Part shown: one piece after another, positions 1 through 64,000 of the stretch
Position numbering within the stretch: position 1 is the stretch's first letter
Layout: every line of letters starts with the position of its first letter
Assembly (NCBI GenBank): GCA_016873095.1
Contig: VGYC01000008.1
Span: forward strand, 1 to 64,000
DNA: 64,000 bases
Direction: 5' to 3'
Source of the DNA: Planctomycetota bacterium
GTDB lineage: Bacteria; Planctomycetota; Planctomycetia; Gemmatales; Gemmataceae
Translations under genes and position numbers: made by a program
Notes under the pieces: generated by a model
What the model was told of the DNA's origin: nothing
Database searches by the model: none
The model's input: the letters and a program-made list of their open reading frames with translations, nothing else

Positions 1-42
1 AATAGAAAAAGGGCAACCCTCCCGGGGGAAGGAGGGTTGCCC
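1..42 (-). terminator. Rho-independent terminator-like hairpin read leftward
   Basis: A perfect 12-bp stem (arms 11-22 and 31-42, GGGCAACCCTCC pairing with GGAGGGTTGCCC) encloses an 8-nt loop. On the minus strand it is followed at once by five T residues and a further T-rich stretch (positions 10 down to 1), the classic layout of an intrinsic terminator for leftward transcription. No minus-strand gene lies nearby on the right, so what it would terminate is unclear. The hairpin also belongs to the constant-loop cluster described separately. Confidence 0.5.
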
Positions 43-205
43 ATCAACGGGGTGCGGCTGGTCAGTCATCGGGGGAAAAGGCGGGCTGGGGGAAAGGAAC
101 TGGGTTCCCTCTGGGGCGCGGCCCGGGGGAAGGCACAACGCCCCGAAACCCGTTTCTGCGACCTGCGACTCATGCCCCTGCGCCTCGGGGGAAAGGCTTG
201 CAGGG
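11..205 (+). repeat. Cluster of hairpins with the invariant loop CGGGGGAA
   Basis: Three hairpins carry the identical 8-nt loop CGGGGGAA on different stems. The first has a 12-bp stem (11-42, loop 23-30). The second has arms 113-123 and 132-144 (loop 124-131) with a small internal bulge. The third has arms 176-185 and 194-205 (loop 186-193) with a 2-nt bulge. The loop motif also occurs at 70-77, and as TGGGGGAA at about 86-93, without a clear stem. Different stems kept paired around one constant loop suggest selection on an RNA or single-stranded DNA shape. The cluster may extend left of the window. The rest of 206-455 shows nothing recognisable. Confidence 0.6.
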
Positions 206-455
206 CCGTCGCTTGTCGATGGATTGATAAAGCAACGTCCGTGCCAATGCGTGCCGGCAATTCTCGCTGCGCTGCAATCTTGTTTGCTAAGTTCTTTGAG
301 AACTCGCTGTTGTGATTTTCCAATGAAATCGCCATTCGAGACGGCCTCGCAAGTCCACGGTCGAACCTTGAATGAAAAGGGTTGGATTTTACAAGTTCCA
401 TTGTAAGAAAGGGAAAGATTGCAACCTTTGGCTCGCCACCCTGGAGAGATGGATC

Positions 456-1736
456 ATGTGGGAAGACCGCCTGGCCCGTGATCTCGAGAGCGAAATCCGC
501 AAGATCCCCCTCATCGATCCACATTCACACATTGATCCGCTCCGGGCGACGGCAAGCAGTTTGGACGACATCCTCGGCTACCACTATTACACCGAGCTGG
601 CGCACTCGGCTGGCATGGAGCAAGGACCGCTGGCCGCCGACTTCGAGCCGCGCGAGCGCGCTCGCGCCATCCTTGGCCATATGGAGCGCATCGATAACAC
701 GGCCCAGTATGGCTGGTTCCTGGACATCGCCCGTTCCTTTCTTGCATTCAAGGGGGACAGGATCACGCAGCGCGACGCGGACCAGCTCTGGGATGCCGCC
801 CAGCGCTGCATGAGCCAGCCGGACTGGGAGGAGCAAGTCTTTCGCCGTTCCAATCTCGAATGCGTGTTCCTCACCAACCAGTTCGACGATCCTCTCGAGG
901 GCTTCGACACATCGCGTTATGTGCCGTGCCTGCGAACCGACGATCTCGTGTTTCATCTCGACACAGGCCAGGTGCGCCAGCGACTGGCGAGCGTTACCGG
1001 GGTGGAGGTCGGCTGCCTGGCCGAGCTGATCGAGGCGTTCGGCAAGCTCTTCGCGCATTTTCAGAACCATGGCGCGCGGGCCTGCGCCATCTCGCTGCCT
1101 CCGGACTTTATCCCCACCCCGGTGGAACAGGGCGACCTGGACCGGTTGCTGGAGCGGTCCCGACTGGACGGTGCGCTGGCCGCGGACGAGCGCGGCGTGT
1201 TGGCGCGCGGCGTCTTCTGGTCGCTGGCAACCTGCTGCCGCGAGTTTCAGTTGCCCTTTGATCTCATGATCGGTGTCAATCGCCGCGTCTACCGCGGCGG
1301 CGTTTACCAGGGGCAGGATCTGTTCGATCAGCGCACTTCGCTGATTCAATACACCGAGCTGTTCAACGCGTTTCCGGACGTGACGTTCCCCGTATCGGTG
1401 CTGTCCAGCGGGCAGAACCAGGAACTGGTCAGCTACAGCTGGATCTTTCCAAACGTCGTGACCAACGGGCACTGGTGGTACTCAAACATCCCGGCATATA
1501 TCGAGGTGGATAGCAGGGCTCGCCTGCAAGCTGTCCCCAAGACGAAGCAGATCGGCTACTACAGCGATGCTTACCGGCTCGAGTTCGTACTGCCGAAATA
1601 CAACATGTACCGCCACGTTCTCGCCAGGGTTCTGGCCGACGATTTCGTCCGCGCCGGCGTCTACAATGAGCACCAGGCTATCGAATTCGCCCGGCTGCTG
1701 CTGCGCGACAATGCGCGGCGAATATTTCAGGTGTGA
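456..1736 (+). CDS. Uronate isomerase-like metal-dependent hydrolase (amidohydrolase superfamily)
   Basis: This 426-residue protein starts at the ATG at 456, 6 nt after a GGAGAGA ribosome-binding site; further upstream in-frame starts have none. Near the N-terminus it has DPHSHIDP, the HxH metal-binding signature of the amidohydrolase TIM barrel. In the C-terminal half NGHWWYSN strongly recalls glucuronate/uronate isomerases (UxaC family). Family members interconvert hexuronates and ketohexonates in the cytoplasm, but at about 470 residues they are usually longer and the overall match is distant. No other hexuronate catabolism gene is adjacent. Read it as a cytoplasmic uronate isomerase-like protein whose substrate is not proven; a hydrolytic role is possible. 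Confidence 0.7.
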   Translation: MWEDRLARDLESEIRKIPLIDPHSHIDPLRATASSLDDILGYHYYTELAHSAGMEQGPLAADFEPRERARAILGHMERIDNTAQYGWFLDIARSFLAFKGDRITQRDADQLWDAAQRCMSQPDWEEQVFRRSNLECVFLTNQFDDPLEGFDTSRYVPCLRTDDLVFHLDTGQVRQRLASVTGVEVGCLAELIEAFGKLFAHFQNHGARACAISLPPDFIPTPVEQGDLDRLLERSRLDGALAADERGVLARGVFWSLATCCREFQLPFDLMIGVNRRVYRGGVYQGQDLFDQRTSLIQYTELFNAFPDVTFPVSVLSSGQNQELVSYSWIFPNVVTNGHWWYSNIPAYIEVDSRARLQAVPKTKQIGYYSDAYRLEFVLPKYNMYRHVLARVLADDFVRAGVYNEHQAIEFARLLLRDNARRIFQV

Positions 1737-1815
1737 TATTCCGGATGTGACCGACGACGATTGCCATCGTCCCAGTGGTCGCTTGTCGGCCAGTCGTTAG
1801 ACCCGAGAGGTTGTC

Positions 1816-3138
1816 ATGTCCCATGCAACGAACCTGTCGCGACGGAAGTTTCTGGCGAGCAGCGGCATCGGCCTGACAGCGGCGCTGCAGGGACAGGCGT
1901 CCCGGCAGCAGCCGCGCGGTCGCGTCAAGGTCGCCGCCATCTACACCGTCTTTCATCATCGCTCGCACGCCCATGTGATCCTCGAGAAGTTCCTGCGGCC
2001 GTATTTCTTCAACGGCAAGCGTATCCAGCCGCCCGTCGAGGTCGTCTCCTTCTACGCCGATCAACGCCTGGCGGAAGGAGACATGACCCAGGACGTGTCG
2101 CGTCAATTCAAGGTGCCCGTGTACAAGACCATCGCCGACGCGCTGACGCTCGGAGGCAAGGAGCTGGCCGTGGATGCGGTCCTGTCCATCGGCGAGCACG
2201 GCAGCTACCGCACAAACAAGCTGGGTCAGGTCGAGTATCCGCGCAAACGCTTCTTTGATGAGATCACGGCCGTGATGCGGCGTTCCAGGCGCTTCGTGCC
2301 GCTGTTCAACGACAAGCACCTGTCGTATCGCTGGGATTGGGCCCGCGAGATGTACGACACGTCGCGCAAGCTCGGCATCCCGCTCATGGCGGGCAGTTCG
2401 GTGCCGCTGGCGCAGCGGCGGCCGGCGCTGGCCTTGCCCGCCGACGCCGCCGTCGAGGAGGCGGTTTCGATTCACGGCGGCGGGCTGGAGAGCTACGACT
2501 TTCATGGCCTGGAAGTGTTGCAATCGATTGTCGAAGCGCGCAAGGGAGGCGAGCAGGGCGTCTCCGGCGTTGAGTTCCTGACGGGGGATGCGCTCTGGCG
2601 AGCGGCTCAGCAAGGCCGCTGGTCGCGGCAGCTGGCCGAGGCCGCCATGGCCGCCGAGTTTGGCGACAGGAAAGTTCCCGACCTGAGCCGGCCCATCCCC
2701 GGCGAGAAGCCCGAGCCGGCCCACGGTCTGTTGCTCACATACCGCGACGGCTTCAAGGCGACGGTGCTGAAGATTGGCCGCAGCGCCGTCCGCTGGAACT
2801 TCGCCTGCAAGCTGGCCGGCGACAAGCGGCTGCACGCCACGAGTTACTATGTCGGCCCGTGGGGAAATCGCTGTCTGTTCATGGCGTTGTCGCACGCGAT
2901 CCAGGATCACTTCGTGCAGCGCCGCTCGCCGTACCCCGTCGAGCGTACGCTGTTGACGACGGGCGTACTGGAAGCCGTCATGCGCTCGCGCCAGGAAGGG
3001 CGCCGCATCGCCACGCCGCATCTCAACTTCGCCTACCAGCCGCGCGACTTCACGGCTTTCCGCGAGATGGGCGCGTCGTGGAAGACGCTCGAAGGCGTCG
3101 CCGAGCCGCGCGGCATCAATCCGATTGGAGACAGGTAG
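1816..3138 (+). CDS. Tat-exported protein of unknown function, planctomycete type
   Basis: The 440-residue product begins with a twin-arginine signal (SRRKFLASSGIGLTAAL), so it should be folded in the cytoplasm and exported. The rest is a soluble alpha/beta protein with conserved-looking stretches such as GEHGSY, FNDKHLSYRWDWA and SYDFHGLE. I recognise it as a family common in planctomycetes that often sits near sugar oxidoreductase or DUF1080 genes and is sometimes annotated as oxidoreductase-like. I cannot assign a reaction. The start at 1816 is preceded by GAGAGG at about 1805. It follows the isomerase-like gene by 79 bp on the same strand and may be cotranscribed with it. Confidence 0.7.
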   Translation: MSHATNLSRRKFLASSGIGLTAALQGQASRQQPRGRVKVAAIYTVFHHRSHAHVILEKFLRPYFFNGKRIQPPVEVVSFYADQRLAEGDMTQDVSRQFKVPVYKTIADALTLGGKELAVDAVLSIGEHGSYRTNKLGQVEYPRKRFFDEITAVMRRSRRFVPLFNDKHLSYRWDWAREMYDTSRKLGIPLMAGSSVPLAQRRPALALPADAAVEEAVSIHGGGLESYDFHGLEVLQSIVEARKGGEQGVSGVEFLTGDALWRAAQQGRWSRQLAEAAMAAEFGDRKVPDLSRPIPGEKPEPAHGLLLTYRDGFKATVLKIGRSAVRWNFACKLAGDKRLHATSYYVGPWGNRCLFMALSHAIQDHFVQRRSPYPVERTLLTTGVLEAVMRSRQEGRRIATPHLNFAYQPRDFTAFREMGASWKTLEGVAEPRGINPIGDR

Positions 3139-3139
3139 C

Positions 3140-4045
3140 TCACGCCAGCGCCCGTGCCACCTGCGCCGCCAACCTGGCATTGGCGACGACGAGCGCCTGG
3201 TTGGCGCGCAGCGTTTGACCTTGCGTGATCTCGGCAAGGCGGCCAAGAAGGAACGGTGTCAACTCCTTGCCGCGCACGCCGACGCCGACGGCTTGCAACT
3301 CCGCGGACGTGAGGGCGACGGTGAATTCATCCGGCTCGAGTGCGACCTGGTCGCCGACGGGCTGTGCGAGGACCACGCCTCCGCCGCCCAGCGACCAGTG
3401 GGCAGCCAGCAACTCGGCAGCCTGGCCGGGCGAATCCACGCGGGCCGTCACCGGCTCGCCGCTGCTGCGAACGTAGAAGGCAGGAAACTCGTCGCTGCCG
3501 AAGCCGACCACCGGCACGCCGTGCGTCTCGAGAAACTCCAGGGTGCGCGGGATGTCCAGAATGCTCTTGGCGCCGGAGCAGACGACGCCAACGGGAGTGC
3601 GGGCCAGCTCGACGAGATCGGCGGAGATGTCCCAGGGATGGGTTTCGCGGTGGACGCCGCCGATGCCGCCGGTGGCGAACATGCGGATGCCGGCGCGATG
3701 GGCGAGGTACATGGTGGCAGCGACCGTGGTGCCGGCGGTGCGCCGCTGGGCGACGGCCACTGCAAGATCGCGCCGGCTCGCCTTCGCCACCTGGCGATTG
3801 CGGGCCAGTTCTTCCAGTTCGCTGTCACGCAAGCCCACGGTGGGCCGGCCTTGCCACACCGCTATGGTCGCCGGGATGGCCCCCTCGCGGCGCACGGCCC
3901 GTTCCGCTTCCAGAGCGGTTTCCAGGTTGACAGGCCAGGGCAATCCCTGGGCAATCAGCGTCGATTCGAGGGCCACGACCGGCCCGCGCGCCGCCACCGC
4001 CTCGGCAATCTCGGAACGTACATCCAGATAGCCGGCCGTATCCAT
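3140..4045 (-). CDS. psuG: Pseudouridine-5'-phosphate glycosidase PsuG
   Basis: A 301-residue protein of the PsuG/IndA family, which reversibly cleaves pseudouridine 5'-phosphate to uracil and ribose 5-phosphate when C-nucleosides are degraded. Family hallmarks are present: VALESTLIAQGLP (with the catalytic-type Glu), GTTVAATM, FATGGIGGVHR, SGAKSILDIPRT (with the active-site-type Lys) and GFGSDEFPAFY. The ATG at 4045 is preferred over one 51 nt upstream because GGAGAGA lies 7 nt ahead of it. The length matches the family. It converges on the Tat protein gene with only one base between the stop codons. No pseudouridine kinase gene (psuK) is next to it, which is unusual but not rare. Confidence 0.92.
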   Translation of the reverse strand: MDTAGYLDVRSEIAEAVAARGPVVALESTLIAQGLPWPVNLETALEAERAVRREGAIPATIAVWQGRPTVGLRDSELEELARNRQVAKASRRDLAVAVAQRRTAGTTVAATMYLAHRAGIRMFATGGIGGVHRETHPWDISADLVELARTPVGVVCSGAKSILDIPRTLEFLETHGVPVVGFGSDEFPAFYVRSSGEPVTARVDSPGQAAELLAAHWSLGGGGVVLAQPVGDQVALEPDEFTVALTSAELQAVGVGVRGKELTPFLLGRLAEITQGQTLRANQALVVANARLAAQVARALA

Positions 4046-4174
4046 GACGCTCTCTCCGAACAGGACGTATCGCCGCCTCGATGTGATCGTCTTCAACTTA
4101 TGGGAAAATCAGCCGCGCTCCCAAGCAAAAAACCAATTTTCGCGGCCGCTCACGGCAGAGGGCCCACCCTTTCC

Positions 4175-4183
4175 TGCTACAAT
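4175..4183 (+). promoter_or_regulatory. Extended -10 promoter ahead of ribBA
   Basis: TGCTACAAT is an extended -10 element (TGn plus TACAAT). It would place the transcription start near 4190, about 36 nt before the ATG at 4226. No convincing -35 box is visible. This position makes the GTG at 4199 an unlikely start and supports 4226. The short leader leaves no room for an FMN riboswitch. Confidence 0.45.
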
Positions 4184-4225
4184 GGGCAAGCGTGACAGGT
4201 GCTCACTCACTTGGACGGACCAACG

Positions 4226-5470
4226 ATGAAAAGCGGTTTCGCTCCCATTGAAGAAATCATTGCCGATCTGCGGGCTGGGCGAATGATCGTGCTCGTGGAT
4301 GATGAATATCGCGAGAACGAGGGAGACCTCGTGATCGCGGCGGACACGGTCACGCCGGAGGCGATCAACTTCATGGTCCGTAATGGCTGCGGCATCCTCG
4401 GGCTGGCCCTCTCGCCGGACATCTGCGATCGGCTTCATCTCGAGCCGTTGCCGGGCAAGAATGTCGATCCGCAGGCCACGCCCTGGACGGCGCCCATCGA
4501 TGCCCGCACCGGCATCACCACCGGCACGTCCGCCTTCGATCGCGCCCGGACGATTCAAGTGGCCATCGACGACCGCACCACGCCGAACGACCTCGTGGTC
4601 GGCAAGGGACATGTGCCTTGCCTGCGCGCTCGCGAAGGGGGCGTGCTGGTGCGTGCCGGACACACGGAAGGGAGCATCGACCTCGCCCGGTTGGCCGGCT
4701 TCAAGGAAGCGGCCGTCATCTGCGAGATCATGACGGCCGACGGCCGCATGGCCCGTGTTCCGGAGTTGCGCGACTTCGCCCGTCAGCACAACCTCAAGAT
4801 GTGCACGATCGAGGACCTCATCAAGCATCGCCGGCAGCGCGAGCGACTCATCCGCCGCGAGCTGGCCGTCAAGTTGCCCACTGTCGCCGGCGAATTCGAC
4901 CTCATCGCTTACACGTCGCTGGTCGATCCCGAGCCGCATCTCGCTCTGTGCATGGGCGGCCTGGGTGTCGAGACGGAAGGCTGCATCCCCTTGCAGGAAG
5001 AGCCGGTGCTCGTGCGCATTCACAGCCAGTGCCTCACCGGCGACATCTTCGAGAGCAAGCTTTGCGATTGCGGCAGCCAGCTTCATCAGGCCATGGTGCA
5101 GGTCAAGGAGGCCGGCAAGGGTGTCATCCTGTACATGCGCCAAGAAGGCCGCGGCATCGGCCTGCTCCCCAAGCTGCAAGCCTACCGGCTGCAACAGGAG
5201 GAAGGCCTCGACACCGTCGAAGCCAATCGCCGTCTCGGCTACGGCGCCGACCTGCGGCACTACGGCATCGGCGCCCAGATCCTCTTCGACCTCGGAGTCC
5301 GGCAAATTCGGCTGCTCACCAACAATCCGAAGAAGGTCGTCGGCCTCGACGGCTACGGCCTGCGCATCGTCGAACGCGTCCCCATCCAGGTTCCGCCCAA
5401 CCAGAGCAACCGCGTGTATCTCAAAACCAAGAAGGACAAGCTCGGTCATCTGCTGGATGAAATGGAGTGA
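4226..5470 (+). CDS. ribBA: Bifunctional RibBA: 3,4-dihydroxy-2-butanone-4-phosphate synthase / GTP cyclohydrolase II
   Basis: A 414-residue fusion supplying both precursors of riboflavin in the cytoplasm. Residues 1 to about 205 form the RibB domain, with DDEYRENEGDLVIAAD, the acidic metal/phosphate loop, and RAGHTEGSIDLARLAG. The remainder is GTP cyclohydrolase II, with the zinc site HSQCLTGDIFESKLCDCGS (three Cys) and MRQEGRGIGL. Size and order are standard for RibBA. The start is set by the promoter at 4175; the ribosome-binding site is weak. The usual GHIFPL near the RibB centre reads GHVPCL here, a mild departure. No other riboflavin gene is adjacent. Confidence 0.96.
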   Translation: MKSGFAPIEEIIADLRAGRMIVLVDDEYRENEGDLVIAADTVTPEAINFMVRNGCGILGLALSPDICDRLHLEPLPGKNVDPQATPWTAPIDARTGITTGTSAFDRARTIQVAIDDRTTPNDLVVGKGHVPCLRAREGGVLVRAGHTEGSIDLARLAGFKEAAVICEIMTADGRMARVPELRDFARQHNLKMCTIEDLIKHRRQRERLIRRELAVKLPTVAGEFDLIAYTSLVDPEPHLALCMGGLGVETEGCIPLQEEPVLVRIHSQCLTGDIFESKLCDCGSQLHQAMVQVKEAGKGVILYMRQEGRGIGLLPKLQAYRLQQEEGLDTVEANRRLGYGADLRHYGIGAQILFDLGVRQIRLLTNNPKKVVGLDGYGLRIVERVPIQVPPNQSNRVYLKTKKDKLGHLLDEME

Positions 5471-5529
5471 CGTCCGCGAACGCGGAACGAACCACCCCAG
5501 CTTGCCTGTCTTGCCGCCGCGAGCGTGGC

Positions 5530-5559
5530 TTGTGACCGCGCCGCTGCCGGAGTTATAAT
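5530..5559 (+). promoter_or_regulatory. Sigma-70-type promoter of the giant pseudo-caspase gene
   Basis: TTGTGA at 5530-5535 and a perfect TATAAT at 5554-5559 are separated by 18 bp. The transcription start would fall near 5566, giving a leader of about 40 nt before the ATG at 5606. It lies just downstream of the ribBA stop, so the giant gene appears to have its own promoter. Confidence 0.6.
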
Positions 5560-5570
5560 CCCCGCGCTGC

Positions 5571-5593
5571 CGAGCAGGTTGGAAGCCTGCTCG
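5571..5593 (+). promoter_or_regulatory. Leader hairpin just upstream of the start codon
   Basis: A perfect 8-bp stem (CGAGCAGG at 5571-5578 pairing with CCTGCTCG at 5586-5593) with a 7-nt loop. It fills almost the whole predicted 40-nt leader and ends 12 nt before the ATG at 5606. It could stabilise the mRNA or modulate initiation. There is no T-tract, so it is not a terminator. Confidence 0.45.
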
Positions 5594-5605
5594 ATAAAGA
5601 GTTGC

Positions 5606-8600
5606 ATGGATGCGAACATGCGAACGACTCACGAACGTTTCCGTCTGCGGACGCTCGGGCGCGGGCTGATGGCGCTCATGCTGGTCGTGCTCATCCTCGG
5701 CATGTCGGGGGGCATTCTCGGCATGCTGTCCTGGTTGGGGCCGGTCCCGAGCCCGCAATTCGTCGGCGTCTGGATCGACGACGGCGCAAAACCACAATTG
5801 ACGCCGGACGCCGCAATCATCGACAATCCCGATACGACCAGGCTTCTTGCCGAGCTGGCGCGCTGGCGCACGCTGCCGGCCCGCGATGGCCTGATTGCCT
5901 ACATCAACGCGCCGGCCATGACGGATGCGCGCGGCGGCATCCACATCGTGCCGGCCGACGCTTCGATTGACCGCCCGTTGACATGGGTTGCGCTGAAAGA
6001 GGTGCTTGAAGCGCTGCGAACCAACCCCGCCAAGAACAAGCTTGTGATCCTTGACATCGTCAAGCGTCAGGCCGACCCGTGCCTGGGCGCGCTCCACGAC
6101 GATGTAATGGACGGATTGCCGAAACTTCTCGACGACGTCCCCGATCCCGGCCGGCTGGTCCTGTGTGCTTGCGCCGCCGGACAGGAAGCGCCGGCGGCCG
6201 ATGGGTCGTCCCTCTTCGGCCACTACCTGCAAGAGGGCCTGTACGGCCACGCCGATGGTCACGGCGTCGACGGCAGGCGCGACGGTTTCGTCAGCGTGCG
6301 CGAACTGGCCGCCTTCCTGCATGCGCGCGTGGATCGCGCCGCCCAGAGCCAGTTCAGCCGGCGGCAGACCCCGGTGCTTTTCGGGGACGCTGACGACTTC
6401 GCCCTGGCCGCTCTTCCGCGCCGACGCACGCGCGAACAGCCGGCCCCGGTGGAACTCACGCCCTATCCGCAATGGTTGCAGTCAGCCTGGCGCGAACGCG
6501 ATGCGCTGCAAGAAGGCGGCGCGCACGCGCTGTCGCCAAGACAGTTTCAACGGCGGCAGGCCGTCCTGCTGGATGCCGAACGCGCCTGGCGCAAGGGACA
6601 TGCCCAGCGCGAGCAAGCATTCCAGGCAAAGTTTGCCCAGCTGCGCAAGGAGATCACGGGCAACACCAGGCTCGCGGCGTATGAGCGCACGTCGCTTGCC
6701 GGTGCGGGCCGCACGCAGGGCCCTTACGCCGACTCCGTGGCCGCGGTCCAGGACGTGCTCGCGCGTTTCAAGCAGCAAGCCGCCGGGCTATCGAGCAAGG
6801 ACCGTAGCGATCTGGCGGCGCGGCTGCTCGACGGTTTTCGCCTGAAGATCAAGGATGCCGCGCCCGAGGCCGTGGTACACGCCATATGGGATGAGGCGGC
6901 TCAGCGGCCTGAGCCGGACGCACTGGACCTGCTAGACCAGATGGCACGCGCGCTGACGCCGTCGCCACGGCATGTCGAGTTGCTGCTGGTGCGGCAGCTG
7001 GCGGATCTGGGCCGGCGCAGCGATGGATCGCCGTGGCCGAAAACTGCCGTGCAGCACGCCGTGCAGGCGGCTCTGGCCGGCGAGAAATGGATGCGGCCGG
7101 ACATGTTTCCCCGGGTGCGCGGCCAGCTGACTCACGCGGCCCAGGCCCGGCACGACGGCGAGATGCTGCTTTGGGCCCGCGGCTTTGCCGACCCGGCGAG
7201 CGCGGCCAGACGCCTCAAACAGGCTACCGAGCTGTACCGTGACATCGACAAGAGTGCCGCTCCGATCCTGGCTGCCCAGGATACGCTGAACCGGACGATG
7301 GTACTGCTGCCCTGGTTCCCGCATTACTTGGAACACGATCCGGGGAGATTTGCCGCCTGGGAAGAAGTCGCGCGGCATGTGCTTGCGCTCCAGGAATTGT
7401 TGCGGTCCGGCATGGAGCGGGCGGAAGAGTCCCGGTCGCTGACCCGAAACGAAGAGTCGCCGCTCGACGACACCAGCGAGCTGATGGAACGAATGCGAAG
7501 ACTGTGTAGCGACCTGGGCAGCTTGATGACCCAGTTCGAGGTGGAAGGCGACGCTCATCTGGAGTCATTGGCGCGTTCGCCGCGCGCCGATGGCGGCACC
7601 TATCGCCGGTTCGAGGCGTTGCTCGCCGTGCCGGTTCTGAAGGCCGACGCCCGCGTGCGGATGGCCTGCGCCGCTCGCGATCTCGCCGAGCGCCTGCGAC
7701 GGGCCACCGTCGAGCTGGATCGCCATGACGACGCCAGCGCTGTCATTGCCACCACGCCCAGGCCGGCACAGGCAGCAATGCCGGACAGAGACAGCGCCCG
7801 GCGCCGCGCGCGGATATCGTTGACGTTGGCGGAACTGGGCGGAGTTGATCGGCAACGGCTCGAACCGCTGTGCCAGGCCATGCGCGCAGCGCAAGCGCCT
7901 GCGGACTGGATTGCGCTGGGCAATCGGTTGCGGTCGCTGTGGGCGGAGCAGTTGCCGCGCGCCTATCGAGAGGCAGCGGCGCCGGAGCGCGTGCGGCTGA
8001 GCTGGGTCGCGCCCCCGCGCAGCGACTATCCCGTCATCGACGATGCGCCGGCCGCTGGCGCCATGCTGGCCCGCAAGCAGGCGGAATCGTGGTGGGAGTT
8101 CGCCAGCAGCCACTACCTGTATCAAGCGCGCGATTACCAGGGGGCGGGGCTAGACGGAGAAGGGGCGGTGGCCGCGCGGCAATTCTACCAGCAGGCCGCC
8201 TTTGCCAATTCCGCCCTGCATCAACCCTCCATGCCGGAAACGCTCGTCATCCGGACCAAGCAGATGCCAAAGGCTCTGTCCTTCTCGAGCCCGGAAACGC
8301 GTGCTGTCCTGGAGTTCCGCTCGGCCTCGGCCACGCGGGCGCCTGGGCCGATTCGTTTTGACGCGCTGCGCCCGGCCGCCAACTGGCTCGATGTGTCGCC
8401 AGACGCCTTCTCCTTCGCATCCTTTTCCGCCCGGGCGAGCAAGACTGTGCCGTTGCGCGTGCGCTTGAAGCCGCGCGAGGAACGCGGCCGTGGTGCGCGG
8501 CCCAGCGGCTTTCTGGTACAGGCCTCCTATGCCGAGCGGCATTTTCACTTTGTCGTACCCGTCGTGCTGGAGGCAGGGCCGGACGATCTGCAGGTCTTGC

Positions 8601-10243
8601 TTGGTACGCAAGCAGGCAAGCCCGATCCAAACCTGCGGCAGATTCGCCTGCGCGCCGGCAATGTCCCACAACCGTATTACTTGTTCGCCAAGAACCCGAC
8701 TTCCCGTCCACGATTGGTTCACGTGCAGGTGCGCGCGGCGGACCGTGTCCTGACCGAGACCGGCACGGCGCTGCGCTTGCCGGCGGATGACATCGTGCCG
8801 GTGCCGCTGCAGGACATGAATGGCGGCGGCTATGCGGATGTCAAGGGCCCGTTGCAACTCGTGCTGCTCGACGCAGAGGACCAGAAACGAGTGCTGGACG
8901 CGCGACAGGTGGCGCTGGCGATCGCCTCTCCCTCGGAGTATGTTCGCGTCGAGGATGCGTCGCTTACCTCGGCGGGTGTGAATCAGCACGGATTCTCCGT
9001 GCGCCTTCAGACGATCGCGCCGCCGACTGGAGCCCCCATTCCGGCAGAGCTGATCTTGCCTGCCCGATTGTTCACCGGCCTGAAGGGTCCGGCGGCCGGG
9101 ACCTTGCGCGGCGAGCTTGCTCCGCACAAGGCTGGATCGCTGACGCTCTTCGCCGAGCGACTGAACTTGCCCGACGAGGTCAACGGCGAAGACGTGATTC
9201 ACGTTGACGTCGATGGCGTGAGCCGGGCCTTCTCGTTCAGACTAAAATGGGGAAGCGATGGTGTTTTTCTCGTGCCGCAGGACGCCGCTTCTCCGCGAGT
9301 GAGCCTCGGCCTACCGCCGTTTGTCGCACCGAACAAGAGCTATCGTTTTCCGCTCGCGGTGGATCGGGCCCCGCCGGGCTCGACTCTGGAAGTCCGGCTG
9401 GGGCACATCGGGCACGGCGGTTTCGAGGCCGAGGCCACGCGCGTCTTTGCAGCCGATCGCAACCGCCGCATCGACATGCACTTGCAGCAACCCCGGGGGC
9501 CCAGCCACGCCATCGTCTTTCGCGCCAGCGAACACGACTGGATCGTGGACTTCGATCTGAGCAAGGTTGCCGGACAGCGCTTGCTTCAGGCCCGGCTCAT
9601 CGACGATCTCAGCAATGACGTCCAGCAAGCCATGCAAGCCGTCACGATCGACGGCAGCGTGCCGACGGCGGTTCGTTTTCTGGGGATGCCTGCCCGGGCC
9701 AAGTGCGGCACGACTTTGCAGGTGAAGGCGACGGCCGAGGCCGACAGCGGCATCGCCTCGGTGACCTGGTTCGTGGGCCGGCCGCTACAGGGCAAAATAC
9801 CGGAGGGAACGCGATCCGCTGCCGGCAAGCCGCCGGCCGCCGACTCCCGGGTCTGGACCGGCCGCTTGTCGCTGCCCAATCGCGTGGGCCCGGTCGAGAT
9901 CAGCGCGCTGATCGCCAATCGTGTTGGCAAGGCCGTCTTCGCGACAACGGTCATCGAGCTCACCGAGATCGAGCCGGCCATGATGGGTAATGGCACGATT
10001 GAGGGCCGCGTTCTGGAAAGCGGCCGACCGCAGCCCGATCTGGAAGTGATCCTGGAAGATGACTCCGGTCGCGAGCTAGGACGTGCCGCCACTGGCCGCG
10101 ACGGCACCTTCCGCTTCGAGGAGATTGCGCCGGGGCGTTATACGCTGCGCAGCTTCAAGCCCGCCTCCGGCCGCCGCGGCGCCGTCCCCGCCACGGTCGC
10201 CCCCAATCAATCCGAGCGCGTGACGATCAGCCTGTTCCTGTGA
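5606..10243 (+). CDS. Giant membrane-anchored protein with degenerate caspase-like domain and C-terminal beta domains
   Basis: A 1545-residue protein. Residues 20-43 form one hydrophobic N-terminal anchor, so most of the chain should lie outside the cytoplasm. Residues about 52-270 follow the caspase (peptidase C14) strand pattern, but where family members have the catalytic GHG this protein reads NAPA (101-104), and where they have DACxSG it reads DIVKRQ (150-155). Both catalytic residues are therefore missing. Next come about 550 mostly helical residues, then several beta-rich segments. The last 75 residues are a carboxypeptidase-regulatory/Cna-B-like domain (GTIEGRVLESGRPQPDLEV, FRFEEIAPGRYTLR). 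The ATG at 5606 fits the promoter at 5530. A structural or binding role seems likelier than proteolysis. Confidence 0.75.
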   Translation: MDANMRTTHERFRLRTLGRGLMALMLVVLILGMSGGILGMLSWLGPVPSPQFVGVWIDDGAKPQLTPDAAIIDNPDTTRLLAELARWRTLPARDGLIAYINAPAMTDARGGIHIVPADASIDRPLTWVALKEVLEALRTNPAKNKLVILDIVKRQADPCLGALHDDVMDGLPKLLDDVPDPGRLVLCACAAGQEAPAADGSSLFGHYLQEGLYGHADGHGVDGRRDGFVSVRELAAFLHARVDRAAQSQFSRRQTPVLFGDADDFALAALPRRRTREQPAPVELTPYPQWLQSAWRERDALQEGGAHALSPRQFQRRQAVLLDAERAWRKGHAQREQAFQAKFAQLRKEITGNTRLAAYERTSLAGAGRTQGPYADSVAAVQDVLARFKQQAAGLSSKDRSDLAARLLDGFRLKIKDAAPEAVVHAIWDEAAQRPEPDALDLLDQMARALTPSPRHVELLLVRQLADLGRRSDGSPWPKTAVQHAVQAALAGEKWMRPDMFPRVRGQLTHAAQARHDGEMLLWARGFADPASAARRLKQATELYRDIDKSAAPILAAQDTLNRTMVLLPWFPHYLEHDPGRFAAWEEVARHVLALQELLRSGMERAEESRSLTRNEESPLDDTSELMERMRRLCSDLGSLMTQFEVEGDAHLESLARSPRADGGTYRRFEALLAVPVLKADARVRMACAARDLAERLRRATVELDRHDDASAVIATTPRPAQAAMPDRDSARRRARISLTLAELGGVDRQRLEPLCQAMRAAQAPADWIALGNRLRSLWAEQLPRAYREAAAPERVRLSWVAPPRSDYPVIDDAPAAGAMLARKQAESWWEFASSHYLYQARDYQGAGLDGEGAVAARQFYQQAAFANSALHQPSMPETLVIRTKQMPKALSFSSPETRAVLEFRSASATRAPGPIRFDALRPAANWLDVSPDAFSFASFSARASKTVPLRVRLKPREERGRGARPSGFLVQASYAERHFHFVVPVVLEAGPDDLQVLLGTQAGKPDPNLRQIRLRAGNVPQPYYLFAKNPTSRPRLVHVQVRAADRVLTETGTALRLPADDIVPVPLQDMNGGGYADVKGPLQLVLLDAEDQKRVLDARQVALAIASPSEYVRVEDASLTSAGVNQHGFSVRLQTIAPPTGAPIPAELILPARLFTGLKGPAAGTLRGELAPHKAGSLTLFAERLNLPDEVNGEDVIHVDVDGVSRAFSFRLKWGSDGVFLVPQDAASPRVSLGLPPFVAPNKSYRFPLAVDRAPPGSTLEVRLGHIGHGGFEAEATRVFAADRNRRIDMHLQQPRGPSHAIVFRASEHDWIVDFDLSKVAGQRLLQARLIDDLSNDVQQAMQAVTIDGSVPTAVRFLGMPARAKCGTTLQVKATAEADSGIASVTWFVGRPLQGKIPEGTRSAAGKPPAADSRVWTGRLSLPNRVGPVEISALIANRVGKAVFATTVIELTEIEPAMMGNGTIEGRVLESGRPQPDLEVILEDDSGRELGRAATGRDGTFRFEEIAPGRYTLRSFKPASGRRGAVPATVAPNQSERVTISLFL

Positions 10244-10300
10244 CCTGCACTCCTGCGACCTGCACTCCTGCGACCTGCAATCTTGCGACCTGCAATCAGT
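10244..10300. repeat. 15-bp tandem repeat between convergent genes
   Basis: About three and a half copies of the unit CCTGCACTCCTGCGA, with later copies varied to CCTGCAATCTTGCGA. They fill the whole gap between the stop of the giant gene and the stop of the NHL-repeat gene. There is no hairpin or T-tract. Confidence 0.7.
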
Positions 10301-11359
10301 CTACTTCTCAATCTTCAGGATGCGATTGTTGGTGCTATCCGCGATATAGATCGCCCCGGACGGGTGCACGTACACACCGTGGGGCTGGTTCAGCTCGACC
10401 TGCTCCGGCGCAGCGCCCACGCCCCCCTTGCCCCGCTTGCCGGAACCGGCGACGCGGACAATCGTGCCGTCGGCGGGACGGTACTTGCGAATCACGTGGT
10501 TCTCGGTGTCGGCGATGAGGACGTTGCCCTGGGCGTCGAGGTACAGGAACTTGGGACCGTTCAGGAGGGCCTTGAGGGCATCGCCGCCGTCGCCGGCGAA
10601 GCCCTGCTTGCCGGTGCCGGCCACGGTGCGAATCTTGCCCTTGGCGTTGACCACGCGCAGCGCATGGCCGCCACGCTCCAGGACATAGACATTGCCCTTG
10701 CCGTCCACGGCCACGGCACGCGGATCGACGAGCGGCGCCTTCGTCGCCTCGGCGCCGTCCGCCGGCACGCCGCGCTTGCCGTTGCCGGCCACCGTGCGCA
10801 CGATGTTGGTCTCGAGATCGACGACACGGATCCGGCGATTGTCGAGATCGGCGAGATACAGCAGATTGCCAGCCGGAGCCAGGGCCGTGCAATAGATGTC
10901 GCCGAAGTCAGCCTCGGTCGCCGGCCCGCCGTCGCCACTGAAGCCTTTCCTGCCCGTGCCGGCGATGGTCGTGACCGTCCCCGTCTTGCCATTGATCTTG
11001 CGGACGCGTCGATTGCCGGTGTCAGCGACGTAGATGTCGCCGGTGCCTGCGACGGTCAGGTTATGCATGACGTTGAACTTCGCCTTCAAGGCCGGCCCGC
11101 CGTCGCCGCTGAAGCCCTTCGCTCCCGTGCCCGCCAGCACGGCGAGCTTGCCCCTGGCGTCCATCTTCAGGACGCGATGGCCGGAATACTCGGCGATGTA
11201 CATGTTGCCGCGGCGGTCGAATTCCATGCCGAAGGGCGTCTTGATGTCCGCCCTGGTCGCCGCCGATTCGTCCGCGCCGGCGACGACGATCACCTTGTCG
11301 GCGCGAACCGACGCGGCTCCACATACCAGTATCAACGACAGGCTGGCAAAGAATCTCAT
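10301..11359 (-). CDS. Secreted NHL-repeat beta-propeller protein
   Basis: 352 residues with a cleavable signal peptide (MRFFASLSLILVCGAASVRA), so exported. The mature part is built from six NHL-type repeats of about 50 residues, each with a glycine-rich loop such as GTGxKGFSGDGGPA and a strand motif such as GNxYIADTxNxRIRK. This gives a six-bladed propeller. Such proteins bind ligands or partners outside the cytoplasm and have no catalytic residues that can be recognised here. It ends 57 bp from the convergent giant gene, with a 15-bp repeat filling the gap. It may share a transcript with the upstream lipoprotein and pseudopilin genes. Confidence 0.88.
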   Translation of the reverse strand: MRFFASLSLILVCGAASVRADKVIVVAGADESAATRADIKTPFGMEFDRRGNMYIAEYSGHRVLKMDARGKLAVLAGTGAKGFSGDGGPALKAKFNVMHNLTVAGTGDIYVADTGNRRVRKINGKTGTVTTIAGTGRKGFSGDGGPATEADFGDIYCTALAPAGNLLYLADLDNRRIRVVDLETNIVRTVAGNGKRGVPADGAEATKAPLVDPRAVAVDGKGNVYVLERGGHALRVVNAKGKIRTVAGTGKQGFAGDGGDALKALLNGPKFLYLDAQGNVLIADTENHVIRKYRPADGTIVRVAGSGKRGKGGVGAAPEQVELNQPHGVYVHPSGAIYIADSTNNRILKIEK

Positions 11360-11393
11360 TGGTGGGTCCCCTCAGCTCAGTTCAGTGCCCTTG

Positions 11394-11846
11394 TTATATT
11401 CGGCGAAAGCGCGGCTGGACCGTGCCGATCGCTGCTCGCTTGTCCGCGCCAAATGTCGCGGGCAAGACGACGCGCCAGTGTCCGGATACCCGGCGCAGGA
11501 CGATACCGTCGCGGTAGCGCTGAATTTGCTTTTCGTGTCGGCCGGAGACTGTGACGTGCGCGATGGCATCGTCGCCTTGTTCCTCGCAGGCGCGGATGTG
11601 AACCTGGGCCGGCTCGAAGCCAAGCTTGCCATGGTACGCCTCGGCGAGGGCAGCGAATTCCTTGGCATCTTGACCCTGGAGCACCTCGGCGTGAGCGCGC
11701 CGCCAGTCCTTGTTGATGATCGCCTCGAAAAACTTTCGCGCTACTTCGCGCGAGCCGGTGTCGGCGCGCTCGGGTACTTCGCGTCCGCAACCGGACATGA
11801 CCAGCAGCAGGAAAGCGCACAGGGTCCATCGATGAGTGAGCTTCAC
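11394..11846 (-). CDS. Small lipoprotein with an NTF2-like fold (tentative)
   Basis: 150 residues. The signal ends in the lipobox LVMSGC with the lipidated Cys at residue 20, so the protein should be membrane-tethered outside the cytoplasm. The mature part ([20 protein letters not shown], then a segment ending [10 protein letters not shown]) resembles DUF4878/NTF2-like lipoproteins, a binding fold with no set function. The GTG start overlaps the stop of the upstream pseudopilin gene by 4 bp (GTGA), which indicates translational coupling. It is followed at 11359 by the NHL propeller gene. Confidence 0.8.
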
Positions 11847-12670
11847 GGGTAGGTACCGTCCTGGGTCAGAACCACGTGATCGGGATACATGAAGATGACG
11901 GCGGCGTCCCAGTTGCGTGTCGTCACATGGCCATCGAGGTAGAGGTAGTTGGCAACGTGGTCGTGGCGGGTGTGAGCAATCCAGGGCTGGATGATGCCGG
12001 TACCGAGCCAGATGTCATAGTCGTCTTGCCGCGGGTCTTCACCGTTGCCGATGCTGAAGACCGCAGCGTTGCGCTCCGAAAAACAGATGAAATTCGAGGT
12101 GCCGACCTCCTGGACGAAGCGCATCAGGGTCCAGTGTCCGTAGCGGCGCGAGTTGTGGCTCAGCAGCGAATTCATCAGATAACTTGTGCGATGCTCGACG
12201 CCGTCCACCTGGCCGTTGTCCACAAAGGGTTTGCGAATGGAGGGATCGGTGGGACAGCGGTAGATGGCTTCGCTGGGGAGAAGGATGCCCTGCTTGGAGC
12301 GGTTCTCGCCAAGTTCGCCAACACCGCCGATATAGGGCATGAGCTTGTCTTCCCAGTAGATCTCGGCGAATGAGTTGGCGCCGCCGGTGTTGGCCAGCAC
12401 GTCGGCGTCGTAGGGATGGTGCAGGAAGAACTTGCCGCCATGGTTATCGTAATACTGCATGACGGCCAGGCCGATCTGCCGCAGATGGGACTGGCATTCA
12501 GCGCGCGAGGCCGCCGCGCGAACCTTCTGCACGGCCGGCACGAGCAAGCCGATCAGCACGCCGATGATGGCGATGACGACCAGTAACTCGATGAGTGTGT
12601 AGCCATGTCGCGCCCGTCGCGCCCGTATGAGCCGCGCCCGTATGAGCCGCGCCCGGCGCGCTCGCCGCAT
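11843..12670 (-). CDS. DUF1559 pseudopilin-like protein with prepilin N-terminus
   Basis: About 275 residues. After a very Arg-rich leader comes the prepilin signature [27 protein letters not shown], with Glu at position 5 after the cleavage Gly. A DUF1559 C-terminal domain follows, including [14 protein letters not shown] (the H-X9-DG motif). These proteins are hugely expanded in planctomycetes and look like type II secretion or type IV pilus pseudopilins; their job is not settled. The ATG at 12670 is the best of three in-frame starts, but none has a good ribosome-binding site. Codons just after the start carry a 15-bp repeat encoding RARLI. It is coupled to the downstream lipoprotein gene. 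Confidence 0.85.
12618..12656. repeat. 15-bp tandem repeat encoding the pseudopilin leader
   Basis: Two exact copies of CGCGCCCGTATGAGC (12618-12632, 12633-12647) followed by a third partial copy. On the minus strand they encode repeated RARLI ahead of the prepilin cleavage site, which lengthens the positively charged leader in 5-residue steps. Confidence 0.75.
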
Positions 12671-12690
12671 GGGAATCTCGCTGGAGGGTA

Positions 12691-12720
12691 GTAATACCAT
12701 TGTGAAAATTGTAATACCAG
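12691..12720. promoter_or_regulatory. Paired direct repeat GTAATACCA, possible operator or promoter elements
   Basis: GTAATACCA occurs at 12691-12699 and again at 12711-12719, exactly 20 bp apart, about two helical turns. It lies between the divergently transcribed pseudopilin gene (start 12670) and the LamG gene (start 12836). On the minus strand each copy reads TGGTATTAC, which also resembles an extended -10 element. It could therefore be a dimeric regulator site or a pair of promoter elements. Confidence 0.35.
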
Positions 12721-12835
12721 TGCCGGAGCCGGCAAGTGGCCAGCCGCTGGAGATGTACAATCCCGGTCGATTCCCTCGACAGGTCTTACAAAGACAACCA
12801 CCGAGATCGTGGGCACATTACCAAGGAGACCAGCC

Positions 12836-13765
12836 ATGCCGTTGCCGGGATACGCGCACCATCTCATGTTGATTCTCGTGACAATGTCTCTCGCCTGCGG
12901 CGCTGCCGCCGGCGGCGTTACTGCCGGCGACAAGCTGACGGAAGCCGAGGAGGCCGCGAAGAGCGCTCTCAAGAAAGCGTTGACGTTTCGCGCGTCCTTC
13001 GACGAGTCGCTGGAGGCCGACTTCGCTCGCGGCGGCCGGAAGCTGAGCACGCGCTTCAACCACGAGACCGACAAGGACAAGCATGTCTTCGAGAAGGGCT
13101 ACGACGCCAAGGTTTTCCGCGTCGCCCGCGGCAAGGGGATCCACGGCGGGGCGCTGGAGGCGCTGGACGTGTTGCCGCGCAACGGCCGGATCTTCTATCC
13201 CGGCCTGGGCAACCTGGCGTTTCGCAAGGGCGGATGGGGCGGCGCGGTCTCCGTCTGGGTCAACACCGATCCAGACAAGCTCTTCAAGACCAAGTTCTGC
13301 GATCCGGTGCAGATCACGCAGAAAGGGGCGCTCAATGGCGGCATCTGGTTCGACTTCAACGACGCCAAGCCCAGGCACCTTCGCCATGGCGCTTTCCCGG
13401 CCGTGAAGCCAAACGAGAAGGCGCTGTCGGAGGATGATGCCGACGCGCCGATGGTGCGCGTGCCGAAACCGGGCTTCAAGCAAGGAAAATGGCATCACGT
13501 GGTCCTTTCGTGGAAGAACTTCGACACGAGCAGCAAGAACACTTCCGCCAAGGACGCGGTGTCGGCCATGTACATCGACGGCAAGCTCATCGGTGAGGTC
13601 AAGGATCGCGCCATCGCCATGGGCTGGGACCTGGAGCGGACCGGCATCTACGTGGCTGTCAATTACATCGGCTTGCTGGATGAGCTGAGCGTTTTCGACC
13701 GGCCCTTGACCATGACGGAAGTGACGGCGCTGTGGAAACGGCCGGGCTTGCTCAGCGAACCGTGA
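12836..13765 (+). CDS. Secreted LamG/concanavalin A-like lectin-fold protein
   Basis: 309 residues with an N-terminal signal peptide. The ATG at 12836 has AAGGAG 8 nt upstream. The body has the hallmarks of a LamG (Laminin G-like, pfam LamG_3-type) jelly-roll: GGWGGAVSVWVNTD, GKWHHVVLSWKN, AMYIDGKLIGE and a final LDELSVFDRPLTMTEVTALW. This fold usually binds carbohydrate or protein and is widespread in planctomycete secreted proteins. No catalytic site is visible. It is divergent from the pseudopilin gene. Confidence 0.85.
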   Translation: MPLPGYAHHLMLILVTMSLACGAAAGGVTAGDKLTEAEEAAKSALKKALTFRASFDESLEADFARGGRKLSTRFNHETDKDKHVFEKGYDAKVFRVARGKGIHGGALEALDVLPRNGRIFYPGLGNLAFRKGGWGGAVSVWVNTDPDKLFKTKFCDPVQITQKGALNGGIWFDFNDAKPRHLRHGAFPAVKPNEKALSEDDADAPMVRVPKPGFKQGKWHHVVLSWKNFDTSSKNTSAKDAVSAMYIDGKLIGEVKDRAIAMGWDLERTGIYVAVNYIGLLDELSVFDRPLTMTEVTALWKRPGLLSEP

Positions 13766-13820
13766 GGTGCGCGAACATACGTGCCAGCGAATGCGGTAGA
13801 ATGAAACTCGGGAGGTCCAT

Positions 13821-14612
13821 ATGCCATCGCCATTTCCCGGGATGAATCCGTTTCTTGAGCAGAATGACACCTGGGAGGATTTCCATCTCGATTTCATCAC
13901 GCGCTCGCGCGAGATGCTGGCAGGCTCGGTTGGGCCTAACTACCTTGTGAAGGTCGAGGCACGCTTGTATGTGCATGAACTTTCCGAGGAGGAAAGACGC
14001 TTCTTTGGCAAGGCCGACATTGGTTTGACAACGCGTTCGAGCGTGCAATCGGCCTCAGGCGTTCCCGCGGCAACTTTGGCCGCGCCCATGTCGCTTTCAT
14101 TGCCGAGCGTCGAGGTGCGGAAGCAACCCTATCTTGAGATCCGCGACCGCCGCAATCGCCGCCTGGTCACCGTGCTGGAACTGTTGAGTCCTGCGAACAA
14201 GGATCCCGGCCAGGATCAAACGGCCTATCGAAGCAAGCGTGCCGCCCTGCTGGTTAGCCACACCCATTTCGTGGAGATCGATTTGCGCCGCGGCGGGCAG
14301 CGGCCTCAGCCGCCGGTGCTGCCGGCATGCGACTACTATGTGATAGTCAGTCGATATGAGAACCGACCCAAGCTCGGTCTCTGGCCCTTGCGCTTGGCCG
14401 ATCGCCTGCCGGTGATACCCATTCCGCTTACCGCGCCAGATGCCGACGCGCCGCTCGACCTGCAGGAAGCTTTGAACAAAACCTATGACGCGGCTGACTA
14501 TGGCAAGTACATTTACACTGAAGCGCCGGAGCCACCGTTATCGCCGGAGGATGCGGCCTGGGCGATGCAGTTCGTGCCTCACCGAGAAGCGCGCGAAGAC
14601 GCTGAACAGTGA
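13821..14612 (+). CDS. DUF4058 family protein
   Basis: 263 residues, opening with MPSPFPGMNPFLEQNDTWEDFH, the signature start of DUF4058. It continues with YLEIRDRRNRRLVTVLELLSPANK and a long FVEIDLRRGG segment, also typical. Strand pattern and conserved acidic residues suggest a nuclease-like fold related to PD-(D/E)XK proteins such as Uma2, but the function is not established. GGAGG precedes the ATG by 5 nt, and a TAGAAT at 13797 could be a very close -10. It is cytoplasmic, with no signal or membrane segment. Confidence 0.88.
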   Translation: MPSPFPGMNPFLEQNDTWEDFHLDFITRSREMLAGSVGPNYLVKVEARLYVHELSEEERRFFGKADIGLTTRSSVQSASGVPAATLAAPMSLSLPSVEVRKQPYLEIRDRRNRRLVTVLELLSPANKDPGQDQTAYRSKRAALLVSHTHFVEIDLRRGGQRPQPPVLPACDYYVIVSRYENRPKLGLWPLRLADRLPVIPIPLTAPDADAPLDLQEALNKTYDAADYGKYIYTEAPEPPLSPEDAAWAMQFVPHREAREDAEQ

Positions 14613-14635
14613 AGTGCGACGCCTGTCCGGGCCAC

Positions 14636-15496
14636 TCATGCAAGCAGCTGGTCAAGGGCGCTCAGGCCGGCGGCGAAGTGCGGGCGCGTGCTCTGATACA
14701 CGTCCCACCATTGCAGCAGCGTCTCCGTCTTGCGGTCGCGGTCGTCCTCGATGGGCAGCCATGAGGCGATGGCCTGGCGGATCGTTGCTTCATCGCCGCC
14801 GCCCAGTTCCAACAGCCGCGATGCTTGCAGCGCGAGCGGCAGCATGGCCAGTGCGACCACCGTCATCAGCGGATTGAGCCGCACTTGTTCAGCATAGCGC
14901 GGCAGGTCCAGGTTCAGCAGCGCGATGAGCCAGGCCAGGCGCACGACTTCAGGCAACTCCGCCGAAACATCGCCGGGCACGTCGGCGATGCACACCAGGT
15001 TGTAGGGTAGATAGCCCCGGCCGACGATGGGCAGATCGGGATCGATCCGGACGATGTCGGCCTCATCCGCGAGGATGCCCGGTTCGGAAAAATTGACGAT
15101 GCAGGCCAGCAAGCCGTCGCCGCGCTGATTCCACTGTTGCTGAAGAAACCCTGGCGACGGCTTCGCGTGCGGCGGCACGGCCTTGTCGGCAGCGGCCATG
15201 ATGTCGATCACCAATCCATGAAAGCGGTTCAGGCGCATGCCCGTCTCCGCCCGGCCGATGGTCTTCACCAGGGCGCGCTCGGCCAGCTCGCGCTGATTGG
15301 CAGTGCTGAACGACAGCGGCACGACATGATCGAGGAAGACTTCGGCCGCGACGTGTTCCTCGGCGAACGCCGCCCGCAAGCGCGCCAGCGGCTCGGTCAG
15401 CGGGCTCTCGGCAGCCGGCGCGTGATAGGCGTCCCGTACCAGCTGCCAGCACGAGCAGGCGTGATGGTCGGTCCAGGTCAAGCGCGGCGCGTTCAT
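14636..15496 (-). CDS. Hypothetical protein, about 286 residues
   Basis: I do not recognise the family. It is a soluble protein with no signal peptide or membrane segment. The N-terminal half is helical with a Cys/His cluster (TDHHACSCW). The middle contains GDGLLACIVNFSEPGILADEADIVRIDPDLPIVGRGYLPYN, and the C-terminal half has two long helices (LAWLIALLNLDLPRYAEQVR, ALAMLPLALQASRLLEL). An ATG 21 nt further upstream (15517) is equally possible. Its end lies 23 bp from the convergent DUF4058 gene, and its start is about 70 bp from the divergent MFS gene. Codon use is like that of its neighbours, which supports a real gene. Confidence 0.65.
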   Translation of the reverse strand: MNAPRLTWTDHHACSCWQLVRDAYHAPAAESPLTEPLARLRAAFAEEHVAAEVFLDHVVPLSFSTANQRELAERALVKTIGRAETGMRLNRFHGLVIDIMAAADKAVPPHAKPSPGFLQQQWNQRGDGLLACIVNFSEPGILADEADIVRIDPDLPIVGRGYLPYNLVCIADVPGDVSAELPEVVRLAWLIALLNLDLPRYAEQVRLNPLMTVVALAMLPLALQASRLLELGGGDEATIRQAIASWLPIEDDRDRKTETLLQWWDVYQSTRPHFAAGLSALDQLLA

Positions 15497-15566
15497 CCTG
15501 AAACTATAGAATAGCATCCTGGCACGGGCCAGCGGAGCCGCGGCGGAGCATGAGAGGTCGCACGTC

Positions 15567-16748
15567 TTGTTTCAGCGTTTCGCGTTATTGATGTTCGTCA
15601 ACTACGCCACGCAGGGAGCGTTTCTTCCTCTGTTCAGCCTGCGCTTGCAGGAGCTGGGCTTCAACTCGGTGGAGATCGGCTGGTGCTGCGCGGCCCAGGC
15701 GCTGGCGTCGCTGGTGGGGCCGCTGGTGGCGGGGCAGGTGGCCGACCGCTACTTGCCTGCCCGGCGTTGCCTGTCGGTTTGTGCCCTGATCGCCGGCGTC
15801 CTCTTCCTGGTGCTGTCGGATCTGACGAGCCCGCTCTCCGTGTTCCTCACGGCGCTGGCGATCTGGCTGGTGCTCGGCCCGGCCAACACGTTATGCGTGA
15901 CGCTCTGCTTCTCGCACCTGCCGCATCCGGAAAGGAGCTACGGTCCGGTGCGACTCTGGGGCACCGCCGGCTGGGTGGCGGCCGGCTGGCTCGTCGGCAT
16001 CTGGTACTGGGTGCGCGACGGGCTGGTCGAGCTGGGCTGGGAGACATCCGCCGGCGATCTGCGCGACATCTTTCGCTGGGCGGCGCTGCTGGCGTTCCTG
16101 CTCAGCGCCTACGGCTTCACGTTGCCGAACACGGCCCCGCGCGAGGCGGGCGGCCACTGGCTGGCGCCGCTGGCTGCCTGGCGGCAGCTGCGCGGCCGGG
16201 CCTTTCGCGTCTTCTGGATCTGCTCTTTCGGCATCTGCGTCAGCATCCCGTTCGTGATCCAGCTCCTGCCGCTGTTTCTGGAGCATCTGGGCTTGCCCCG
16301 CCCCTGGCTGTCTCCCATTCTGACCTTGTCGCAAAGCATCGAGATGCTGTCGCTCGGTCTGCTGCCGATGATTCTCTTGCGGCTGGGGCTGCGCGGCACA
16401 CTGCTCATGGGACTGCTCGCCTGGGCCGCTTATCTTGGCGTGCTCACGCTCGGCCAGCCCATCTGGCTGGTGGTGGCATCGCTGAGCCTCAACGGGCTGT
16501 GCATCTCCTGCTACATCGTGGCCGGCCAGGTGTTCATCAACAGCCGGGCCCACGGCGACGTGCGTGCCAGCGCCCAGGCCTTGCTGGTCTTCGTCAACGG
16601 TCTCGGCATGGCGACGGGGAATCTGCTGGTGGGCGTGCTGCGGCGCGAGTTTGACGGCGCGTTCCTGCCGACCTTTGCCGTGGGCACAGCCATCACGCTG
16701 GCGCTGGCGACGCTGTTCTTCATCGGCTTCAAGGGAGAACGCTTATGA
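15567..16748 (+). CDS. MFS transporter of the nucleoside:H+ symporter-like type
   Basis: 393 residues with about 12 hydrophobic segments. The N-terminal motif NYATQGAFLPLFSLRLQELGF, followed by AGQVADRYLPARR between helices 2 and 3, is typical of the MFS_1_like/nucleoside-H+ symporter group. It sits in the inner membrane; the substrate is unknown. The TTG at 15567 is chosen because GAGAGG lies 9 nt upstream and it keeps the first helix intact. The next ATG (15591) would cut into it. The gene overlaps the following cyclase by 4 bp (ATGA), so the two are translated together and may act on the same metabolite. Confidence 0.85.
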   Translation: MFQRFALLMFVNYATQGAFLPLFSLRLQELGFNSVEIGWCCAAQALASLVGPLVAGQVADRYLPARRCLSVCALIAGVLFLVLSDLTSPLSVFLTALAIWLVLGPANTLCVTLCFSHLPHPERSYGPVRLWGTAGWVAAGWLVGIWYWVRDGLVELGWETSAGDLRDIFRWAALLAFLLSAYGFTLPNTAPREAGGHWLAPLAAWRQLRGRAFRVFWICSFGICVSIPFVIQLLPLFLEHLGLPRPWLSPILTLSQSIEMLSLGLLPMILLRLGLRGTLLMGLLAWAAYLGVLTLGQPIWLVVASLSLNGLCISCYIVAGQVFINSRAHGDVRASAQALLVFVNGLGMATGNLLVGVLRREFDGAFLPTFAVGTAITLALATLFFIGFKGERL

Positions 16749-17554
16749 CCAGGGCATTATGGGACGATGTCGGCCAGGCCCGCGTTTACGACCTCGAGCA
16801 GCCGCGCTTTCACGGCATGCCGATTCATCCGACGCATCGGCCGGGCTATCACTACGCGCTGCATCGCCGGCATCACGACACCTACCAGCCGGAGGTCAAC
16901 GGTCCGCGCACCGGCGCCTCCGGCAGCATGATGCTGATGGAGCATAGCGGCACGCACATCGACGCCCTGTGCCACCAGTCGTGCGGCCTCACGTTGTTCG
17001 GCGGCATCCCGACGCGTGAGGTCGAGACGCCGACCGGCTTCAAGAAGCTCGGCATCGAAACCGTGCCGCCCCTTCTGGGCCGCGGCGTGCTGCTCGACAT
17101 CGCCGGCTGGAAGGGACAGGAGCGGCTGCCCCCGCGACACTCCATCTCGGTTGACGACATGAAGGCGTGTGCCGCGGCCCAGAACGTCGAGGTCCGGCCC
17201 GGCGACGTGCTGCTGGTGCGGACCGGCTACGGCGCCATCTGGAACAAGGAGGCCGAGTACCTCGACGCCGCCGGCGTCGGCAAGTCCGGCACGCTGTGGG
17301 CGGCGGAGCAGCAGGTCGTCGCCGTGGCCGCCGACAACATGGCCTGGGACGCCCCCGACGACCGCGACCCGGAGACCGGCGCCACCCTCTTTGCTCACGT
17401 CTACCTGTTGCCGCAGAAGGGCATCTACATCATCGAGAACGTGAACCTGGAAGAGCTGGCCCGCGATCGTTGCCATGTCTTCGCCTTCATCGGCATCCCG
17501 CTCAAGTTCCAGGGCGCCACCGGCTCGCCGCTGCGGCCGCTGGCGCTGGCATGA
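16745..17554 (+). CDS. Cyclase family protein (kynurenine formamidase-like hydrolase)
   Basis: 269 residues of the putative cyclase family (PF04199), metal-dependent hydrolases that include bacterial kynurenine formamidase. The metal-binding signature HSGTHIDALCHQ is present. Further family motifs are GRGVLLDIAGW, RPGDVLLVRTGYG and the late ENVNLEELA. The protein should be cytoplasmic. It starts inside the stop codon of the MFS transporter gene (ATGA). No other tryptophan-degradation gene is near, so the substrate may be another N-formyl compound or lactone taken up by the transporter. Confidence 0.88.
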   Translation: MTRALWDDVGQARVYDLEQPRFHGMPIHPTHRPGYHYALHRRHHDTYQPEVNGPRTGASGSMMLMEHSGTHIDALCHQSCGLTLFGGIPTREVETPTGFKKLGIETVPPLLGRGVLLDIAGWKGQERLPPRHSISVDDMKACAAAQNVEVRPGDVLLVRTGYGAIWNKEAEYLDAAGVGKSGTLWAAEQQVVAVAADNMAWDAPDDRDPETGATLFAHVYLLPQKGIYIIENVNLEELARDRCHVFAFIGIPLKFQGATGSPLRPLALA

Positions 17555-17573
17555 TGTCCACGCAGACGTGATC

Positions 17574-17613
17574 GAAGCAATTGGCGGTTTCGCGCACGGG
17601 AGGTTGCGCGCGA
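17574..17613 (+). repeat. Dispersed palindromic element, copy 1 of 3
   Basis: Starts GAAGCAATTGGCGGTTTCGC and ends in GCGCGCGA, matching the elements at 25809-25861 and, inverted, 48360-48404. This copy has lost much of its pairing. It lies between the cyclase gene and the convergent radical SAM gene. Confidence 0.55.
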
Positions 17614-17683
17614 TTCAGGCGACACCTGGCAGGCAGGGAAGACATTGACACGGGCAGCGAGTTGCCATCGGCCCGTAGATCCG

Positions 17684-19306
17684 TCAGCACTGGGGCACGG
17701 TCATGTCCTTGCTCACCCGTGTTTGGGCTGGGTCGAGGGGTTCCGCCGCGGTGCGTGGCCTGGACTGCCACGGGTTCCAGGACAGCTCGTCGCCGTGGAC
17801 CTTGCAGAAGTGCATGTACATGCCCATGTAGACTGCCGTCTGCGCGATCAGCCGGGGCGAGCGCCAGATCGCCTTGGACAGGCAATTCCAGAAGAACCAG
17901 CGTGAGGCGGAGGACTGTTTCCAGTAGTGGCGAATCAGCTGCCACATCACGCCGAGTCCACGAAGGTTGGGCGGCTCCGGCCGGAAGGTGACATTGTCGA
18001 AGCGCGACAGGTTTCCCAGCAGTCGGGCAGAAAACGCCTCCGGCTCGTAGAGCCGCTGGTACAGAGCCATCTGCCCTTGCTTGAGTTCTTCGCGCGTCAT
18101 GTGCAGCGGATGGAAATTCGTTCCGCCGGCCGTGCCCACGTAGCGGGCCTGGTCGTCGCTGGCGACGCCGGGCCGGACCAGCCGGCCCGCGACCTCCAGG
18201 CGCTGGAACAACGGTGTCTTCGGCACGGCCAGCAGGACGCTGAGCATCACGAAGGGGATCTGGGCCTTCTGAAGGAATTGATACTGCTCCTCGAAGATGC
18301 TCGAATCGTCGCTGTCGAAGCCAACAATCATGCCGGCCGAGATGAACAGGTTGTGTGACTGGATCTTGTGGATCGCCTCCACCAGGTCGAGCCGCTCGTT
18401 CTGCGTCTTCCTGGTCTCTTGCAGGCTCTCCTTGCGCGGCGACTCGATGCCGATGAACACGGAGATGAAGTTGGCGTCGCGGAGCAACCCGAGCAGCTCG
18501 TCATCGCGGGCCATGTCGATGCTGCACTGAGTGTAGAATGCCAGCGGCCGCTTCTGGTTGATGTTCCAGGCCGCCAGAGCCCGCAGCAGTTCCTTGGCAT
18601 AGGCGCGGTGCCCCACGAAGTTGTCGTCGGCGAAAAACACCTGCATCACGCCGCGGGCGTGCCAGGCCTTCACTTCCTCGAGCACCTGCGCGACCGGCTT
18701 GAAGCGCATCTTGCGACCGTACATGACGATGATGTCGCAAAACTCGCAGGTGAACGGACAGCCGCGCGTACACTGGACGATGCCGTGGGCATAGGTCTGC
18801 CGGAGAACGTCGAGCCGGGCCGGCGGCGAGTCGGGCAGGTGGATCTTGTCGTGTTCGATGTAATGGTCGGCGTGCAGCCCTGACTTGTATTCCTGCAAGA
18901 AGCGCGGCCAGGTGTACTCGGCCTCTCCCTCGAAGAGCACATCGCAATGTTTGCGGCAATCGTCGGGCAGCAAGTTGGCCATCGGCCCACCGAGCACGAC
19001 CAGCTTGCCGCGAGCGCGGAAGCGGTCCGCGATCTCGAAGACGCGCTTCATCTGAATGATGTAGCCCGTGATGCAGACGATGCGCGCGTCGGTGTCGTAA
19101 TCCACCTCCTCGCCCGCGTTCTCGTCGCATAGCTCCACGTCGAACTCAGGAGGCGTGAGGGCCGCCAGCGTGAGCAAGCCGAGGGGCGGGAACACCGCCT
19201 TGAACGGCGTCAGCTTGATGAAGTGTTCCATGCCCCAGTACGAGGGCGGAAACTTCGGCTGGACCATGTAAATGCCGGGCGCTCCAAACAGTCGCGGCGC
19301 TATCAT
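17684..19306 (-). CDS. B12-binding radical SAM protein with DUF4070-type C-terminus
   Basis: About 540 residues. An N-terminal cobalamin-binding-type domain (residues about 40-150, with VVLGGPMANLLPDD) precedes a radical SAM core whose cluster cysteines are C183, C187 and C190 (CPFTCEFC). The core continues with FFADDNFVGHR and SVFIGIESPRKESL. The C-terminal part fits DUF4070, the type found in the hopanoid C-2 methylase HpnP and relatives. A methyltransferase or other radical reaction on a lipid-like substrate is plausible but not shown. The ATG at 19306 has AAGG 6 nt upstream. An in-frame GTG at 19357 is an alternative start. Confidence 0.85.
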   Translation of the reverse strand: MIAPRLFGAPGIYMVQPKFPPSYWGMEHFIKLTPFKAVFPPLGLLTLAALTPPEFDVELCDENAGEEVDYDTDARIVCITGYIIQMKRVFEIADRFRARGKLVVLGGPMANLLPDDCRKHCDVLFEGEAEYTWPRFLQEYKSGLHADHYIEHDKIHLPDSPPARLDVLRQTYAHGIVQCTRGCPFTCEFCDIIVMYGRKMRFKPVAQVLEEVKAWHARGVMQVFFADDNFVGHRAYAKELLRALAAWNINQKRPLAFYTQCSIDMARDDELLGLLRDANFISVFIGIESPRKESLQETRKTQNERLDLVEAIHKIQSHNLFISAGMIVGFDSDDSSIFEEQYQFLQKAQIPFVMLSVLLAVPKTPLFQRLEVAGRLVRPGVASDDQARYVGTAGGTNFHPLHMTREELKQGQMALYQRLYEPEAFSARLLGNLSRFDNVTFRPEPPNLRGLGVMWQLIRHYWKQSSASRWFFWNCLSKAIWRSPRLIAQTAVYMGMYMHFCKVHGDELSWNPWQSRPRTAAEPLDPAQTRVSKDMTVPQC

Positions 19307-19600
19307 GTCGGCCCTTGTTGCAAGGGAATCGGACGTTGCCAGACTCCACTGCCGCACGATAAAGCAGAACGGCTGGGATATCTACGGGGTCTGAATGTGA
19401 TTGGACGGGGAATGATCGGCAGCACGCATGTCTGTAGCGATTGTACCGATTATCGCTTCTGACCCGGCGGTACGGAGTGGCGGCTGGCTGGCACGCCCTG
19501 TTCCCTTTTTTGCCAGCGAAGCTGTGAAATCTGCTGTCAATTGCCTATCTTTTCAGGGATTGGCTGCTCTTTCCTCTGATGTCTGATAACGGGGAACGTC

Positions 19601-20500
19601 TTGCCATTATCCATCTCCGCATTTCCGAAATGCTACCTGGACCAGATCGCCGGCGAGCGATCCATGTCCGTCTTCGACTGGATCGACATGGCCGGCGCTC
19701 TCGACGCTGACGGCCTGGAGATGTACGACGGTTTTTTCACCAGTCTGGACGGGGCCTACCTCGACCGCGTCGGCGACGCGATCCGGTCAGCCGGCTTCGC
19801 CATGCCAATGCTGTGCTGCTCGCCCGACTTCACGAATCCGGACGCCGACGGCCGCAAGCGGGCGGTCGAGCGCGCCGTCGAGATGGTGCACGTCACGCGC
19901 CGGCTGGGCGGGCCGCGCGCCGTCTGCCGCGTGCTCAGCGGCCAGCGCTATCCGGGCGTATCGCGGCAACAGGGCCTGGATTGGGTCGTCGCATGCATTC
20001 ATCAGGTGTTGCCGGCGGCCCGCCAGGCAGACGTCATCCTTGGCCTGGAGAACCATTACAAGGACGGCTTCTGGCGCTATCCAGAGTTTGCCCAGAAGAT
20101 GGACGTCTTTCTGGAACTCGTTGCTGCCATTCCCGACCGACAGCATTTTGGCGTGCAGTACGATCCATCCAATGCCATCGTCGCCGGGGATGATCCGATC
20201 GAGTTGCTGCGCCGCGTCGTGGATCGTGTGGTCAGCATGCACGCCAGCGACCGCTACCTGGCTGATGGATCCACGCTGGATGAGCTGCGACAGGCCGACG
20301 GCACGCTGGGCTATTCGCCGAACCTGCGGCACGGCGTCACGGGCAAGGGCCTCAACGACTACGACACGATCTTTCGCATCCTGGCCGAGCACGGCTATCG
20401 CGGCTGGGTCAGCATCGAGGACGGCATGAACGGCATGGAGGAGATGGCCGAGTCGCTGGCATTTCTGCGCGCCATGAGCCGCAAGTACTTCGCGAGCTAG
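19601..20500 (+). CDS. Sugar phosphate isomerase/epimerase (xylose isomerase-like TIM barrel)
   Basis: 299 residues of the AP endonuclease 2/xylose isomerase-like TIM-barrel family. Metal-ligand motifs are visible in order: LGLENHYKDG (Glu and His), VQYDPSNAIVAG (Asp), VVSMHASDRY (His) and WVSIEDG (Glu). Members epimerise or isomerise keto-sugars or cyclitols. The TTG start at 19601 has GGGGAA 7 nt ahead. The gene stands alone, with nothing recognisable in the 294 bp before it. The substrate cannot be told from the sequence. Confidence 0.85.
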   Translation: MPLSISAFPKCYLDQIAGERSMSVFDWIDMAGALDADGLEMYDGFFTSLDGAYLDRVGDAIRSAGFAMPMLCCSPDFTNPDADGRKRAVERAVEMVHVTRRLGGPRAVCRVLSGQRYPGVSRQQGLDWVVACIHQVLPAARQADVILGLENHYKDGFWRYPEFAQKMDVFLELVAAIPDRQHFGVQYDPSNAIVAGDDPIELLRRVVDRVVSMHASDRYLADGSTLDELRQADGTLGYSPNLRHGVTGKGLNDYDTIFRILAEHGYRGWVSIEDGMNGMEEMAESLAFLRAMSRKYFAS

Positions 20501-20565
20501 ATGATCGCTTCGTAAGTCCCTGAGCCTCGCCCGCCTCGCCCTCCCGAAACTCGACCATTCACTGC

Positions 20566-20688
20566 TCAGGAACTTAATAAAGGAATCGTCAGCCGCTTCC
20601 CGATCGTCCTCAGCACCTCACAATCGGTCTGTCGTGCATTGAATTCCGGTGGCCAGCCGGCAAAGTCCCCCCAGGCGGCATTCTCGCT
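20566..20688 (-). pseudogene. Possible C-terminal remnant of a gene
   Basis: An open stretch of about 40 codons without its own start encodes residues such as AAWGDFAGWPPEFNARQTD and ends in a stop at 20566. Its composition looks protein-like (aromatic, acidic and proline residues in sensible order), and a stop codon precedes it directly. I cannot name the family. It may be the tail of a lost gene or chance; nothing else is seen in 20501-20791. Confidence 0.2.
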
Positions 20689-20791
20689 TCACATTTGCAG
20701 GCAATTTCGCGGTTTTGGCTCAAGGTTCTCTGGGTTTGTGCATGCGCGTCACCGTAGAATCGAATGGATTATTCGTTGCGAGGATCGAATC

Positions 20792-21844
20792 ATGAGCAAG
20801 TACCTGGTGAGTGGACTGCTGTTGACTGCGCTGATACTGGGTACGGGATGCCGCGCGAGCGGCAGGAGGCGTTGCAGTCCAGCCCGTCCGTGCCCGCCCG
20901 GTTGCCCACCGGGATTGGTCGTGCCCGGTCAGCCGCATGGTGCCCCAGGCCCGGCCGTATTCCCCGGCGCCACGCCAGCACCACCGCCGCCTGGCGTGGT
21001 CGGTCCAGGTCCCGGGGCCGCACCGCCGGCGCCGCCGCCCGCACCGCCGCCGCTGGGCGCCGCTCCGCCGCTGGACGCCGGTCCGCCCCCGCCGGCACCG
21101 CCGCCATCGGCACCGCCGTCCAATTATCCGCCGAGCACGAGTCAGCGTCCGGATTATCGCTGGGAGCCGGCGCCGGGCCAGCTGCCATCGGGCCAGTTGC
21201 CATCGGGCCAGTTGCCGGGCCAGCTCAAGCTCGAGAATCCTCAGCCGGTGCCACCGGAAGTGAAAGAGGAGCGCAAGCTCTATCCGCCGGAAACCAACGA
21301 GGCGCCGCTGCAAAAATCCGATAGCAAGCCGTTGCCTCCCATGCCGCCGAAAAAGGAAGACAAGGGCGCTGTGCCCTCGCTGCCGGTGGGCATCCCGCAG
21401 TTCACGATGGTCAAGGAGCAAGTTGCCAACGGGCAACGGCCGTCACTGGAAGAAGGTCTCGACTGGCTCAGGGACAACGGCTACAAGGCCGTGCTGTTCC
21501 TGCACAAGCCGGGCGACCCGGACGACGCCGACCGCAAGCAAGCCGAGAAGCGCGGCCTGAAGTTCTTGGCGATGGACGTGTCCCCGCAAACCTTGTCGAA
21601 GAGGACGGTGGATGAGTTTGCCGCGACCATCAAGGAACAAAGCCACCTGCCGCTGTTCGTCTACGACCGCGATGGCGACCTGGCCGGCGGCCTGTGGTAT
21701 CTTTACTTCCGTCTCGCCGAGCAGATCGACGATGACGTGGCCCGCGTCCGCATCAGCTCGCTCGGCTTCCGCGAAAATCGCGAGGACGGCCACCGGCAAA
21801 TGTGGCTGGCCATCCAGAAACTGCTCGCCGAACTGAACCGATGA
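20792..21844 (+). CDS. Proline-rich lipoprotein with an inactive dual-specificity phosphatase-like domain
   Basis: 350 residues. The lipobox LILGTGC places the lipidated Cys at residue 20. Residues about 30-200 are very rich in Pro, Gly and Ala, including a 5-residue repeat LPSGQ (15-bp DNA repeat near 21175-21220). The C-terminal 140 residues resemble the DUF442/dual-specificity phosphatase fold: GQRPSLEEGLDWLRDNGYKAVLFL and later PLFVYDRDGDLAGGLWYLYF. Active members have HCxxGxxR at that last place; here the catalytic Cys is Asp and the final Arg is Leu, so it should be inactive. The ATG at 20792 has GAGG upstream. Likely a surface or periplasmic binding protein. Confidence 0.75.
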   Translation: MSKYLVSGLLLTALILGTGCRASGRRRCSPARPCPPGCPPGLVVPGQPHGAPGPAVFPGATPAPPPPGVVGPGPGAAPPAPPPAPPPLGAAPPLDAGPPPPAPPPSAPPSNYPPSTSQRPDYRWEPAPGQLPSGQLPSGQLPGQLKLENPQPVPPEVKEERKLYPPETNEAPLQKSDSKPLPPMPPKKEDKGAVPSLPVGIPQFTMVKEQVANGQRPSLEEGLDWLRDNGYKAVLFLHKPGDPDDADRKQAEKRGLKFLAMDVSPQTLSKRTVDEFAATIKEQSHLPLFVYDRDGDLAGGLWYLYFRLAEQIDDDVARVRISSLGFRENREDGHRQMWLAIQKLLAELNR

Positions 21845-21850
21845 GTCGCG

Positions 21851-22315
21851 TCAGCAGTACAGGCGCACGATCCATTCCGCCACCAGCGCCGGCTTCTTGC
21901 GCCCTTCGATCTCGACCTGGATCGACCAGGACAGCTGCGTCGCGTCAGCCTGGTCCTCGACGCTCTGCAAAAAACTGCGCGAGCGAATGCGCGCTCCGGC
22001 ACAAACCGCTTCCGGAAAACGGACGCGGTTGAGCCCGTAATTGATGATCATCTTCTGCCCCGCGTGAATTGCCACCGCCTGGCCGTGCAGCTGACTGATG
22101 AGCGACAGCGTCAAGAAGCCATGCGCGATGGTGGATCGATACGGCGACTCGTCGCGGGCGCGCTGCGTATCGACGTGGATCCATTGCCGGTCCTCGGTGG
22201 CGGCGGCGAACGCGTCGATGCGCTCCTGCGTGATCGTCAGCCACTCGCTGACGGCGACTTCCTGGCCGATCAGACTTTTCAGCTCGGCCACGCTGCCTAT
22301 CACACGCGGCGTCAT
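21851..22315 (-). CDS. MaoC-like hot-dog-fold dehydratase
   Basis: 154 residues, the usual length for single-domain MaoC/(R)-specific enoyl-CoA hydratase proteins. The active-site segment is clear: EDRQWIHVDTQRAR, with the Asp and His of the hydratase motif, then STIAHGFLTLSL. It hydrates trans-2-enoyl-CoA or a similar thioester in the cytoplasm. Its ATG overlaps the stop codon of the upstream SGNH hydrolase gene by 4 bp (ATGA), so the two form one transcription unit. This is an odd pairing of an exported and a cytoplasmic enzyme. Confidence 0.9.
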   Translation of the reverse strand: MTPRVIGSVAELKSLIGQEVAVSEWLTITQERIDAFAAATEDRQWIHVDTQRARDESPYRSTIAHGFLTLSLISQLHGQAVAIHAGQKMIINYGLNRVRFPEAVCAGARIRSRSFLQSVEDQADATQLSWSIQVEIEGRKKPALVAEWIVRLYC

Positions 22316-23544
22316 GGTTGCTTGGCTTGCTCCTTCAGCCAGTGCACGAGGAGTTCGTGGATCGGCCTTTCATCGCTCGCCTCGCGGGGGACTGTGTCAA
22401 TGTGCTGGGCATGAATGAGCCGGCGGAAGAGCTGATCGCGCCGCCGTTCCGCGTCGGTCAGCTTGGGCGTGGCCGTCGAGGGCGGAATCGCGATGCAGTC
22501 CCACTCCTGCCGAGCGAAGCTCAGCGACCAGTTCATCACCCAGGAAAACGAGCGTATCAGTTCCTCGTCGGCGTTTACCCTGGAATCCACGGGGACCGCG
22601 ATCACGACGAGGTCCGTGCCCATCTTGCGCACCTTGCGCGCGTATGCTTCGATCTGCGTGAGCGGCTGCCCATCGATGGGCCAGGTAGTGACTTCCACCT
22701 TCGCGCCGGCATCGAGCTTCATCAGGGCCGGGGCGATGAGCTTGTCGTACGGCGGCATGGCCAGGACCTTGACCGGCTTGCCCGCCCTGATGAGTGAGAG
22801 CGTGCGCGGGATGGCCGGCCGCGGCGTCGGCACATCGGCCAGTGAAACCTCCTTGCCGCTTATCGTTGTCGCGATGACCTCGGCCAGCAGCTTGTGACCG
22901 TCCATGTTCGGGTGAATCTCATCGCTCATGAGCAAGCGAAACTCCTTCGCGTCCCTGGCGCGGACGGCGCGATACGCCTGGTTGCAGTCGGCGACGGCGA
23001 GTTTCTGCTGCCTGGCGATTGCCCGGATCGTGCGCGTGAACTCGTCCAGTTTCTTGTCGGGACGCCCAGGATTGTCCAGCACCGCGTTCTGCGTGCACAG
23101 CAGCACTTCTGCATTCGCAGCGCGGCAGCGGGCGATGAGCTTCTCCATGTTGGTCTGGAACTCCGCGAGCGGCACCGCGACAAGGTCATTCATGCCGAAC
23201 ATGACCGTGACCAGTTGCGGCTTGTGCTTGAGCACGTCGCGTTCGATCCGCGCCAGCGCGTGCCGCGTGTTGTGTCCGCTGATGCCGGCGTTGATGACCT
23301 GAATCTTGGCCCTGAGATACAGGCGTCGCAGGGCGATCTCGAGCATCTCCGGGTAGGCCCGCTTGCCGCCGGTGTGGTAGTAGACGCCAGTGATGCTGTC
23401 GCCAAAGCAGACGATCCGCACGGGATCGTCGCCGCCGGCAAGTTTGCCGCTCGTGCGTGGCAGCGCCGTCTGCGAAGTGGCAGTTGCAGCGCCCAGCAGT
23501 ATCAGGCTGCCGCTGACGGCAATCAAAAAACGATGGCGAAGCAT
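22312..23544 (-). CDS. Secreted SGNH/GDSL hydrolase
   Basis: 410 residues with a signal peptide (MLRHRFLIAVSGSLILLGAATATS). Block I FGDSIT, block III-like SGHN, block V-like MFGMNDL and the final DEIHPNMDGHK (Asp/His of the triad) show a complete SGNH esterase domain in residues about 45-255. The C-terminal 150 residues look like a second, decayed alpha/beta unit with no catalytic residues. Such planctomycete enzymes may deacetylate polysaccharides; the substrate is unknown. The ATG at 23544 is chosen over one 81 nt upstream because GAGG precedes it and the signal peptide begins there. Confidence 0.88.
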   Translation of the reverse strand: MLRHRFLIAVSGSLILLGAATATSQTALPRTSGKLAGGDDPVRIVCFGDSITGVYYHTGGKRAYPEMLEIALRRLYLRAKIQVINAGISGHNTRHALARIERDVLKHKPQLVTVMFGMNDLVAVPLAEFQTNMEKLIARCRAANAEVLLCTQNAVLDNPGRPDKKLDEFTRTIRAIARQQKLAVADCNQAYRAVRARDAKEFRLLMSDEIHPNMDGHKLLAEVIATTISGKEVSLADVPTPRPAIPRTLSLIRAGKPVKVLAMPPYDKLIAPALMKLDAGAKVEVTTWPIDGQPLTQIEAYARKVRKMGTDLVVIAVPVDSRVNADEELIRSFSWVMNWSLSFARQEWDCIAIPPSTATPKLTDAERRRDQLFRRLIHAQHIDTVPREASDERPIHELLVHWLKEQAKQP

Positions 23545-23614
23545 CTCACATTCCTCGAGAATCAACGGGCCAACCTTACCATATGAAGCCGGGCCGTCAG
23601 CCGGCAAATGGCAC

Positions 23615-23660
23615 GGAGCCGGCAAGCGACCGGACTGCTTGTCGGTCGCCTGACGGCTCC
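23615..23660. repeat. Imperfect 18-bp hairpin between tandem genes
   Basis: Arms 23615-23632 and 23643-23660 pair over 18 bp with two mismatches around a 10-nt loop. The core GAGCCGGC...AGCGACCGGA recurs at 52779-52802. There is no T-tract. It probably represents a dispersed palindromic repeat; processing or attenuation are possible roles. Confidence 0.5.
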
Positions 23661-23685
23661 CCGCCGAACGATGTCATGTTGTAGC

Positions 23686-24141
23686 TCAGCGATGGTCATC
23701 CACGGGCACCGCGCTGGTTCGCAGGCCGCCAACGTAAGGCGGATCGAGTCGGCGGCGGCGCGGCAGGTCGTCGTCCACGATCTCTGCCGGCAACGGCCGC
23801 CGCAGGCTGCGGCGGCGCATCCACGACAGCACCAGCAAGTTGAAGAAATGCATGACGCCAAGAATGAGCAGCACCGCGCCCAGCTTCGTGCTCAGGTACT
23901 CGATGGCCGACACGGCATCGACCGCCTTGCCACCGACCTTGAGGGCGACGGATACGAAGCCGCTGTTGACGAGATAGAAGCCGACGACGAGTAGATGGTT
24001 GACCGAGTCGGCCAGCTTGTCGTTGCCGGACAGCGCGTCGATGAGGAACACGCGCCCATTCTTGTGCAGCGTCCGCCCCACCCACACCGTCAATGCCACG
24101 CTCGCCACGAAGTACGCCGCATAAGTGTAAACCATGATCAT
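23686..24141 (-). CDS. Hypothetical inner-membrane protein, 151 residues
   Basis: Three hydrophobic helices are visible (YAAYFVASVALTVWVG, HLLVVGFYLVNSGFVSVAL, LGAVLLILGVMHFFNLLVLS). A basic cytoplasmic tail MRRRSLRRPLPAEIVDDDLPRRRR follows. The pattern recalls small integral membrane proteins conserved in several phyla without known function. A strong GGGAGGTG lies 4 nt before the ATG at 24141. A second ATG two codons in is also possible. Confidence 0.75.
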   Translation of the reverse strand: MIMVYTYAAYFVASVALTVWVGRTLHKNGRVFLIDALSGNDKLADSVNHLLVVGFYLVNSGFVSVALKVGGKAVDAVSAIEYLSTKLGAVLLILGVMHFFNLLVLSWMRRRSLRRPLPAEIVDDDLPRRRRLDPPYVGGLRTSAVPVDDHR

Positions 24142-24268
24142 GATGCACCTCCCTTTCCAGGTTCTTGCTCTTGGTCTCCGGGAGGATTACCGCTGAAAGG
24201 CAGACAGCATAACAGGAAACTCAGGGCCGGGTATTCGCGGCGCTTGACGCTGTGGTCGCGTGCCTGGA

Positions 24269-25384
24269 TCAGATTCCATACCGCTGCAACGCTTCCCGGT
24301 TCAGTTCGATTCCCAGGCCCGGCGTCTCCGGTACGTGCAGGTAGCCTTCTCCATCCGGCTTGAAAGGCGTGACGATCAGATCATCCATGTATGGCGACGG
24401 CGTCAGGAATTCGACATAGCGGGCCACCGGCAATGATGCGGTGAGATGCAGGTCGGCGGCCAGGCCGATGGCCGTGTTCCAGCCGTGCGGCACCAGCAGC
24501 ACGTTATGGTCGTAGGCCAGCCAGCCGATGCGCCATGCCTCGGTGAGGCCGCCGCACTTGGTGCAATCGGGTTGAATGATGTCCACGGCGTGCTGCTCGA
24601 TGAATGGCCGAAAGCTTTGCCGCCGCGTCAGCACCTCGCCCGTGGTGATGGGCACGGGAGAATGCCGGCGCAGCTCGATGAAGCCTTCCAGGTCATCGGG
24701 CGGCAGCGCTTCCTCGAACCAGACGATGTCGTAGCGGGCGAGCATCTTGGCGGTTTCGAGGGCCCACTTGTAGCCGTGCGGCCAGTATTGCTCGCTGCCG
24801 CCGGCATCCACCATCAGCTCGATGTCCGGGCCGACGGCCTCACGGGCGGTGCGGACCAGCAGCTCGTCGAACTTGCGATCGCGGCGACCGAACGGCCGCC
24901 AGCCGAGCTTGATCGCCTTGAAGCCGCGGGCCACTGCCTGCTGCAGCTTGTCACGCAGCGGCCCCGGTTCGTCAAAGAGCATGGAGCCGTACGGCTTGAT
25001 CTTGTGGCGATAATAGCCGCCCAGCAGTCGCGCCACGGGTTGCTTGCAGATCTTGCCGAACAGGTCCCACAGGGCAATATCGAGGCCGCTGATGGCGTGC
25101 TCGACCGTGCCGCCGCGCCCCTGCCAGAAGTAGCTCTGCCGCAGCTTCTCCGTCACGCGGGCCGGCTCGTCGGCACGTTCGCCGATCAGCACGGGCCGCA
25201 GCAGACGCACCGCGGCCTCGACGAGCGCCTTGCCCGTCATGGCACTGCCGACGCCGATGAGCCCCTCGTCGCTGATGACCTCGACGACGGTATTGAGGTC
25301 ATCCTCCGGCTTGAGGTCGTTGGCCCAGCCTCCCTCGACGGTGCCGCCGGCCAGCCCGGTGAGGCGAATGTCCACGATCTTCAT
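24269..25384 (-). CDS. Mandelate racemase/muconate lactonizing enzyme family protein (enolase superfamily)
   Basis: 371 residues with the two-domain enolase-superfamily layout: a capping domain (about 1-125) with SGLDIALWDLFGK, then the barrel. Metal ligands appear as MVDAGGS (Asp), WFEEALP (Glu) and TTGEVLTR (Glu). FKAIKLGW carries the lysine, and VPHGWNT the late His, placing it with mandelate-racemase-like acid-sugar dehydratases. It would dehydrate or epimerise a hydroxy acid in the cytoplasm. Its ATG overlaps the panD stop (ATGA), so it is made from the panD transcript. Confidence 0.9.
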   Translation of the reverse strand: MKIVDIRLTGLAGGTVEGGWANDLKPEDDLNTVVEVISDEGLIGVGSAMTGKALVEAAVRLLRPVLIGERADEPARVTEKLRQSYFWQGRGGTVEHAISGLDIALWDLFGKICKQPVARLLGGYYRHKIKPYGSMLFDEPGPLRDKLQQAVARGFKAIKLGWRPFGRRDRKFDELLVRTAREAVGPDIELMVDAGGSEQYWPHGYKWALETAKMLARYDIVWFEEALPPDDLEGFIELRRHSPVPITTGEVLTRRQSFRPFIEQHAVDIIQPDCTKCGGLTEAWRIGWLAYDHNVLLVPHGWNTAIGLAADLHLTASLPVARYVEFLTPSPYMDDLIVTPFKPDGEGYLHVPETPGLGIELNREALQRYGI

Positions 25385-25779
25385 CGTTGTTGTTGTCTCC
25401 TGTCCGGTCCGGGGACCTCCTCCGCCGGCCCGGTGCGCATGCGGTTGTTCTGATCCACGAGAATGACTTTGGGCCGATGCTCGCGGACCTGGTTCTCCTC
25501 GAGCAACGTGAATGTTGCGATGATGACGAGGTCGCCCGGTTTGGCGAGATGCGCCGCTGCACCGTTGACACACACGACGCCGGAGCCGGCGGTTCCTTCC
25601 ATGGCATACGTCCGCAGCCGCGTGCCGCGCGTCACGTTCCAGACGTGGACCTCCTCGTTGGCGACAACATCCGCCGCCCGAAGCAGCTCGCTGTCAAGCG
25701 TGAGGCTGCCTTCATAATCAACGTCGGCGTCGGTCACGCGCGCCCGGTGAATCTTCGACTTGAGCATGAAACGCGCCAT
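25381..25779 (-). CDS. panD: Aspartate 1-decarboxylase PanD
   Basis: 132 residues. MLKSKIHRARVTDADVDYEGSLT is the PanD signature; the Gly-Ser bond is where the proenzyme cleaves itself to form the pyruvoyl cofactor. ASLVxNGAAA-type residues follow as VCVNGAAAHLAKPGDLVII. It makes beta-alanine from aspartate for pantothenate and CoA. The ATG at 25779 is preferred (four codons ahead of MLKSK). The C-terminus has a charged tail slightly longer than usual that overlaps the next gene's start. Pairing with an enolase-superfamily gene instead of panB or panC is unusual. Confidence 0.95.
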   Translation of the reverse strand: MARFMLKSKIHRARVTDADVDYEGSLTLDSELLRAADVVANEEVHVWNVTRGTRLRTYAMEGTAGSGVVCVNGAAAHLAKPGDLVIIATFTLLEENQVREHRPKVILVDQNNRMRTGPAEEVPGPDRRQQQR

Positions 25780-25808
25780 GCGCGTATTGTATTGGGGCAA
25801 GCGTCGCT

Positions 25809-25861
25809 GAAGCTCGCTCGGCGGTTTCGCGCGCGACCTCGCGCGCGAAAACCGCCGCGAG
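25809..25861. repeat. Dispersed palindromic element, copy 2 of 3 (best-preserved hairpin)
   Basis: A nearly perfect 22-bp stem around a 2-nt centre: the left arm includes CGGCGGTTTCGCGCGCGA and the right arm TCGCGCGCGAAAACCGCCG. It begins GAAGCTCGCTCGGCGG like the copies at 17574 and 48404 (inverted). It fills the gap between the ceramidase-like gene stop (25865) and panD. Confidence 0.75.
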
Positions 25862-25864
25862 CAT

Positions 25865-27373
25865 CTACAGTTTTTTGAGCATCGCCGCCGCCCGGTCCTC
25901 GAAAAGACGATGCCACTCGGGCGCCAGCAGACAGTCGCTGTCTTCCTGAGCGCCGCCGACGTTCTTGAGCTGCTGGGCGGTCGGCGCGTAGAAGATGTAA
26001 CCGTTGGTGTAGCCGGCGACGAATGTATGCTTGTGCGGCGAGTGCTTCTTGATGCTCAGGCCGATCGGCACGGTCAATTCGCCGGGGAAGGTGAGCAGCA
26101 CGAAGTCGCCGACGCGCAATCCCACCAGCTCGACGTCGATGGTCCGCTTGCCTGCGGCTGCGTTCCTGGCGTGGTGCTTGCGCAGCAGCGCCAGGTTGGT
26201 CTGCAGCCGGGTGAGCTGCTCCATCGTGTAGATGTTGTCGATGTAGGCTTTCATGTTTCTGCGGTTGTCAGCATCGAGCTTGTTCAGTTCCTCGCGGCCG
26301 AGCATCTTCTCGTGCAAGTAGCGATGCGACGAGTACGAGGGGAACTGCGGCGACAGCTGGTATTTCACGTACAGCGGCATGAATGTCTGGAAGCTGAGGC
26401 TGGTTCCTTGCAAGGAGCGGAGCAGCTTCGTTTGCTCGACCAGCATGCGGTCGATGCGCTGGGCAAGATCGGCCCGAGGCAGCGTGAGCATCTCGTTGAT
26501 GACTTTCAGCGGCACGCCGGGCGCCGTCTTGATCTTGTGTGCCGCACGCAGGGTGCTGAGGCCGAGCAGGTTGCCGAGCGTTTCGGCATCGCGCGGGCTG
26601 TGCGTCTCCTTGTAGCGAGCGGGGTTGATGTCGCCGGCGCAGCCCTGGACGAAGAGGGCAATCGCGCCGTCGCCCATGTTGTTCTCGATGACCCTGGAGG
26701 CAAAGCCGGTCATGTCGGCCGTGTTGCCGCCGCTGGGCACGCCCTGAATCGGATGGCAGGCAAAGTTGTAGACGACGGCCAGCGTCTTGCCGTCGTTCCT
26801 GTCCAGGCGCAGCACGCCGATGGTCGGATCGATCGGGCCGACCTCGGCAACCTCCTCGTCCGGCGGCAGCGAGTAGGCGTGGCGGACATCGACCTCCTTG
26901 CCGCTCTTGAGCTTGAGCCGGCGGTTCTCCATGACACGGTCCTCGAAGCCGACGCCGACGCCGGCACGGACAGGAACCAGCTTCTTTGCGGCGGCCTCCA
27001 CGGCCCGGAAGGTCCGCTCCTCGATGTCCGAACAGACCACGCCGTGGCAATGGCTGGCGTTGATCAGGACGCCTGCCGGCTCGATGCCGAGCTCTTTCTT
27101 GATGCGGGCACGGACCTTGGCCAGGAAATCGTTGCGGATGGAGCCGATCTCGGCGATGGCGACGGCATCCACCGTGACGATCACCGCTGTCGTGGCCCCG
27201 CTCTTGAGGACCAGCGCTTTCACGTAGAGGGGATCATTGACCGGCCCGGCCTCGGTGTTGGTGATGTCCACCTTGGCGGCGCCGGCAAGCAACGGCTGGA
27301 CCGCCGGCCTGGCCCCTCCGGCGGCACTGGACAATCCGGACGCAAGGAGCGAAAGCACAAGAAAGCAACGCAC
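25865..27373 (-). CDS. Secreted neutral/alkaline ceramidase-like hydrolase
   Basis: 502 residues with a signal peptide ending near ARPA. The protein matches the neutral ceramidase N-terminal-domain family often called neutral/alkaline non-lysosomal ceramidase-like. Visible hallmarks are a zinc-type ASHCHG, NFACHPIQGVPSGG and FVQGCAGDINPARY, which correspond to metal and oxyanion segments, and a C-terminal FPGELTVPIG. It may release fatty acid from a sphingolipid or act on another amide; planctomycetes carry many such proteins with unproven substrates. Between it and panD lies a strong palindrome. The ribosome-binding site is GGAGATACC just ahead of the ATG. Confidence 0.85.
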   Translation of the reverse strand: MRCFLVLSLLASGLSSAAGGARPAVQPLLAGAAKVDITNTEAGPVNDPLYVKALVLKSGATTAVIVTVDAVAIAEIGSIRNDFLAKVRARIKKELGIEPAGVLINASHCHGVVCSDIEERTFRAVEAAAKKLVPVRAGVGVGFEDRVMENRRLKLKSGKEVDVRHAYSLPPDEEVAEVGPIDPTIGVLRLDRNDGKTLAVVYNFACHPIQGVPSGGNTADMTGFASRVIENNMGDGAIALFVQGCAGDINPARYKETHSPRDAETLGNLLGLSTLRAAHKIKTAPGVPLKVINEMLTLPRADLAQRIDRMLVEQTKLLRSLQGTSLSFQTFMPLYVKYQLSPQFPSYSSHRYLHEKMLGREELNKLDADNRRNMKAYIDNIYTMEQLTRLQTNLALLRKHHARNAAAGKRTIDVELVGLRVGDFVLLTFPGELTVPIGLSIKKHSPHKHTFVAGYTNGYIFYAPTAQQLKNVGGAQEDSDCLLAPEWHRLFEDRAAAMLKKL

Positions 27374-27493
27374 GATGGTATCTCCGCTGGTTGGGGTGGA
27401 TGAAATAAACGCGAGCCGCCGCTTCGTACAGTATCGAAACCGCAGCCGATGGGCTCGTCGCGCATGACCGCGTCAATGTGAGCCATCAAGCGG

Positions 27494-28597
27494 CTACGCG
27501 ATTTCCAGCACGGGCTTGCCCAGCACTTCCGGGCGCGGCACGATGCCCAGACCCGGCGCGGTGGACGCCGCCATCCGGCCATGCACGCGCCGCGGCGCTC
27601 CCTCGGCCGTGCTGACGGTGACGTAGCTGTTGAAATCCGTGGCCGTGAAAAGCAACTCCGGCGGCGTCGAATGCGCCAGGTGGGCGATGGCCGCCGTGGT
27701 GATGTCGCCGCCCCCGCTATCCTCGATGGTCATGGCGATGCCGAGCGACGCGCACAGGTCACGCGCCTGGCGGGCCCGCGTCAGCCCGCCGAACTTGCTG
27801 ATCTTGATGTTGACCACGTCCATGGCCAGGTCGCGCCGCCCTTGCAGGATCATGCCGATGGAATCGATGACCTCGTCCAGTACGAACGGATGATCCGTGT
27901 GCCGGCGGATGGTCAAGCACTCCTCGTAGCTTGCACAGGGTTGCTCGATGTACACATCCACGTCGCGGACGGCGCGGACGACGCGCAGGGCGTCGTGCAT
28001 CAGCCAGCCGGTGTTGGCGTCGGCGATGAGGCGGTCGCCGGGCGTGAGCTTTTCGCGGACGGCAAAGATGCGGGCAATGTCCTCGCCCGGCTCGCCGCCG
28101 ACTTTCAGCTGGAAGCGCGTGTAGCCTTCGGCGCGGTAGCCGGCGACCTTGTTGGCCATCGCCTCCGGGGATTCCTGCGAGATGGCCCGATACAGGTGAA
28201 AGTCGTCGCCATACCGGCCGCCGAGCAAGACGCACACCGGCTGCTGCGCGACCTTGCCGAGGATGTCCCAGCAGGCCATGTCGATGGCCGACTTGACGTA
28301 GGGATGTCCCTTCAAGGCCGCGTCCATCCGCCGATTCAGCTTTTCGAGCTGCGTCGGGTCCTCGCCAAGCAGATGCGGCCCAAGCTCGCTGATCCCGGTC
28401 CGGCAACCGGCGCCGTACGCGGCAAGATAGAACGGCCCCAGCGGACAGACCTCGCCATGGCCGACAACGCCAACGTCCGTGTCGATGCGGACAATCGTGC
28501 TATCGAAGACATTGACGGACTTGCCGCCTGACCACTTGTAGCTGCCTTCGTGGAGCGGCAGATTGACCTGGTAGGCGGTGATGCGCGTGATCTTCAT
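27494..28597 (-). CDS. Enolase-superfamily dehydratase/epimerase (muconate lactonizing-like)
   Basis: 367 residues. The capping domain contains [16 protein letters not shown]. The barrel carries FQLKVGG (first catalytic Lys of the muconate lactonizing subgroup), IADANTGW (Asp), IEQPC (Glu), VLDEVID (Asp-Glu) and [10 protein letters not shown] (second Lys). This two-lysine set is typical of dipeptide epimerases and cis-3-hydroxyproline dehydratases. It is therefore of a different subgroup from the enzyme at 24269. Cytoplasmic. It is upstream of the ceramidase-like gene on the same strand. Confidence 0.88.
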
Positions 28598-28659
28598 CGT
28601 GATGACTCACATGCTGAAGGGGAGCGGCGGGTCGTCCTCGGCAAGTCGGCCAGTCGTTG

Positions 28660-29358
28660 TCATTCGCCTGCAGGTTTCCCCAGCACTTGCCGCAACCACT
28701 CGCGGAACGCGCGCATTGCCGACAGGTAATCCGTGCTGCCATTCGGATCAACAAATCGTGCCAGGTCCGCGAGGGGCACTTCGGAAAAGAACCGGCTGCG
28801 CTCCTGGACCTGGTAGGTCCCGTCAGCCTGGAAACACAGCACACGAATCACGCTCCCATCGAAAGTCCAGACTTCGGGAACACGGAGCGCGGCCAGGATC
28901 GCCAGCCGGTCCAGCAGGCTGCGCGATACTTCAATTTCGAGAAACAGGTCCGGCGGCGGATCGACATCCGGGTCCCAGGTCAGCCTGCGGCGCATATGTG
29001 CTTCGTGCTCGATCCAGAAGCATTCATCCCCCTCCAAACCGCGATGCAGGTCGGCCTGTTGAAAGGTCATGTTCCCACCCGGAGCGATCGGACGATTCAG
29101 CTCCTCGGCGATGATCTCGATTATCCGGTTCCACCATTTCTTGTAGAATTCGTGTGCGCGCGAGGTGGTCATGAACTCGAGACTCCCACGATCATAGGTG
29201 AGCCGCAACGCTGGCCGGTCGGCAAGGGCGGCGCCGATGGCTACATAGCTGTCCCAGTTCACGTCCGGCAGCAGCAAGTGCTGTTCCGCGGGCGCGGCCC
29301 GCTCTGGTTGTGTTGGCTGCGCTCGCGCCTCCGGCAGCTTGGTCGCCACTGCTGTCAT
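28660..29358 (-). CDS. Uma2 family (DUF820) restriction-endonuclease-fold protein
   Basis: 232 residues. The Uma2 core is clear: LRLTYDRGSLEFMTTSRAHE, then EGDECFWIEHE and PPPDLFLEIEVSRS (the PD...ExE-type part of a PD-(D/E)XK nuclease fold), then VPEVWTFDG. Members occur in dozens of copies in planctomycetes and cyanobacteria; whether they cut nucleic acid is not established. The ATG at 29358 has GAGAGAG 6 nt upstream. Longer in-frame extensions lack any signal. The 209 bp between this gene and the WD40 gene hold nothing I recognise. Confidence 0.88.
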   Translation of the reverse strand: MTAVATKLPEARAQPTQPERAAPAEQHLLLPDVNWDSYVAIGAALADRPALRLTYDRGSLEFMTTSRAHEFYKKWWNRIIEIIAEELNRPIAPGGNMTFQQADLHRGLEGDECFWIEHEAHMRRRLTWDPDVDPPPDLFLEIEVSRSLLDRLAILAALRVPEVWTFDGSVIRVLCFQADGTYQVQERSRFFSEVPLADLARFVDPNGSTDYLSAMRAFREWLRQVLGKPAGE

Positions 29359-29567
29359 GCTTGCTCTCTCAAATCCGGCTTTTACGGGCGTGCCCGATGC
29401 CGCATATTGGATTATAAAGCTGCCCGCGCGAAAGTACGACGACAATGCTGCCGGACCGCTGCGTGCATCCTGGTCTTCGGACGTGGCCATCGGCGGCGTG
29501 CGAGCGGCCAGCGACAAATTCGATTCGGGCGCACTGTGCGTGATGCTTCCGGAGCCGTTTCGGGCTG

Positions 29568-30758
29568 CTATTTCACCTCTGGTGGCTTCGTATCCTTTGC
29601 AATTTCCAGGTTTGGCCTGCTTGCTTGGGGAAGGGGCAGGCGGAAAATGAAGACATGGCCCAGGTTGGTGGCAGCTGCCAGGTGCGTTCCCTCCGGCGTG
29701 AACAAGAGTTGATGGATTTCCATTCCCTTGGGACCAACTGCTATGTGATGCAACTCCTGCCTGGTGATACGGTCGAAAACCTTGATGAAGTTGTCGTCGC
29801 CGGCCGAGGCGATGACCTTGCCGTCCGCGTTGAAGGCGACCGTGCGAATCCTCCTGCTGTGCCCGCCGAACTGGTGAATCTCCTTGTCGTTTGGCAGGTC
29901 CCAGAGCGTGAAGTGGTAACCGGGGGACGTCACCGTTACCAGTTCCCGCGCATCCGGGGCAAACTTGAGGAAAGTACAGGTCCCGTCCACGCTCAGGGTC
30001 CGTGGCTTGACTCCCTTGACCTTGACGAATGGAAGTGGGTACAAGATTACCCGGCCCTTTGAGGAAGCGGATATCAACGTCTTGTTATCGGGGCTCACGT
30101 CGATGGCCTCGGCACTGACACTCGGCCCGGCCGAGCTGAACGATTGCTTGGTCTGGGTCTTGAATAGCCTGATGGATGACTTGTTCAGATGCTGAACCAT
30201 CCAGAACAGATCGGAGTCGGGGCTGAAGCCGAGGGCCTTGATCGTGCCTTTCGTCGGGTTCGGCATCAGGATCGTCCCCTTTTTGGGATTGGCGAGGTCA
30301 AAAAAGGCGACATTGTCGTTGCCGTCGTTCCAGGCCAGGAGATTGCCGGTGGTATTGAGGTCCACGGCGAATTCGGCCGGGAGGTTCTTGGGGAGCAGCT
30401 CGGAAAAGCGGCTCAGCTCCTTGCCGGTGGACAGGTCCCAGACGGCGACATCCCGGCCGTCGAGGCTGGTCAACGTCTTGCCGTCGGCGCTGATGCCGAT
30501 CTGCAGCACGGATGGCACGCCTTTGCCGATGCTCCTCTTGGGAACCGTGGCCGTGTCGCTGTGCAGCACGGCCACGAGATACTGCGACATCTTGCCGGGA
30601 TCGCCGCCGCCGGCGAGCGACTTGTCCGCATCAACAATGTCCTCCGCCTTGAGCTGATCGGCCGGCACGCCGCGTGCCGGCACGACGGGAGACGGCGTGC
30701 GCTCACCATCGGCACTCCTGTTCAGGAACAAGACGACGGCAACGATCAACGCCAGCAT
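29568..30758 (-). CDS. Membrane-anchored WD40-repeat part, probably the displaced C-terminal half of the adjacent kinase
   Basis: 396 residues from the first ATG in frame. The segment starts inside a hydrophobic stretch (MLALIVAVVLFLNRS). Read upstream in the same frame it continues sensibly as PAPSSRKSRQWLVAAAASG, completing a transmembrane helix. The rest is a WD40-type propeller (repeats such as IRTVAFNADGKVIASAGDDNFIKVFDR). In planctomycetes this layout follows a kinase domain in one chain. Here the kinase at 30703-32031 ends in another frame and overlaps by 56 bp. So this is probably the sensor half of one frameshifted gene, or it is reached by coupling or frameshifting. Confidence 0.75.
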   Translation of the reverse strand: MLALIVAVVLFLNRSADGERTPSPVVPARGVPADQLKAEDIVDADKSLAGGGDPGKMSQYLVAVLHSDTATVPKRSIGKGVPSVLQIGISADGKTLTSLDGRDVAVWDLSTGKELSRFSELLPKNLPAEFAVDLNTTGNLLAWNDGNDNVAFFDLANPKKGTILMPNPTKGTIKALGFSPDSDLFWMVQHLNKSSIRLFKTQTKQSFSSAGPSVSAEAIDVSPDNKTLISASSKGRVILYPLPFVKVKGVKPRTLSVDGTCTFLKFAPDARELVTVTSPGYHFTLWDLPNDKEIHQFGGHSRRIRTVAFNADGKVIASAGDDNFIKVFDRITRQELHHIAVGPKGMEIHQLLFTPEGTHLAAATNLGHVFIFRLPLPQASRPNLEIAKDTKPPEVK

Positions 30759-32031
30759 ACCACTGGCAGCCGCCGCGACAAGCCACTGCCTGGATTTGCG
30801 GCTGGACGGCGCGGGCGGATTCCGGGCGTTCGTGCGGCCGCTTCTTCAGCAATGCTTCAATGAGATCGGACAACGCGGCCGGGACCTTCGGGTTTCGAGA
30901 GCGCGGCGACGGCGGCTGATGGGTTGCCACCGCCATCAGCGTGGAAATCGTGTCCGTTCCCTTGAACGGCAAGTCGCCGGTGCACATGCGATACAGGACG
31001 CAGCCCAGGCTGAACAGGTCGCAGCGGGCATCGACCTCCTTGCCGGCCGCCTGTTCCGGCGCCATGTACGCCGGCGTGCCGATGATAGCGCCCTGCTGCG
31101 TGAGCTGCGATTCCTTGCCGGCCGCACGGGCCAGGCCGAAATCCAGAATCTTGACGCGGCGAAACGCTGTCAGCGAACAGTGCTCAGCGCTCAGCTTGCC
31201 GCTTGACTTGCCTTCGGCGTGGCTGAGGGCCGACCGCTGATGGCTGGCGGCCTCCAGCCAGATATTCCCGGGCTTGATGTCGCGATGGATCATGCCGACC
31301 TCGTGGGCGGCTTCCAGCGCCAGCGCCACTTCCTTGCCGATGCGGATGATGTCGGCAACGGGAAGAATCTGGTCGCGCTTGAGCCGTTCGTCGAGCGGCT
31401 CGCCGGCCAGGAACTCCATGGCCAGGAACGGGGCGCCCCGGTCCTCGCCGACCTGATGGATGGTGACGATATGATCGTGCTTGATGGCGGCGGCGGACCG
31501 GGCCTCACGCTTGAAGCGCTCGCGGGCCGATGCGCTGGCGGCCAGCGACGGCAGCATGGCCTTGATCGCCACCAGCCTTTGCAGGCTCAGATCCTCCGCC
31601 TTGAAGACGACGCCCATGCCGCCGGCGCCCAGCACGCTCAGCACGCGATACGAGCCCAGCCGGCCGATCTCGCCCGGCCCTGCCGGCGGCGCCAGGAAAT
31701 CCGTCAGCTCCGCGGGATACTCCGCAGGCGGCTCGCCTCCGGAATCATCGTCAAGCGTCTGTTGCGACGGCTCGACTTCCAGGTCGACGCGGCCAGCGTC
31801 CGGCGGCATTGTGGGGCCTTCCGGATCGGAACTTTCGGGCGCTGGCATGGGAACCGGCGTGCGCTTGCTGCCGCCGGACAACACCGGCGACCTCGTCGTG
31901 CCTGCGGCAGCGGGCGGCACGGGCGGCACGGGGACTGCCTGCCCGCACTCCGGGCATTTCACCTTCTTGCCCGCCAGATCGTCCTTAACCCTGAGCGGCT
32001 TGCCGCACTGCTGGCATTCACAGGCGATCAT
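30703..32031 (-). CDS. Ser/Thr protein kinase with N-terminal zinc-ribbon, cut off before its transmembrane segment
   Basis: 442 residues. C6-X2-C9 and C26-X2-C29 form a zinc-ribbon-like head. The kinase core has GAGGMGVVF (glycine loop), VAIKAM (Lys), MIHRDIKPGN (catalytic loop), ILDFGLAR (Mg loop) and GTPAYMAPEQ. An unusual insert of about 28 residues separates the catalytic loop from DFG. The kinase fold ends with RPHERPESARAV, after which the frame runs into a nonsense-looking Cys-rich tail (QAVACRGGCQWYAGVD). The alternative frame supplies a transmembrane helix and WD40 repeats. The change lies at about 30800-30835. It starts 3 bp after the DUF1080 gene, so the two share a transcript. 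Confidence 0.85.
   Translation of the reverse strand: MIACECQQCGKPLRVKDDLAGKKVKCPECGQAVPVPPVPPAAAGTTRSPVLSGGSKRTPVPMPAPESSDPEGPTMPPDAGRVDLEVEPSQQTLDDDSGGEPPAEYPAELTDFLAPPAGPGEIGRLGSYRVLSVLGAGGMGVVFKAEDLSLQRLVAIKAMLPSLAASASARERFKREARSAAAIKHDHIVTIHQVGEDRGAPFLAMEFLAGEPLDERLKRDQILPVADIIRIGKEVALALEAAHEVGMIHRDIKPGNIWLEAASHQRSALSHAEGKSSGKLSAEHCSLTAFRRVKILDFGLARAAGKESQLTQQGAIIGTPAYMAPEQAAGKEVDARCDLFSLGCVLYRMCTGDLPFKGTDTISTLMAVATHQPPSPRSRNPKVPAALSDLIEALLKKRPHERPESARAVQPQIQAVACRGGCQWYAGVDRCRRLVPEQECRW
31160..31247 (-). repeat. Repeat-like in-frame insertion in the kinase catalytic core
   Basis: About 85 bp separate the codons for HRDIKPGNIWLE from those for VKILDFG, where family members have only a few. 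On the minus strand the inserted DNA includes heptamers of the pattern CTGAGCG and CTGTTCG, related in shape to the (GTTCAGT)n array at 57941. It encodes a Ser/His-rich stretch without predicted structure. Confidence 0.4.
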
Positions 32032-32034
32032 GCG

Positions 32035-32664
32035 TCACAGTGGTTTGAGATAGATGTTCTTGAACTCGACCTTGAAGTTATAGCTCTGCAAGCCGATGTG
32101 TCCGGTTTTTCGCATGATCCCCGGGTGCCGCTTGGCATGTTCCTTGTACCTGTCGAGATCGGCGTCCACCAGCTTGGTCCCGTTCAGCTCGATGAGGATT
32201 TCGCGCCCCTTGGCGACGATGCGCATGGCATTCCACTGTCCATGCGGCTTGGTGACGATCTTGGCAGCCGGCACCACGTCGTAGATGGAGCCCGTTTGCT
32301 GCACCGGGCGGAGCTTCTGGTCCTTCCAGTTGTCGTCGTCAAGGAGCTGGATCTCCATGCCCTGGTAGGCGGGGTCGCCCTGCAGCGGGGCGCGCAGGCC
32401 GACGCCGCTGTTGCCCATCTTCGGCATCTTGAACTCGAGGCGCAGCTCGTAGTCGGCGTACTGCTTCTCGGTCATGAGCCAGCCGCCGCCGCCGCCCTTG
32501 ACGTACAGGATGCCGTCCTCAACGCCCCACACCTTCATGTCGCCGGTTGCCTTCCAGCCGGACAGGTCCTTGCCGTTGAACAGCGGCTCGAAACCCTTGG
32601 GAGCGTCGGCGGTCAGCGATGAGGTCAGCAACGTCGCAACGGCAAGGACAAGACAGGAACGCAT
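32035..32664 (-). CDS. Secreted DUF1080 (3-keto-disaccharide hydrolase-like) protein
   Basis: 209 residues with a signal peptide ending near LTADA. The DUF1080 pattern is complete: GFEPLFNGKDLSGWK, WLMTEKQYADYELRLEFK, NSGVGLRAP, YQGMEIQLLDD and the final GHIGLQSYNFKVEFKNIYLKPL. This jelly-roll fold is related to family 16 glycosidases and is annotated as 3-keto-disaccharide hydrolase-like. It occurs in very many copies in planctomycetes. Only 3 bp separate its stop from the kinase start. That physical link between a sugar-active exported protein and a sensor kinase is noteworthy. Confidence 0.9.
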   Translation of the reverse strand: MRSCLVLAVATLLTSSLTADAPKGFEPLFNGKDLSGWKATGDMKVWGVEDGILYVKGGGGGWLMTEKQYADYELRLEFKMPKMGNSGVGLRAPLQGDPAYQGMEIQLLDDDNWKDQKLRPVQQTGSIYDVVPAAKIVTKPHGQWNAMRIVAKGREILIELNGTKLVDADLDRYKEHAKRHPGIMRKTGHIGLQSYNFKVEFKNIYLKPL

Positions 32665-33087
32665 GGATGCTTCTCCTTGTGACGAAGGATTCGGACTCGG
32701 AACTGCGGCGAGTAACTATTCGATAACCTTGGAAAAGGATCGCTTGGATCGCGTTTTGCACACAGGCCACGGCTGCCACGCCCGGCTTTGCGTGGGCACG
32801 GCACACTCAGCTTACTTCACGGTAGGATTCTTCGCCACCCCAGCACGGTGCAGGCGAGTTTCTTGCGTTCAGCAGATATTTCATTCACGCGGACTTTCGA
32901 CCCGCGAAGTTGCCAGTGGCCTCGTCCTGCGGTACGAATTGTGCAGCATCAGGTTGTTCTGAACGGTCGTTACCATTGACCCTCAGACCCAGTTCTCTTC
33001 GTCCTTGTAGACTTCTGGTTAAAGAAAAAGATTCAGGATGGAGACGATCGGCCGCAAGAAGCATTTTATCGTATATGGGCCCTGACA
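32665..33087. other. Intergenic region between divergent DUF1080 and sigma factor genes
   Basis: 423 bp without a convincing gene. A hairpin at 32774-32798 pairs TGCCACGC with GCGTGGGCA (one bulge). AGGAGAAG lies just before the DUF1080 start. No strong -35/-10 pair stands out for the sigma factor gene, so its promoter may use an alternative sigma factor, possibly itself. Confidence 0.5.
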
Positions 33088-33723
33088 ATGACGGATGAGA
33101 CCAGCGAAGTGACCGAGCTGTTGCAGCATGCGGCCGCGGGCGATGCGCGAGCCCAGGAGGAGCTGTTTTCGCGCTACCGGGATCGGCTGAAGCGGATGGT
33201 CCATCTGCGTCTGAGCCGACGGCTTCAGGGACGCGTCGATGACTCGGACATCCTGCAAGAGGCGTATCTGGATGTCTGCCAGAAACTTAAGGACTATGTG
33301 CAGGCGCCGGGCTTGCCGTTCTTTCTCTGGCTCCGGCACATGACTGGCCTCAAGCTGGCAGAGGTGCACCGCCGTCACCTGGGGACGCAAATGCGCGATG
33401 CTGACCGGGAGGTGTCGCTGCATCGAGGGGGCTTGCCCGACGCCGATTCCGTTTCCCTTGTGGCCCAGTTGCTGGGAAAGCTCACCACGCCGTCGCAGGC
33501 TGCCATCAAAGCGGAGCTGCGACTCCAGGTGCAAGGTGCTCTCAACAGCATGGATCCCATTGACCGCGAGGTGCTGGCTCTGAAGCACTTCGAGCAGCTC
33601 AGCACCAGCGAGATCGCCGAAGTGCTAGGGATGTCCAAGGCCGGCGCGGGCAGCCGATATTTGCGCGCTATCAAAAGGCTGCGGGAGATTCTGTCGCGCA
33701 TTCCCGGCTTCGGGGAACTATGA
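33088..33723 (+). CDS. Sigma-70 family (ECF-type) RNA polymerase sigma factor
   Basis: 211 residues. Region 2 is visible as ARAQEELFSRYRDRLKRMVHLRLSRRL with DSDILQEAYLDV. Region 4 follows as MDPIDREVLALKHFEQLSTSEIAEVLGMSKAGAGSRYLRAIKRLR, a helix-turn-helix for the -35 element. The spacing and the short linker fit the planctomycete ECF group whose genes sit beside Ser/Thr kinases. It has no anti-sigma gene; the kinase 55 bp downstream probably controls it by phosphorylation. That is inference from gene order. The ATG at 33088 lacks a clear ribosome-binding site. Confidence 0.9.
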   Translation: MTDETSEVTELLQHAAAGDARAQEELFSRYRDRLKRMVHLRLSRRLQGRVDDSDILQEAYLDVCQKLKDYVQAPGLPFFLWLRHMTGLKLAEVHRRHLGTQMRDADREVSLHRGGLPDADSVSLVAQLLGKLTTPSQAAIKAELRLQVQGALNSMDPIDREVLALKHFEQLSTSEIAEVLGMSKAGAGSRYLRAIKRLREILSRIPGFGEL

Positions 33724-33725
33724 TC

Positions 33726-33763
33726 GTAGCCACAAGCTGCCAGCTTGTGAGCTGACTGAGCTA
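33726..33763. repeat. Nested palindrome between sigma factor and kinase genes
   Basis: CACAAGCTG (33731-33739) and CAGCTTGTG (33741-33749) form a 9-bp palindrome. An outer GTAGC (33726-33730) can pair with GCTAC (33759-33763). A near-identical palindrome, GACAAGCTG...CAGCTTGTC, lies at 59266-59284. It could fold in the shared sigma-kinase mRNA. Confidence 0.5.
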
Positions 33764-33777
33764 CGCGGGAGGTTGCC

Positions 33778-35460
33778 ATGTCCAATTCCGAATCCAGGTC
33801 CGAGATCGTCATGGAGTTGGCCGAGGAGTTCCTCGAGCAGTATCGCCGGGGCAATCGGCCGTCGTTGAAGGAGTACATCGACCGGTATCCCGATCTTGCC
33901 GGCGAGATGCGCCAAGTGTTTCCGGCCATGGCGATGATGGAGAACATCGCCCTGGACGATGCTTCGCTGGAGAATGGCAAGTCTGCCGCGGTGCCCAAGA
34001 CATCGGAAGTCTCGGTGCAGCAACTGGGCGATTTCCGCATCATTCGCGAAGTCGGCCGCGGCGGCATGGGCGTCGTCTACGAAGCCGAGCAAGTGTCGCT
34101 GGGCCGGCACGTTGCCTTGAAAGTGCTGCCGCAGAAAGCCCTGCTCGACGCCAAGCAGAAACGCCGTTTCGAGCGCGAGGCCAAGTCGGCCGCCAGGCTG
34201 CACCATACCAATATCGTGCCGATCTTCGGCGTTGGCGAGCACGACGGCCTGCCCTATTACGTTATGCAATTCATCCAGGGGCTGGGACTGGATGAAGTCA
34301 TGGATGAGCTCAAGCGCCTGCAACCTGTCAGCGGGTCAGAGACGGGCGGCGAGCTGCGCGTGTCGCGAAAGGATGCACCGGTGGCGGCCGCGCCGGCCGC
34401 GGACGTAGCCCGTTCGCTGTTGACCGGCCAGTTTCAGGGCACCATGGAGTTCAGCGATCCCAACGAATCGGACGTGGACAAACGGGATGCCACCGCTGAC
34501 AGCGCGGAGCGAGCGCGACACGATAAACGGGATGCATCGAGCGGCACCGGCCGGCTGTCCGACTCGTTCACGCTGTCTTCCTCGTCGGTAACGTTGCCGG
34601 GGCAGAGCGACGACTCCCATGCATCCAAGATAAAGAAGCCGACGTACTGGCAAAGCGTGGCCCAGATCGGTGCCCAGGTGGCCGACGCTTTGGAGTACGC
34701 TCACAAGCAAGGCATCCTGCATCGCGACATCAAGCCATCAAACCTTCTCCTGGACACGCGCGGCACCGTCTGGGTGACCGACTTCGGGCTGGCCAAGGCG
34801 GACGATCAGCAAAATATCACGCACACCGGCGATATCCTGGGTACGTTGCGTTACATGCCGCCGGAAGCCTTCGAGGGCAAGACCGATTCGCGCAGCGACG
34901 TTTATTCACTGGGCTTGTCCCTGTACGAACTGCTGGCCATGCAACCGGCGTTCGATGAGAAGGACCGCAACAAGCTGATCAAGCAGGTGATGAGCACCGA
35001 GGCGGCCCGGCTGGACCGGATCAATCCAGCAATCCCGCGCGACCTGGTGACGATCGTGCACAAGGCCATCGATCACGAGCCGGGGCGGCGCTATCAAACC
35101 GCGGCAGAGCTGTCGGCCGACCTGCATCGCTTCATTGAAGATGAGCCGATCAAGGCCAGGCGGCTTGCGCTGTACGAGCGGACCTGGCGCTGGTGCCGGC
35201 GCAATCCCGGCGTGGCCGGGCTGACTGCTGCGTTAGTCTTGCTCCTGGTCGGCGTGACGACCGCCTCGCTCCTGGCGGCCGCCCATTTCGATCGGCTTTA
35301 CGATCAGGAAGCGGCGACCGCTGTCAAGGAGCGCCAGGCGCGCGAGGCCGCCCTCCAGGCCAAGCAAGAGGCGGGACAAGAACTTCAGGGATGCGCAAGA
35401 GCAACGCAAGCTGGCGGAAGCGAATGCGGACAAGCACCGCCAGGCAATGCGCGCTTATAA
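33778..35460 (+). CDS. Transmembrane Ser/Thr protein kinase, frameshifted from its TPR part
   Basis: 560 residues. Residues 1-80 are the helical head common in these kinases (EEFLEQYRRGNRPSLKEYIDRYPDLAGEMRQVFPAMAMM). The kinase domain shows GRGGMGVVYEAE, VALKVLPQ, LHRDIKPSNLLLD, VTDFGLAKAD and RYMPPEAFEG, with a low-complexity insert of about 100 residues ahead of the catalytic loop. A transmembrane helix follows (AGLTAALVLLLVGVTTASLLAAAHF). The coiled-coil start EAALQAKQEA then slips out of frame at the GGG of 35373-35375, giving a short odd tail. Removing one G restores EADKNFRDAQEQRKLAEAN and joins the protein at 35447. GGGAGG precedes the ATG. Confidence 0.9.
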   Translation: MSNSESRSEIVMELAEEFLEQYRRGNRPSLKEYIDRYPDLAGEMRQVFPAMAMMENIALDDASLENGKSAAVPKTSEVSVQQLGDFRIIREVGRGGMGVVYEAEQVSLGRHVALKVLPQKALLDAKQKRRFEREAKSAARLHHTNIVPIFGVGEHDGLPYYVMQFIQGLGLDEVMDELKRLQPVSGSETGGELRVSRKDAPVAAAPAADVARSLLTGQFQGTMEFSDPNESDVDKRDATADSAERARHDKRDASSGTGRLSDSFTLSSSSVTLPGQSDDSHASKIKKPTYWQSVAQIGAQVADALEYAHKQGILHRDIKPSNLLLDTRGTVWVTDFGLAKADDQQNITHTGDILGTLRYMPPEAFEGKTDSRSDVYSLGLSLYELLAMQPAFDEKDRNKLIKQVMSTEAARLDRINPAIPRDLVTIVHKAIDHEPGRRYQTAAELSADLHRFIEDEPIKARRLALYERTWRWCRRNPGVAGLTAALVLLLVGVTTASLLAAAHFDRLYDQEAATAVKERQAREAALQAKQEAGQELQGCARATQAGGSECGQAPPGNARL

Positions 35461-38400
35461 CACTTCACTCAACAACTACCTCACAGCCATCGGCAAGATC
35501 CCGACGCTGAAAGTCAGGTGGTTTGGCGACTTTCGCCGCCCGCTGCTGGATCTCGACGCGCTCTTCAAGGGGGACCAGGATAATCCCGTCTTTCGAGCGG
35601 GCCTGGCGTCCGCGTACATGACGGTGGCGCAGATTCATGCGGAATCAGGCGACCACGAGGATGCGCGCAACGCGACCGAGAAAGCCCGCAAGCTCCTGGA
35701 GTTGCTGGCCCAGGCCGATCCCGCCGACGTGGATATCCAGCGCGCACTGGCGGACGCGCACCATGCCTCGGGATTGAGACTTGGCAGGACTGCCGAAGCA
35801 AGTGAATTGCTGTCGAAGGCCTTGGCCTTCAGAGAAAAGCTGGCGGCCAAGGAACCGAAAAACCTCCATCACCAGAAGGACCTTGCCGAAACGCTGCTGG
35901 CCCTGGCCGATCTCGACTGGCATGCGGGCCGGCTGAAGGAGGGAGCGCAGGCACGCCGGCGCGGCCTCGACATGCTGAAAGTGGCGTTGGATGGCGAGCC
36001 CAAGAATGTTGCCCTGCAGAGCAAGTACGCCGTGGCTCTCCGGGCGACGGCCGAAGCCCATGCCCAGGCCGGCCTGTGGAAGGAAGTAGCCAGGGAGTTC
36101 CACGAATACCTGAATCTCGGACAGGGACCGCAGAATGAAGAGAGCTGGTCCGGCGCCTGGCGAAATGCGGCGTGTCTTGACGTCATCACCGATGATGCGG
36201 CGGGCTACCGCGAGACGTGCGACAAGGTCTTGCGGCAGTTTGGCAAATCCAACCATCCGGTCGTGTGTTTACACGTGGCGGAAGTCTGCAGTATCGGTTC
36301 CAACGGCGGCGTGGAGGGCGCCAGGTTAGCCGAAATCGCGGTGAATGCGGCGGCCCACGGTAAAGGAGGTAACGCATTCTACCCGGCCCTGGCCTACTAC
36401 CGCGCCGGCCAATTCGATCAGGCCGTTAGCCATGCTGCGGCAGGCGGCATCATGAACTTCCCCGTGCTCGCCATGGCGCATCACCGTCTGGGACGCGCCG
36501 CCGAAGCAAGAACGTATCTGCAACAGACCAGGGAACAATGGCGGCATTACAGTCCCCTTTCCCGGCAAGTAGACGGGCTGCAGGCGGTCCCGGTCTGGCC
36601 CGGATGGGCTGACTGGGTGGCTTTTCTGGTTCTGTACCGTGAAGCATCCCTGCTGATCACCGGCGCTCCACCTGTTGAAGAGGTTTACGGCCAGGTGCAC
36701 CGCGGCATCCTTTATTCCCGGCTCGGAGAGAAGGAAAAGTCTGAGGCTGAGTTTCGGGCAGCAGCGGCGGTCGAGCTCAAAGACACATCTGATCTGTTGA
36801 CCCGCGCCCGGCTCTTCGTCGAGGTCGGCCAGCACAGCCGGGCCGAGGCCGACTTCGACCAGGCGGTGGCGATGAATCCCAAAGATGCGCGGCCGCGGAT
36901 CGCTCGTGCCCGCCACTTGGTGGAGCGCGGCCGCGACAAGGAAGCCGACGTCGACTACATGGCGGCTGCGACGCTGACGGACAACTTGAATCGCTTCATC
37001 GAGGCCGGCTGGTGGGTCGTCGGGCCTTATCCCGAACCCGTCGAAATGCACTGCACGCCCGAGAACGATCCACACCCATTCAAGCCGGTCGACGGAGTCG
37101 TCGATGGCGTTGGGTCAACGGCGTGGAAGCCCGTTGCGACCGGGAGCGTGGGCAACGTCAATTTGGGGCCGATCTCCAAGGTGGACAACCGGTCCGCCTA
37201 TGCCCTGACCTACGTTTACGCACCCAAGACAATGACTGTCAGCTTGCTGGTCGCCGCCGATGATTCCGGACGCCTTTGGCTGAACGGCCAGCTGGTCCAT
37301 GAGGGTTTTGCTGGTGATCGTCGCGTGGAAGACCTCCCGCGCGTTCCGATCACGTTGCGCGCCGGCAAGAATACGCTCCTGGTGAAAGTCAGCAACAAGG
37401 CGGGTCCGCACAGCATGATGGTCCGGCTTGCCGACAACCCGCTCGACCTGGGCGACACCTTTGCAACATTGGGCCTGTGGAACGAGGCGGCCGCCCACGA
37501 CTCTCGAGCATTTGCCAGGACCGCACCGCCTTCCATGCACCTGGAACGCATGTGGGCTCTTGTGCAGGTCCTCGCGGGTGACGAGAAGGGATATCGGGAC
37601 AACTGCCGGCGCCTCGTCGACCGCTATGCCGACTCCAAGAATGCCGACGAACTATGGGCCGTCGCCTTCGCCTGCAGTCTCGATGGCAAATCACCGCTGG
37701 ACGGCCCGCGCCTCGTTGAAGTGACCGAGAGGGCGCTTGGCAAGGATTGGTGGCACGCTGCCCACCGGGCCGTCGCCCATTATCGTGCGGGCCAGCTCGA
37801 ACAGGCCAAGCAACGCCTTGACGAGTTGCCCAAAGACAAGGATCTCAAGTTCGCGTGGGGCATCCGAGCCATGGTCCACCACCGAGCGGGAGAGAAGAAT
37901 GAAGCACGCCGCTGGCTGAGCAGGGCAAGCGACTGGTACACGAAGGCAACCCAAGAGGCCAAAGGCGCAAGAATCTCAGGGACGTTTGTTGGCGACCACT
38001 GGTGGGCACAGGCCTATTTCCAGGTTTTCTACGCCGAAGCGCGGCGGCTGATCGAAGGCCCAAAGGCCGGCGACCCTAACCGCGAGATCCTCGAAGCTCG
38101 TGCCCGCGGCGTCCTCAAGGGTCTCAACAGCGATACGCGTGACTACGACCTGGCAGTGCTGCTCCAGCCCGAGGACGCGCGCCTGTGGCTGGCTCGCGCT
38201 CAACGCCTCATTGACCTCAATCGCGCCAGGGAAGCGGAACGGGATTTCATCAAGGCCGCCGAATGCCAACCCGAATACCAGGCGGCGACCGCGGCCAAGC
38301 TTGACAAGTCGTCTCTCCTTTCTGTTCGCGGTCAGTTCCTGGCGCGGATGGGTCAGCACGGCCTGGCTCAGGCCGACTTCGACACGGCGGTCGAGCTGAA

Positions 38401-40621
38401 TCCCAAAGATGGCCGCTCCTTGATCCAACGCGCACGCTATCTCGTGGAAACTGGTCAACCAGAGAAAGCCGAGGCTGACTACCTCAAGGCCGCCGCACGG
38501 ACGCCGGCTGAGCTCAACCATTTCCTTGAAGCCGGCTGGTGGGCGGCCGGGCCAGACCCCGAAGAACTCGCGCTTGCCTGTCCGCCGGAGCAAGGAAACC
38601 ACATGGACTTGAGCCCGGCACGGCCGGCCGCCGAATATCGCGGCCCCGGTTCCATCCGCTGGCAGTCGCTGTCCCTGACCGCCACGACTGCGCATCCATC
38701 CGTGACGCCGCGCTGGATCAATCTTGGTCCCGTTACCGGCGGCAATAATCGCTCCTCGTATGCCTTCACGCATGTCTATGCGGAGAGGGAAATGACGGCG
38801 ACCTTGTATGTGTCGGCAGACGACAACCGGCGCATCTGGCTCAACGGGCAGCTTGTCGATGAGAACCCTGCTTGCTGGGGCGCCCCACATGGGATACCGG
38901 TTGCTTTTCGGGCCGGTCGAAACACTCTCCTGGTCAAGGTGAGCAATGGTCCCGGGGGGACTGGTTTCTTGTTACGCATTGCCGACAGCCCGCTGGACCG
39001 CGGTGAAACTTTTGCGAAACTGGGCCTGTGGAAGGAAGCGGCCGCCGAGTTTCGCAAGGCAGGTGAGCTGCCAGATGATTCGGTCATCTGGTTCCACCAC
39101 GCTTACGCCTTGCTCCGCAGCGGCGACCAGGTTGGATACCGCAAGATCTGTCAGCAGATGCTCGATGAATGGTCCGCCGGCAATGAGGCCCATCGCCTCA
39201 ACTGGATTGCCCGCACGTGCGTGCTGGCTGACGGTGCCGTCGGAGACTTTTCCGGTCCGCTCAACGCTGCCCAGAAAGCATTTGACATGGACAGGCGACA
39301 ATGGGGCGACCACTCGGGCATTCTGTGTGTGATCGGGGCGGCCCAATACCGAGCTGGCAAGTTTGATGACGCCATTCAATCCTGCACCCGCGCGCTCGGA
39401 ATCGCCAGGTTCAAGGTTGAGGTTCACAACTGGCTAGTTCTGGCGATGGCGCACCACCGTAAAGGCGAAACCGGCAAGGCGAAGGAGTGGTGGCAAAAGG
39501 CCGAGCAGTGGTTTGCCCAGCCGTCGGGATCGGCCGCGGTGGCGGAAGCGGTTCATGCGGCGACGGCATGGGCGGCGGCGGCTCGCAACCAGGTATGGGA
39601 AGAGTGGCTCATCGCTCAAAGTCTGCGCAACGAGGCGGCGGCGCTGGTTACCGGCGTCAAGGACGATGGTAAGGAGAAAGCCGAGCAAACGCGCATGCGC
39701 GATCGGCTCAAGAACTTCGGGGAGGCAACAAGGGACTTCGACCTTGCCCTGTTGCTGGAGCCAGACGAGCCGCGGTTGTTGCTGGCTCGCGGCCGGCGGC
39801 TCTTCGAGCTGAAGCGCACCAAGGAAGCGGAAGCCGATTTTGGCAGGGCGATCAAATCCGATGGCGATCCGCAGCAGTTCCGGCGACGCGGTCGCGTTTA
39901 CGCCGACCTGGGCTTGCTCGACAAGGCCGCCGCCGACTTTGACAACGCCCTTGAGCTCGGTGGCAGCGACGCCGGTTTTTTGCCCACGCTGTTCCATTAC
40001 GATCTGCTGCCACGCGGAGAAGATCTTCTCGCCCGAGTCATCAAGCTCCGCCCCGAGGACAAGGACCTTCTCACTCTCCTGCGGGTGCGCGATGCCACAT
40101 TGCACGACGGGCCGGCGGGCGTTGTGGTCGATGACAACCTGCTCAAGAACGGCAGCTTCGAAGAGGGACCCGATCCGGGACGGGGCCATGTGACTCACAA
40201 GGAAGGCTCGGCGACTCTGCCGGGCTGGACTCTTTCGCGCGGCGACATCGACGTCAATGGATCGGTTTTTCGGCCCGCCCACGGCGCCCGCTGCCTGGAC
40301 CTGGACGGAAACGTGCCCGGCGGCATCGCTCAGACAATTGCCACTGTCCCGGGCCGGCGCTATCGCCTGACATTCGACTTGGCCGGGAATGTTGGTGGCG
40401 GGCTCCGCCTCATGAAGCTGCGCGTAACGGCTGCCGGCCAGTCCGCCGACTTCGCGTTTGACAATTTCGGCAAGACGGCGCAGGACCCCGGCTGGGTCGG
40501 CAAGACCTGGGAATTCACTGCCGAAAAGGACAGCACCACGCTGGAGTTCCAAAGCCTGAGTGCGACCGGCAACGCCGGCCCGCTGCTGGACAATATCGCC
40601 GTGGTGGCTGTGCGGAAGTAG
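35447..40621 (+). CDS. Very large TPR protein with duplicated beta domains, probable sensor half of the upstream kinase
   Basis: 1724 residues from the first ATG, overlapping the kinase gene by 14 bp in another frame. TPR-like helical hairpins fill most of it (QADFDTAVELNPKDGRSLIQRARYLVE). Two beta-rich modules of about 130 residues start near residues 519 and 1028, each opening EAGWW and containing RxWLNGQLVxE then AGxNTLLVKVSN. They are spaced about 510 residues apart, so a large unit was duplicated. The last 160 residues (LLKNGSFEEGP, LDNIAVVAV) match the DUF642/choice-of-anchor C jelly-roll. With the upstream transmembrane helix these parts would lie outside. The frame runs open upstream of the ATG to the slip site at 35375. 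Confidence 0.85.
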   Translation: MRAYNTSLNNYLTAIGKIPTLKVRWFGDFRRPLLDLDALFKGDQDNPVFRAGLASAYMTVAQIHAESGDHEDARNATEKARKLLELLAQADPADVDIQRALADAHHASGLRLGRTAEASELLSKALAFREKLAAKEPKNLHHQKDLAETLLALADLDWHAGRLKEGAQARRRGLDMLKVALDGEPKNVALQSKYAVALRATAEAHAQAGLWKEVAREFHEYLNLGQGPQNEESWSGAWRNAACLDVITDDAAGYRETCDKVLRQFGKSNHPVVCLHVAEVCSIGSNGGVEGARLAEIAVNAAAHGKGGNAFYPALAYYRAGQFDQAVSHAAAGGIMNFPVLAMAHHRLGRAAEARTYLQQTREQWRHYSPLSRQVDGLQAVPVWPGWADWVAFLVLYREASLLITGAPPVEEVYGQVHRGILYSRLGEKEKSEAEFRAAAAVELKDTSDLLTRARLFVEVGQHSRAEADFDQAVAMNPKDARPRIARARHLVERGRDKEADVDYMAAATLTDNLNRFIEAGWWVVGPYPEPVEMHCTPENDPHPFKPVDGVVDGVGSTAWKPVATGSVGNVNLGPISKVDNRSAYALTYVYAPKTMTVSLLVAADDSGRLWLNGQLVHEGFAGDRRVEDLPRVPITLRAGKNTLLVKVSNKAGPHSMMVRLADNPLDLGDTFATLGLWNEAAAHDSRAFARTAPPSMHLERMWALVQVLAGDEKGYRDNCRRLVDRYADSKNADELWAVAFACSLDGKSPLDGPRLVEVTERALGKDWWHAAHRAVAHYRAGQLEQAKQRLDELPKDKDLKFAWGIRAMVHHRAGEKNEARRWLSRASDWYTKATQEAKGARISGTFVGDHWWAQAYFQVFYAEARRLIEGPKAGDPNREILEARARGVLKGLNSDTRDYDLAVLLQPEDARLWLARAQRLIDLNRAREAERDFIKAAECQPEYQAATAAKLDKSSLLSVRGQFLARMGQHGLAQADFDTAVELNPKDGRSLIQRARYLVETGQPEKAEADYLKAAARTPAELNHFLEAGWWAAGPDPEELALACPPEQGNHMDLSPARPAAEYRGPGSIRWQSLSLTATTAHPSVTPRWINLGPVTGGNNRSSYAFTHVYAEREMTATLYVSADDNRRIWLNGQLVDENPACWGAPHGIPVAFRAGRNTLLVKVSNGPGGTGFLLRIADSPLDRGETFAKLGLWKEAAAEFRKAGELPDDSVIWFHHAYALLRSGDQVGYRKICQQMLDEWSAGNEAHRLNWIARTCVLADGAVGDFSGPLNAAQKAFDMDRRQWGDHSGILCVIGAAQYRAGKFDDAIQSCTRALGIARFKVEVHNWLVLAMAHHRKGETGKAKEWWQKAEQWFAQPSGSAAVAEAVHAATAWAAAARNQVWEEWLIAQSLRNEAAALVTGVKDDGKEKAEQTRMRDRLKNFGEATRDFDLALLLEPDEPRLLLARGRRLFELKRTKEAEADFGRAIKSDGDPQQFRRRGRVYADLGLLDKAAADFDNALELGGSDAGFLPTLFHYDLLPRGEDLLARVIKLRPEDKDLLTLLRVRDATLHDGPAGVVVDDNLLKNGSFEEGPDPGRGHVTHKEGSATLPGWTLSRGDIDVNGSVFRPAHGARCLDLDGNVPGGIAQTIATVPGRRYRLTFDLAGNVGGGLRLMKLRVTAAGQSADFAFDNFGKTAQDPGWVGKTWEFTAEKDSTTLEFQSLSATGNAGPLLDNIAVVAVRK

Positions 40622-40640
40622 TTTTCCATTACATTTGGCC

Positions 40641-43600
40641 CTACTTGGAACTTGGCTTTTTCGTGGTCCCCAGTTGCCGTATCCACTCGCGCATCATTGC
40701 CACCGCCGGCTCGTCCACCATCGACGTCGCCAGCGGCGGCATCGTCCCCTCCTTGCGATGGCTCATGCGCAGCAGCAGGATCGACCGCTCCGGATGGCCG
40801 GGGGCGACCAGGCGGGCGCCCGGAATCTTGTAGGTGTGGTGCACCGGCTTGACATCGATCAGCCGCATCTTGTCGAGCGGCGTGGTGAACTCGAGTTCCA
40901 TCGCCGAGTTGCCGCCGCCCGCCTCGACATGGCATTGCGAGCAATTGCTGTGCAGATACGACCGGGCCCGCAGCGTCAAATCCGCCTTGGGATCGTAGGG
41001 ATCGACGAGCTTGCGGTGCTTGTCCGGGTTGAAGCTGAGCAGAGGGGAGACTTCAGCGCCGCGCTGGTCGCGCGTTGCCGTCTGCTGCTCGATGAATGCA
41101 TTGATCTCGCTTTCCGTCTTGCCCTTGGCTTTCAGATCCTCCTTCATCAGGTTGCGGTTGTCGTCGGCCCAGTTGACCTTGAGCACGCCGAGGTGCTCGA
41201 GCACGCGAAGCTGGTTATCCTTGACGCCGCCGTAGTCGTGGTCGCGGTTCATCTGCACCTCGGTGAGGCCCAGCACATAATTCGCCGCCCGGCTATGGCA
41301 GACCATGCACTCCGACCGGCTCGGATAATGCCAGGTCTGCTTGCGCTTGCCCTCCGGATGCTCCTTCGAGGCGGGAACCTTGATCCAGTAGTCGCGGTCC
41401 ATGCCCTTGCCTTCGACGAGCGTGCCTTCGGTCTCGTCGTCGTTCCAGGCGTAGGAGTAGCCGAACCATTCCCCCTTCTGGTTGGTGAGGAAACGCGTCT
41501 CTATCCAGCGCAGCGACTCCGGGTTGCCTTGCTCCAGCTCCAGGCCGAAGGACTTGACGATGACCGTGCCGTCCGGGAAGGTCCAGCCGCGATTGGTGGT
41601 GAAGTCGATCTTCGGATTGTCGCCCGGCAGCGCGATCCAGCGCTTCTTGACGGCGTTGTCGCCCCAGAGAGGCGCGTTGACCGAGTAGGGAATCAGCGCC
41701 GGCTCCATCTCGTGCTTCTTGACGCTGCGAAACAGCCCGCTGTCCGACAGCTTGCGCGGGAACTTCTTGTGCGAGCCGTCATCGACATTCGGCTCGAAGG
41801 TGTAGAAGCCGCCCTTGCCTTCGCCGCGATGGTCGCAGATGATCAGCTCGCCCTTCGAGTCGGCGGCGAAGTCGGTGAGCGCCAACCGCGTGTCGGCCAG
41901 CCGTTTGTGCCAGATCGCCTTCTTGCCGTCGTGCCGGATGCCCCAGATCTGGCCCGTCGAGTAGTCGCCATAGATGTACGCGCCTTGTAGCTCCGGGAAC
42001 TTCTTGCCGTAGTAGACCATGCCACCCGTCAGCGAGCGGAACTCCGAATGCGGGTGCTCGACCGTCGGCTTCACGAACGGCGTCGGTCCCGGCTTGCGCG
42101 TCGGATAGAACGGATGGCTGCCCTCCATCACGCTCCAGCCGTAGTTGGCGCCTTTTTCGATGAGGAAGGCCTGCTCCCACAAGTCCTGGCCGTTCTGCCC
42201 GACCCAGATGTGCCCGGTCTTCTTGTCGGTGGTCATTCGCCAGGGATTGCGAAAGCCGTAGGCCCAGGTCTCGGGCCGCGCGCCCTTGAGGCTCCAGAAC
42301 GGATTGTCCTTGGGAATCGAGTAGGTCTTGCCGGGCTCGGGATGATCGACGTCGATGCGCAGCAGCTTGGACAGCAGCGTGGTCATGTCCTGGCCGACGA
42401 CGTTGGTGTCCGAATCGGAAGTGCCGTCGCCGGCCGTGACGTACATCATGCCATCATGCCCGAAGGTGATGGCGGCGCCGTCGTGCCCCGCCGACGCCCA
42501 TTCGATGATGACCGTCTCCGATTTCGGATCGAGCTGGTACGGCGGCTTCGGATCGATGCGGTAGCGAATGACCTTCGTCTTCCGCTTCGCCTGGTCTGAC
42601 GACGGGCCGTTCAAGCCGAGGTACAGGTAGCCGTTGTTCTTGAAATCGGGATGGAAGCAGAGGCTATAGGTGAGCGCGTCCTGATCGAGCAACTTCTCCG
42701 GCGTGCCGGGATCGGCGGCGTCCTTGATGCGCCAGATAGTTGTTGCGCCCCAGGAATGCCCCTGGGTGACGTAAACCAGCCGGTCGCTGCCCGGCTGATG
42801 CAGTACCGTGACCGCCATGTTCGGGCTGACCTTGGGAAGCACGCGTTTCACCCGATAGGGCAAGGGCGGCTCCGGCGAGCCGATGATGCGCGACGTGGTG
42901 AGCGGCAAGCGCTTGTCGATGCCGTAGGGCTTGCGGGCGTCCCTGGCCGGCGGGCCGACGAAGCGCAGCGTGGCGTAATCCTCGAAGTGATGGAAATCGG
43001 GATAACGCAAGCTATTGAGCGGCGCGCAGGTGGATAGCTCCGGCCCCTCGAAATCGACGGAGTAGTCGTAACGGCACAGGGCGAACTGCCACTTCTCGTC
43101 GGGATTGGGCCGGCCGCCGGTGCGGAAGAAGTCCTTCCAGGGGATGCGGCCCTCGACGGTCCAGCCCTTGTCGCGGTCGCGCCAGTTGTTGAGCGTGCCG
43201 TCGAGCTTGACCTTGGCCTCGATGTGGAATTTGCCGTCGGCCTTGTAGCGCTGGAAGCCGCCGCTGCCGCGCCGCGGGATGAACATGTCCATGACCGTGC
43301 CGGCCGCGTTCACCTGGAACTCGTAATAGCCGGGCTTCGCGTCCGCCGGCTTGAAAAACAGCTCGAAGACATCGTTGTCCCACGTCTGGCCATCGTGGTC
43401 CTTGACATCCGCATAAAGGTCGGTGTCTTCCATCTCGGCGAGGAAGTAGAGATTCTCGCGGTCCCAGAGCAGCTTGGCCTTGGTCCTGGTCTTCGCCGGC
43501 CGCGGCTCCTTCAGCCAGGGCAGGTAAAAGTTGTCGATGACCTGGGCGTCTTTCCAGGCCGCGTCATCCGGCTTGCCGTCGATGACGATGGGCGATGTCG

Positions 43601-43745
43601 CCCAGCGACATTCGAACATGGTCTTGGCGGCCGGCTTGGCGGGATCGCCGGCAGGACTCCGCAGCATGACGACGCTGGTCGCCAGGCCGATGGCGACGGC
43701 GATGAGAGTCCAGCGCTGCAAGGAACGAAATCGCGGCTGCGTCAT
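40641..43745 (-). CDS. Exported fusion: CBM9-like domain, PQQ-type sugar dehydrogenase propeller and cytochrome c
   Basis: 1034 residues. An N-terminal signal or anchor (LQRWTLIAVAIGLATSVVML) is followed by a CBM9-like domain (about 45-260: VIDGKPDDAAWKDA, DNDVFELFFKP). Next is a glucose/sorbosone dehydrogenase-type propeller (about 300-650: YSLCFHPDFKNNGYLYL, GHDGMMYVTAGDG, ETWAYGFRNPWRM). A C-terminal section follows with haem-type motifs CMVCHS and CSQCHV. Note that the first ends in CHS and the second in CHV, so both are CxxCH. The enzyme would oxidise a sugar outside the cytoplasm and pass electrons to its own haems. It converges on the TPR gene, 19 bp apart. Confidence 0.88.
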   Translation of the reverse strand: MTQPRFRSLQRWTLIAVAIGLATSVVMLRSPAGDPAKPAAKTMFECRWATSPIVIDGKPDDAAWKDAQVIDNFYLPWLKEPRPAKTRTKAKLLWDRENLYFLAEMEDTDLYADVKDHDGQTWDNDVFELFFKPADAKPGYYEFQVNAAGTVMDMFIPRRGSGGFQRYKADGKFHIEAKVKLDGTLNNWRDRDKGWTVEGRIPWKDFFRTGGRPNPDEKWQFALCRYDYSVDFEGPELSTCAPLNSLRYPDFHHFEDYATLRFVGPPARDARKPYGIDKRLPLTTSRIIGSPEPPLPYRVKRVLPKVSPNMAVTVLHQPGSDRLVYVTQGHSWGATTIWRIKDAADPGTPEKLLDQDALTYSLCFHPDFKNNGYLYLGLNGPSSDQAKRKTKVIRYRIDPKPPYQLDPKSETVIIEWASAGHDGAAITFGHDGMMYVTAGDGTSDSDTNVVGQDMTTLLSKLLRIDVDHPEPGKTYSIPKDNPFWSLKGARPETWAYGFRNPWRMTTDKKTGHIWVGQNGQDLWEQAFLIEKGANYGWSVMEGSHPFYPTRKPGPTPFVKPTVEHPHSEFRSLTGGMVYYGKKFPELQGAYIYGDYSTGQIWGIRHDGKKAIWHKRLADTRLALTDFAADSKGELIICDHRGEGKGGFYTFEPNVDDGSHKKFPRKLSDSGLFRSVKKHEMEPALIPYSVNAPLWGDNAVKKRWIALPGDNPKIDFTTNRGWTFPDGTVIVKSFGLELEQGNPESLRWIETRFLTNQKGEWFGYSYAWNDDETEGTLVEGKGMDRDYWIKVPASKEHPEGKRKQTWHYPSRSECMVCHSRAANYVLGLTEVQMNRDHDYGGVKDNQLRVLEHLGVLKVNWADDNRNLMKEDLKAKGKTESEINAFIEQQTATRDQRGAEVSPLLSFNPDKHRKLVDPYDPKADLTLRARSYLHSNCSQCHVEAGGGNSAMELEFTTPLDKMRLIDVKPVHHTYKIPGARLVAPGHPERSILLLRMSHRKEGTMPPLATSMVDEPAVAMMREWIRQLGTTKKPSSK

Positions 43746-43852
43746 GATGTTTGTCTCGTGGCGTTGCGTGGGGAGCGCACCGGGTGGGGTGGAGGAAATT
43801 GTATCGCGCTTGGATTCATTGTCCCGACCACAGCAAGTCGGTTCTGTGAATT

Positions 43853-43861
43853 TGCTATACT
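43853..43861 (+). promoter_or_regulatory. Extended -10 promoter
   Basis: TGCTATACT is an extended -10 element placing the transcription start near 43868, about 32 nt before the ATG at 43900. No -35 match is needed or seen. It supports the ATG at 43900 over an in-frame TTG at 43870. Confidence 0.45.
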
Positions 43862-43899
43862 GTTGATAGTTGAGGTCGTCTGTTCAACCCGAGAAGCTG

Positions 43900-44322
43900 A
43901 TGGGCGGCACACCAGAAGAAACCGGAGTTCCACCTTGGCCAACCCGACGCCGCCTATGGTTGGAGGCATTTCAGCTCCCGACGGCGGCGGCATTCCTTCT
44001 GTTCTTCACGTATGCTCTCATTTTCCACCGAGATTCCGAGTGGTTTCCTATCGTTGGGCAGGCAATGATCGCGGTATATTTGATGGAAATCGTCCCGCGG
44101 ATTCTTGCACTCGTCACACCGGTGACGTCGTGGAGTTGGACATTGCTCCTGATGGGCGTGCTATTGCTTGCCATATTCCGACTCATCATGCCTAGCCCTA
44201 GCGCACAACCTTGGCAATTCGGGTGGATGGCAGTAGCTGGCGTCGCTCTCACCTGCTATGGAGCGTACAGCGCCCGGCGCGACTTGGGTTCGGGGGCGGC
44301 TTCAACTCGACCGGGGGCTTGA
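43900..44322 (+). CDS. Hypothetical four-helix membrane protein
   Basis: 140 residues with four hydrophobic helices (AAFLLFFTYALIF, VGQAMIAVYLMEIVPRILALV, WTLLLMGVLLLAIFRLIM, WMAVAGVALTCYGAY) and short loops. I do not recognise a family; it resembles small bacterial membrane proteins of unknown role. GAGAAG lies 3 nt before the ATG. Its lower GC content than its neighbours suggests it may have been acquired. Its stop lies 38 bp from the convergent small gene at 44361. Confidence 0.6.
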   Translation: MGGTPEETGVPPWPTRRRLWLEAFQLPTAAAFLLFFTYALIFHRDSEWFPIVGQAMIAVYLMEIVPRILALVTPVTSWSWTLLLMGVLLLAIFRLIMPSPSAQPWQFGWMAVAGVALTCYGAYSARRDLGSGAASTRPGA

Positions 44323-44360
44323 GCATAGTCAGCGGGATGGCTCGCGGGCTTACAACCGCA

Positions 44361-44567
44361 TCACACATGAGAATTGGCCCCGTTGCTGAGCCCCAGCGAT
44401 TCCAGGAACTGCTCGGGCGGGATGCCGCCTTGTTCCTGCATTTGCCTGTAGAGACGCTCCTGTTCCTCGTCTGAAGGCAAGTCGGCCAGGATGCTCGCCT
44501 TGAGGTCCGCCGGAAGACGAGAATCACCTATTGGAGGCTTAACGATTTTAGGGTTTTCGTCGCTCAT
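44361..44567 (-). CDS. Small acidic protein, antitoxin-like in gene layout
   Basis: 68 residues: MSDENPKIVKPPIGDSRLPA, then two short charged helices ending PPEQFLESLGLS. An extended -10 element sits so close that transcription should begin at or next to the ATG at 44567, giving a leaderless message; a second ATG lies 9 nt further up. An ATG of another frame overlaps its stop codon (ATGTGTGA) and begins MCDAV. That reading frame is short and looks truncated. The small-gene/overlapping-partner layout recalls toxin-antitoxin pairs, but neither protein is recognised. A decayed copy lies at 49880-49960. Confidence 0.55.
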   Translation of the reverse strand: MSDENPKIVKPPIGDSRLPADLKASILADLPSDEEQERLYRQMQEQGGIPPEQFLESLGLSNGANSHV

Positions 44568-44574
44568 GTTCGTC

Positions 44575-44583
44575 ATTGTATCA
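44575..44583 (-). promoter_or_regulatory. Extended -10 promoter giving a leaderless transcript
   Basis: On the minus strand TGATACAAT is an extended -10 element. Its 3' end is 7 nt from the A of the ATG at 44567, so the mRNA would begin at the start codon. The same sequence is kept in front of the decayed copy of the gene at about 49966-49974. Confidence 0.45.
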
Positions 44584-44788
44584 CCGCCGCCGATTGTACT
44601 CAATCGTGGGTATAACCAGTTCCGCGACAATATGTCTAGAACAACTTCCCCGTGCGCGACACCGCAAGCGGTTGATTCAACCTCGGCCTGTTCTTCACGC
44701 CTTCCATCGGCGAACAGCTTTGGATTGCTCGCCCGACGATACATCGAGTTTATGGCCGAACGTTTGGTGAAATGAAACCAGTGGAGAC

Positions 44789-44896
44789 ATGAAAAAGGCG
44801 ACCTTCGAGAAAGTTCAGGCCCGACTGAAGGCTTATTTGAAAAGCAGCGCAAAGCAACCGTTTCGCCTCCTGGTCGGGAATGCCCTCGGTCGGTAA
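44789..44896 (+). CDS. Possible small protein of 35 residues
   Basis: A short frame with GTGGAG 4 nt before its ATG encodes a basic helix-prone peptide starting MKKATFEKVQARLKAYLKSS and ending LLVGNALGR. Nothing is recognised. It may be a real small protein, the stump of a lost gene or chance. It is the only gene-like signal in the 371 bp between the small gene at 44361 and the leucine-rich repeat gene. Confidence 0.3.
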   Translation: MKKATFEKVQARLKAYLKSSAKQPFRLLVGNALGR

Positions 44897-44938
44897 CTTC
44901 TCATCAAGCCATTTCGCAATCCGTCTGGAGATCCTGCC

Positions 44939-46558
44939 ATGTGCGCTGATGTTGTCTTCTCACGCAGGCTGGCTGGTGGGCTGACTGTGTTGATGTTCTT
45001 GTCGGCCGGGGCGGTGGTTGGCCCGGCTCAGGAGAAGCCGGCGGCCGGCCCCAAAGCATTGCCGGTCGACGTCGTGGCGGCGTGGGAAAAAGCCGGCGCC
45101 ACCATCGGCTGGCTACGGCGGGCAGACAATGGGCTCGTCTGGTTCATCGAAGGCAAGGAAGGCATGCCCGGCGACCTGCCCGGCTTCCGCATGCGCCAGT
45201 GGCGTGACGGAACGATTGGCGCCTTGCCGTCCCCTGGCACGCCGTTCGGTCTGGAACTCATCGACTCGCAGATGACGGATGAGCGGCTGAAGGAACTGGC
45301 CGGGCTGAAGAACTTGCAGTGGCTGATCCTCAGAGCCGCAATGGTGACGGACGCGGGGCTCAAGGAGCTGGCCGGGCTGAAGGATCTGCAGGCGCTGGAC
45401 CTCGGCGTTGCCAAGGCGACGGACGCAGGGCTGAAGGATTTGGCCCGGCTAACTGGCCTGCAAGCGCTGAGCCTCAGCGGCACCAAGGTGACGGACGCGG
45501 GGCTCAAGGAGCTCGCCCGGCTGAAGGCCCTCCAGGCATTATTCCTGGCCTATACACATCTGAAAGGCGCGGGGCTGAAGGAGCTGGCCGGTTTAAAGAG
45601 CCTGCGAGTGATCAACCTCAGCGGCACCAAGCTGACGGACGCGGGACTGAAAGAGCTGGCCGGGCTAACCAGCTTGCAGTCGCTGCACCTCTCCTTGGTC
45701 CAGATCACGGACACTGGTCTGCAGGAGCTGGCCAGGCTGAAGGGCCTGCAGGCGCTGAATCTGTGGGCAACAAGGGCGACGGACGCGGGGCTGAAGGGGC
45801 TGACCGGAATGAAGACCCTGCAGAACCTGAACCTCGGCGTCACGCAGGTGACGGACGCGGGGCTGAAGAACCTGGCCGGGCTGACGGGCCTGCAGTCGCT
45901 GGACCTCAGCAATACTAAGGTGGCGGACTCAGGCCTGAAGGAATTGGCCCGGCTAACCAGCCTGCAGACGCTGCACCTCACCAGGACGCGGGTGACGGAC
46001 GCGGGGCTGAAGGAACTGGCCGGGCTGAAGGACCTGCAGTCGCTGTACCTCAGCAATACAAAGGTGACGGGCGCGGGGCTGAGAGTGCTGGCCGGGATGC
46101 AGGGCCTGCGGTTGCTGAGTCTCCGCGACACACAGGTCGCCGACGCGGGTCTGAAAGAGCTGGCCGGGATGAAAAGCCTGCGGAGGTTAGAGCTTTCCAT
46201 GCCCGAGATCACGGACGCGGGGCTGAAGGAGCTGGCCGGAATGAAGGGCCTCAAGGGGCTCGGTCTCCATGGCTCGCAGGTAACGGACGCGAGTCTGAAG
46301 GCGCTCGCCAGTCTGAAGGGCCTGGAGGCGCTGGACCTGAACGGAGCGCAGGTAACGGACGCGGGGCTGAAGGGGCTGGCCGAGCTGAAGAGCCTGCTAT
46401 GGCTTGACCTGGTCTATATGCGGGTGACGGACGAAGACCTTGAGGGACTGGCCGAGTTGCGAGGCCTGCGGTCGCTGAGCCTCATTGGCACGGAGGTGAC
46501 GGACGCGGGCGTGGCCAGGCTCCGCAAGGCGCTGCCGGGATGCCGAATCGTCCGGTAG
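44939..46558 (+). CDS. Secreted leucine-rich repeat protein with 18 near-identical 24-residue repeats
   Basis: 539 residues with a signal peptide (LAGGLTVLMFLSAGAVVGPA). After a linker of about 75 residues come 18 tandem repeats of 24 residues on the pattern VTDAGLKELAGLKSLQSLDLSGT. This is the ribonuclease-inhibitor-like LRR type common in planctomycetes. The DNA repeats with a 72-bp period and is similar enough to recombine. The protein should form an extracellular horseshoe that binds other proteins or glycans. CTGGAG lies 9 nt before the ATG. A truncated copy of its 3' end is found at 49625-49734. Confidence 0.9.
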   Translation: MCADVVFSRRLAGGLTVLMFLSAGAVVGPAQEKPAAGPKALPVDVVAAWEKAGATIGWLRRADNGLVWFIEGKEGMPGDLPGFRMRQWRDGTIGALPSPGTPFGLELIDSQMTDERLKELAGLKNLQWLILRAAMVTDAGLKELAGLKDLQALDLGVAKATDAGLKDLARLTGLQALSLSGTKVTDAGLKELARLKALQALFLAYTHLKGAGLKELAGLKSLRVINLSGTKLTDAGLKELAGLTSLQSLHLSLVQITDTGLQELARLKGLQALNLWATRATDAGLKGLTGMKTLQNLNLGVTQVTDAGLKNLAGLTGLQSLDLSNTKVADSGLKELARLTSLQTLHLTRTRVTDAGLKELAGLKDLQSLYLSNTKVTGAGLRVLAGMQGLRLLSLRDTQVADAGLKELAGMKSLRRLELSMPEITDAGLKELAGMKGLKGLGLHGSQVTDASLKALASLKGLEALDLNGAQVTDAGLKGLAELKSLLWLDLVYMRVTDEDLEGLAELRGLRSLSLIGTEVTDAGVARLRKALPGCRIVR

Positions 46559-46567
46559 CCTTTAGGC

Positions 46568-48424
46568 CTAAAGCGACCGCAAGAAGGCAATCAAATCGCT
46601 GCGTTCCTTGTCATGCAACGCATCGCCGCGCAACGACTCCGGCGTGTGATGCCGGCGCAGCAGTTCGTCGAGCGTCCTGGCCCGGCCGTCGTGCAGGTAC
46701 GGGCCGCGGTTGTACAGGCCGAGGAGCGACGGCGGGTTCCAGAGCGTGTGCGGGCTACCATCGCTGCCGAGCTTGACGTCGTAGTTGCCCGGTGATGTGT
46801 ACAGCGGCGGGCGATGACAGCGCACACAGCCGGCCTTGCCGCGAAACAACTCCTCGCCGCGTCGCACGGCGGCAGCCCTGGCAGCAGGTCGCGGGTGCGG
46901 CGGCGGCGTCAACGTCTCGAGAAAAGCAACCACGTCGGCGATATCCTCTCGTGACGGCTCGGGGCCGAACATCGTCTGCGTCAGCGATTTATGGACGGCG
47001 GCCTTCAAGTTTTGCTGGATGCCGTGCCATGTCCACGGCCCCGTCCGGGCCACGTTGTGCAGCGACGGCGTCAGCTTCGGGTTGCCGTAGGAATCATCGT
47101 TGAGCGTATCGAAGTTAAGGCCGCAGGTGTGGCCATCGACGTGGCAGGTGTGGCAGCTGAACCACTGATGGTGCGAGCGGCGGGCATCATGAAAGATGGC
47201 CTCGCCGCGGCGTGCGGCCGACGGCCGAGTGGGCTTGCCGAGGTTGATGGTCTTGACGACCCGGCCGGCCAGCGCATCCACGACCTGCACGGCATCGAGC
47301 AAGTAGTTGGCGACGACGGCCAGATGCGGTCGTTTCGGCGCGAACGCCACCGTCAGCGGCCGGCCGCCCAGCGCGAGGCGACGCAGCCTGTTGTTCTTCT
47401 GCAGGCGCGGATCGAGGAAGTCGCCGGGATCGCCCGCCATCCACGGAATCGCGGCGGCATCGAGCAACAGCAATTCATGCGTCCCGCCGGCCGTGATGGC
47501 GAGCACCTTGCCGGCATGGCCCCAGGCCAGCCCATGCGGATCACCCACTGCCTGGCCATGCACATCCAGCGCGATCTGCCAGCTCACAGGCGCCTGGCGA
47601 GCCGGGAGCGTCAGCGACGGGAGTTCCCTCACGGCGAGCCGTGTCACGCGGCTGTCAACGACCCAGCCCTGCTCGATATTATCCTTGGTCACCGGGAACT
47701 CGCGGCGAACGATGTGTGTGCACAGAACGAAGCGGTCGTCCGGCGTGAAGGCCAGGCCGCGCAGGTTGAAGCCGTCGACGATGGAGCGCTCCCAGTGCGG
47801 CTTGCCGGTGTCCAGGTCCCAGCAGCGCACCTGGCCCGAGCGTGTGCTGGCGGCGGCGAGCAACCGGCCATCGTGCGACAAGGCGAGTTGCCTCGGCTCG
47901 CGCGGCGCCGGCCAGCGCTTGACGAGGGCACGCGACGACCAGTCGATGCCCACAACCTCGTCATCTCCCGCCAGGGCGGCGTAGAGGGTCGCGCCATCGC
48001 GGGAAAAGGCGAGCCCGCGTGGAAATGCCACCGACTCGATCCGGCCGATGACCTTCAGTCTTGTGTTTGCCAGTTCCAGAAGCGAGATGCTGTGCGACCA
48101 TAGATTGCTGACCGCGGCACGTCGACCATCCGGCGAGCGCGCGAGCGCTGACGGTTTCTTGCCGACCGGCAACTCGTGCAGCACCGTCCCCGCGTCCAGG
48201 TCGATGAGCGACACCGAACCGGCGGTGTGGTTGGCGGTCAACGCTCTTTTGCCGTCGGGGAGAATGACGAGGTCGATCGGGCTGCGCTGAACGCCGGCAT
48301 CGTTCTCGTGCGAGCGCATCGCGCCCGCCGTCAGGCCGATCATCGCCAGAATGCAGAATGGCTTTCGCGCGAGACATCGTGCGCAAAACCGCCAAGCGAG
48401 CTTCCCACACGCTCGTCTACCCAT
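46568..48424 (-). CDS. Secreted beta-propeller plus dihaem cytochrome c protein (MauG/CCP-like tail)
   Basis: 618 residues. An odd, Cys- and Arg-rich leader (MGRRACGKLAWRFCARCLARK) precedes a hydrophobic signal segment. Residues about 50-420 are a YVTN/WD-like propeller (LVILPDGKRALTANHTAGSVSLIDLDAG). The C-terminal third is a cytochrome c peroxidase-like dihaem region with CHTCH and CVRCH. The ATG at 48424 has GGAG 9 nt upstream and lies 32 bp after the YVTN gene, so the two are probably cotranscribed. The leader codons contain a copy of the dispersed palindrome. Likely an extracytoplasmic redox protein. Confidence 0.85.
   Translation of the reverse strand: MGRRACGKLAWRFCARCLARKPFCILAMIGLTAGAMRSHENDAGVQRSPIDLVILPDGKRALTANHTAGSVSLIDLDAGTVLHELPVGKKPSALARSPDGRRAAVSNLWSHSISLLELANTRLKVIGRIESVAFPRGLAFSRDGATLYAALAGDDEVVGIDWSSRALVKRWPAPREPRQLALSHDGRLLAAASTRSGQVRCWDLDTGKPHWERSIVDGFNLRGLAFTPDDRFVLCTHIVRREFPVTKDNIEQGWVVDSRVTRLAVRELPSLTLPARQAPVSWQIALDVHGQAVGDPHGLAWGHAGKVLAITAGGTHELLLLDAAAIPWMAGDPGDFLDPRLQKNNRLRRLALGGRPLTVAFAPKRPHLAVVANYLLDAVQVVDALAGRVVKTINLGKPTRPSAARRGEAIFHDARRSHHQWFSCHTCHVDGHTCGLNFDTLNDDSYGNPKLTPSLHNVARTGPWTWHGIQQNLKAAVHKSLTQTMFGPEPSREDIADVVAFLETLTPPPHPRPAARAAAVRRGEELFRGKAGCVRCHRPPLYTSPGNYDVKLGSDGSPHTLWNPPSLLGLYNRGPYLHDGRARTLDELLRRHHTPESLRGDALHDKERSDLIAFLRSL
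48360..48404 (-). repeat. Dispersed palindromic element, copy 3 of 3, inside a signal-peptide coding region
   Basis: Read on the minus strand it begins GAAGCTCGCTTGGCGGTTTT, matching copy 2 (25809) at 26 of the first 29 positions, and ends TCGCGCGAAAGCC. It covers roughly codons 7-22 of the dihaem protein and supplies its unusual Cys/Arg leader. Confidence 0.6.
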
Positions 48425-48456
48425 TTCAGATGCTCCAGCGGCTGCCGATGTGACGA

Positions 48457-49521
48457 TTACCCACCTTTCTTCTCCGGCAGCGTCACGACCAGCAGGCGCT
48501 TCGGCTCCTTGCCGGCGGGGATGCGGGCGACGATGCGCTTCGTCGCGGTGTCCACGACCGCGGTCTCGTTGCGGCTGCGCACGGAGACGTAGCAGTGCTT
48601 GCCGTCCGGGCTGAACGTCAGCCAGTAGACGCGGCCGCCCATCGGGATGGTGGCGATCTGCTTGGGCCTGGCCCCGCCGTCGAGAGCGTACACATGCACT
48701 TCCTGGTGCTCGACGTCGCATTCCCAGATTTCCTTCTGGTCGGGGCGGATGCCCAGGCCGTGGCTGCGGCTGCCGGTCTTCAGATGCTCCGGCGCCAGCT
48801 CGGCGGGCACGCGGTGGATCATCTTGCGCTTCGACAGGTCCGCCATCTCGATGCCGACCAGGCCATCCACCTCGGCGAACAGGTATTTCTCATCGCTGGT
48901 CAGCGCCACCGGCCGGACGACGTTGCTGAAGGGGACCTCGCCGATGGGCTTGTGCGTGGCGACATCGACGATGGTGACCTTCTTGGGCGAGCCCATGGGA
49001 GCCAGATACATGCGCTTGCCGTCGGCGGAGCAGAGGGTGTTGTGTGGCCGGCCGCCGGTGAAGATGCGCTCGATGATCTTGGCCTTGGCAAGATCGACGA
49101 CCTCGTAGAAGCCGTCCTTGGCGGGAATGTAGGCGAACTTGCCGTCCGGCGTGACGGCGAGCTGGTTCGGCGCCGGGCCGATGTTCATGCGGCGGATGAC
49201 CTTGTCCGCGAAGGGATCGATCCACACCAGCTCGGCCGGATCCTTGCCTTCAACGCTGACCAGGACCACGTCCTGCGAGGCCGGCACCGCGATGCCGTGC
49301 GGATGCGGCCCGACGACGATGCGGCCGATGACCTTGTGCGTGGCCACGTCCACTACCGTGACATCGTCGCCGGCGCTGTTGGTGACGTACAGCTTCTGCC
49401 GGAATTTCTTGCCCGGCTCATCGGCACGGAAGCCGTTGCCGGCCGGCGATCCGAAGACAAGCAGGCCGACGACGAGCAGGATGGCTGGCAGGAGGCGTCG
49501 CGTGGAAGAATGGCGGGACAC
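48457..49521 (-). CDS. Secreted YVTN-family beta-propeller protein
   Basis: 354 residues from a GTG at 49521, which has AAGGAG 7 nt upstream; an ATG 36 nt further up lacks one. A signal peptide (LLPAILLVVGLLVFGSPAG) leads into a seven-bladed propeller of YVTN repeats, for example KLYVTNSAGDDVTVVDVATHK and PNQLAVTPDGKFAYIPAK. No haem site is present. It precedes the propeller-dihaem gene by 32 bp on the same strand, and the two propellers probably work together outside the cytoplasm. Confidence 0.88.
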   Translation of the reverse strand: MSRHSSTRRLLPAILLVVGLLVFGSPAGNGFRADEPGKKFRQKLYVTNSAGDDVTVVDVATHKVIGRIVVGPHPHGIAVPASQDVVLVSVEGKDPAELVWIDPFADKVIRRMNIGPAPNQLAVTPDGKFAYIPAKDGFYEVVDLAKAKIIERIFTGGRPHNTLCSADGKRMYLAPMGSPKKVTIVDVATHKPIGEVPFSNVVRPVALTSDEKYLFAEVDGLVGIEMADLSKRKMIHRVPAELAPEHLKTGSRSHGLGIRPDQKEIWECDVEHQEVHVYALDGGARPKQIATIPMGGRVYWLTFSPDGKHCYVSVRSRNETAVVDTATKRIVARIPAGKEPKRLLVVTLPEKKGG

Positions 49522-49624
49522 GGTGTTTCTCCTTGCTGCGAAGTCGCGGATGGACAAGTGCGATTATAGGCTCGCACCCACGGCGACGCCACGAAAATCG
49601 TGAGGCAACATGCTCAGGCAACAG

Positions 49625-49734
49625 TCTGCAATCGCTTTCCCTGGTCTATATGCGGGTGACGGACGAAGGGCTTGAGGAACTGGCCGCTGAGCCTCATTGG
49701 CACGGAGGTTAAGGACGCGGGCGTGGCCAGGCTA
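49625..49734 (+). pseudogene. Truncated remnant of a leucine-rich repeat gene
   Basis: Matches the 3' part of the LRR gene at about 46410-46530, including TATATGCGGGTGACGGACGA and GAGCCTCATTGGCACGGAGG. It has an internal loss of about 20 bp and a stop created by GTTAAGG. Similarity ends abruptly at GGCCAGGCT (49733). No start is present, so it is a dead fragment. Confidence 0.8.
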
Positions 49735-49887
49735 AAAGTTTGGCCGCCAACCATGGCCGATGGCTTGGGCAACATACAGAACCAAGTTCTTGTCTTTTGC
49801 GCGAGATAATAGCTGCTTGGCCTTGTCCCGACATCGCGCCGAATAAGAGACATGGTATGGTCGTGGGCCGTCGACCGCATCACTCAT
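49732..49887 (-). pseudogene. Truncated partner gene of the small-protein remnant
   Basis: 51 codons from an ATG that overlaps the end of the small-gene remnant: MSDAVDGPRPYHVSYSARCR, then a Lys-rich helix RDKAKQLLSRAKDKNLVLYV. The stop arises where the frame runs into the LRR remnant, so the gene was cut by the same junction. The size and helix pattern recall the N-terminus of RelE-like toxins, but this is inference. Confidence 0.45.
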
Positions 49888-49960
49888 GAGAATTGGCCCC
49901 GGCGCTGAGTCCGAGAGATTCCAGGAACTGCTCGGGCGGGACGCCGCCTTGTTCCTGCAT
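49880..49960 (-). pseudogene. Decayed copy of the small gene at 44361
   Basis: The last 26 codons (MQEQGGVPPEQFLESLGLSA...) match the C-terminus of the 68-residue protein with few changes. Upstream the similarity resumes at the extended -10 region (ATTGTATCAC near 49966), so the middle of the gene was deleted. The remaining 50-75 bp on each side hold nothing else; 49961-50078 shows no gene. Confidence 0.7.
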
Positions 49961-50078
49961 GCGGGTAATTGTATCACGGCCGGGGATTCTGCGCAATCTC
50001 GCGCATCACGAGCTACGCCCCAATGCGCCGCGCCGCGCATCGGAGTGCGGAGCCACCAATCGCCTTCGCGCCGCTTGA

Positions 50079-50294
50079 CTACTTGGGTTGCCCGTCGGCG
50101 TTGAAGTAGCGATCCAGGTTGTCGAGCGCGTCGTGGGCGTTGCTCAGGGTTTCCGTCCACTTGCGGATTTCTTCGAGCAAGCCGGAATGCTCGCCGATGC
50201 CGACGGATTTCTGAAAGTAGACTTCGAGAGTGGCCACGGCCTCGGACTTCTTGGCCTCAAAATGCGACAATGCCGCCTGGTACAGCCGATTCAT
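50079..50294 (-). CDS. Small conserved-looking helical protein, 71 residues
   Basis: MNRLYQAALSHFEAKKSEAV followed by YFQKSVGIGEHSGLLEEIRKW and a second helix ending NLDRYF. The VGIGEH turn between two helices is a pattern I associate with a widespread family of short proteins in phages and bacteria, function unknown. It has an excellent ribosome-binding site (AAGGAGAGG, 4 nt before the ATG) and a near-consensus promoter, so it should be strongly expressed in growing cells. No neighbour suggests a role. Confidence 0.75.
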   Translation of the reverse strand: MNRLYQAALSHFEAKKSEAVATLEVYFQKSVGIGEHSGLLEEIRKWTETLSNAHDALDNLDRYFNADGQPK

Positions 50295-50339
50295 GTTCCT
50301 CTCCTTATGACGCCATTCATAGTTCCCATAGCTCCTGGA

Positions 50340-50369
50340 ATCATAATTCAAGCCGCGCGGCGTTGTCAA
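50340..50369 (-). promoter_or_regulatory. Near-consensus sigma-70 promoter
   Basis: On the minus strand TTGACA (50369-50364) and TATGAT (50345-50340) are separated by 18 bp. Transcription should start near 50333, about 38 nt before the ATG at 50294. It is the best housekeeping-type promoter I see in the window. The rest of 50295-50564 is a more AT-rich stretch with no gene. Confidence 0.75.
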
Positions 50370-50564
50370 CAGATTAGTTGCCGTAAGTTATTTTTTAACA
50401 ATATGTTATGTCAATTCAACTGAGAGTGAGACTCGCGGACTCTTGCAATTCATTCTCAGTGCCGATAGCCTCTGCGACCGTGTTGCAACAAAGGTCCTGG
50501 TCGAGGCGATCAAAGATCCGGATCAGGCAACGGCGCGATCCAATTCCCACTGCCCGCCTCCACG

Positions 50565-51476
50565 CTACCAGTCCTCCCCCAGCTGGTTGCCGTCATTGGG
50601 TTGCATCGCGGCATTCCAGGTGCCTGGGCTGATGGTTGCGGCCACCTGGCGAACAGAGCCGTCGGCCAGCGCCACGGTGATGGCAAACTCGCTGAAGCTC
50701 TGCGCCAGCAGAGGACTGCTCAGGCATTCGTGATCTGCTGGCGCGAGCTGAAACGTTACGTTTGTCCCGAAGGAATTGGCGGTGCTGATGGCGGGCACTT
50801 CGCCGAAGAACGCGGCGAACGGCGTGTTCGGCGCCGCCGCGTAGCGGCTGCCGCCATCGCCACATTTCGCAAACTTCGTCGAGAAGGCGATGGTATTCGA
50901 CGTGCCGTCGGTGAAAGTGGTCTGGAACCGCGCCGTGCCAGGTTCGATCTCGGCCAGGCGAGGCATCGGCCGGTCGAATGATGTGCTGACACCCCTATCG
51001 GAAAAGACGCGCAGGTTCGCGGTGAAATGCTGCACGCCGGCCTCATCCTCTTCTCGACGGCCAAGGAACTGACTTACGACTGCGTCGGCTACCACCTCGC
51101 CCTGCTTCACGCACGATTTGTAGAGCTCATCTTGTTCAACGTAGGGTAAGAGATGAACGTGCATCGAGGCGGCAAAGCTCAATCCCCAGGCGTCACCAAC
51201 CGCGCCATCCATCTTGAGAGTCGGCACTCGATCAAAGGCCGGCGGTAGCCTCTTGTAGCTCCCGGCAAAGCTATGAATCGCCAAGGCCACAAATTTGAAG
51301 TTCCGGCGATCAACCCAGCGCATGTGCTCTCGGCGTTGCCGGCCAAGTATCACGATGACCAGGCTGATCACCACACCCGTCACGCACAGGACGATGACGA
51401 AATCGGTGCGCGACAGGCCGCGGCGGCTGGTGTGCGACGGACTGGTCCGCGACGGACTGGTGTGCGTGCAACACAT
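50565..51476 (-). CDS. DUF1559 pseudopilin-like protein with atypical prepilin site
   Basis: 303 residues. A leader of repeated TSPSR/TSPSH residues leads to RRGLSRTDFVIVLCVTGVVISLVIVIL. The cleavage Gly is present, but position 5 after it is Asp in place of the usual Glu. The rest is DUF1559-like, with FTDGTSNTIAFSTK and a final VTVALADGS-type segment (FAITVALADGSVRQ) in which the His of H-X9-DG is missing. The loss of both conserved residues suggests a diverged or non-assembling member. The start at 51476 lies behind a promoter and a 14-bp repeat array. Confidence 0.82.
   Translation of the reverse strand: MCCTHTSPSRTSPSHTSRRGLSRTDFVIVLCVTGVVISLVIVILGRQRREHMRWVDRRNFKFVALAIHSFAGSYKRLPPAFDRVPTLKMDGAVGDAWGLSFAASMHVHLLPYVEQDELYKSCVKQGEVVADAVVSQFLGRREEDEAGVQHFTANLRVFSDRGVSTSFDRPMPRLAEIEPGTARFQTTFTDGTSNTIAFSTKFAKCGDGGSRYAAAPNTPFAAFFGEVPAISTANSFGTNVTFQLAPADHECLSSPLLAQSFSEFAITVALADGSVRQVAATISPGTWNAAMQPNDGNQLGEDW
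51433..51462. repeat. 15-bp tandem repeat encoding the second pseudopilin leader
   Basis: Two copies of YGCGACGGACTGGTS (51433-51447, 51448-51462), differing at their first and last bases, with a further partial copy. On the minus strand they encode TSPSR/TSPSH just before the prepilin cleavage site. The layout is the same as in the pseudopilin at 11843-12670, with an unrelated unit. Confidence 0.7.
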
Positions 51477-51521
51477 GGGCGGACTCCGTGCTCCGGTCGC
51501 TCACGCTCCCGGCTCGCCGAC

Positions 51522-51577
51522 TTCTGGCTCGCTGTTTCTGGCTCGCTGTTTCTGGCTCGCCGAATCCGATTCTACCA
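51522..51577 (-). promoter_or_regulatory. Extended -10 promoter followed by a 14-bp triple repeat in the leader
   Basis: TTCTGGCTCGCTGT occurs at 51522-51535 and 51536-51549, and with two changes at 51550-51563. On the minus strand TGGTAGAAT (51577-51569) is an extended -10, so transcription would begin at about 51562 and the repeats fill most of the 5' leader of the pseudopilin gene. Divergently, the HtrA gene begins at 51635. Confidence 0.55.
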
Positions 51578-51634
51578 TGAGCTATCCAATAGAATAGACA
51601 TGCTCGATCATTCAGCCGCTGAGGTTTCATCGCC

Positions 51635-52774
51635 ATGTCCCATGCCAACAACTACAGCCGCCGGCCGCCGAGTCCTTCGTCGCTGAGTCTCTTGTGGGCG
51701 TACGCGCTCCTGATGGGGGTGGTGCTGTTCCTGGTCTGGCGGTTCTGGCCGGAGCCGACGGGCGTCGTCGGTCTCGATCCGCAGGCCAGCCAGCGCGAGA
51801 TCACGCCGCGCGGCGACCTGGCCGAGGATGAGAAGACGACCATCGCCATCTACAACAAGGCGCGGCAATCGGTCGTCAACATCGACACGGTCGGCTATCG
51901 CCGTGATTTCTTCGACGTCGCTGAAGAGAAGATCGGCTCCGGATCCGGCATCGTCTGGAACGACAAGGGACATATCGTCACCAATTTCCACGTCGTCAAG
52001 AACGCCCAGGTCGTGTACGTCACGCTGGCCGACCATTCGCGCTACAAGGTTGTCCTCGATCCGGTTCAGCGGCTGTTCGACGAGACCAAGGACCTGGCCG
52101 TCATCAAGATCAACGCGCCGGCCGAACGGCTCAAGCCCATCGCCATTGGCCGGTCCGACAATCTGCAAGTCGGGCAAAAGGCGTTCGCCATCGGCAACCC
52201 GTTCGGCCTCGACCACACGCTGACGACCGGTGTCGTCAGCGCCCTGGGCCGGCAGTTCGAGCGCATCAAAGGCGTCATCCAGACGGACGCCGCCATCAAC
52301 CCCGGCAACTCCGGCGGGCCGCTCCTGGACAGCGCGGGTCTGCTCATCGGCGTGAACACGGCCATCATCAGCTCGACCAACTCGTCGGCCGGCATCGGCT
52401 TCGCCATCCCCGTGGACGAGGTCAATCGCGTGGTGACGCAGCTCATTCGCCACGGCAAGGTCAGCCGGCCTGGGCTGGGCATCCAGGTGGCCACCGATCA
52501 GTTCGCCCACAGCCGGCGCATCAAGGGCGTGCTGGTGATGAAGGTCCTGCCCGATAGCCCAGCCGACAAGGCCGGCCTGCGCGGCCTCATTGCGACCGAG
52601 ACCGGCTATCGCCTCGGCGACATCATCGTCGCCATCGACGGCAAGGATACGTTCACCAGCAGCCAGCTCTTCAGCCTCCTCGACGATTACCAGATCGGCC
52701 AGCAGGTCGAGGTCACCGCCGTACGTGACGGCGAGATGTTCAAGACCAAGGTGACGCTGGCGGAGCTGAACTGA
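51635..52774 (+). CDS. HtrA/DegP-like membrane-anchored serine protease with one PDZ domain
   Basis: 379 residues. One N-terminal transmembrane helix (about 17-36) anchors a trypsin-like domain whose triad is H119 (TNFHVV), D153 (DLAVIKI) and S226 (GNSGGPL). A PDZ domain follows (about 270-375: RRIKGVLVMKVLPDSPADKAGL, LGDIIVAIDGK). This is the standard DegS/HtrA layout for quality control or regulated proteolysis outside the cytoplasm. There is no second PDZ. The ribosome-binding site is weak. It lies 38 bp before the SDR gene on the same strand. Confidence 0.93.
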   Translation: MSHANNYSRRPPSPSSLSLLWAYALLMGVVLFLVWRFWPEPTGVVGLDPQASQREITPRGDLAEDEKTTIAIYNKARQSVVNIDTVGYRRDFFDVAEEKIGSGSGIVWNDKGHIVTNFHVVKNAQVVYVTLADHSRYKVVLDPVQRLFDETKDLAVIKINAPAERLKPIAIGRSDNLQVGQKAFAIGNPFGLDHTLTTGVVSALGRQFERIKGVIQTDAAINPGNSGGPLLDSAGLLIGVNTAIISSTNSSAGIGFAIPVDEVNRVVTQLIRHGKVSRPGLGIQVATDQFAHSRRIKGVLVMKVLPDSPADKAGLRGLIATETGYRLGDIIVAIDGKDTFTSSQLFSLLDDYQIGQQVEVTAVRDGEMFKTKVTLAELN

Positions 52775-52775
52775 C

Positions 52776-52805
52776 ACTGGCGAGCCGGCGTGAGCGACCG
52801 GAGGA
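52776..52805. repeat. GC-rich palindromic element related to 23615-23660
   Basis: The stretch ACTGGCGAGCCGGCG then TGAGCGACCGGAGG between the HtrA and SDR genes shares the core GAGCCGGC...AGCGACCGGA with the hairpin at 23615. Pairing here is weaker. Its end provides the GGAGG-like site ahead of the SDR start. Confidence 0.4.
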
Positions 52806-52812
52806 GCGCAGC

Positions 52813-53580
52813 ATGGCACGAATCGCGCTGGTCACAGGTGGAGGTCGAGGCATCGGGCGGGCCATCGCCATGGCGCTGGCGCGCGATGGTGCGAAGGTGG
52901 CCGTCTCGGCGCGCAGTGAGGATGAGTTGGCCGAGGTCGTTGCGACCATCCAGTCGGCAGGCGGGCAGGCGCTTCCCGTGGTAGCCGACCTTTCACAGCC
53001 GGATGCGGCTCGCGCCCTCCTCGAACGCGTCAAGTCGCAGCTCGGTGCCATCGAGATCCTCGTCAACAACGCCGGTGTCGGCAGCAGTGCCGATCCCAGG
53101 CCGGTGATCGATTTCGACGACGACTTCTGGGAGCTGTCGCTGCGCGTCAACCTGACGGTCCCCTATCTGTTGAGCAAGGGCGTGCTGCCGGACATGGTGG
53201 CGCGGCACTGGGGGCGGATCATCAACATCGCGTCCATCAACAGCCGGACCGGCAGCTTGCACGGGGCGGCATACGCGGCCAGCAAGCACGGACTGCTGGG
53301 CCTGACGCGGACGCTCGCCCTCGAGGTCGCCCGCGATGGCATCACCGTCAACGCCATCTGTCCCGGCCCGGTGCGCACGCGCATGAACGACAAGCGCATC
53401 GCCTATGACGCCGAGCGCCGCGGCGTCAGCTTCAAGGAACAGGAGGCGTCGCTCACGCCCATCGGCGGCCGGCTCGAGCCCGACGACATCGCCCCGATGG
53501 CCGTCTACCTGGCCGGCGACGCGGCTCGCATGGTGACGGGACAGGCGTTCAACATCTGCGGCGGACTTCTGATGTCGTGA
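52813..53580 (+). CDS. Short-chain dehydrogenase/reductase (FabG-like)
   Basis: 255 residues. A classical SDR: the cofactor loop TGGGRGIG near the N-terminus, NNAG, catalytic Ser in NIASINS, and YAASK with the Tyr and Lys. A C-terminal GGLLMS follows. Ala/Arg residues after the second strand (SARSEDEL) favour NADPH. It reduces a keto group, possibly 3-oxoacyl-ACP, but the substrate is open. GGAG lies about 10 nt before the ATG. It is followed 18 bp later by the YjbR gene. Confidence 0.92.
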   Translation: MARIALVTGGGRGIGRAIAMALARDGAKVAVSARSEDELAEVVATIQSAGGQALPVVADLSQPDAARALLERVKSQLGAIEILVNNAGVGSSADPRPVIDFDDDFWELSLRVNLTVPYLLSKGVLPDMVARHWGRIINIASINSRTGSLHGAAYAASKHGLLGLTRTLALEVARDGITVNAICPGPVRTRMNDKRIAYDAERRGVSFKEQEASLTPIGGRLEPDDIAPMAVYLAGDAARMVTGQAFNICGGLLMS

Positions 53581-53598
53581 TGCAACGTGGAGGTTTCC

Positions 53599-53943
53599 AT
53601 GACGCCTGACGATTTCCGCGAACTCGCGCTGAGCCTGCCGAAGACCACGGAGCGTTCGCACATGGCGCATCCGGACTTCCGGGTGGCCGACAAGATCTTC
53701 GCGACGCTTGGCTATCCCGAGGCTGGCTGGGCCATGGTCAAGCTCACGCCGGAGCAGCAGGCCCTGTTCGCGCGCTCGGAACCGGGCGTCTACGTTCCGG
53801 TCAAGGGCGCCTGGGGACGCCGCGGCGCCACGACCATTCATCTCAAGCATGCCGACCTGGCGTCCGTGCGCAGCGCCATCGTTGCCGCCTGGCGCAACAC
53901 GGCGCCAAAACGCCTCGCCGCGGAGTTCGATGAGGATGAGTGA
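53599..53943 (+). CDS. MmcQ/YjbR family protein
   Basis: 114 residues, the normal size of this family. Typical features are MTPDDFRELALSLPKTTERSHMAHPDFRVADKIFATL and WAMVKLTPEQQALF, then a final helix. The fold resembles a double-wing DNA-binding protein, though the function is not established. GGAGG precedes the ATG at 53599 by 5 nt; an in-frame GTG at 53587 is less likely. It is probably cotranscribed with the SDR gene. Confidence 0.9.
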   Translation: MTPDDFRELALSLPKTTERSHMAHPDFRVADKIFATLGYPEAGWAMVKLTPEQQALFARSEPGVYVPVKGAWGRRGATTIHLKHADLASVRSAIVAAWRNTAPKRLAAEFDEDE

Positions 53944-53975
53944 GCGGTATGCGTCTTTGTTTGCGTGGGATTGCG

Positions 53976-54186
53976 ACCGCTCAGCCCCGTTTCACGGGGC
54001 TTCCCGCGAAGCGGTCCTAGGCCCGCCGTTAACGGCGGGTAAAGAGGCGAGCCGAGAGCCACGAGGCCCGTTCACGGGCCTTCTCGCGGTTCCGCTTTAG
54101 AGAAGCGCTGAAGCCAAACACCGAGATGCCCCGTCAAACGGGGCTCGAAACGAGTGCTGCCTCCTGATCCCGCCGTCAACGGCGGG
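53976..54186. repeat. Cluster of five palindromes with a conserved centre and varied stems
   Basis: Perfect or near-perfect palindromes lie at 53984-54000, 54022-54039, 54065-54080, 54128-54144 and 54169-54186. The centres are versions of CGTTnACG or CGTCAACG; the outer stems alternate between GCCCC, CCCGC and GGCCC types. The first is framed by an extra 7-bp stem (GACCGCT at 53976, AGCGGTC at 54010). Spacing is 22-48 bp. No gene is present in 53944-54394. It lies just ahead of a tRNA array. Confidence 0.7.
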
Positions 54187-54394
54187 CCTACCGCTACCGC
54201 AGGAAGCCGCGTGAACGGGACTGACAGAGTTCATTAGCTGCACCCATGAGTGAGCAAGTCGCGGATTGAGCGCGAACCATGCACGGGCCAGCGTGGTCTG
54301 GATTATCGGACAACGCGTCGGCTGGGCACTGGCGAGCCCAAGTGACTGTAACCCACCCGCATCAAGCTGTGCAGGTTCAACTCGATGCTTGTTT

Positions 54395-54466
54395 CAGGGG
54401 GTAGGAAAGCGGTAATCCGCCGGCCTTGGGAGCCGGAAAGCGTGGGTTCGATCCCCACTCCCCTGA
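54395..54466 (+). tRNA. tRNA-Pro(TGG)
   Basis: The acceptor arm pairs CAGGGGG (54395-54401) with TCCCCTG (54459-54465), one G-T pair. The anticodon stem CCGGC/GCCGG encloses CTTGGGA, giving anticodon TGG. The T arm is GTGGG-TTCGATC-CCCAC. The discriminator is A. The 3' CCA is not encoded. First of four closely spaced tRNA genes. Confidence 0.85.
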
Positions 54467-54478
54467 CTCGAATTGACT

Positions 54479-54549
54479 GGGCTCATGGTCCAACGGGACG
54501 ACACCAGTTCGGCAGACTGGAGATCCGGGTTCGATTCCCGGTGGGTCCA
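54479..54549 (+). tRNA. tRNA-Ala(GGC), atypical
   Basis: The acceptor pairs GGGCTCA with TGGGTCC and includes the G3:U70 pair that marks alanine tRNAs; the discriminator is A. The anticodon stem CCAGT/ACTGG encloses TCGGCAG, anticodon GGC. The base before the anticodon is C, where nearly all tRNAs have T33. The D stem has only three sound pairs. No CCA is encoded. It is either a functional but odd tRNA-Ala or a degenerate one. Confidence 0.6.
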
Positions 54550-54564
54550 CTCGATGCTCTCGAC

Positions 54565-54637
54565 ACCCCGATGGTGAAACGGACGATCATGCCTCGCTTC
54601 TAACGAGGCGTTCCGGGTTCGAATCCTGGTCGGGGTA
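54565..54637 (+). tRNA. tRNA-Arg(TCT)
   Basis: The acceptor ACCCCGA pairs with TCGGGGT. The anticodon stem CCTCG/CGAGG encloses CTTCTAA, anticodon TCT. The T arm is CCGGG-TTCGAAT-CCTGG. The discriminator is A and no CCA is encoded. The cloverleaf is sound. Confidence 0.85.
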
Positions 54638-54651
54638 TTCACGACGCTTGC

Positions 54652-54723
54652 AGTCCCGTCGTTCAGCGGGCAGGACATTCCCTTGACATGGGAAAGATCG
54701 CTGGTTCGAATCCAGCCGGACTA
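54652..54723 (+). tRNA. tRNA-Val(GAC) with one base missing in the acceptor stem
   Basis: The anticodon stem TTCCC/GGGAA encloses TTGACAT, anticodon GAC. The T arm GCTGG-TTCGAAT-CCAGC and the D arm (GTTC/GGAC) are sound. The 5' acceptor strand AGTCCCG faces only CGGACT, one G short, leaving a bulge or mismatch. The discriminator is A and no CCA is encoded. Function is uncertain. Confidence 0.65.
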
Positions 54724-54751
54724 CTCGAGAAAACCGGGCCGGGACAATGGT

Positions 54752-55726
54752 TCAGGCGCTGCTGCGCTCGCTCACCAGTTGCCGACCACACGCCGCTGCT
54801 CCGATGAATCCGGCATCGACTCCCAGGGTGGCAAAGCAGAGCTGCGTTTTTTCCGCGGGGACGGGGAAGGCGAGTTCCTTGACGTGCTTGCGAATGCGGT
54901 TGAGGAAATGGTCGCCGGCGGCGATCATGCCGCCGCCGAAGACGACCATGTCCGGATCGATGATGTGCAGCATGTTGGTCGTGCCGACGGCAAGATAATA
55001 CGCGGTTTCCTCGACGATGCGCTCGGCGAGGGCGTCGCCGGCGTCGGCGGCGTCGAAGACGACATGAGCCGTCAAGTCGCGAGTGCCGCGAAGCGAGGAC
55101 TTCTCCTCGCCGGCGTCCAGGGCGTCGAGCGTGCGCTTGACGACGGCGGTGGCGCTGGCATAGGCTTCCAGGCAGCCCCAGCGGCCGCAACCACATTGCC
55201 GCGGCCTGGTCATCTCGATCTTCATGTGCCCCAGTTCGGCGCCGTGGCTGTGTTCCCCTTGTACCACCATGCCGCCGATGATGATGCCGCCGCCGACTCC
55301 CGTGCCGAGCGTGAACAGCACCATGCTATGGGCATCCGTGCCAGCCCCGATCCAGAACTCGCCCAGGGCGGCGGCGTTGGCGTCGTTTTGAAAAGCCGTC
55401 GGCAGGCCGAAAACCTTGTGAATGTGAGCACGCACGGGAACGTTCTGCCAGGGTCGCAGGTTGGGCGGGTCCAGGATCAGGCCGGCGGGGATGTCCATCG
55501 TCCCTGGCGTGGCGACACCGATGGCGGCGATGTCGTCCATCTTCAGGCCGGCATCAGCAACGGCCTGGCGAATGGTCTCGCACATGCGTTCCAGCCCGAA
55601 TTCCTGACCGTGATGGGCCTCGGTGGGCAGGCTCGCGGAGGCCAGCACGCGGCCGGCGTCGTCCACCACGCCGGCCTTCATGCTGGTGCCGCCCACGTCC
55701 AGTCCGACAAACATGCGCTTCGTCAT
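54752..55726 (-). CDS. ROK family sugar kinase (glucokinase-like)
   Basis: 324 residues. The ATP-binding motif DVGGTSMKAG, catalytic Asp in FQNDANAAALGE, LGTGVGGG, GAELGHM and the zinc site CGCGRWGCLEAY mark a ROK glucokinase or N-acetylhexosamine kinase. It phosphorylates a free hexose in the cytoplasm. There is no DNA-binding head, so it is a kinase and not a ROK repressor. It converges on the tRNA array, with 28 bp between. Confidence 0.93.
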   Translation of the reverse strand: MTKRMFVGLDVGGTSMKAGVVDDAGRVLASASLPTEAHHGQEFGLERMCETIRQAVADAGLKMDDIAAIGVATPGTMDIPAGLILDPPNLRPWQNVPVRAHIHKVFGLPTAFQNDANAAALGEFWIGAGTDAHSMVLFTLGTGVGGGIIIGGMVVQGEHSHGAELGHMKIEMTRPRQCGCGRWGCLEAYASATAVVKRTLDALDAGEEKSSLRGTRDLTAHVVFDAADAGDALAERIVEETAYYLAVGTTNMLHIIDPDMVVFGGGMIAAGDHFLNRIRKHVKELAFPVPAEKTQLCFATLGVDAGFIGAAACGRQLVSERSSA

Positions 55727-55934
55727 TCGCCAGTTTTCCCGTGTTGGCAGGTGGTTCTCTCAGGTCGACTTCGCTTGCCCATCTTCAATGAGACTGGGCA
55801 AGGTTCGTCGGCGTGGAAAGACCGACCTGGGGCCGGTCCCGCGGGCGCATTGGCCTCCGCAGGGCTGCCGTATTGTTTTATAATTCGCCCTCGGTTGGGA
55901 CGACAAACGAGGCGCCGCAGCGCTGGATAATTGC

Positions 55935-57695
55935 ATGACTGACAATTGCAACGCAGTGATGGAGTCGGACGGTGGCGCGGCGGCTTCGCGGCTGAGGCAT
56001 CATGCATTGTTGCTGGCGGCAGGGCTTGGTCTGTTCTTCTTCAACCTGGGTGGCCCATCCCTGTGGGACGTGGACGAAGGACGCAACAGCAGCGCCGCCC
56101 TGGCCATGTGTGAAGCGGGGGACTGGGTCGTGCCGACCTTCAATGGCGCGCTGCGCGTCGACAAGCCGGTGCTGCTCTACTGGCTGCAGGCTCTGTCCTT
56201 CCACTTGCTTGGCATTGACGAGTTTGCCGCTCGGCTGCCATCCGCGCTGGCGGCGCTGCTGACGATGGTTCTGTGTTACGAACTGGGAAGGCGCATGTTC
56301 AGCGCGGCGGCCGGCTTGCTGGCCGGGCTGATCGCCGGCAGCGCGCCGCTCTTCTGTGCCGCGGCGCGCTTCGCCAACCCGGACGCGCTGCTCAACCTGT
56401 TCACCGTGCTGACACTCTTCCTTTTCTGGCGCGGTCTTCCCCGACCCTCCGGCTGGTGGCACTTCTCCCTGGGTCTGAGCATGGGTTTCGGCACGCTGGC
56501 CAAGGGCCTGATCGGCTTCGTCTTGCCGCAGGCGGTGATCGTCATCACGCTCCTGGCGAGCCGCCAGGGGCGCTTGCTGCGCGATCGCCGGCTGCTGCTG
56601 GGCATTCTCGGCTTCTGTCTGGCGGCGCTGCCCTGGCACATCGCCATCATTTTGGCCACCAAGTGGGAGTTCATCAGCGGGTTCTACCTGAACCACAACG
56701 TCAATCGCTTCCTGCAAACCATGGAGACCCACGGCGGCGGCGTGTATCTGTATCCGGCCATCTTCCTGGCAGGTTTTGCCCCCTGGTCCGTGTTCTTGCC
56801 GCTGGTGCTGTGGCACGAAGCCCGATTGATCTTCGGTGGGCCTCGTGGTGGAACGGCGTTCCACGGTTGTCCGGACGAGCCGCGGAATCCGTCTGCCGAC
56901 CCCGCTGGAAATCGGTCGCCCGGGGAAGGGACGGCGCGCATACTGCTGTGGAGCTGGATCGGCGTGTATCTGGTTTTCTTCTCGCTTTCGGCGACCAAGC
57001 TGCCCAACTATATCCTGCCGATCATCGTGCCGGCGGCGATCTTGACCGGTCGCTACCTGAACGGCTGGCGGACGGGCGTGATTCAGCTGACGCCCTGGGC
57101 ATGGCAACTCGCCTGCGCCGCGCTGCTGCTCGTCGGCGTGCTGGCCAGCATGGGCTTGCTGATAGCCGGCGGCGTCATCGAGCTGGAAGTATATCGTGGC
57201 CGGAGTTTCGGAGAGCTTGGAGCCTGGGCGCCGCTGGGCCTGCTCCTGGTGCTGGGCGGCTTGCTGGCGGCGTGGCAGGCACGCCGCGGCCGGCACACGC
57301 GGGCACTGGCTTGTTGCGTCACGTCTGCCGTGCTGCTGGCAATCGGCGCCGGCGCGGGCGTCAATGCCGCCTTCGATCCATACAAGGCCCCGCGCATTCT
57401 CGTTCAGCAATCAGGCGCTTGTTGTCCGGATCAGGACCTGCGCATCGGCGCGTTCGGGCTGAGCCAGTTTGCCAGCCTGACCTTTTACAGCCGCCGCGAC
57501 GTGATCACGCAACGCACCGAGGAAGAGGCGCTGGATCTGCTGCGCTATCCGACGCCGACCGTGCTTTTCCTGGCGGAGAGCGCGTGGCGCCAGCTGGCGG
57601 ATCGTGCTCCAGGCGCCCACGTGGTCGCAAGAAGCTTCAACCTGTACCGCAACGATTTCGTGGTGGCCGTGAAGAATCAGCCGATGGTGGAGTAG
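55935..57695 (+). CDS. ArnT-like glycosyltransferase (GT39/GT83-type, polyprenyl-phosphate sugar donor)
   Basis: 586 residues with about 10-12 transmembrane helices. The first outer loop WDVDEGRNSSAALAMCEAGD, with the acidic pair, then RVDKPVLLYWLQ, is the ArnT/PMT catalytic signature. The C-terminal soluble part is short. Such enzymes move a sugar from a polyprenyl phosphate to lipid A, protein or glycan on the outer face of the inner membrane. A perfect TATAAT at 55879-55884 may be its -10. The acceptor is unknown. A hydrophilic loop near residues 300-330 is longer than usual. Confidence 0.9.
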   Translation: MTDNCNAVMESDGGAAASRLRHHALLLAAGLGLFFFNLGGPSLWDVDEGRNSSAALAMCEAGDWVVPTFNGALRVDKPVLLYWLQALSFHLLGIDEFAARLPSALAALLTMVLCYELGRRMFSAAAGLLAGLIAGSAPLFCAAARFANPDALLNLFTVLTLFLFWRGLPRPSGWWHFSLGLSMGFGTLAKGLIGFVLPQAVIVITLLASRQGRLLRDRRLLLGILGFCLAALPWHIAIILATKWEFISGFYLNHNVNRFLQTMETHGGGVYLYPAIFLAGFAPWSVFLPLVLWHEARLIFGGPRGGTAFHGCPDEPRNPSADPAGNRSPGEGTARILLWSWIGVYLVFFSLSATKLPNYILPIIVPAAILTGRYLNGWRTGVIQLTPWAWQLACAALLLVGVLASMGLLIAGGVIELEVYRGRSFGELGAWAPLGLLLVLGGLLAAWQARRGRHTRALACCVTSAVLLAIGAGAGVNAAFDPYKAPRILVQQSGACCPDQDLRIGAFGLSQFASLTFYSRRDVITQRTEEEALDLLRYPTPTVLFLAESAWRQLADRAPGAHVVARSFNLYRNDFVVAVKNQPMVE

Positions 57696-57716
57696 TCGGG
57701 ACGTATTGTGTCGGGG

Positions 57717-57929
57717 CTAACGCGTCGGGGCGACGCGGGGCATCATCTTGGCCTTGCGAATGGCGCTTTGCTTGCGAAGCTTGGCGCGGCGGCGGGCCTC
57801 GCACGGCTTCTCGTAGTGGCTGCGCTTGCGCAGTTCCTTGGTCAGGCCGCTACGCTCGAGCAGTTTCTTGAAGCGGCGCAACGCCGCACCGATGGGTTCC
57901 CGGTCGTGAATTCGCATCCGAAGGGGCAT
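57717..57929 (-). CDS. rpsU: 30S ribosomal protein bS21
   Basis: 70 residues with the bS21 signature MRIHDREPIGAALRRFKKLLERSG, then LRKRSHYEKPCEARRRAKLRK. It joins the small subunit near the anti-Shine-Dalgarno region and helps initiation. The ATG at 57929 has AGAGGA 6 nt upstream; a second ATG four codons in is the more usual first residue. Its leader between promoter and ribosome-binding site is made almost wholly of a heptamer repeat. Confidence 0.95.
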   Translation of the reverse strand: MPLRMRIHDREPIGAALRRFKKLLERSGLTKELRKRSHYEKPCEARRRAKLRKQSAIRKAKMMPRVAPTR

Positions 57930-57940
57930 GCAGGTCCTCT

Positions 57941-57994
57941 GTTCAGTGTTCAGTGTTCAGTGTTCAGTGTTCAGTGTTCAGTGTTCAGTGTTCA
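57941..57994. repeat. Heptamer array (GTTCAGT)7 in the rpsU leader
   Basis: Seven exact GTTCAGT units (57941-57989) plus a partial one. They lie between the predicted -10 (58009-58014, minus strand) and the rpsU ribosome-binding site. A short inverted counterpart, ACTGAACACTGAAAACTGAAC, lies at about 58071-58091 and could pair with it. Exact copies suggest recent expansion or slippage. Confidence 0.85.
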
Positions 57995-58008
57995 ACAGGC
58001 GAGTCCGT

Positions 58009-58014
58009 ATTATA
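58009..58014 (-). promoter_or_regulatory. -10 element of the rpsU promoter
   Basis: On the minus strand TGTATAATA contains a perfect TATAAT. A -35 match is poor (CTTCCC at 17 bp). Transcription would begin near 58002 and run through the heptamer array into rpsU. Confidence 0.5.
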
Positions 58015-58095
58015 CAGATCAATGGCGGGGCGGGAAGTTCGAAACGCGATTCTGCCAGCGGCCCACTGCAAACTGAACACTGAAAACTGAACACT

Positions 58096-59100
58096 CTACT
58101 TGTCCTTTGGCGCGTTGCCGAGGAATTTCAGCAGTCCGGCGCCGCCCAGCGTGCCCTTGCCTTCCTCGATGCTCTTGGCGATGGTCTTGTTGGCGTAGTC
58201 CTTGACGCGCGGTTCGGAGGCCTTGACGGCGGTTTGCAGCAGATCCTTGAATTGATCGCCGAACGCCTTGGCCTGTTCTCCTTCCAGCACCTGTCCCAGC
58301 CGGACCGTGCCCACTTCGCGCAGGGTGAAGTCCTTGAGGTCGAGATTCAGCCGCGTCACCTTGGGATCGACCTTGAGCGCGAACGTCTTGGGATCGAGGG
58401 CGATACTGACATCGCAATCCAGCGAGACGGCGACGACGCAGTCGGCCTTGCCCTTGAAGCCGACGAGCGTCAACCCCTTTTGCCAGTGCTGCGCCTCGAT
58501 CTCGGTGCGGACTGCGGACTCGCTGTCCACGACCACGCGATAAGTCTTGGCATCGATGGCTTTGAAATCCCTGACCTTGATCTTCAAGTCGCGTTGCGGA
58601 TCATCCATGCGGACGCGGACTTTTCGCCACAGGCCGTGCGGCAATTCGACCTTGTTGCCCTTCTTGACATAGGTTCGCAGGTTCGGCAAGCGCAACGGTT
58701 CCTTGAGCGGAATCGTCTGGCCCCAGGCCGACTTGTCCTCATAGACCTTGGGCATCTGCTTGACGACCATGCCGTGGATGACCTTGGAGAAGTCGGCAAA
58801 CTTGTCCGGATTGTCCTTGATGTCGTCCCTGGCGCGCTCGTCGGCGCGCGCGGCAACCACGACGGCCACAACAAACATGGGCTTTCCCTCGGCAAGCCAG
58901 ATGCGCGCTTCCTGCAGGTCGCGAATTGCCAGACCGAAAGCTTGCGGTCCCTGTCCGGTTCCCTTGCCCTTGCCCTTTGCTTTCGCCTTTGCTTGCGCCC
59001 CCTTGCCCTTCTTGCCGTCGGCGCCGGCGTCGGCCGCCAGCACTGCCAGCAAGCTCGCGGAACCCAATATCAACGCGCACAAGCCAAAACGGCGATTCAT
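58096..59100 (-). CDS. Secreted hypothetical protein with Lys-rich linker
   Basis: 334 residues. A signal peptide (LCALILGSASLLAVLAADAGA) is followed by a Lys/Gly/Ala-rich linker and a soluble alpha/beta body. I do not recognise a family. Alternating strands such as LKIKVRDFKAIDAKTYRVVVDS and CVVAVSLDCDVSIALDPKTFALKVDPKVTRLNLDLKDFTL suggest a beta-sandwich or lipid-binding fold, and the end is helical. GAGGAG lies 8 nt before the ATG at 59100. The 195 bp upstream contain a palindrome at 59266. Confidence 0.7.
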   Translation of the reverse strand: MNRRFGLCALILGSASLLAVLAADAGADGKKGKGAQAKAKAKGKGKGTGQGPQAFGLAIRDLQEARIWLAEGKPMFVVAVVVAARADERARDDIKDNPDKFADFSKVIHGMVVKQMPKVYEDKSAWGQTIPLKEPLRLPNLRTYVKKGNKVELPHGLWRKVRVRMDDPQRDLKIKVRDFKAIDAKTYRVVVDSESAVRTEIEAQHWQKGLTLVGFKGKADCVVAVSLDCDVSIALDPKTFALKVDPKVTRLNLDLKDFTLREVGTVRLGQVLEGEQAKAFGDQFKDLLQTAVKASEPRVKDYANKTIAKSIEEGKGTLGGAGLLKFLGNAPKDK

Positions 59101-59265
59101 CTGTGATCTCCTCAATAGCACCCGTTCATCCCACGACTGATTAACAAAGTGTTAAACCTTCCAACCCCGCAAAGGTTCCGCCAGATAATTCAGGTCGTCC
59201 GCGACGACTGACCGCAAGCTGTCATCGTAACCGGCAGCGACAGTAGCGCGACCCGCAAACCGGCA

Positions 59266-59284
59266 GACAAGCTGGCAGCTTGTC
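59266..59284. repeat. Palindrome related to 33731-33749
   Basis: GACAAGCTG and CAGCTTGTC pair over 9 bp around a single base. It lies just after the DUF1501 stop (59297, minus strand) and could act as a weak terminator or mRNA-end stabiliser. It shares the core ACAAGCTG/CAGCTTGT with the palindrome between the sigma factor and kinase genes. Confidence 0.5.
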
Positions 59285-59296
59285 GCCACGAATTCA

Positions 59297-60691
59297 TCAA
59301 GCCAGCAAGCTCGTCAGCACGCGGCCATGCACGTCGGTCAGCCGTCGGTCCGTGCCGTTGTGGGGGAACGTCAGCCGCGTGTGATCGATGCCCAGCAGAT
59401 GCAGCATCGTTGCGTGCAAGTCGTAGCAGTACAGCGGCTCGACGGCCTGCCAGCCCCAATCGTCGCTCTGGCCGGCGGTGGCGCCCCCCTTGATGCCGGC
59501 GCCGGCGAGCCAGGCAATGGCGGTGCGGCCGTTGTGGTCGCGCCCCTCCGAGCCCTGGCTGAACGGCTGCCGGCCGAACTCCGTGCACCACACTACCAGC
59601 GTGTCCTCGAACAGGCCGCGTTGCTTGAGGTCTTGCAGCAGCGCCGCCGTCGGTTTGTCGATGCTGCGGGCCATCGGCGGCAGCTCGTTGATGATGCTGG
59701 TGTGATTGTCCCAGTTGCCGCTGGCGCCGCCGGCCCCGCTCCAGACCTGGACGAAACGCACACCACGCTCGAGCAAGCGGCGGGCCGTCAGGCAGTTCCT
59801 TGCGAATGTATCGGTCGCGGGCTCGCCCAGGCCGTAAAGCCGTCGCGTGGCTTCCGTCTCGCGCGACAGGTCGAGCGCCTCCGGAGCGCTCAGTTGCATG
59901 CGTGCCGCCAGCTCGTAGCTGGAGATGCGTGCCTCCAGCCGCGAGTTGCCGGGCATCCTCGCCAGATGATCGCGATTCAGCTCGCGAAGCAGGTCATGGC
60001 CGTCGCGCTCGCTGTCGCGGGTGATGTGCCGGGCCGTTGCCGGCGGATGCAGCGACGCGATCGGCGTCGGCTGGTTGGCCCGGATGATCGTCCCCGTGTG
60101 CACGACCGGCAGAAAGCCCGACGAGAAGTTGCCCTGGTTGTTGTACGGCAGGCCGCGCGGGTCCGGCAGGACGACGAACGTCGGCAGGTTGTCGCTCAGG
60201 CTGCCCAGGCCATAGCTGATCCACGCCCCCATGCACGGGAAGCCGGGCAGCGTGAAGCCGGTGTTCATCATGTAGCTGGCCGGCCCGTGCACGTTGGTGC
60301 GCGTGACGATGGACATCAGGAATGCCATGTCATCGACATGCAGGGCCAGATGCGGGAAGACCTCGCTCACCCAGCGGCCCGATTGTCCGTATCGTCGAAA
60401 CGCGAACGGACAGCGGAGGACATTGCCTGGCGTGGACGTGACCGCCTCGACGCGCTGGCCATCGCCCGGGTCGAATGGCCGGCCATGCAGCCTCTCCAGT
60501 GCCGGCTTGTAATCGAACGTATCGACCTGGCTGGCCCCGCCGTTCATGAAGAGCTGCACGATCCGCCTGACGCGAGCTTGCGGCTTCGCGCTCGCAGGAC
60601 CCCGTTCCTCGGCACGCAGCATGTCGGCGAGCGCAATACCGCCGAGGCCACCGCCGAGTCGCCAGAGAAGATCGCGCCGTGACAAGAGCAT
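59297..60691 (-). CDS. DUF1501 family Tat-exported protein
   Basis: 464 residues. It starts with a twin-arginine signal (SRRDLLWRLGGGLGG) and shows the DUF1501 pattern: VRRIVQLFMNGGASQVDTFDYKP, VFPHLALHVDDMAFL, RRLLERGVRFVQVW, DTLVVWCTEFGRQPFSQGSEGRDHN. The fold is related to sulfatases/alkaline phosphatases, with Asp/His metal ligands plausible in the last segment. It is nearly always paired with a DUF1549/DUF1553 gene, as here (60871-63585, same strand, about 180 bp upstream). The role of the pair is unproven. Confidence 0.93.
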   Translation of the reverse strand: MLLSRRDLLWRLGGGLGGIALADMLRAEERGPASAKPQARVRRIVQLFMNGGASQVDTFDYKPALERLHGRPFDPGDGQRVEAVTSTPGNVLRCPFAFRRYGQSGRWVSEVFPHLALHVDDMAFLMSIVTRTNVHGPASYMMNTGFTLPGFPCMGAWISYGLGSLSDNLPTFVVLPDPRGLPYNNQGNFSSGFLPVVHTGTIIRANQPTPIASLHPPATARHITRDSERDGHDLLRELNRDHLARMPGNSRLEARISSYELAARMQLSAPEALDLSRETEATRRLYGLGEPATDTFARNCLTARRLLERGVRFVQVWSGAGGASGNWDNHTSIINELPPMARSIDKPTAALLQDLKQRGLFEDTLVVWCTEFGRQPFSQGSEGRDHNGRTAIAWLAGAGIKGGATAGQSDDWGWQAVEPLYCYDLHATMLHLLGIDHTRLTFPHNGTDRRLTDVHGRVLTSLLA

Positions 60692-60870
60692 GGTTATGAT
60701 GTTAAGACAAGCCATGCTCGCTTGCAAGCGGATCGCGGTCCCAGAGGTAGCACAATGTCGCGTTTTTAGGAAGTGAAGTGCAATTGTAGTTGCGGCAGGC
60801 GGATTTCCAAAATCCCTCGGACCGCATACGGACCTCGCATGGCAGCCTGCGAACGCGAAACGTAAACAGC

Positions 60871-63585
60871 TTACGGGATGAACAGGAACTCGTTGCTGTT
60901 GAACACGACGCGGCAGGTGTTGGCCATGCCGTGGCGCGCGGCGTAGCGCACTAACGCGGCCGATTCGCGCGGCGTCGGCAAACGATTCAGCGCCAGCCGA
61001 TACGCCAGTTCCACTTGCTTCTCCAGCGGACCGGCGACGGCGACCCGTTTAGCGAAATGCTCACTCATTCGCACCATGAAGGAGTCGTTAAGCAAAGCGA
61101 GAGCTTGCAACGCCGTCACTGAGCTGGCGCGCTTGGCGACGAACTGTGAGGCATCCGGGCAATCCAGCGCGTCCATGAACGGGTCCGGCACGGTACGGAA
61201 GATGAAGCGATAGATGGCGCGGCGGTGGCTGCCGGCAGCGTCCGGATCGAACGCGAGATAGTCGGCCTTCGGAGTCCGATGGATGCCGCCGCTCTGGATG
61301 AAGTGCTTCACCGACGGGCCGCCCATCGCCTTATCCAGCTTGCCGGCCACGCGCAGCACGGCGTCGCGCAGGCTTTCCGCATCGAGGCGCGTTACGTTCA
61401 TCCGCCACAGAAGCGCGTTATCGGCGTCCACCTTCGCATACTCGCCATTGAAGGTGGAAGCTTGCCGGTAGGCTGCGCTGGTCACCATCAGGCGATGCAG
61501 CTTCTTGAGCGAGCCATTCTCCTCGAGCAGATAGCTGGCCAGCCAGTGGAGCAGTTCCGGATGGCTGGGCGGCGAGCCCATCCTGCCGAGGTCGTTCGGC
61601 GTGGCAACGAGGCCCCGGCCGAAGTGGTGATGCCAGAGCCGGTTGGTGATCGACCGCCACGTCAGCGGGTTCTTCGCGTTGCTGATCCAGCGGGCCAGGG
61701 CGGCGCGGCGCTGGCCTTCGTTTTTCACATCGGCGAGCTTGAAGCGATGATCGAGCGTTGCGACGGCTGACAGCGCCCCGGGCGCGATGGCTTTCCCTGG
61801 CCGGCGAATGTCGCCGCGCTTGAGCAGATGCACCGGCTTGCATTCCTTCGTGGGACGAAAACTCCCCTGGGCGACGAAATCGCTGGTCGCCGCATAGACC
61901 ATCTTCTCCCTGGGCAACCGGCTCAGTTCCACCTCGGTCTGAGTGCGCAGCACATGCAGCGCCAGCGTGCCCTTCTCCTGAGCGTTGCGTCTGTCGGGCG
62001 TCTTCGCCAGGATGTCCTGGATTGCCGGCGGCAACGGCGTTGCGGAATCTGGATCGACAGCCCCGGTTGCCGACAGCCGAGGCCGGCCGATGAGATGCCC
62101 GCCGCCATGTTGCTGTTCGAGCTTGAACTGCAAGCGCGCGCCCTGCGCATGACGGATCGGCTCCTTGAACACGAACACCGCGGCGTGCGATTGCCCCACC
62201 GCCGGGTGGATGCCCCAGGCCGTGCTCATGTTGCCGTCGATGGCCTTGGCGATGTCCCAGCCGGCCTGATTGAAATCGGCGCTGGCGCGAGCGATGGCAA
62301 CCGGCACAAGGCCGCCGGCGTCGCGCGGCCCGGCCAGCACCTGAAACTCGGACAGATGCAGGTTGCCGTTGTCCTGACGCCCGGGACCTTTCATCGGCAA
62401 GCGCTCGTCGCTCATCACCTCCAGGCGCACGGCGGAGATGCTCGCCAGGTCGCTGCTTGCCTCGATGATGTACCTATCCTTCTCCGGCTTCTTGCCGGCG
62501 AACAGGATCGAGCCGTCCTTGAGCTTGCTGACGTCGGCGCCTCTGGTCGAGGTGACTGCTGTCGGTCGCAGCGTGTGCCAGGCATTTCGCCCGGCGGCGT
62601 GCTGCGATTCCCAGGCGGCGACTTCCCGGTCCGCGCCGGCTTCCTTGAGCGCCCGGTCACCGGTCCAGTCTTGCAGTTCCGCCTTGCGCTTGCTCAGGTA
62701 TTGCCGGCGTGACCGCACTCCCGGATCGGTGTCGTAGGGACGGTCGGCCCGGTCCACCCCGGCGAAGACGGCTTGCATCGCATAATATTCTTGCTGCGAG
62801 ATCGGGTCGAACTTGTGATCGTGGCAGCGGGCACACTGCACCGTGGCGCTCAGGAAGGCGAGACTGACCGTGCCGATCATGTCGTCGCGGTCGAGATACT
62901 GGGCGAACTTGCGGTCCAGCGTGTCGTCGCGAATATCCTTGAGAGAGCTTTCATCCCACGGGCCGGCCGCCAGGAAGCCGAGGGCCACGGTCGCCTGCGG
63001 ATCTGCCGGATATAGCACGTCGCCGGCAATCTGCTCCTCTACGAACCGGCCATATGGCTTGTCGCTGTTGAAGCTGTTGACGAGGTAATCGCGGTAGGGC
63101 CAGGCGTTGTCGCGCGGCACGTCCTGGTCGTGGCCGTGCGTCTCGGCGAAGTGGATGACATCCATCCAGTGCCGTGCCCAGCGCTCGCCGAAATGCGGGC
63201 TGGCCAGCAGCCGATCCACGACGCGCTCGTAGGCGTCCGGCGACGGATCTCCGACAAACGCGTCGATCTCCTCCGGCGTCGGCGGCAGGCCGATCAGATC
63301 GTAACTGACGCGGCGCAACAACGTCGCGCGGTCTGCCGGCGGCGCTGGCTTCATCTTCTTGCCGCGCAGCCTGGCGAGGATGAAGCGATCGATGGGATTG
63401 CGTGCCCAGTCGCCGGCAACCGCCGGGACCGGCGGCTTGACGACAGGCTGGAGCGACCACCATGTCTCCTCGGCAGCGTCCGGCTGTCCCGGCGCCTCGC
63501 CGGTCACGCCGAGCGCGACGAGCGCGACGAGCGCGACGACGCCCAGCATGGCAACGAGAAATCGGGTTGACAGGCGCTTGGACAT
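60871..63585 (-). CDS. DUF1549/DUF1553 (PSCyt2/PSD1) protein with haem-type motif
   Basis: 904 residues. A signal or anchor segment with repeated VAL residues starts the chain. The DUF1549 (PSCyt2) domain contains NPIDRFILARL, LLRRVSYDLIGLPPTPEEIDAF and VQCARCHDHKFDP, a CxxCH haem c motif. A beta-rich middle (about 400-560) could bind sugar. The C-terminal DUF1553 (PSD1) domain has WRSITNRLWHHHFGRGLVATPNDLGRMGSPPSHPELL. Such proteins are a planctomycete hallmark and are thought to be surface redox or polysaccharide-related proteins. The start at 63585 lacks a ribosome-binding site. It pairs with the DUF1501 gene downstream. Confidence 0.93.
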   Translation of the reverse strand: MSKRLSTRFLVAMLGVVALVALVALGVTGEAPGQPDAAEETWWSLQPVVKPPVPAVAGDWARNPIDRFILARLRGKKMKPAPPADRATLLRRVSYDLIGLPPTPEEIDAFVGDPSPDAYERVVDRLLASPHFGERWARHWMDVIHFAETHGHDQDVPRDNAWPYRDYLVNSFNSDKPYGRFVEEQIAGDVLYPADPQATVALGFLAAGPWDESSLKDIRDDTLDRKFAQYLDRDDMIGTVSLAFLSATVQCARCHDHKFDPISQQEYYAMQAVFAGVDRADRPYDTDPGVRSRRQYLSKRKAELQDWTGDRALKEAGADREVAAWESQHAAGRNAWHTLRPTAVTSTRGADVSKLKDGSILFAGKKPEKDRYIIEASSDLASISAVRLEVMSDERLPMKGPGRQDNGNLHLSEFQVLAGPRDAGGLVPVAIARASADFNQAGWDIAKAIDGNMSTAWGIHPAVGQSHAAVFVFKEPIRHAQGARLQFKLEQQHGGGHLIGRPRLSATGAVDPDSATPLPPAIQDILAKTPDRRNAQEKGTLALHVLRTQTEVELSRLPREKMVYAATSDFVAQGSFRPTKECKPVHLLKRGDIRRPGKAIAPGALSAVATLDHRFKLADVKNEGQRRAALARWISNAKNPLTWRSITNRLWHHHFGRGLVATPNDLGRMGSPPSHPELLHWLASYLLEENGSLKKLHRLMVTSAAYRQASTFNGEYAKVDADNALLWRMNVTRLDAESLRDAVLRVAGKLDKAMGGPSVKHFIQSGGIHRTPKADYLAFDPDAAGSHRRAIYRFIFRTVPDPFMDALDCPDASQFVAKRASSVTALQALALLNDSFMVRMSEHFAKRVAVAGPLEKQVELAYRLALNRLPTPRESAALVRYAARHGMANTCRVVFNSNEFLFIP
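63511..63537. repeat. 9-bp triple repeat inside a signal-segment coding region
   Basis: Three exact copies of GAGCGCGAC. On the minus strand they encode VAL-VAL-VAL within the hydrophobic N-terminal segment of the DUF1549/1553 protein, so copy number sets its length. Confidence 0.7.
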
Positions 63586-63698
63586 TTGCGGAGCACATCG
63601 GGAGGGCCAGGCGGTTCTCACCCGATTCTAGGGCTTCGCGTGGGTCGTCGCAAGCAGAATCGGCGGACGCCGACATCGGCCAGGCCAGGCGTGGTGCT

Positions 63699-64000
63699 TC
63701 AGGCGATGATGCCGGCCTGGGCGCTGGTGATCTTCTTCCAGCCGCCGTTGGCGGCATTGAAGGTCCAGGTGCCGCTGCTGAAGTTGCCGACAAACACCGG
63801 TTCCTGGTAGCCCTTCTCGACCTCCTCGATCTTCGTGGCCACCGCGCTGGTGAGCTTGGTCCAGGTCCCGTTGTTGTAACGCCAGGTGCCGCTCGCGTAG
63901 GTCGCGTAGAAGAAGTCGTTGGTGTACATGACGATGTTGCTGGGCACGGCGCTGGTGATCTTGACCCAGCCGTTAAGCGAGTTCTTCCAGGTGCCGGAAT
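63699..64000 (-). CDS. C-terminal end of a tandem-repeat beta protein (runs off the window)
   Basis: The frame stays open to the right edge, so about 100 residues of a longer protein are visible. Three units share the pattern SGTW(x)n(G/N)GxWxK(I/L)TSAxA, spaced about 35-50 residues apart (KNSLNGWVKITSAVPSN, YNNGTWTKLTSAVATK, NAANGGWKKITSAQAG). This suggests a beta-propeller or carbohydrate-binding array. An internal ATG at 63947 should not be taken as the start. The 113 bp between it and the DUF1549 gene start hold nothing recognised. Confidence 0.65.
   Translation of the reverse strand, partial: SGTWKNSLNGWVKITSAVPSNIVMYTNDFFYATYASGTWRYNNGTWTKLTSAVATKIEEVEKGYQEPVFVGNFSSGTWTFNAANGGWKKITSAQAGIIA

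Follow-up and report, generated by a model that had tools for sequence, protein, structure and literature searches.

A predicted sigma-54-dependent small RNA with redundant CCCCC sites in Gemmataceae

We analysed a 64 kb stretch of Gemmataceae DNA (the window), which is the start of its contig. Its left end probably holds a small RNA gene that stands on its own, is read from the minus strand, depends on sigma-54 but not on Hfq, and acts through redundant CCCCC (C5) sites. The predicted features are listed in Table 1; the start of the RNA was placed ~12 nt after the GC of the -12 element. The UxaC-like gene is the usual neighbour and lies outside the RNA unit. Structure, strand, promoter, terminator, conservation and C5 exposure were computed here. 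From these we infer transcription, an activator and the action of the RNA. Briefly, sigma-54 RNA polymerase at 247–232 would be switched on by an activator that binds TTACAA/TTGTAA. Transcription would run from near 220 through two hairpins, the linker and the third hairpin, and stop at the U-tract (10–6). In the product, loops, linkers and the terminator loop would all expose CCCCC, with stems free to change sequence.

Table 1. Predicted features at the left end of the window
Feature	Position	Strand	Detail	Basis or remark
Noncoding RNA, predicted, ~215 nt	5–220	minus	start near A220, end near 5–6	
Sigma-54 promoter TTGGCACG-GACG-TTGC	232–247	minus	-24 at 247–240, -12 at 235–232	
TTACAA-N6-TTGTAA, candidate sigma-54 activator site (upstream activating sequence)	389–406			kept with the RNA
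5' hairpin	176–205	minus	C5 loop 191–187	fold
Middle hairpin	113–144	minus	C5 loop 129–125	fold
Two linker C5 sites, single-stranded	71–92	minus	92–88 and 75–71	unpaired probability 0.63–0.99
Terminator hairpin, perfect 12 bp	11–42	minus	C5 loop 28–24	inverted repeat and relatives
Terminator U-tract TTTTT, then CTATT	6–10	minus		sequence; relatives have an A-tract at this place
UxaC-like gene (glucuronate isomerase family), divergent neighbour	456–1736	plus		Pfam PF02614, E 7.8e-14

Hairpins, promoter and strand

The motif CGGGGGAA occurs at 23, 70, 124 and 186, with no other copy on either strand of the window, and a fifth GGGGGAA lies at 88. Since ~2.9 copies are expected per whole window, the count is ordinary; clustering within 193 nt is not. 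A genome-wide search for the motif gave 181 copies, against 243 for the reversed word used as control, and so no enrichment. Hence, local structure matters and the word itself does not. Most other copies examined were unrelated coding DNA or a dispersed repeat at contig starts. Stem 11–42 is a perfect inverted repeat. In the fold, 113–144 and 176–205 also pair, with an internal loop and a 2-nt bulge, and the motif copies at 70 and 88 (previously put at about 86) are single-stranded linkers. The three hairpins with a constant loop and two extra loop copies, as first described, are thus confirmed by inverted repeat and fold.

The sole sigma-54 site of its kind in the window (TTGGCACGGACGTTGC, minus strand, 247–232) scores 26/26 and lies between the array and the UxaC-like gene. 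We examined 76 Gemmataceae regions of sufficient length, 55 with the array and 21 without. A minus-strand sigma-54 promoter was present in 54/55 and 2/21, respectively. Where the array is present, minus-strand scores are mostly 22–26 of 26, compared with mostly 17–22 for shuffles and the plus strand; shuffle maxima are mostly 20–23. The promoter GGCA and GC are invariant in 57 selected genomes. An intrinsic terminator was found on the minus strand of 51/55 array regions, 48 with CCCC in the loop. The Fisher p value, 1e-14, ignores relatedness and is of descriptive value only; in related sequences, counts of covariation, promoters and terminators are not independent events. RpoN itself was detected in 87/95 family genomes (E 4.4e-60 in G000). 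Most of the eight genomes with no match are incomplete, but completeness is at least 92% in G030, G055 and G092.

The fold of the window RNA is more stable than shuffles on the minus strand (z = -3.5, 0/200 shuffles) compared with the plus strand (z = -0.35). In an alignment of 17 RNAs, 46–62 cells were G-U against 16 A-C, a somewhat biased comparison, as a consensus fold derived on the minus strand favours G-U. Because promoter, terminator, G-U bias and fold stability all agree, the array is predicted to be transcribed from the minus strand, with loops reading UUCCCCC.

Conservation and independence of the unit

Window positions 1–371 were used to search 95 family genomes. The first hairpin was found in seven others, at least six of which have it upstream of the same UxaC-like gene. 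This gene occurs in 86/95 genomes, and we gathered upstream regions for 79 such genes. Most contain several hairpins with an identical loop and differing stems. The array was beside the gene in 55/76 Gemmataceae regions tested, usually 130–480 nt upstream. Exact CCTTGGGGGAAGG had many matches right at the UxaC-like locus across the 95 whole genomes, and the reversed control had few. One 12.4 Mb genome, G006, has CCTTGGGGGAAGG at 15 places (control 0), far above its relatives; possibly C5 RNAs are numerous there, or a hairpin is repeated.

In the Gemmata-type RNA, a 5' hairpin is followed by a long-range stem, CGGUGCCGG/CCGGCACCG, that encloses a ACCUUCCCCCAAGGU hairpin. A GGCC..GGCC hairpin, GGGAGAG-AUUUCCCCC-CUCUCCC and a linker with more C5 runs are also present, and the RNA ends with the terminator GCCGCCGCCUUCCCCCAAGGCGGCGGC and a U-tract. 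Standard pairs are formed by 95.1% of alignment cells. Double (compensatory) changes between genomes occur in 27/56 pairs; shuffles gave 10.7 and slid controls no more than 7 (0/500). These changes uphold the earlier proposal of selection on structure with changing stems. One alignment of the window's own clade brought only promoter and terminator into register, its diversity being too great to derive a global consensus fold.

The C5 runs average 5.6 per RNA, compared with 1.5 in shuffled sequence, and individual RNAs have 1–9 sites. The unpaired probability is 0.91 for C in C5 runs and 0.34 for other C. The dinucleotide most often preceding C5 is UU. Sites are placed in loops, linkers and terminator loops, and all three types occur in the window. 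Since the stems vary while C5 stays, C5 appears to be the working part of the RNA.

The covariance model suggested by the earlier note was built (R1) and matched 40 of 398 genomes of the class, all Gemmataceae. R1 favours the Gemmata-like form and does not recover the copy in the window. Hence, absence outside Gemmataceae is only suggestive. UxaC neighbours in other families had no C5 RNA unit. Hosts of the RNA include Zavarzinella formosa DSM 19928, Limnoglobus roseus PX52 and Gemmata sp. IIL30; as some host genomes come from named organisms, the C5 RNA is testable. At one locus (L108, G030:C665) the expected RNA position holds a long poly-G/poly-C stretch, which probably arose at C5 hairpins as an artefact of sequencing or assembly.

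The TTACAA/TTGTAA element is present in 52/57 regions with the RNA and essentially none without; the exceptions are two genomes with a single TTACAA word each and G090, with its truncated contig. A stricter pattern matched 16 genomes, 15 of them at the RNA. From its position and distribution, the element is best read as a putative activator site of the sigma-54 promoter. In G016 the C5 RNA is 23 kb away from uxaC, with the element alongside. Relocated or extra copies with their own promoter, and often their own upstream element, occur in G006, G008, G016, G017, G018, G026, G028, G045, G046, G047, G048, G064, G089, G090, G093 and G094. Hence, element, promoter and RNA travel together. We rejected a leader of uxaC, because the unit also occurs at other sites, and in genomes where no UxaC is close. 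By these sequence criteria, the C5 RNA would be a separate gene and not a leader of its neighbour.

In G001 and at L249, sigma-54 sites that lack C5 appear, by eye, to lie in front of protein genes. A second type of C5 RNA, with the hairpin end GAGCCGCCCGGT-CCCCC-ACCGGGCGGCTC, was seen at L368 (G017:C118), L369 (G090:C279), L372 (G026:C583) and L374 (G018:C261). It lies upstream of another gene whose product, where readable, begins like MSAPIYVMPP.

Action of the C5 sites

The C5 sites may pair redundantly, without Hfq, with G-rich stretches of target RNAs, for instance ribosome-binding sites. By analogy with other C-rich RNAs, such pairing would be the likeliest action within our best explanation, at about even odds. 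Titration of a C-rich-binding protein comes second there and is tentative. Hfq was detected in 0/95 genomes (controls positive). We examined 800 kb of G012, containing 565 genes with starts taken from a simple script. G5 occurs 19 times at -24 to -7, compared with ~7.5 expected (~2.5x local background), and is thus weakly enriched at ribosome-binding positions. GGGGGA was not enriched at these positions in G012 (none). Upstream G5 was found for 14/565 genes; three, named by eye, are nuoB, nuoC and nuoK. We rejected the nuo operon as a target, as the nuoB G5 lies inside nuoA codons (AAG GGG GTG) and the nuoC G5 is found in 2/30 genomes. The nuo G5 is not conserved beyond coding need. At L386–L415, GGGGG just before the nuoB start (20/30 genomes) is explained by the C-terminal codons of NuoA (KKGVFQW/RKGVF).

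The same RNA could instead be a sponge like CsrB or CrcZ, with C5 sites sequestering a C-rich-binding protein rather than mRNAs. We consider this unlikely. With up to 9 sites, the RNA looks more like a sponge than like most pairing RNAs, and both the poor representation of G5 at ribosome-binding sites and the negative nuo result point the same way. Against it, Hfq is absent from all 95 genomes, and we know of no C-rich-binding protein conserved in Gemmataceae. Sigma-54 control, as in CrcZ, again favours the sponge (PMC6296734). A broader version, which we regard as doubtful, would make the sigma-54-switched C5 loops the ligand of a novel C-rich-binding regulator protein, in a decoy system across Gemmataceae. 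If true, this would put a global post-transcriptional system with its own, new recognition code alongside Csr and Crc.

We compared the RNA with known systems. CsrB and RsmZ have multiple hairpins and a repeated loop motif, with GGA on the RNA strand; CrcZ and CrcY carry A-rich motifs for Crc, with Hfq. The likeness to CsrB and RsmZ lies in the hairpins and the repeated motif, whereas the Gemmataceae RNA strand has CCCCC. CrcZ and CrcY of Pseudomonas share sigma-54 dependence, upstream activator subsites and several copies of a protein-binding motif (PMC6296734), but the Gemmataceae hosts have no Hfq and there is no sequence similarity.

Pairing RNAs offer a closer comparison of parts. The alpha-r14/NfeR1 cuckoo RNAs share several hairpins, an identical C-rich unpaired motif, very different stems and redundant sites (PMC10746234). 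Their own traits are the motif CCUCCUCCC (anti-Shine-Dalgarno), three hairpins, alphaproteobacterial hosts and LsrB/NtrC control; redundant anti-Shine-Dalgarno loops of NfeR1 are known to act, by pairing with ribosome-binding sites (PMC10746234). The Gemmataceae RNA does not have CCUCCUCCC in each of three hairpins. Its motif is CCCCC, at 5–9 sites, its promoter is of the sigma-54 type and no homology was detected. LhrC of Listeria and the UCCC RNAs RsaE, SprD and FsrA also have C-rich sites that are redundant and spread over a loop, the linker and the terminator loop. In LhrC, redundant UCCC-type sites in all three places act by pairing with ribosome-binding sites, and Hfq is not needed (PMC4132741). 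These RNAs differ in having UCCC in a CU-rich context, shorter length, Firmicutes hosts and other promoters, with LhrC under LisRK (PMC4132741). The resemblance to LhrC is one of working parts, not homology. The combination of constant loops and changing stems known from NfeR1 and LhrC has a counterpart in another phylum, probably of independent origin.

Rfam 15 gave no match up to E 5 for window positions 1–3000, and only chance microRNA matches for five loci holding the RNA. A plasmid DNA collection gave no match. In the open-access literature searched, which leaves most subscription journals outside, we found no paper on Gemmata small RNAs or planctomycete sigma-54 RNAs. By Rfam and literature tests, the Gemmataceae C5 RNA is a new RNA family. 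Its kind is known, that of redundant C-rich-loop regulatory RNAs, here under sigma-54 control. The data suggest a previously undescribed RNA regulator in bacteria without Hfq. To our knowledge, small-RNA regulation in planctomycetes is almost unexplored. A clear switch, consisting of sigma-54 and a dedicated element, together with a repeated motif, gives a handle on RNA regulation in Hfq-less bacteria. Questions made approachable are which signal turns the RNA on and what recognises C5.

Other readings of the locus

The earlier note took the array for a multi-site regulatory RNA that presents GGA loops to CsrA. The first part stands in spirit, but the predicted RNA is on the other, minus, strand. 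A plus-strand RNA or uxaC-like leader of this type would fit the usual position of the array upstream of the UxaC-like gene. The suggested check for a CsrA homologue was positive, with PF02599 in 95/95 genomes and 7 matches in G000. However, array regions had a plus-strand intrinsic terminator in 0/55 cases and a plus-strand sigma-54 site in 2/55, while a minus-strand promoter and terminator are found nearly everywhere. The G-U bias and fold stability also favour the minus strand, and the unit occurs without uxaC nearby. As UUCCCCC loops hold no GGA, they cannot be CsrA sites, and we regard this reading as highly improbable. Equally improbable is an element that works as DNA, whether through binding sites, as a palindromic mobile-element end or as a G-quadruplex region. 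It would account for the plus-strand G5 tracts and an adjoining truncated integrase-like frame, but not for compensatory changes with G-U preference or promoter and terminator at fixed places, and the frame is not in the unit of relatives as far as inspected, nor does any array extend beyond the transcribed region. Sites for a DNA-processing protein, also proposed earlier, likewise found no support.

Contig C300 overlaps the first 127 nt of the window and has no further motif copy beyond. The array therefore ends there and does not continue past the left edge, a possibility raised earlier. Directly left of the window, C300 carries the short integrase-like reading frame (MPRPAKLWRRGQNGFYYTKIDGKQHRLSVDYEESLDLF..., L006 164–619, plus strand), apparently truncated and starting ~40 nt past the terminator of the RNA. 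It was named by eye; Pfam gave no match for this frame. A dispersed repeat, ACCGCGGGCTTATTCTTACGAAGTCGAGAGTTCTGCGGGGGAAGAGATT..., is unrelated to the C5 RNA. It opens G000 contigs C13, C39, C42, C56, C72, C77–C79, C81, C85, C102, C118 and C127 (L037–L050). Hence, the repeat exists in multiple copies, at which the assembly broke.
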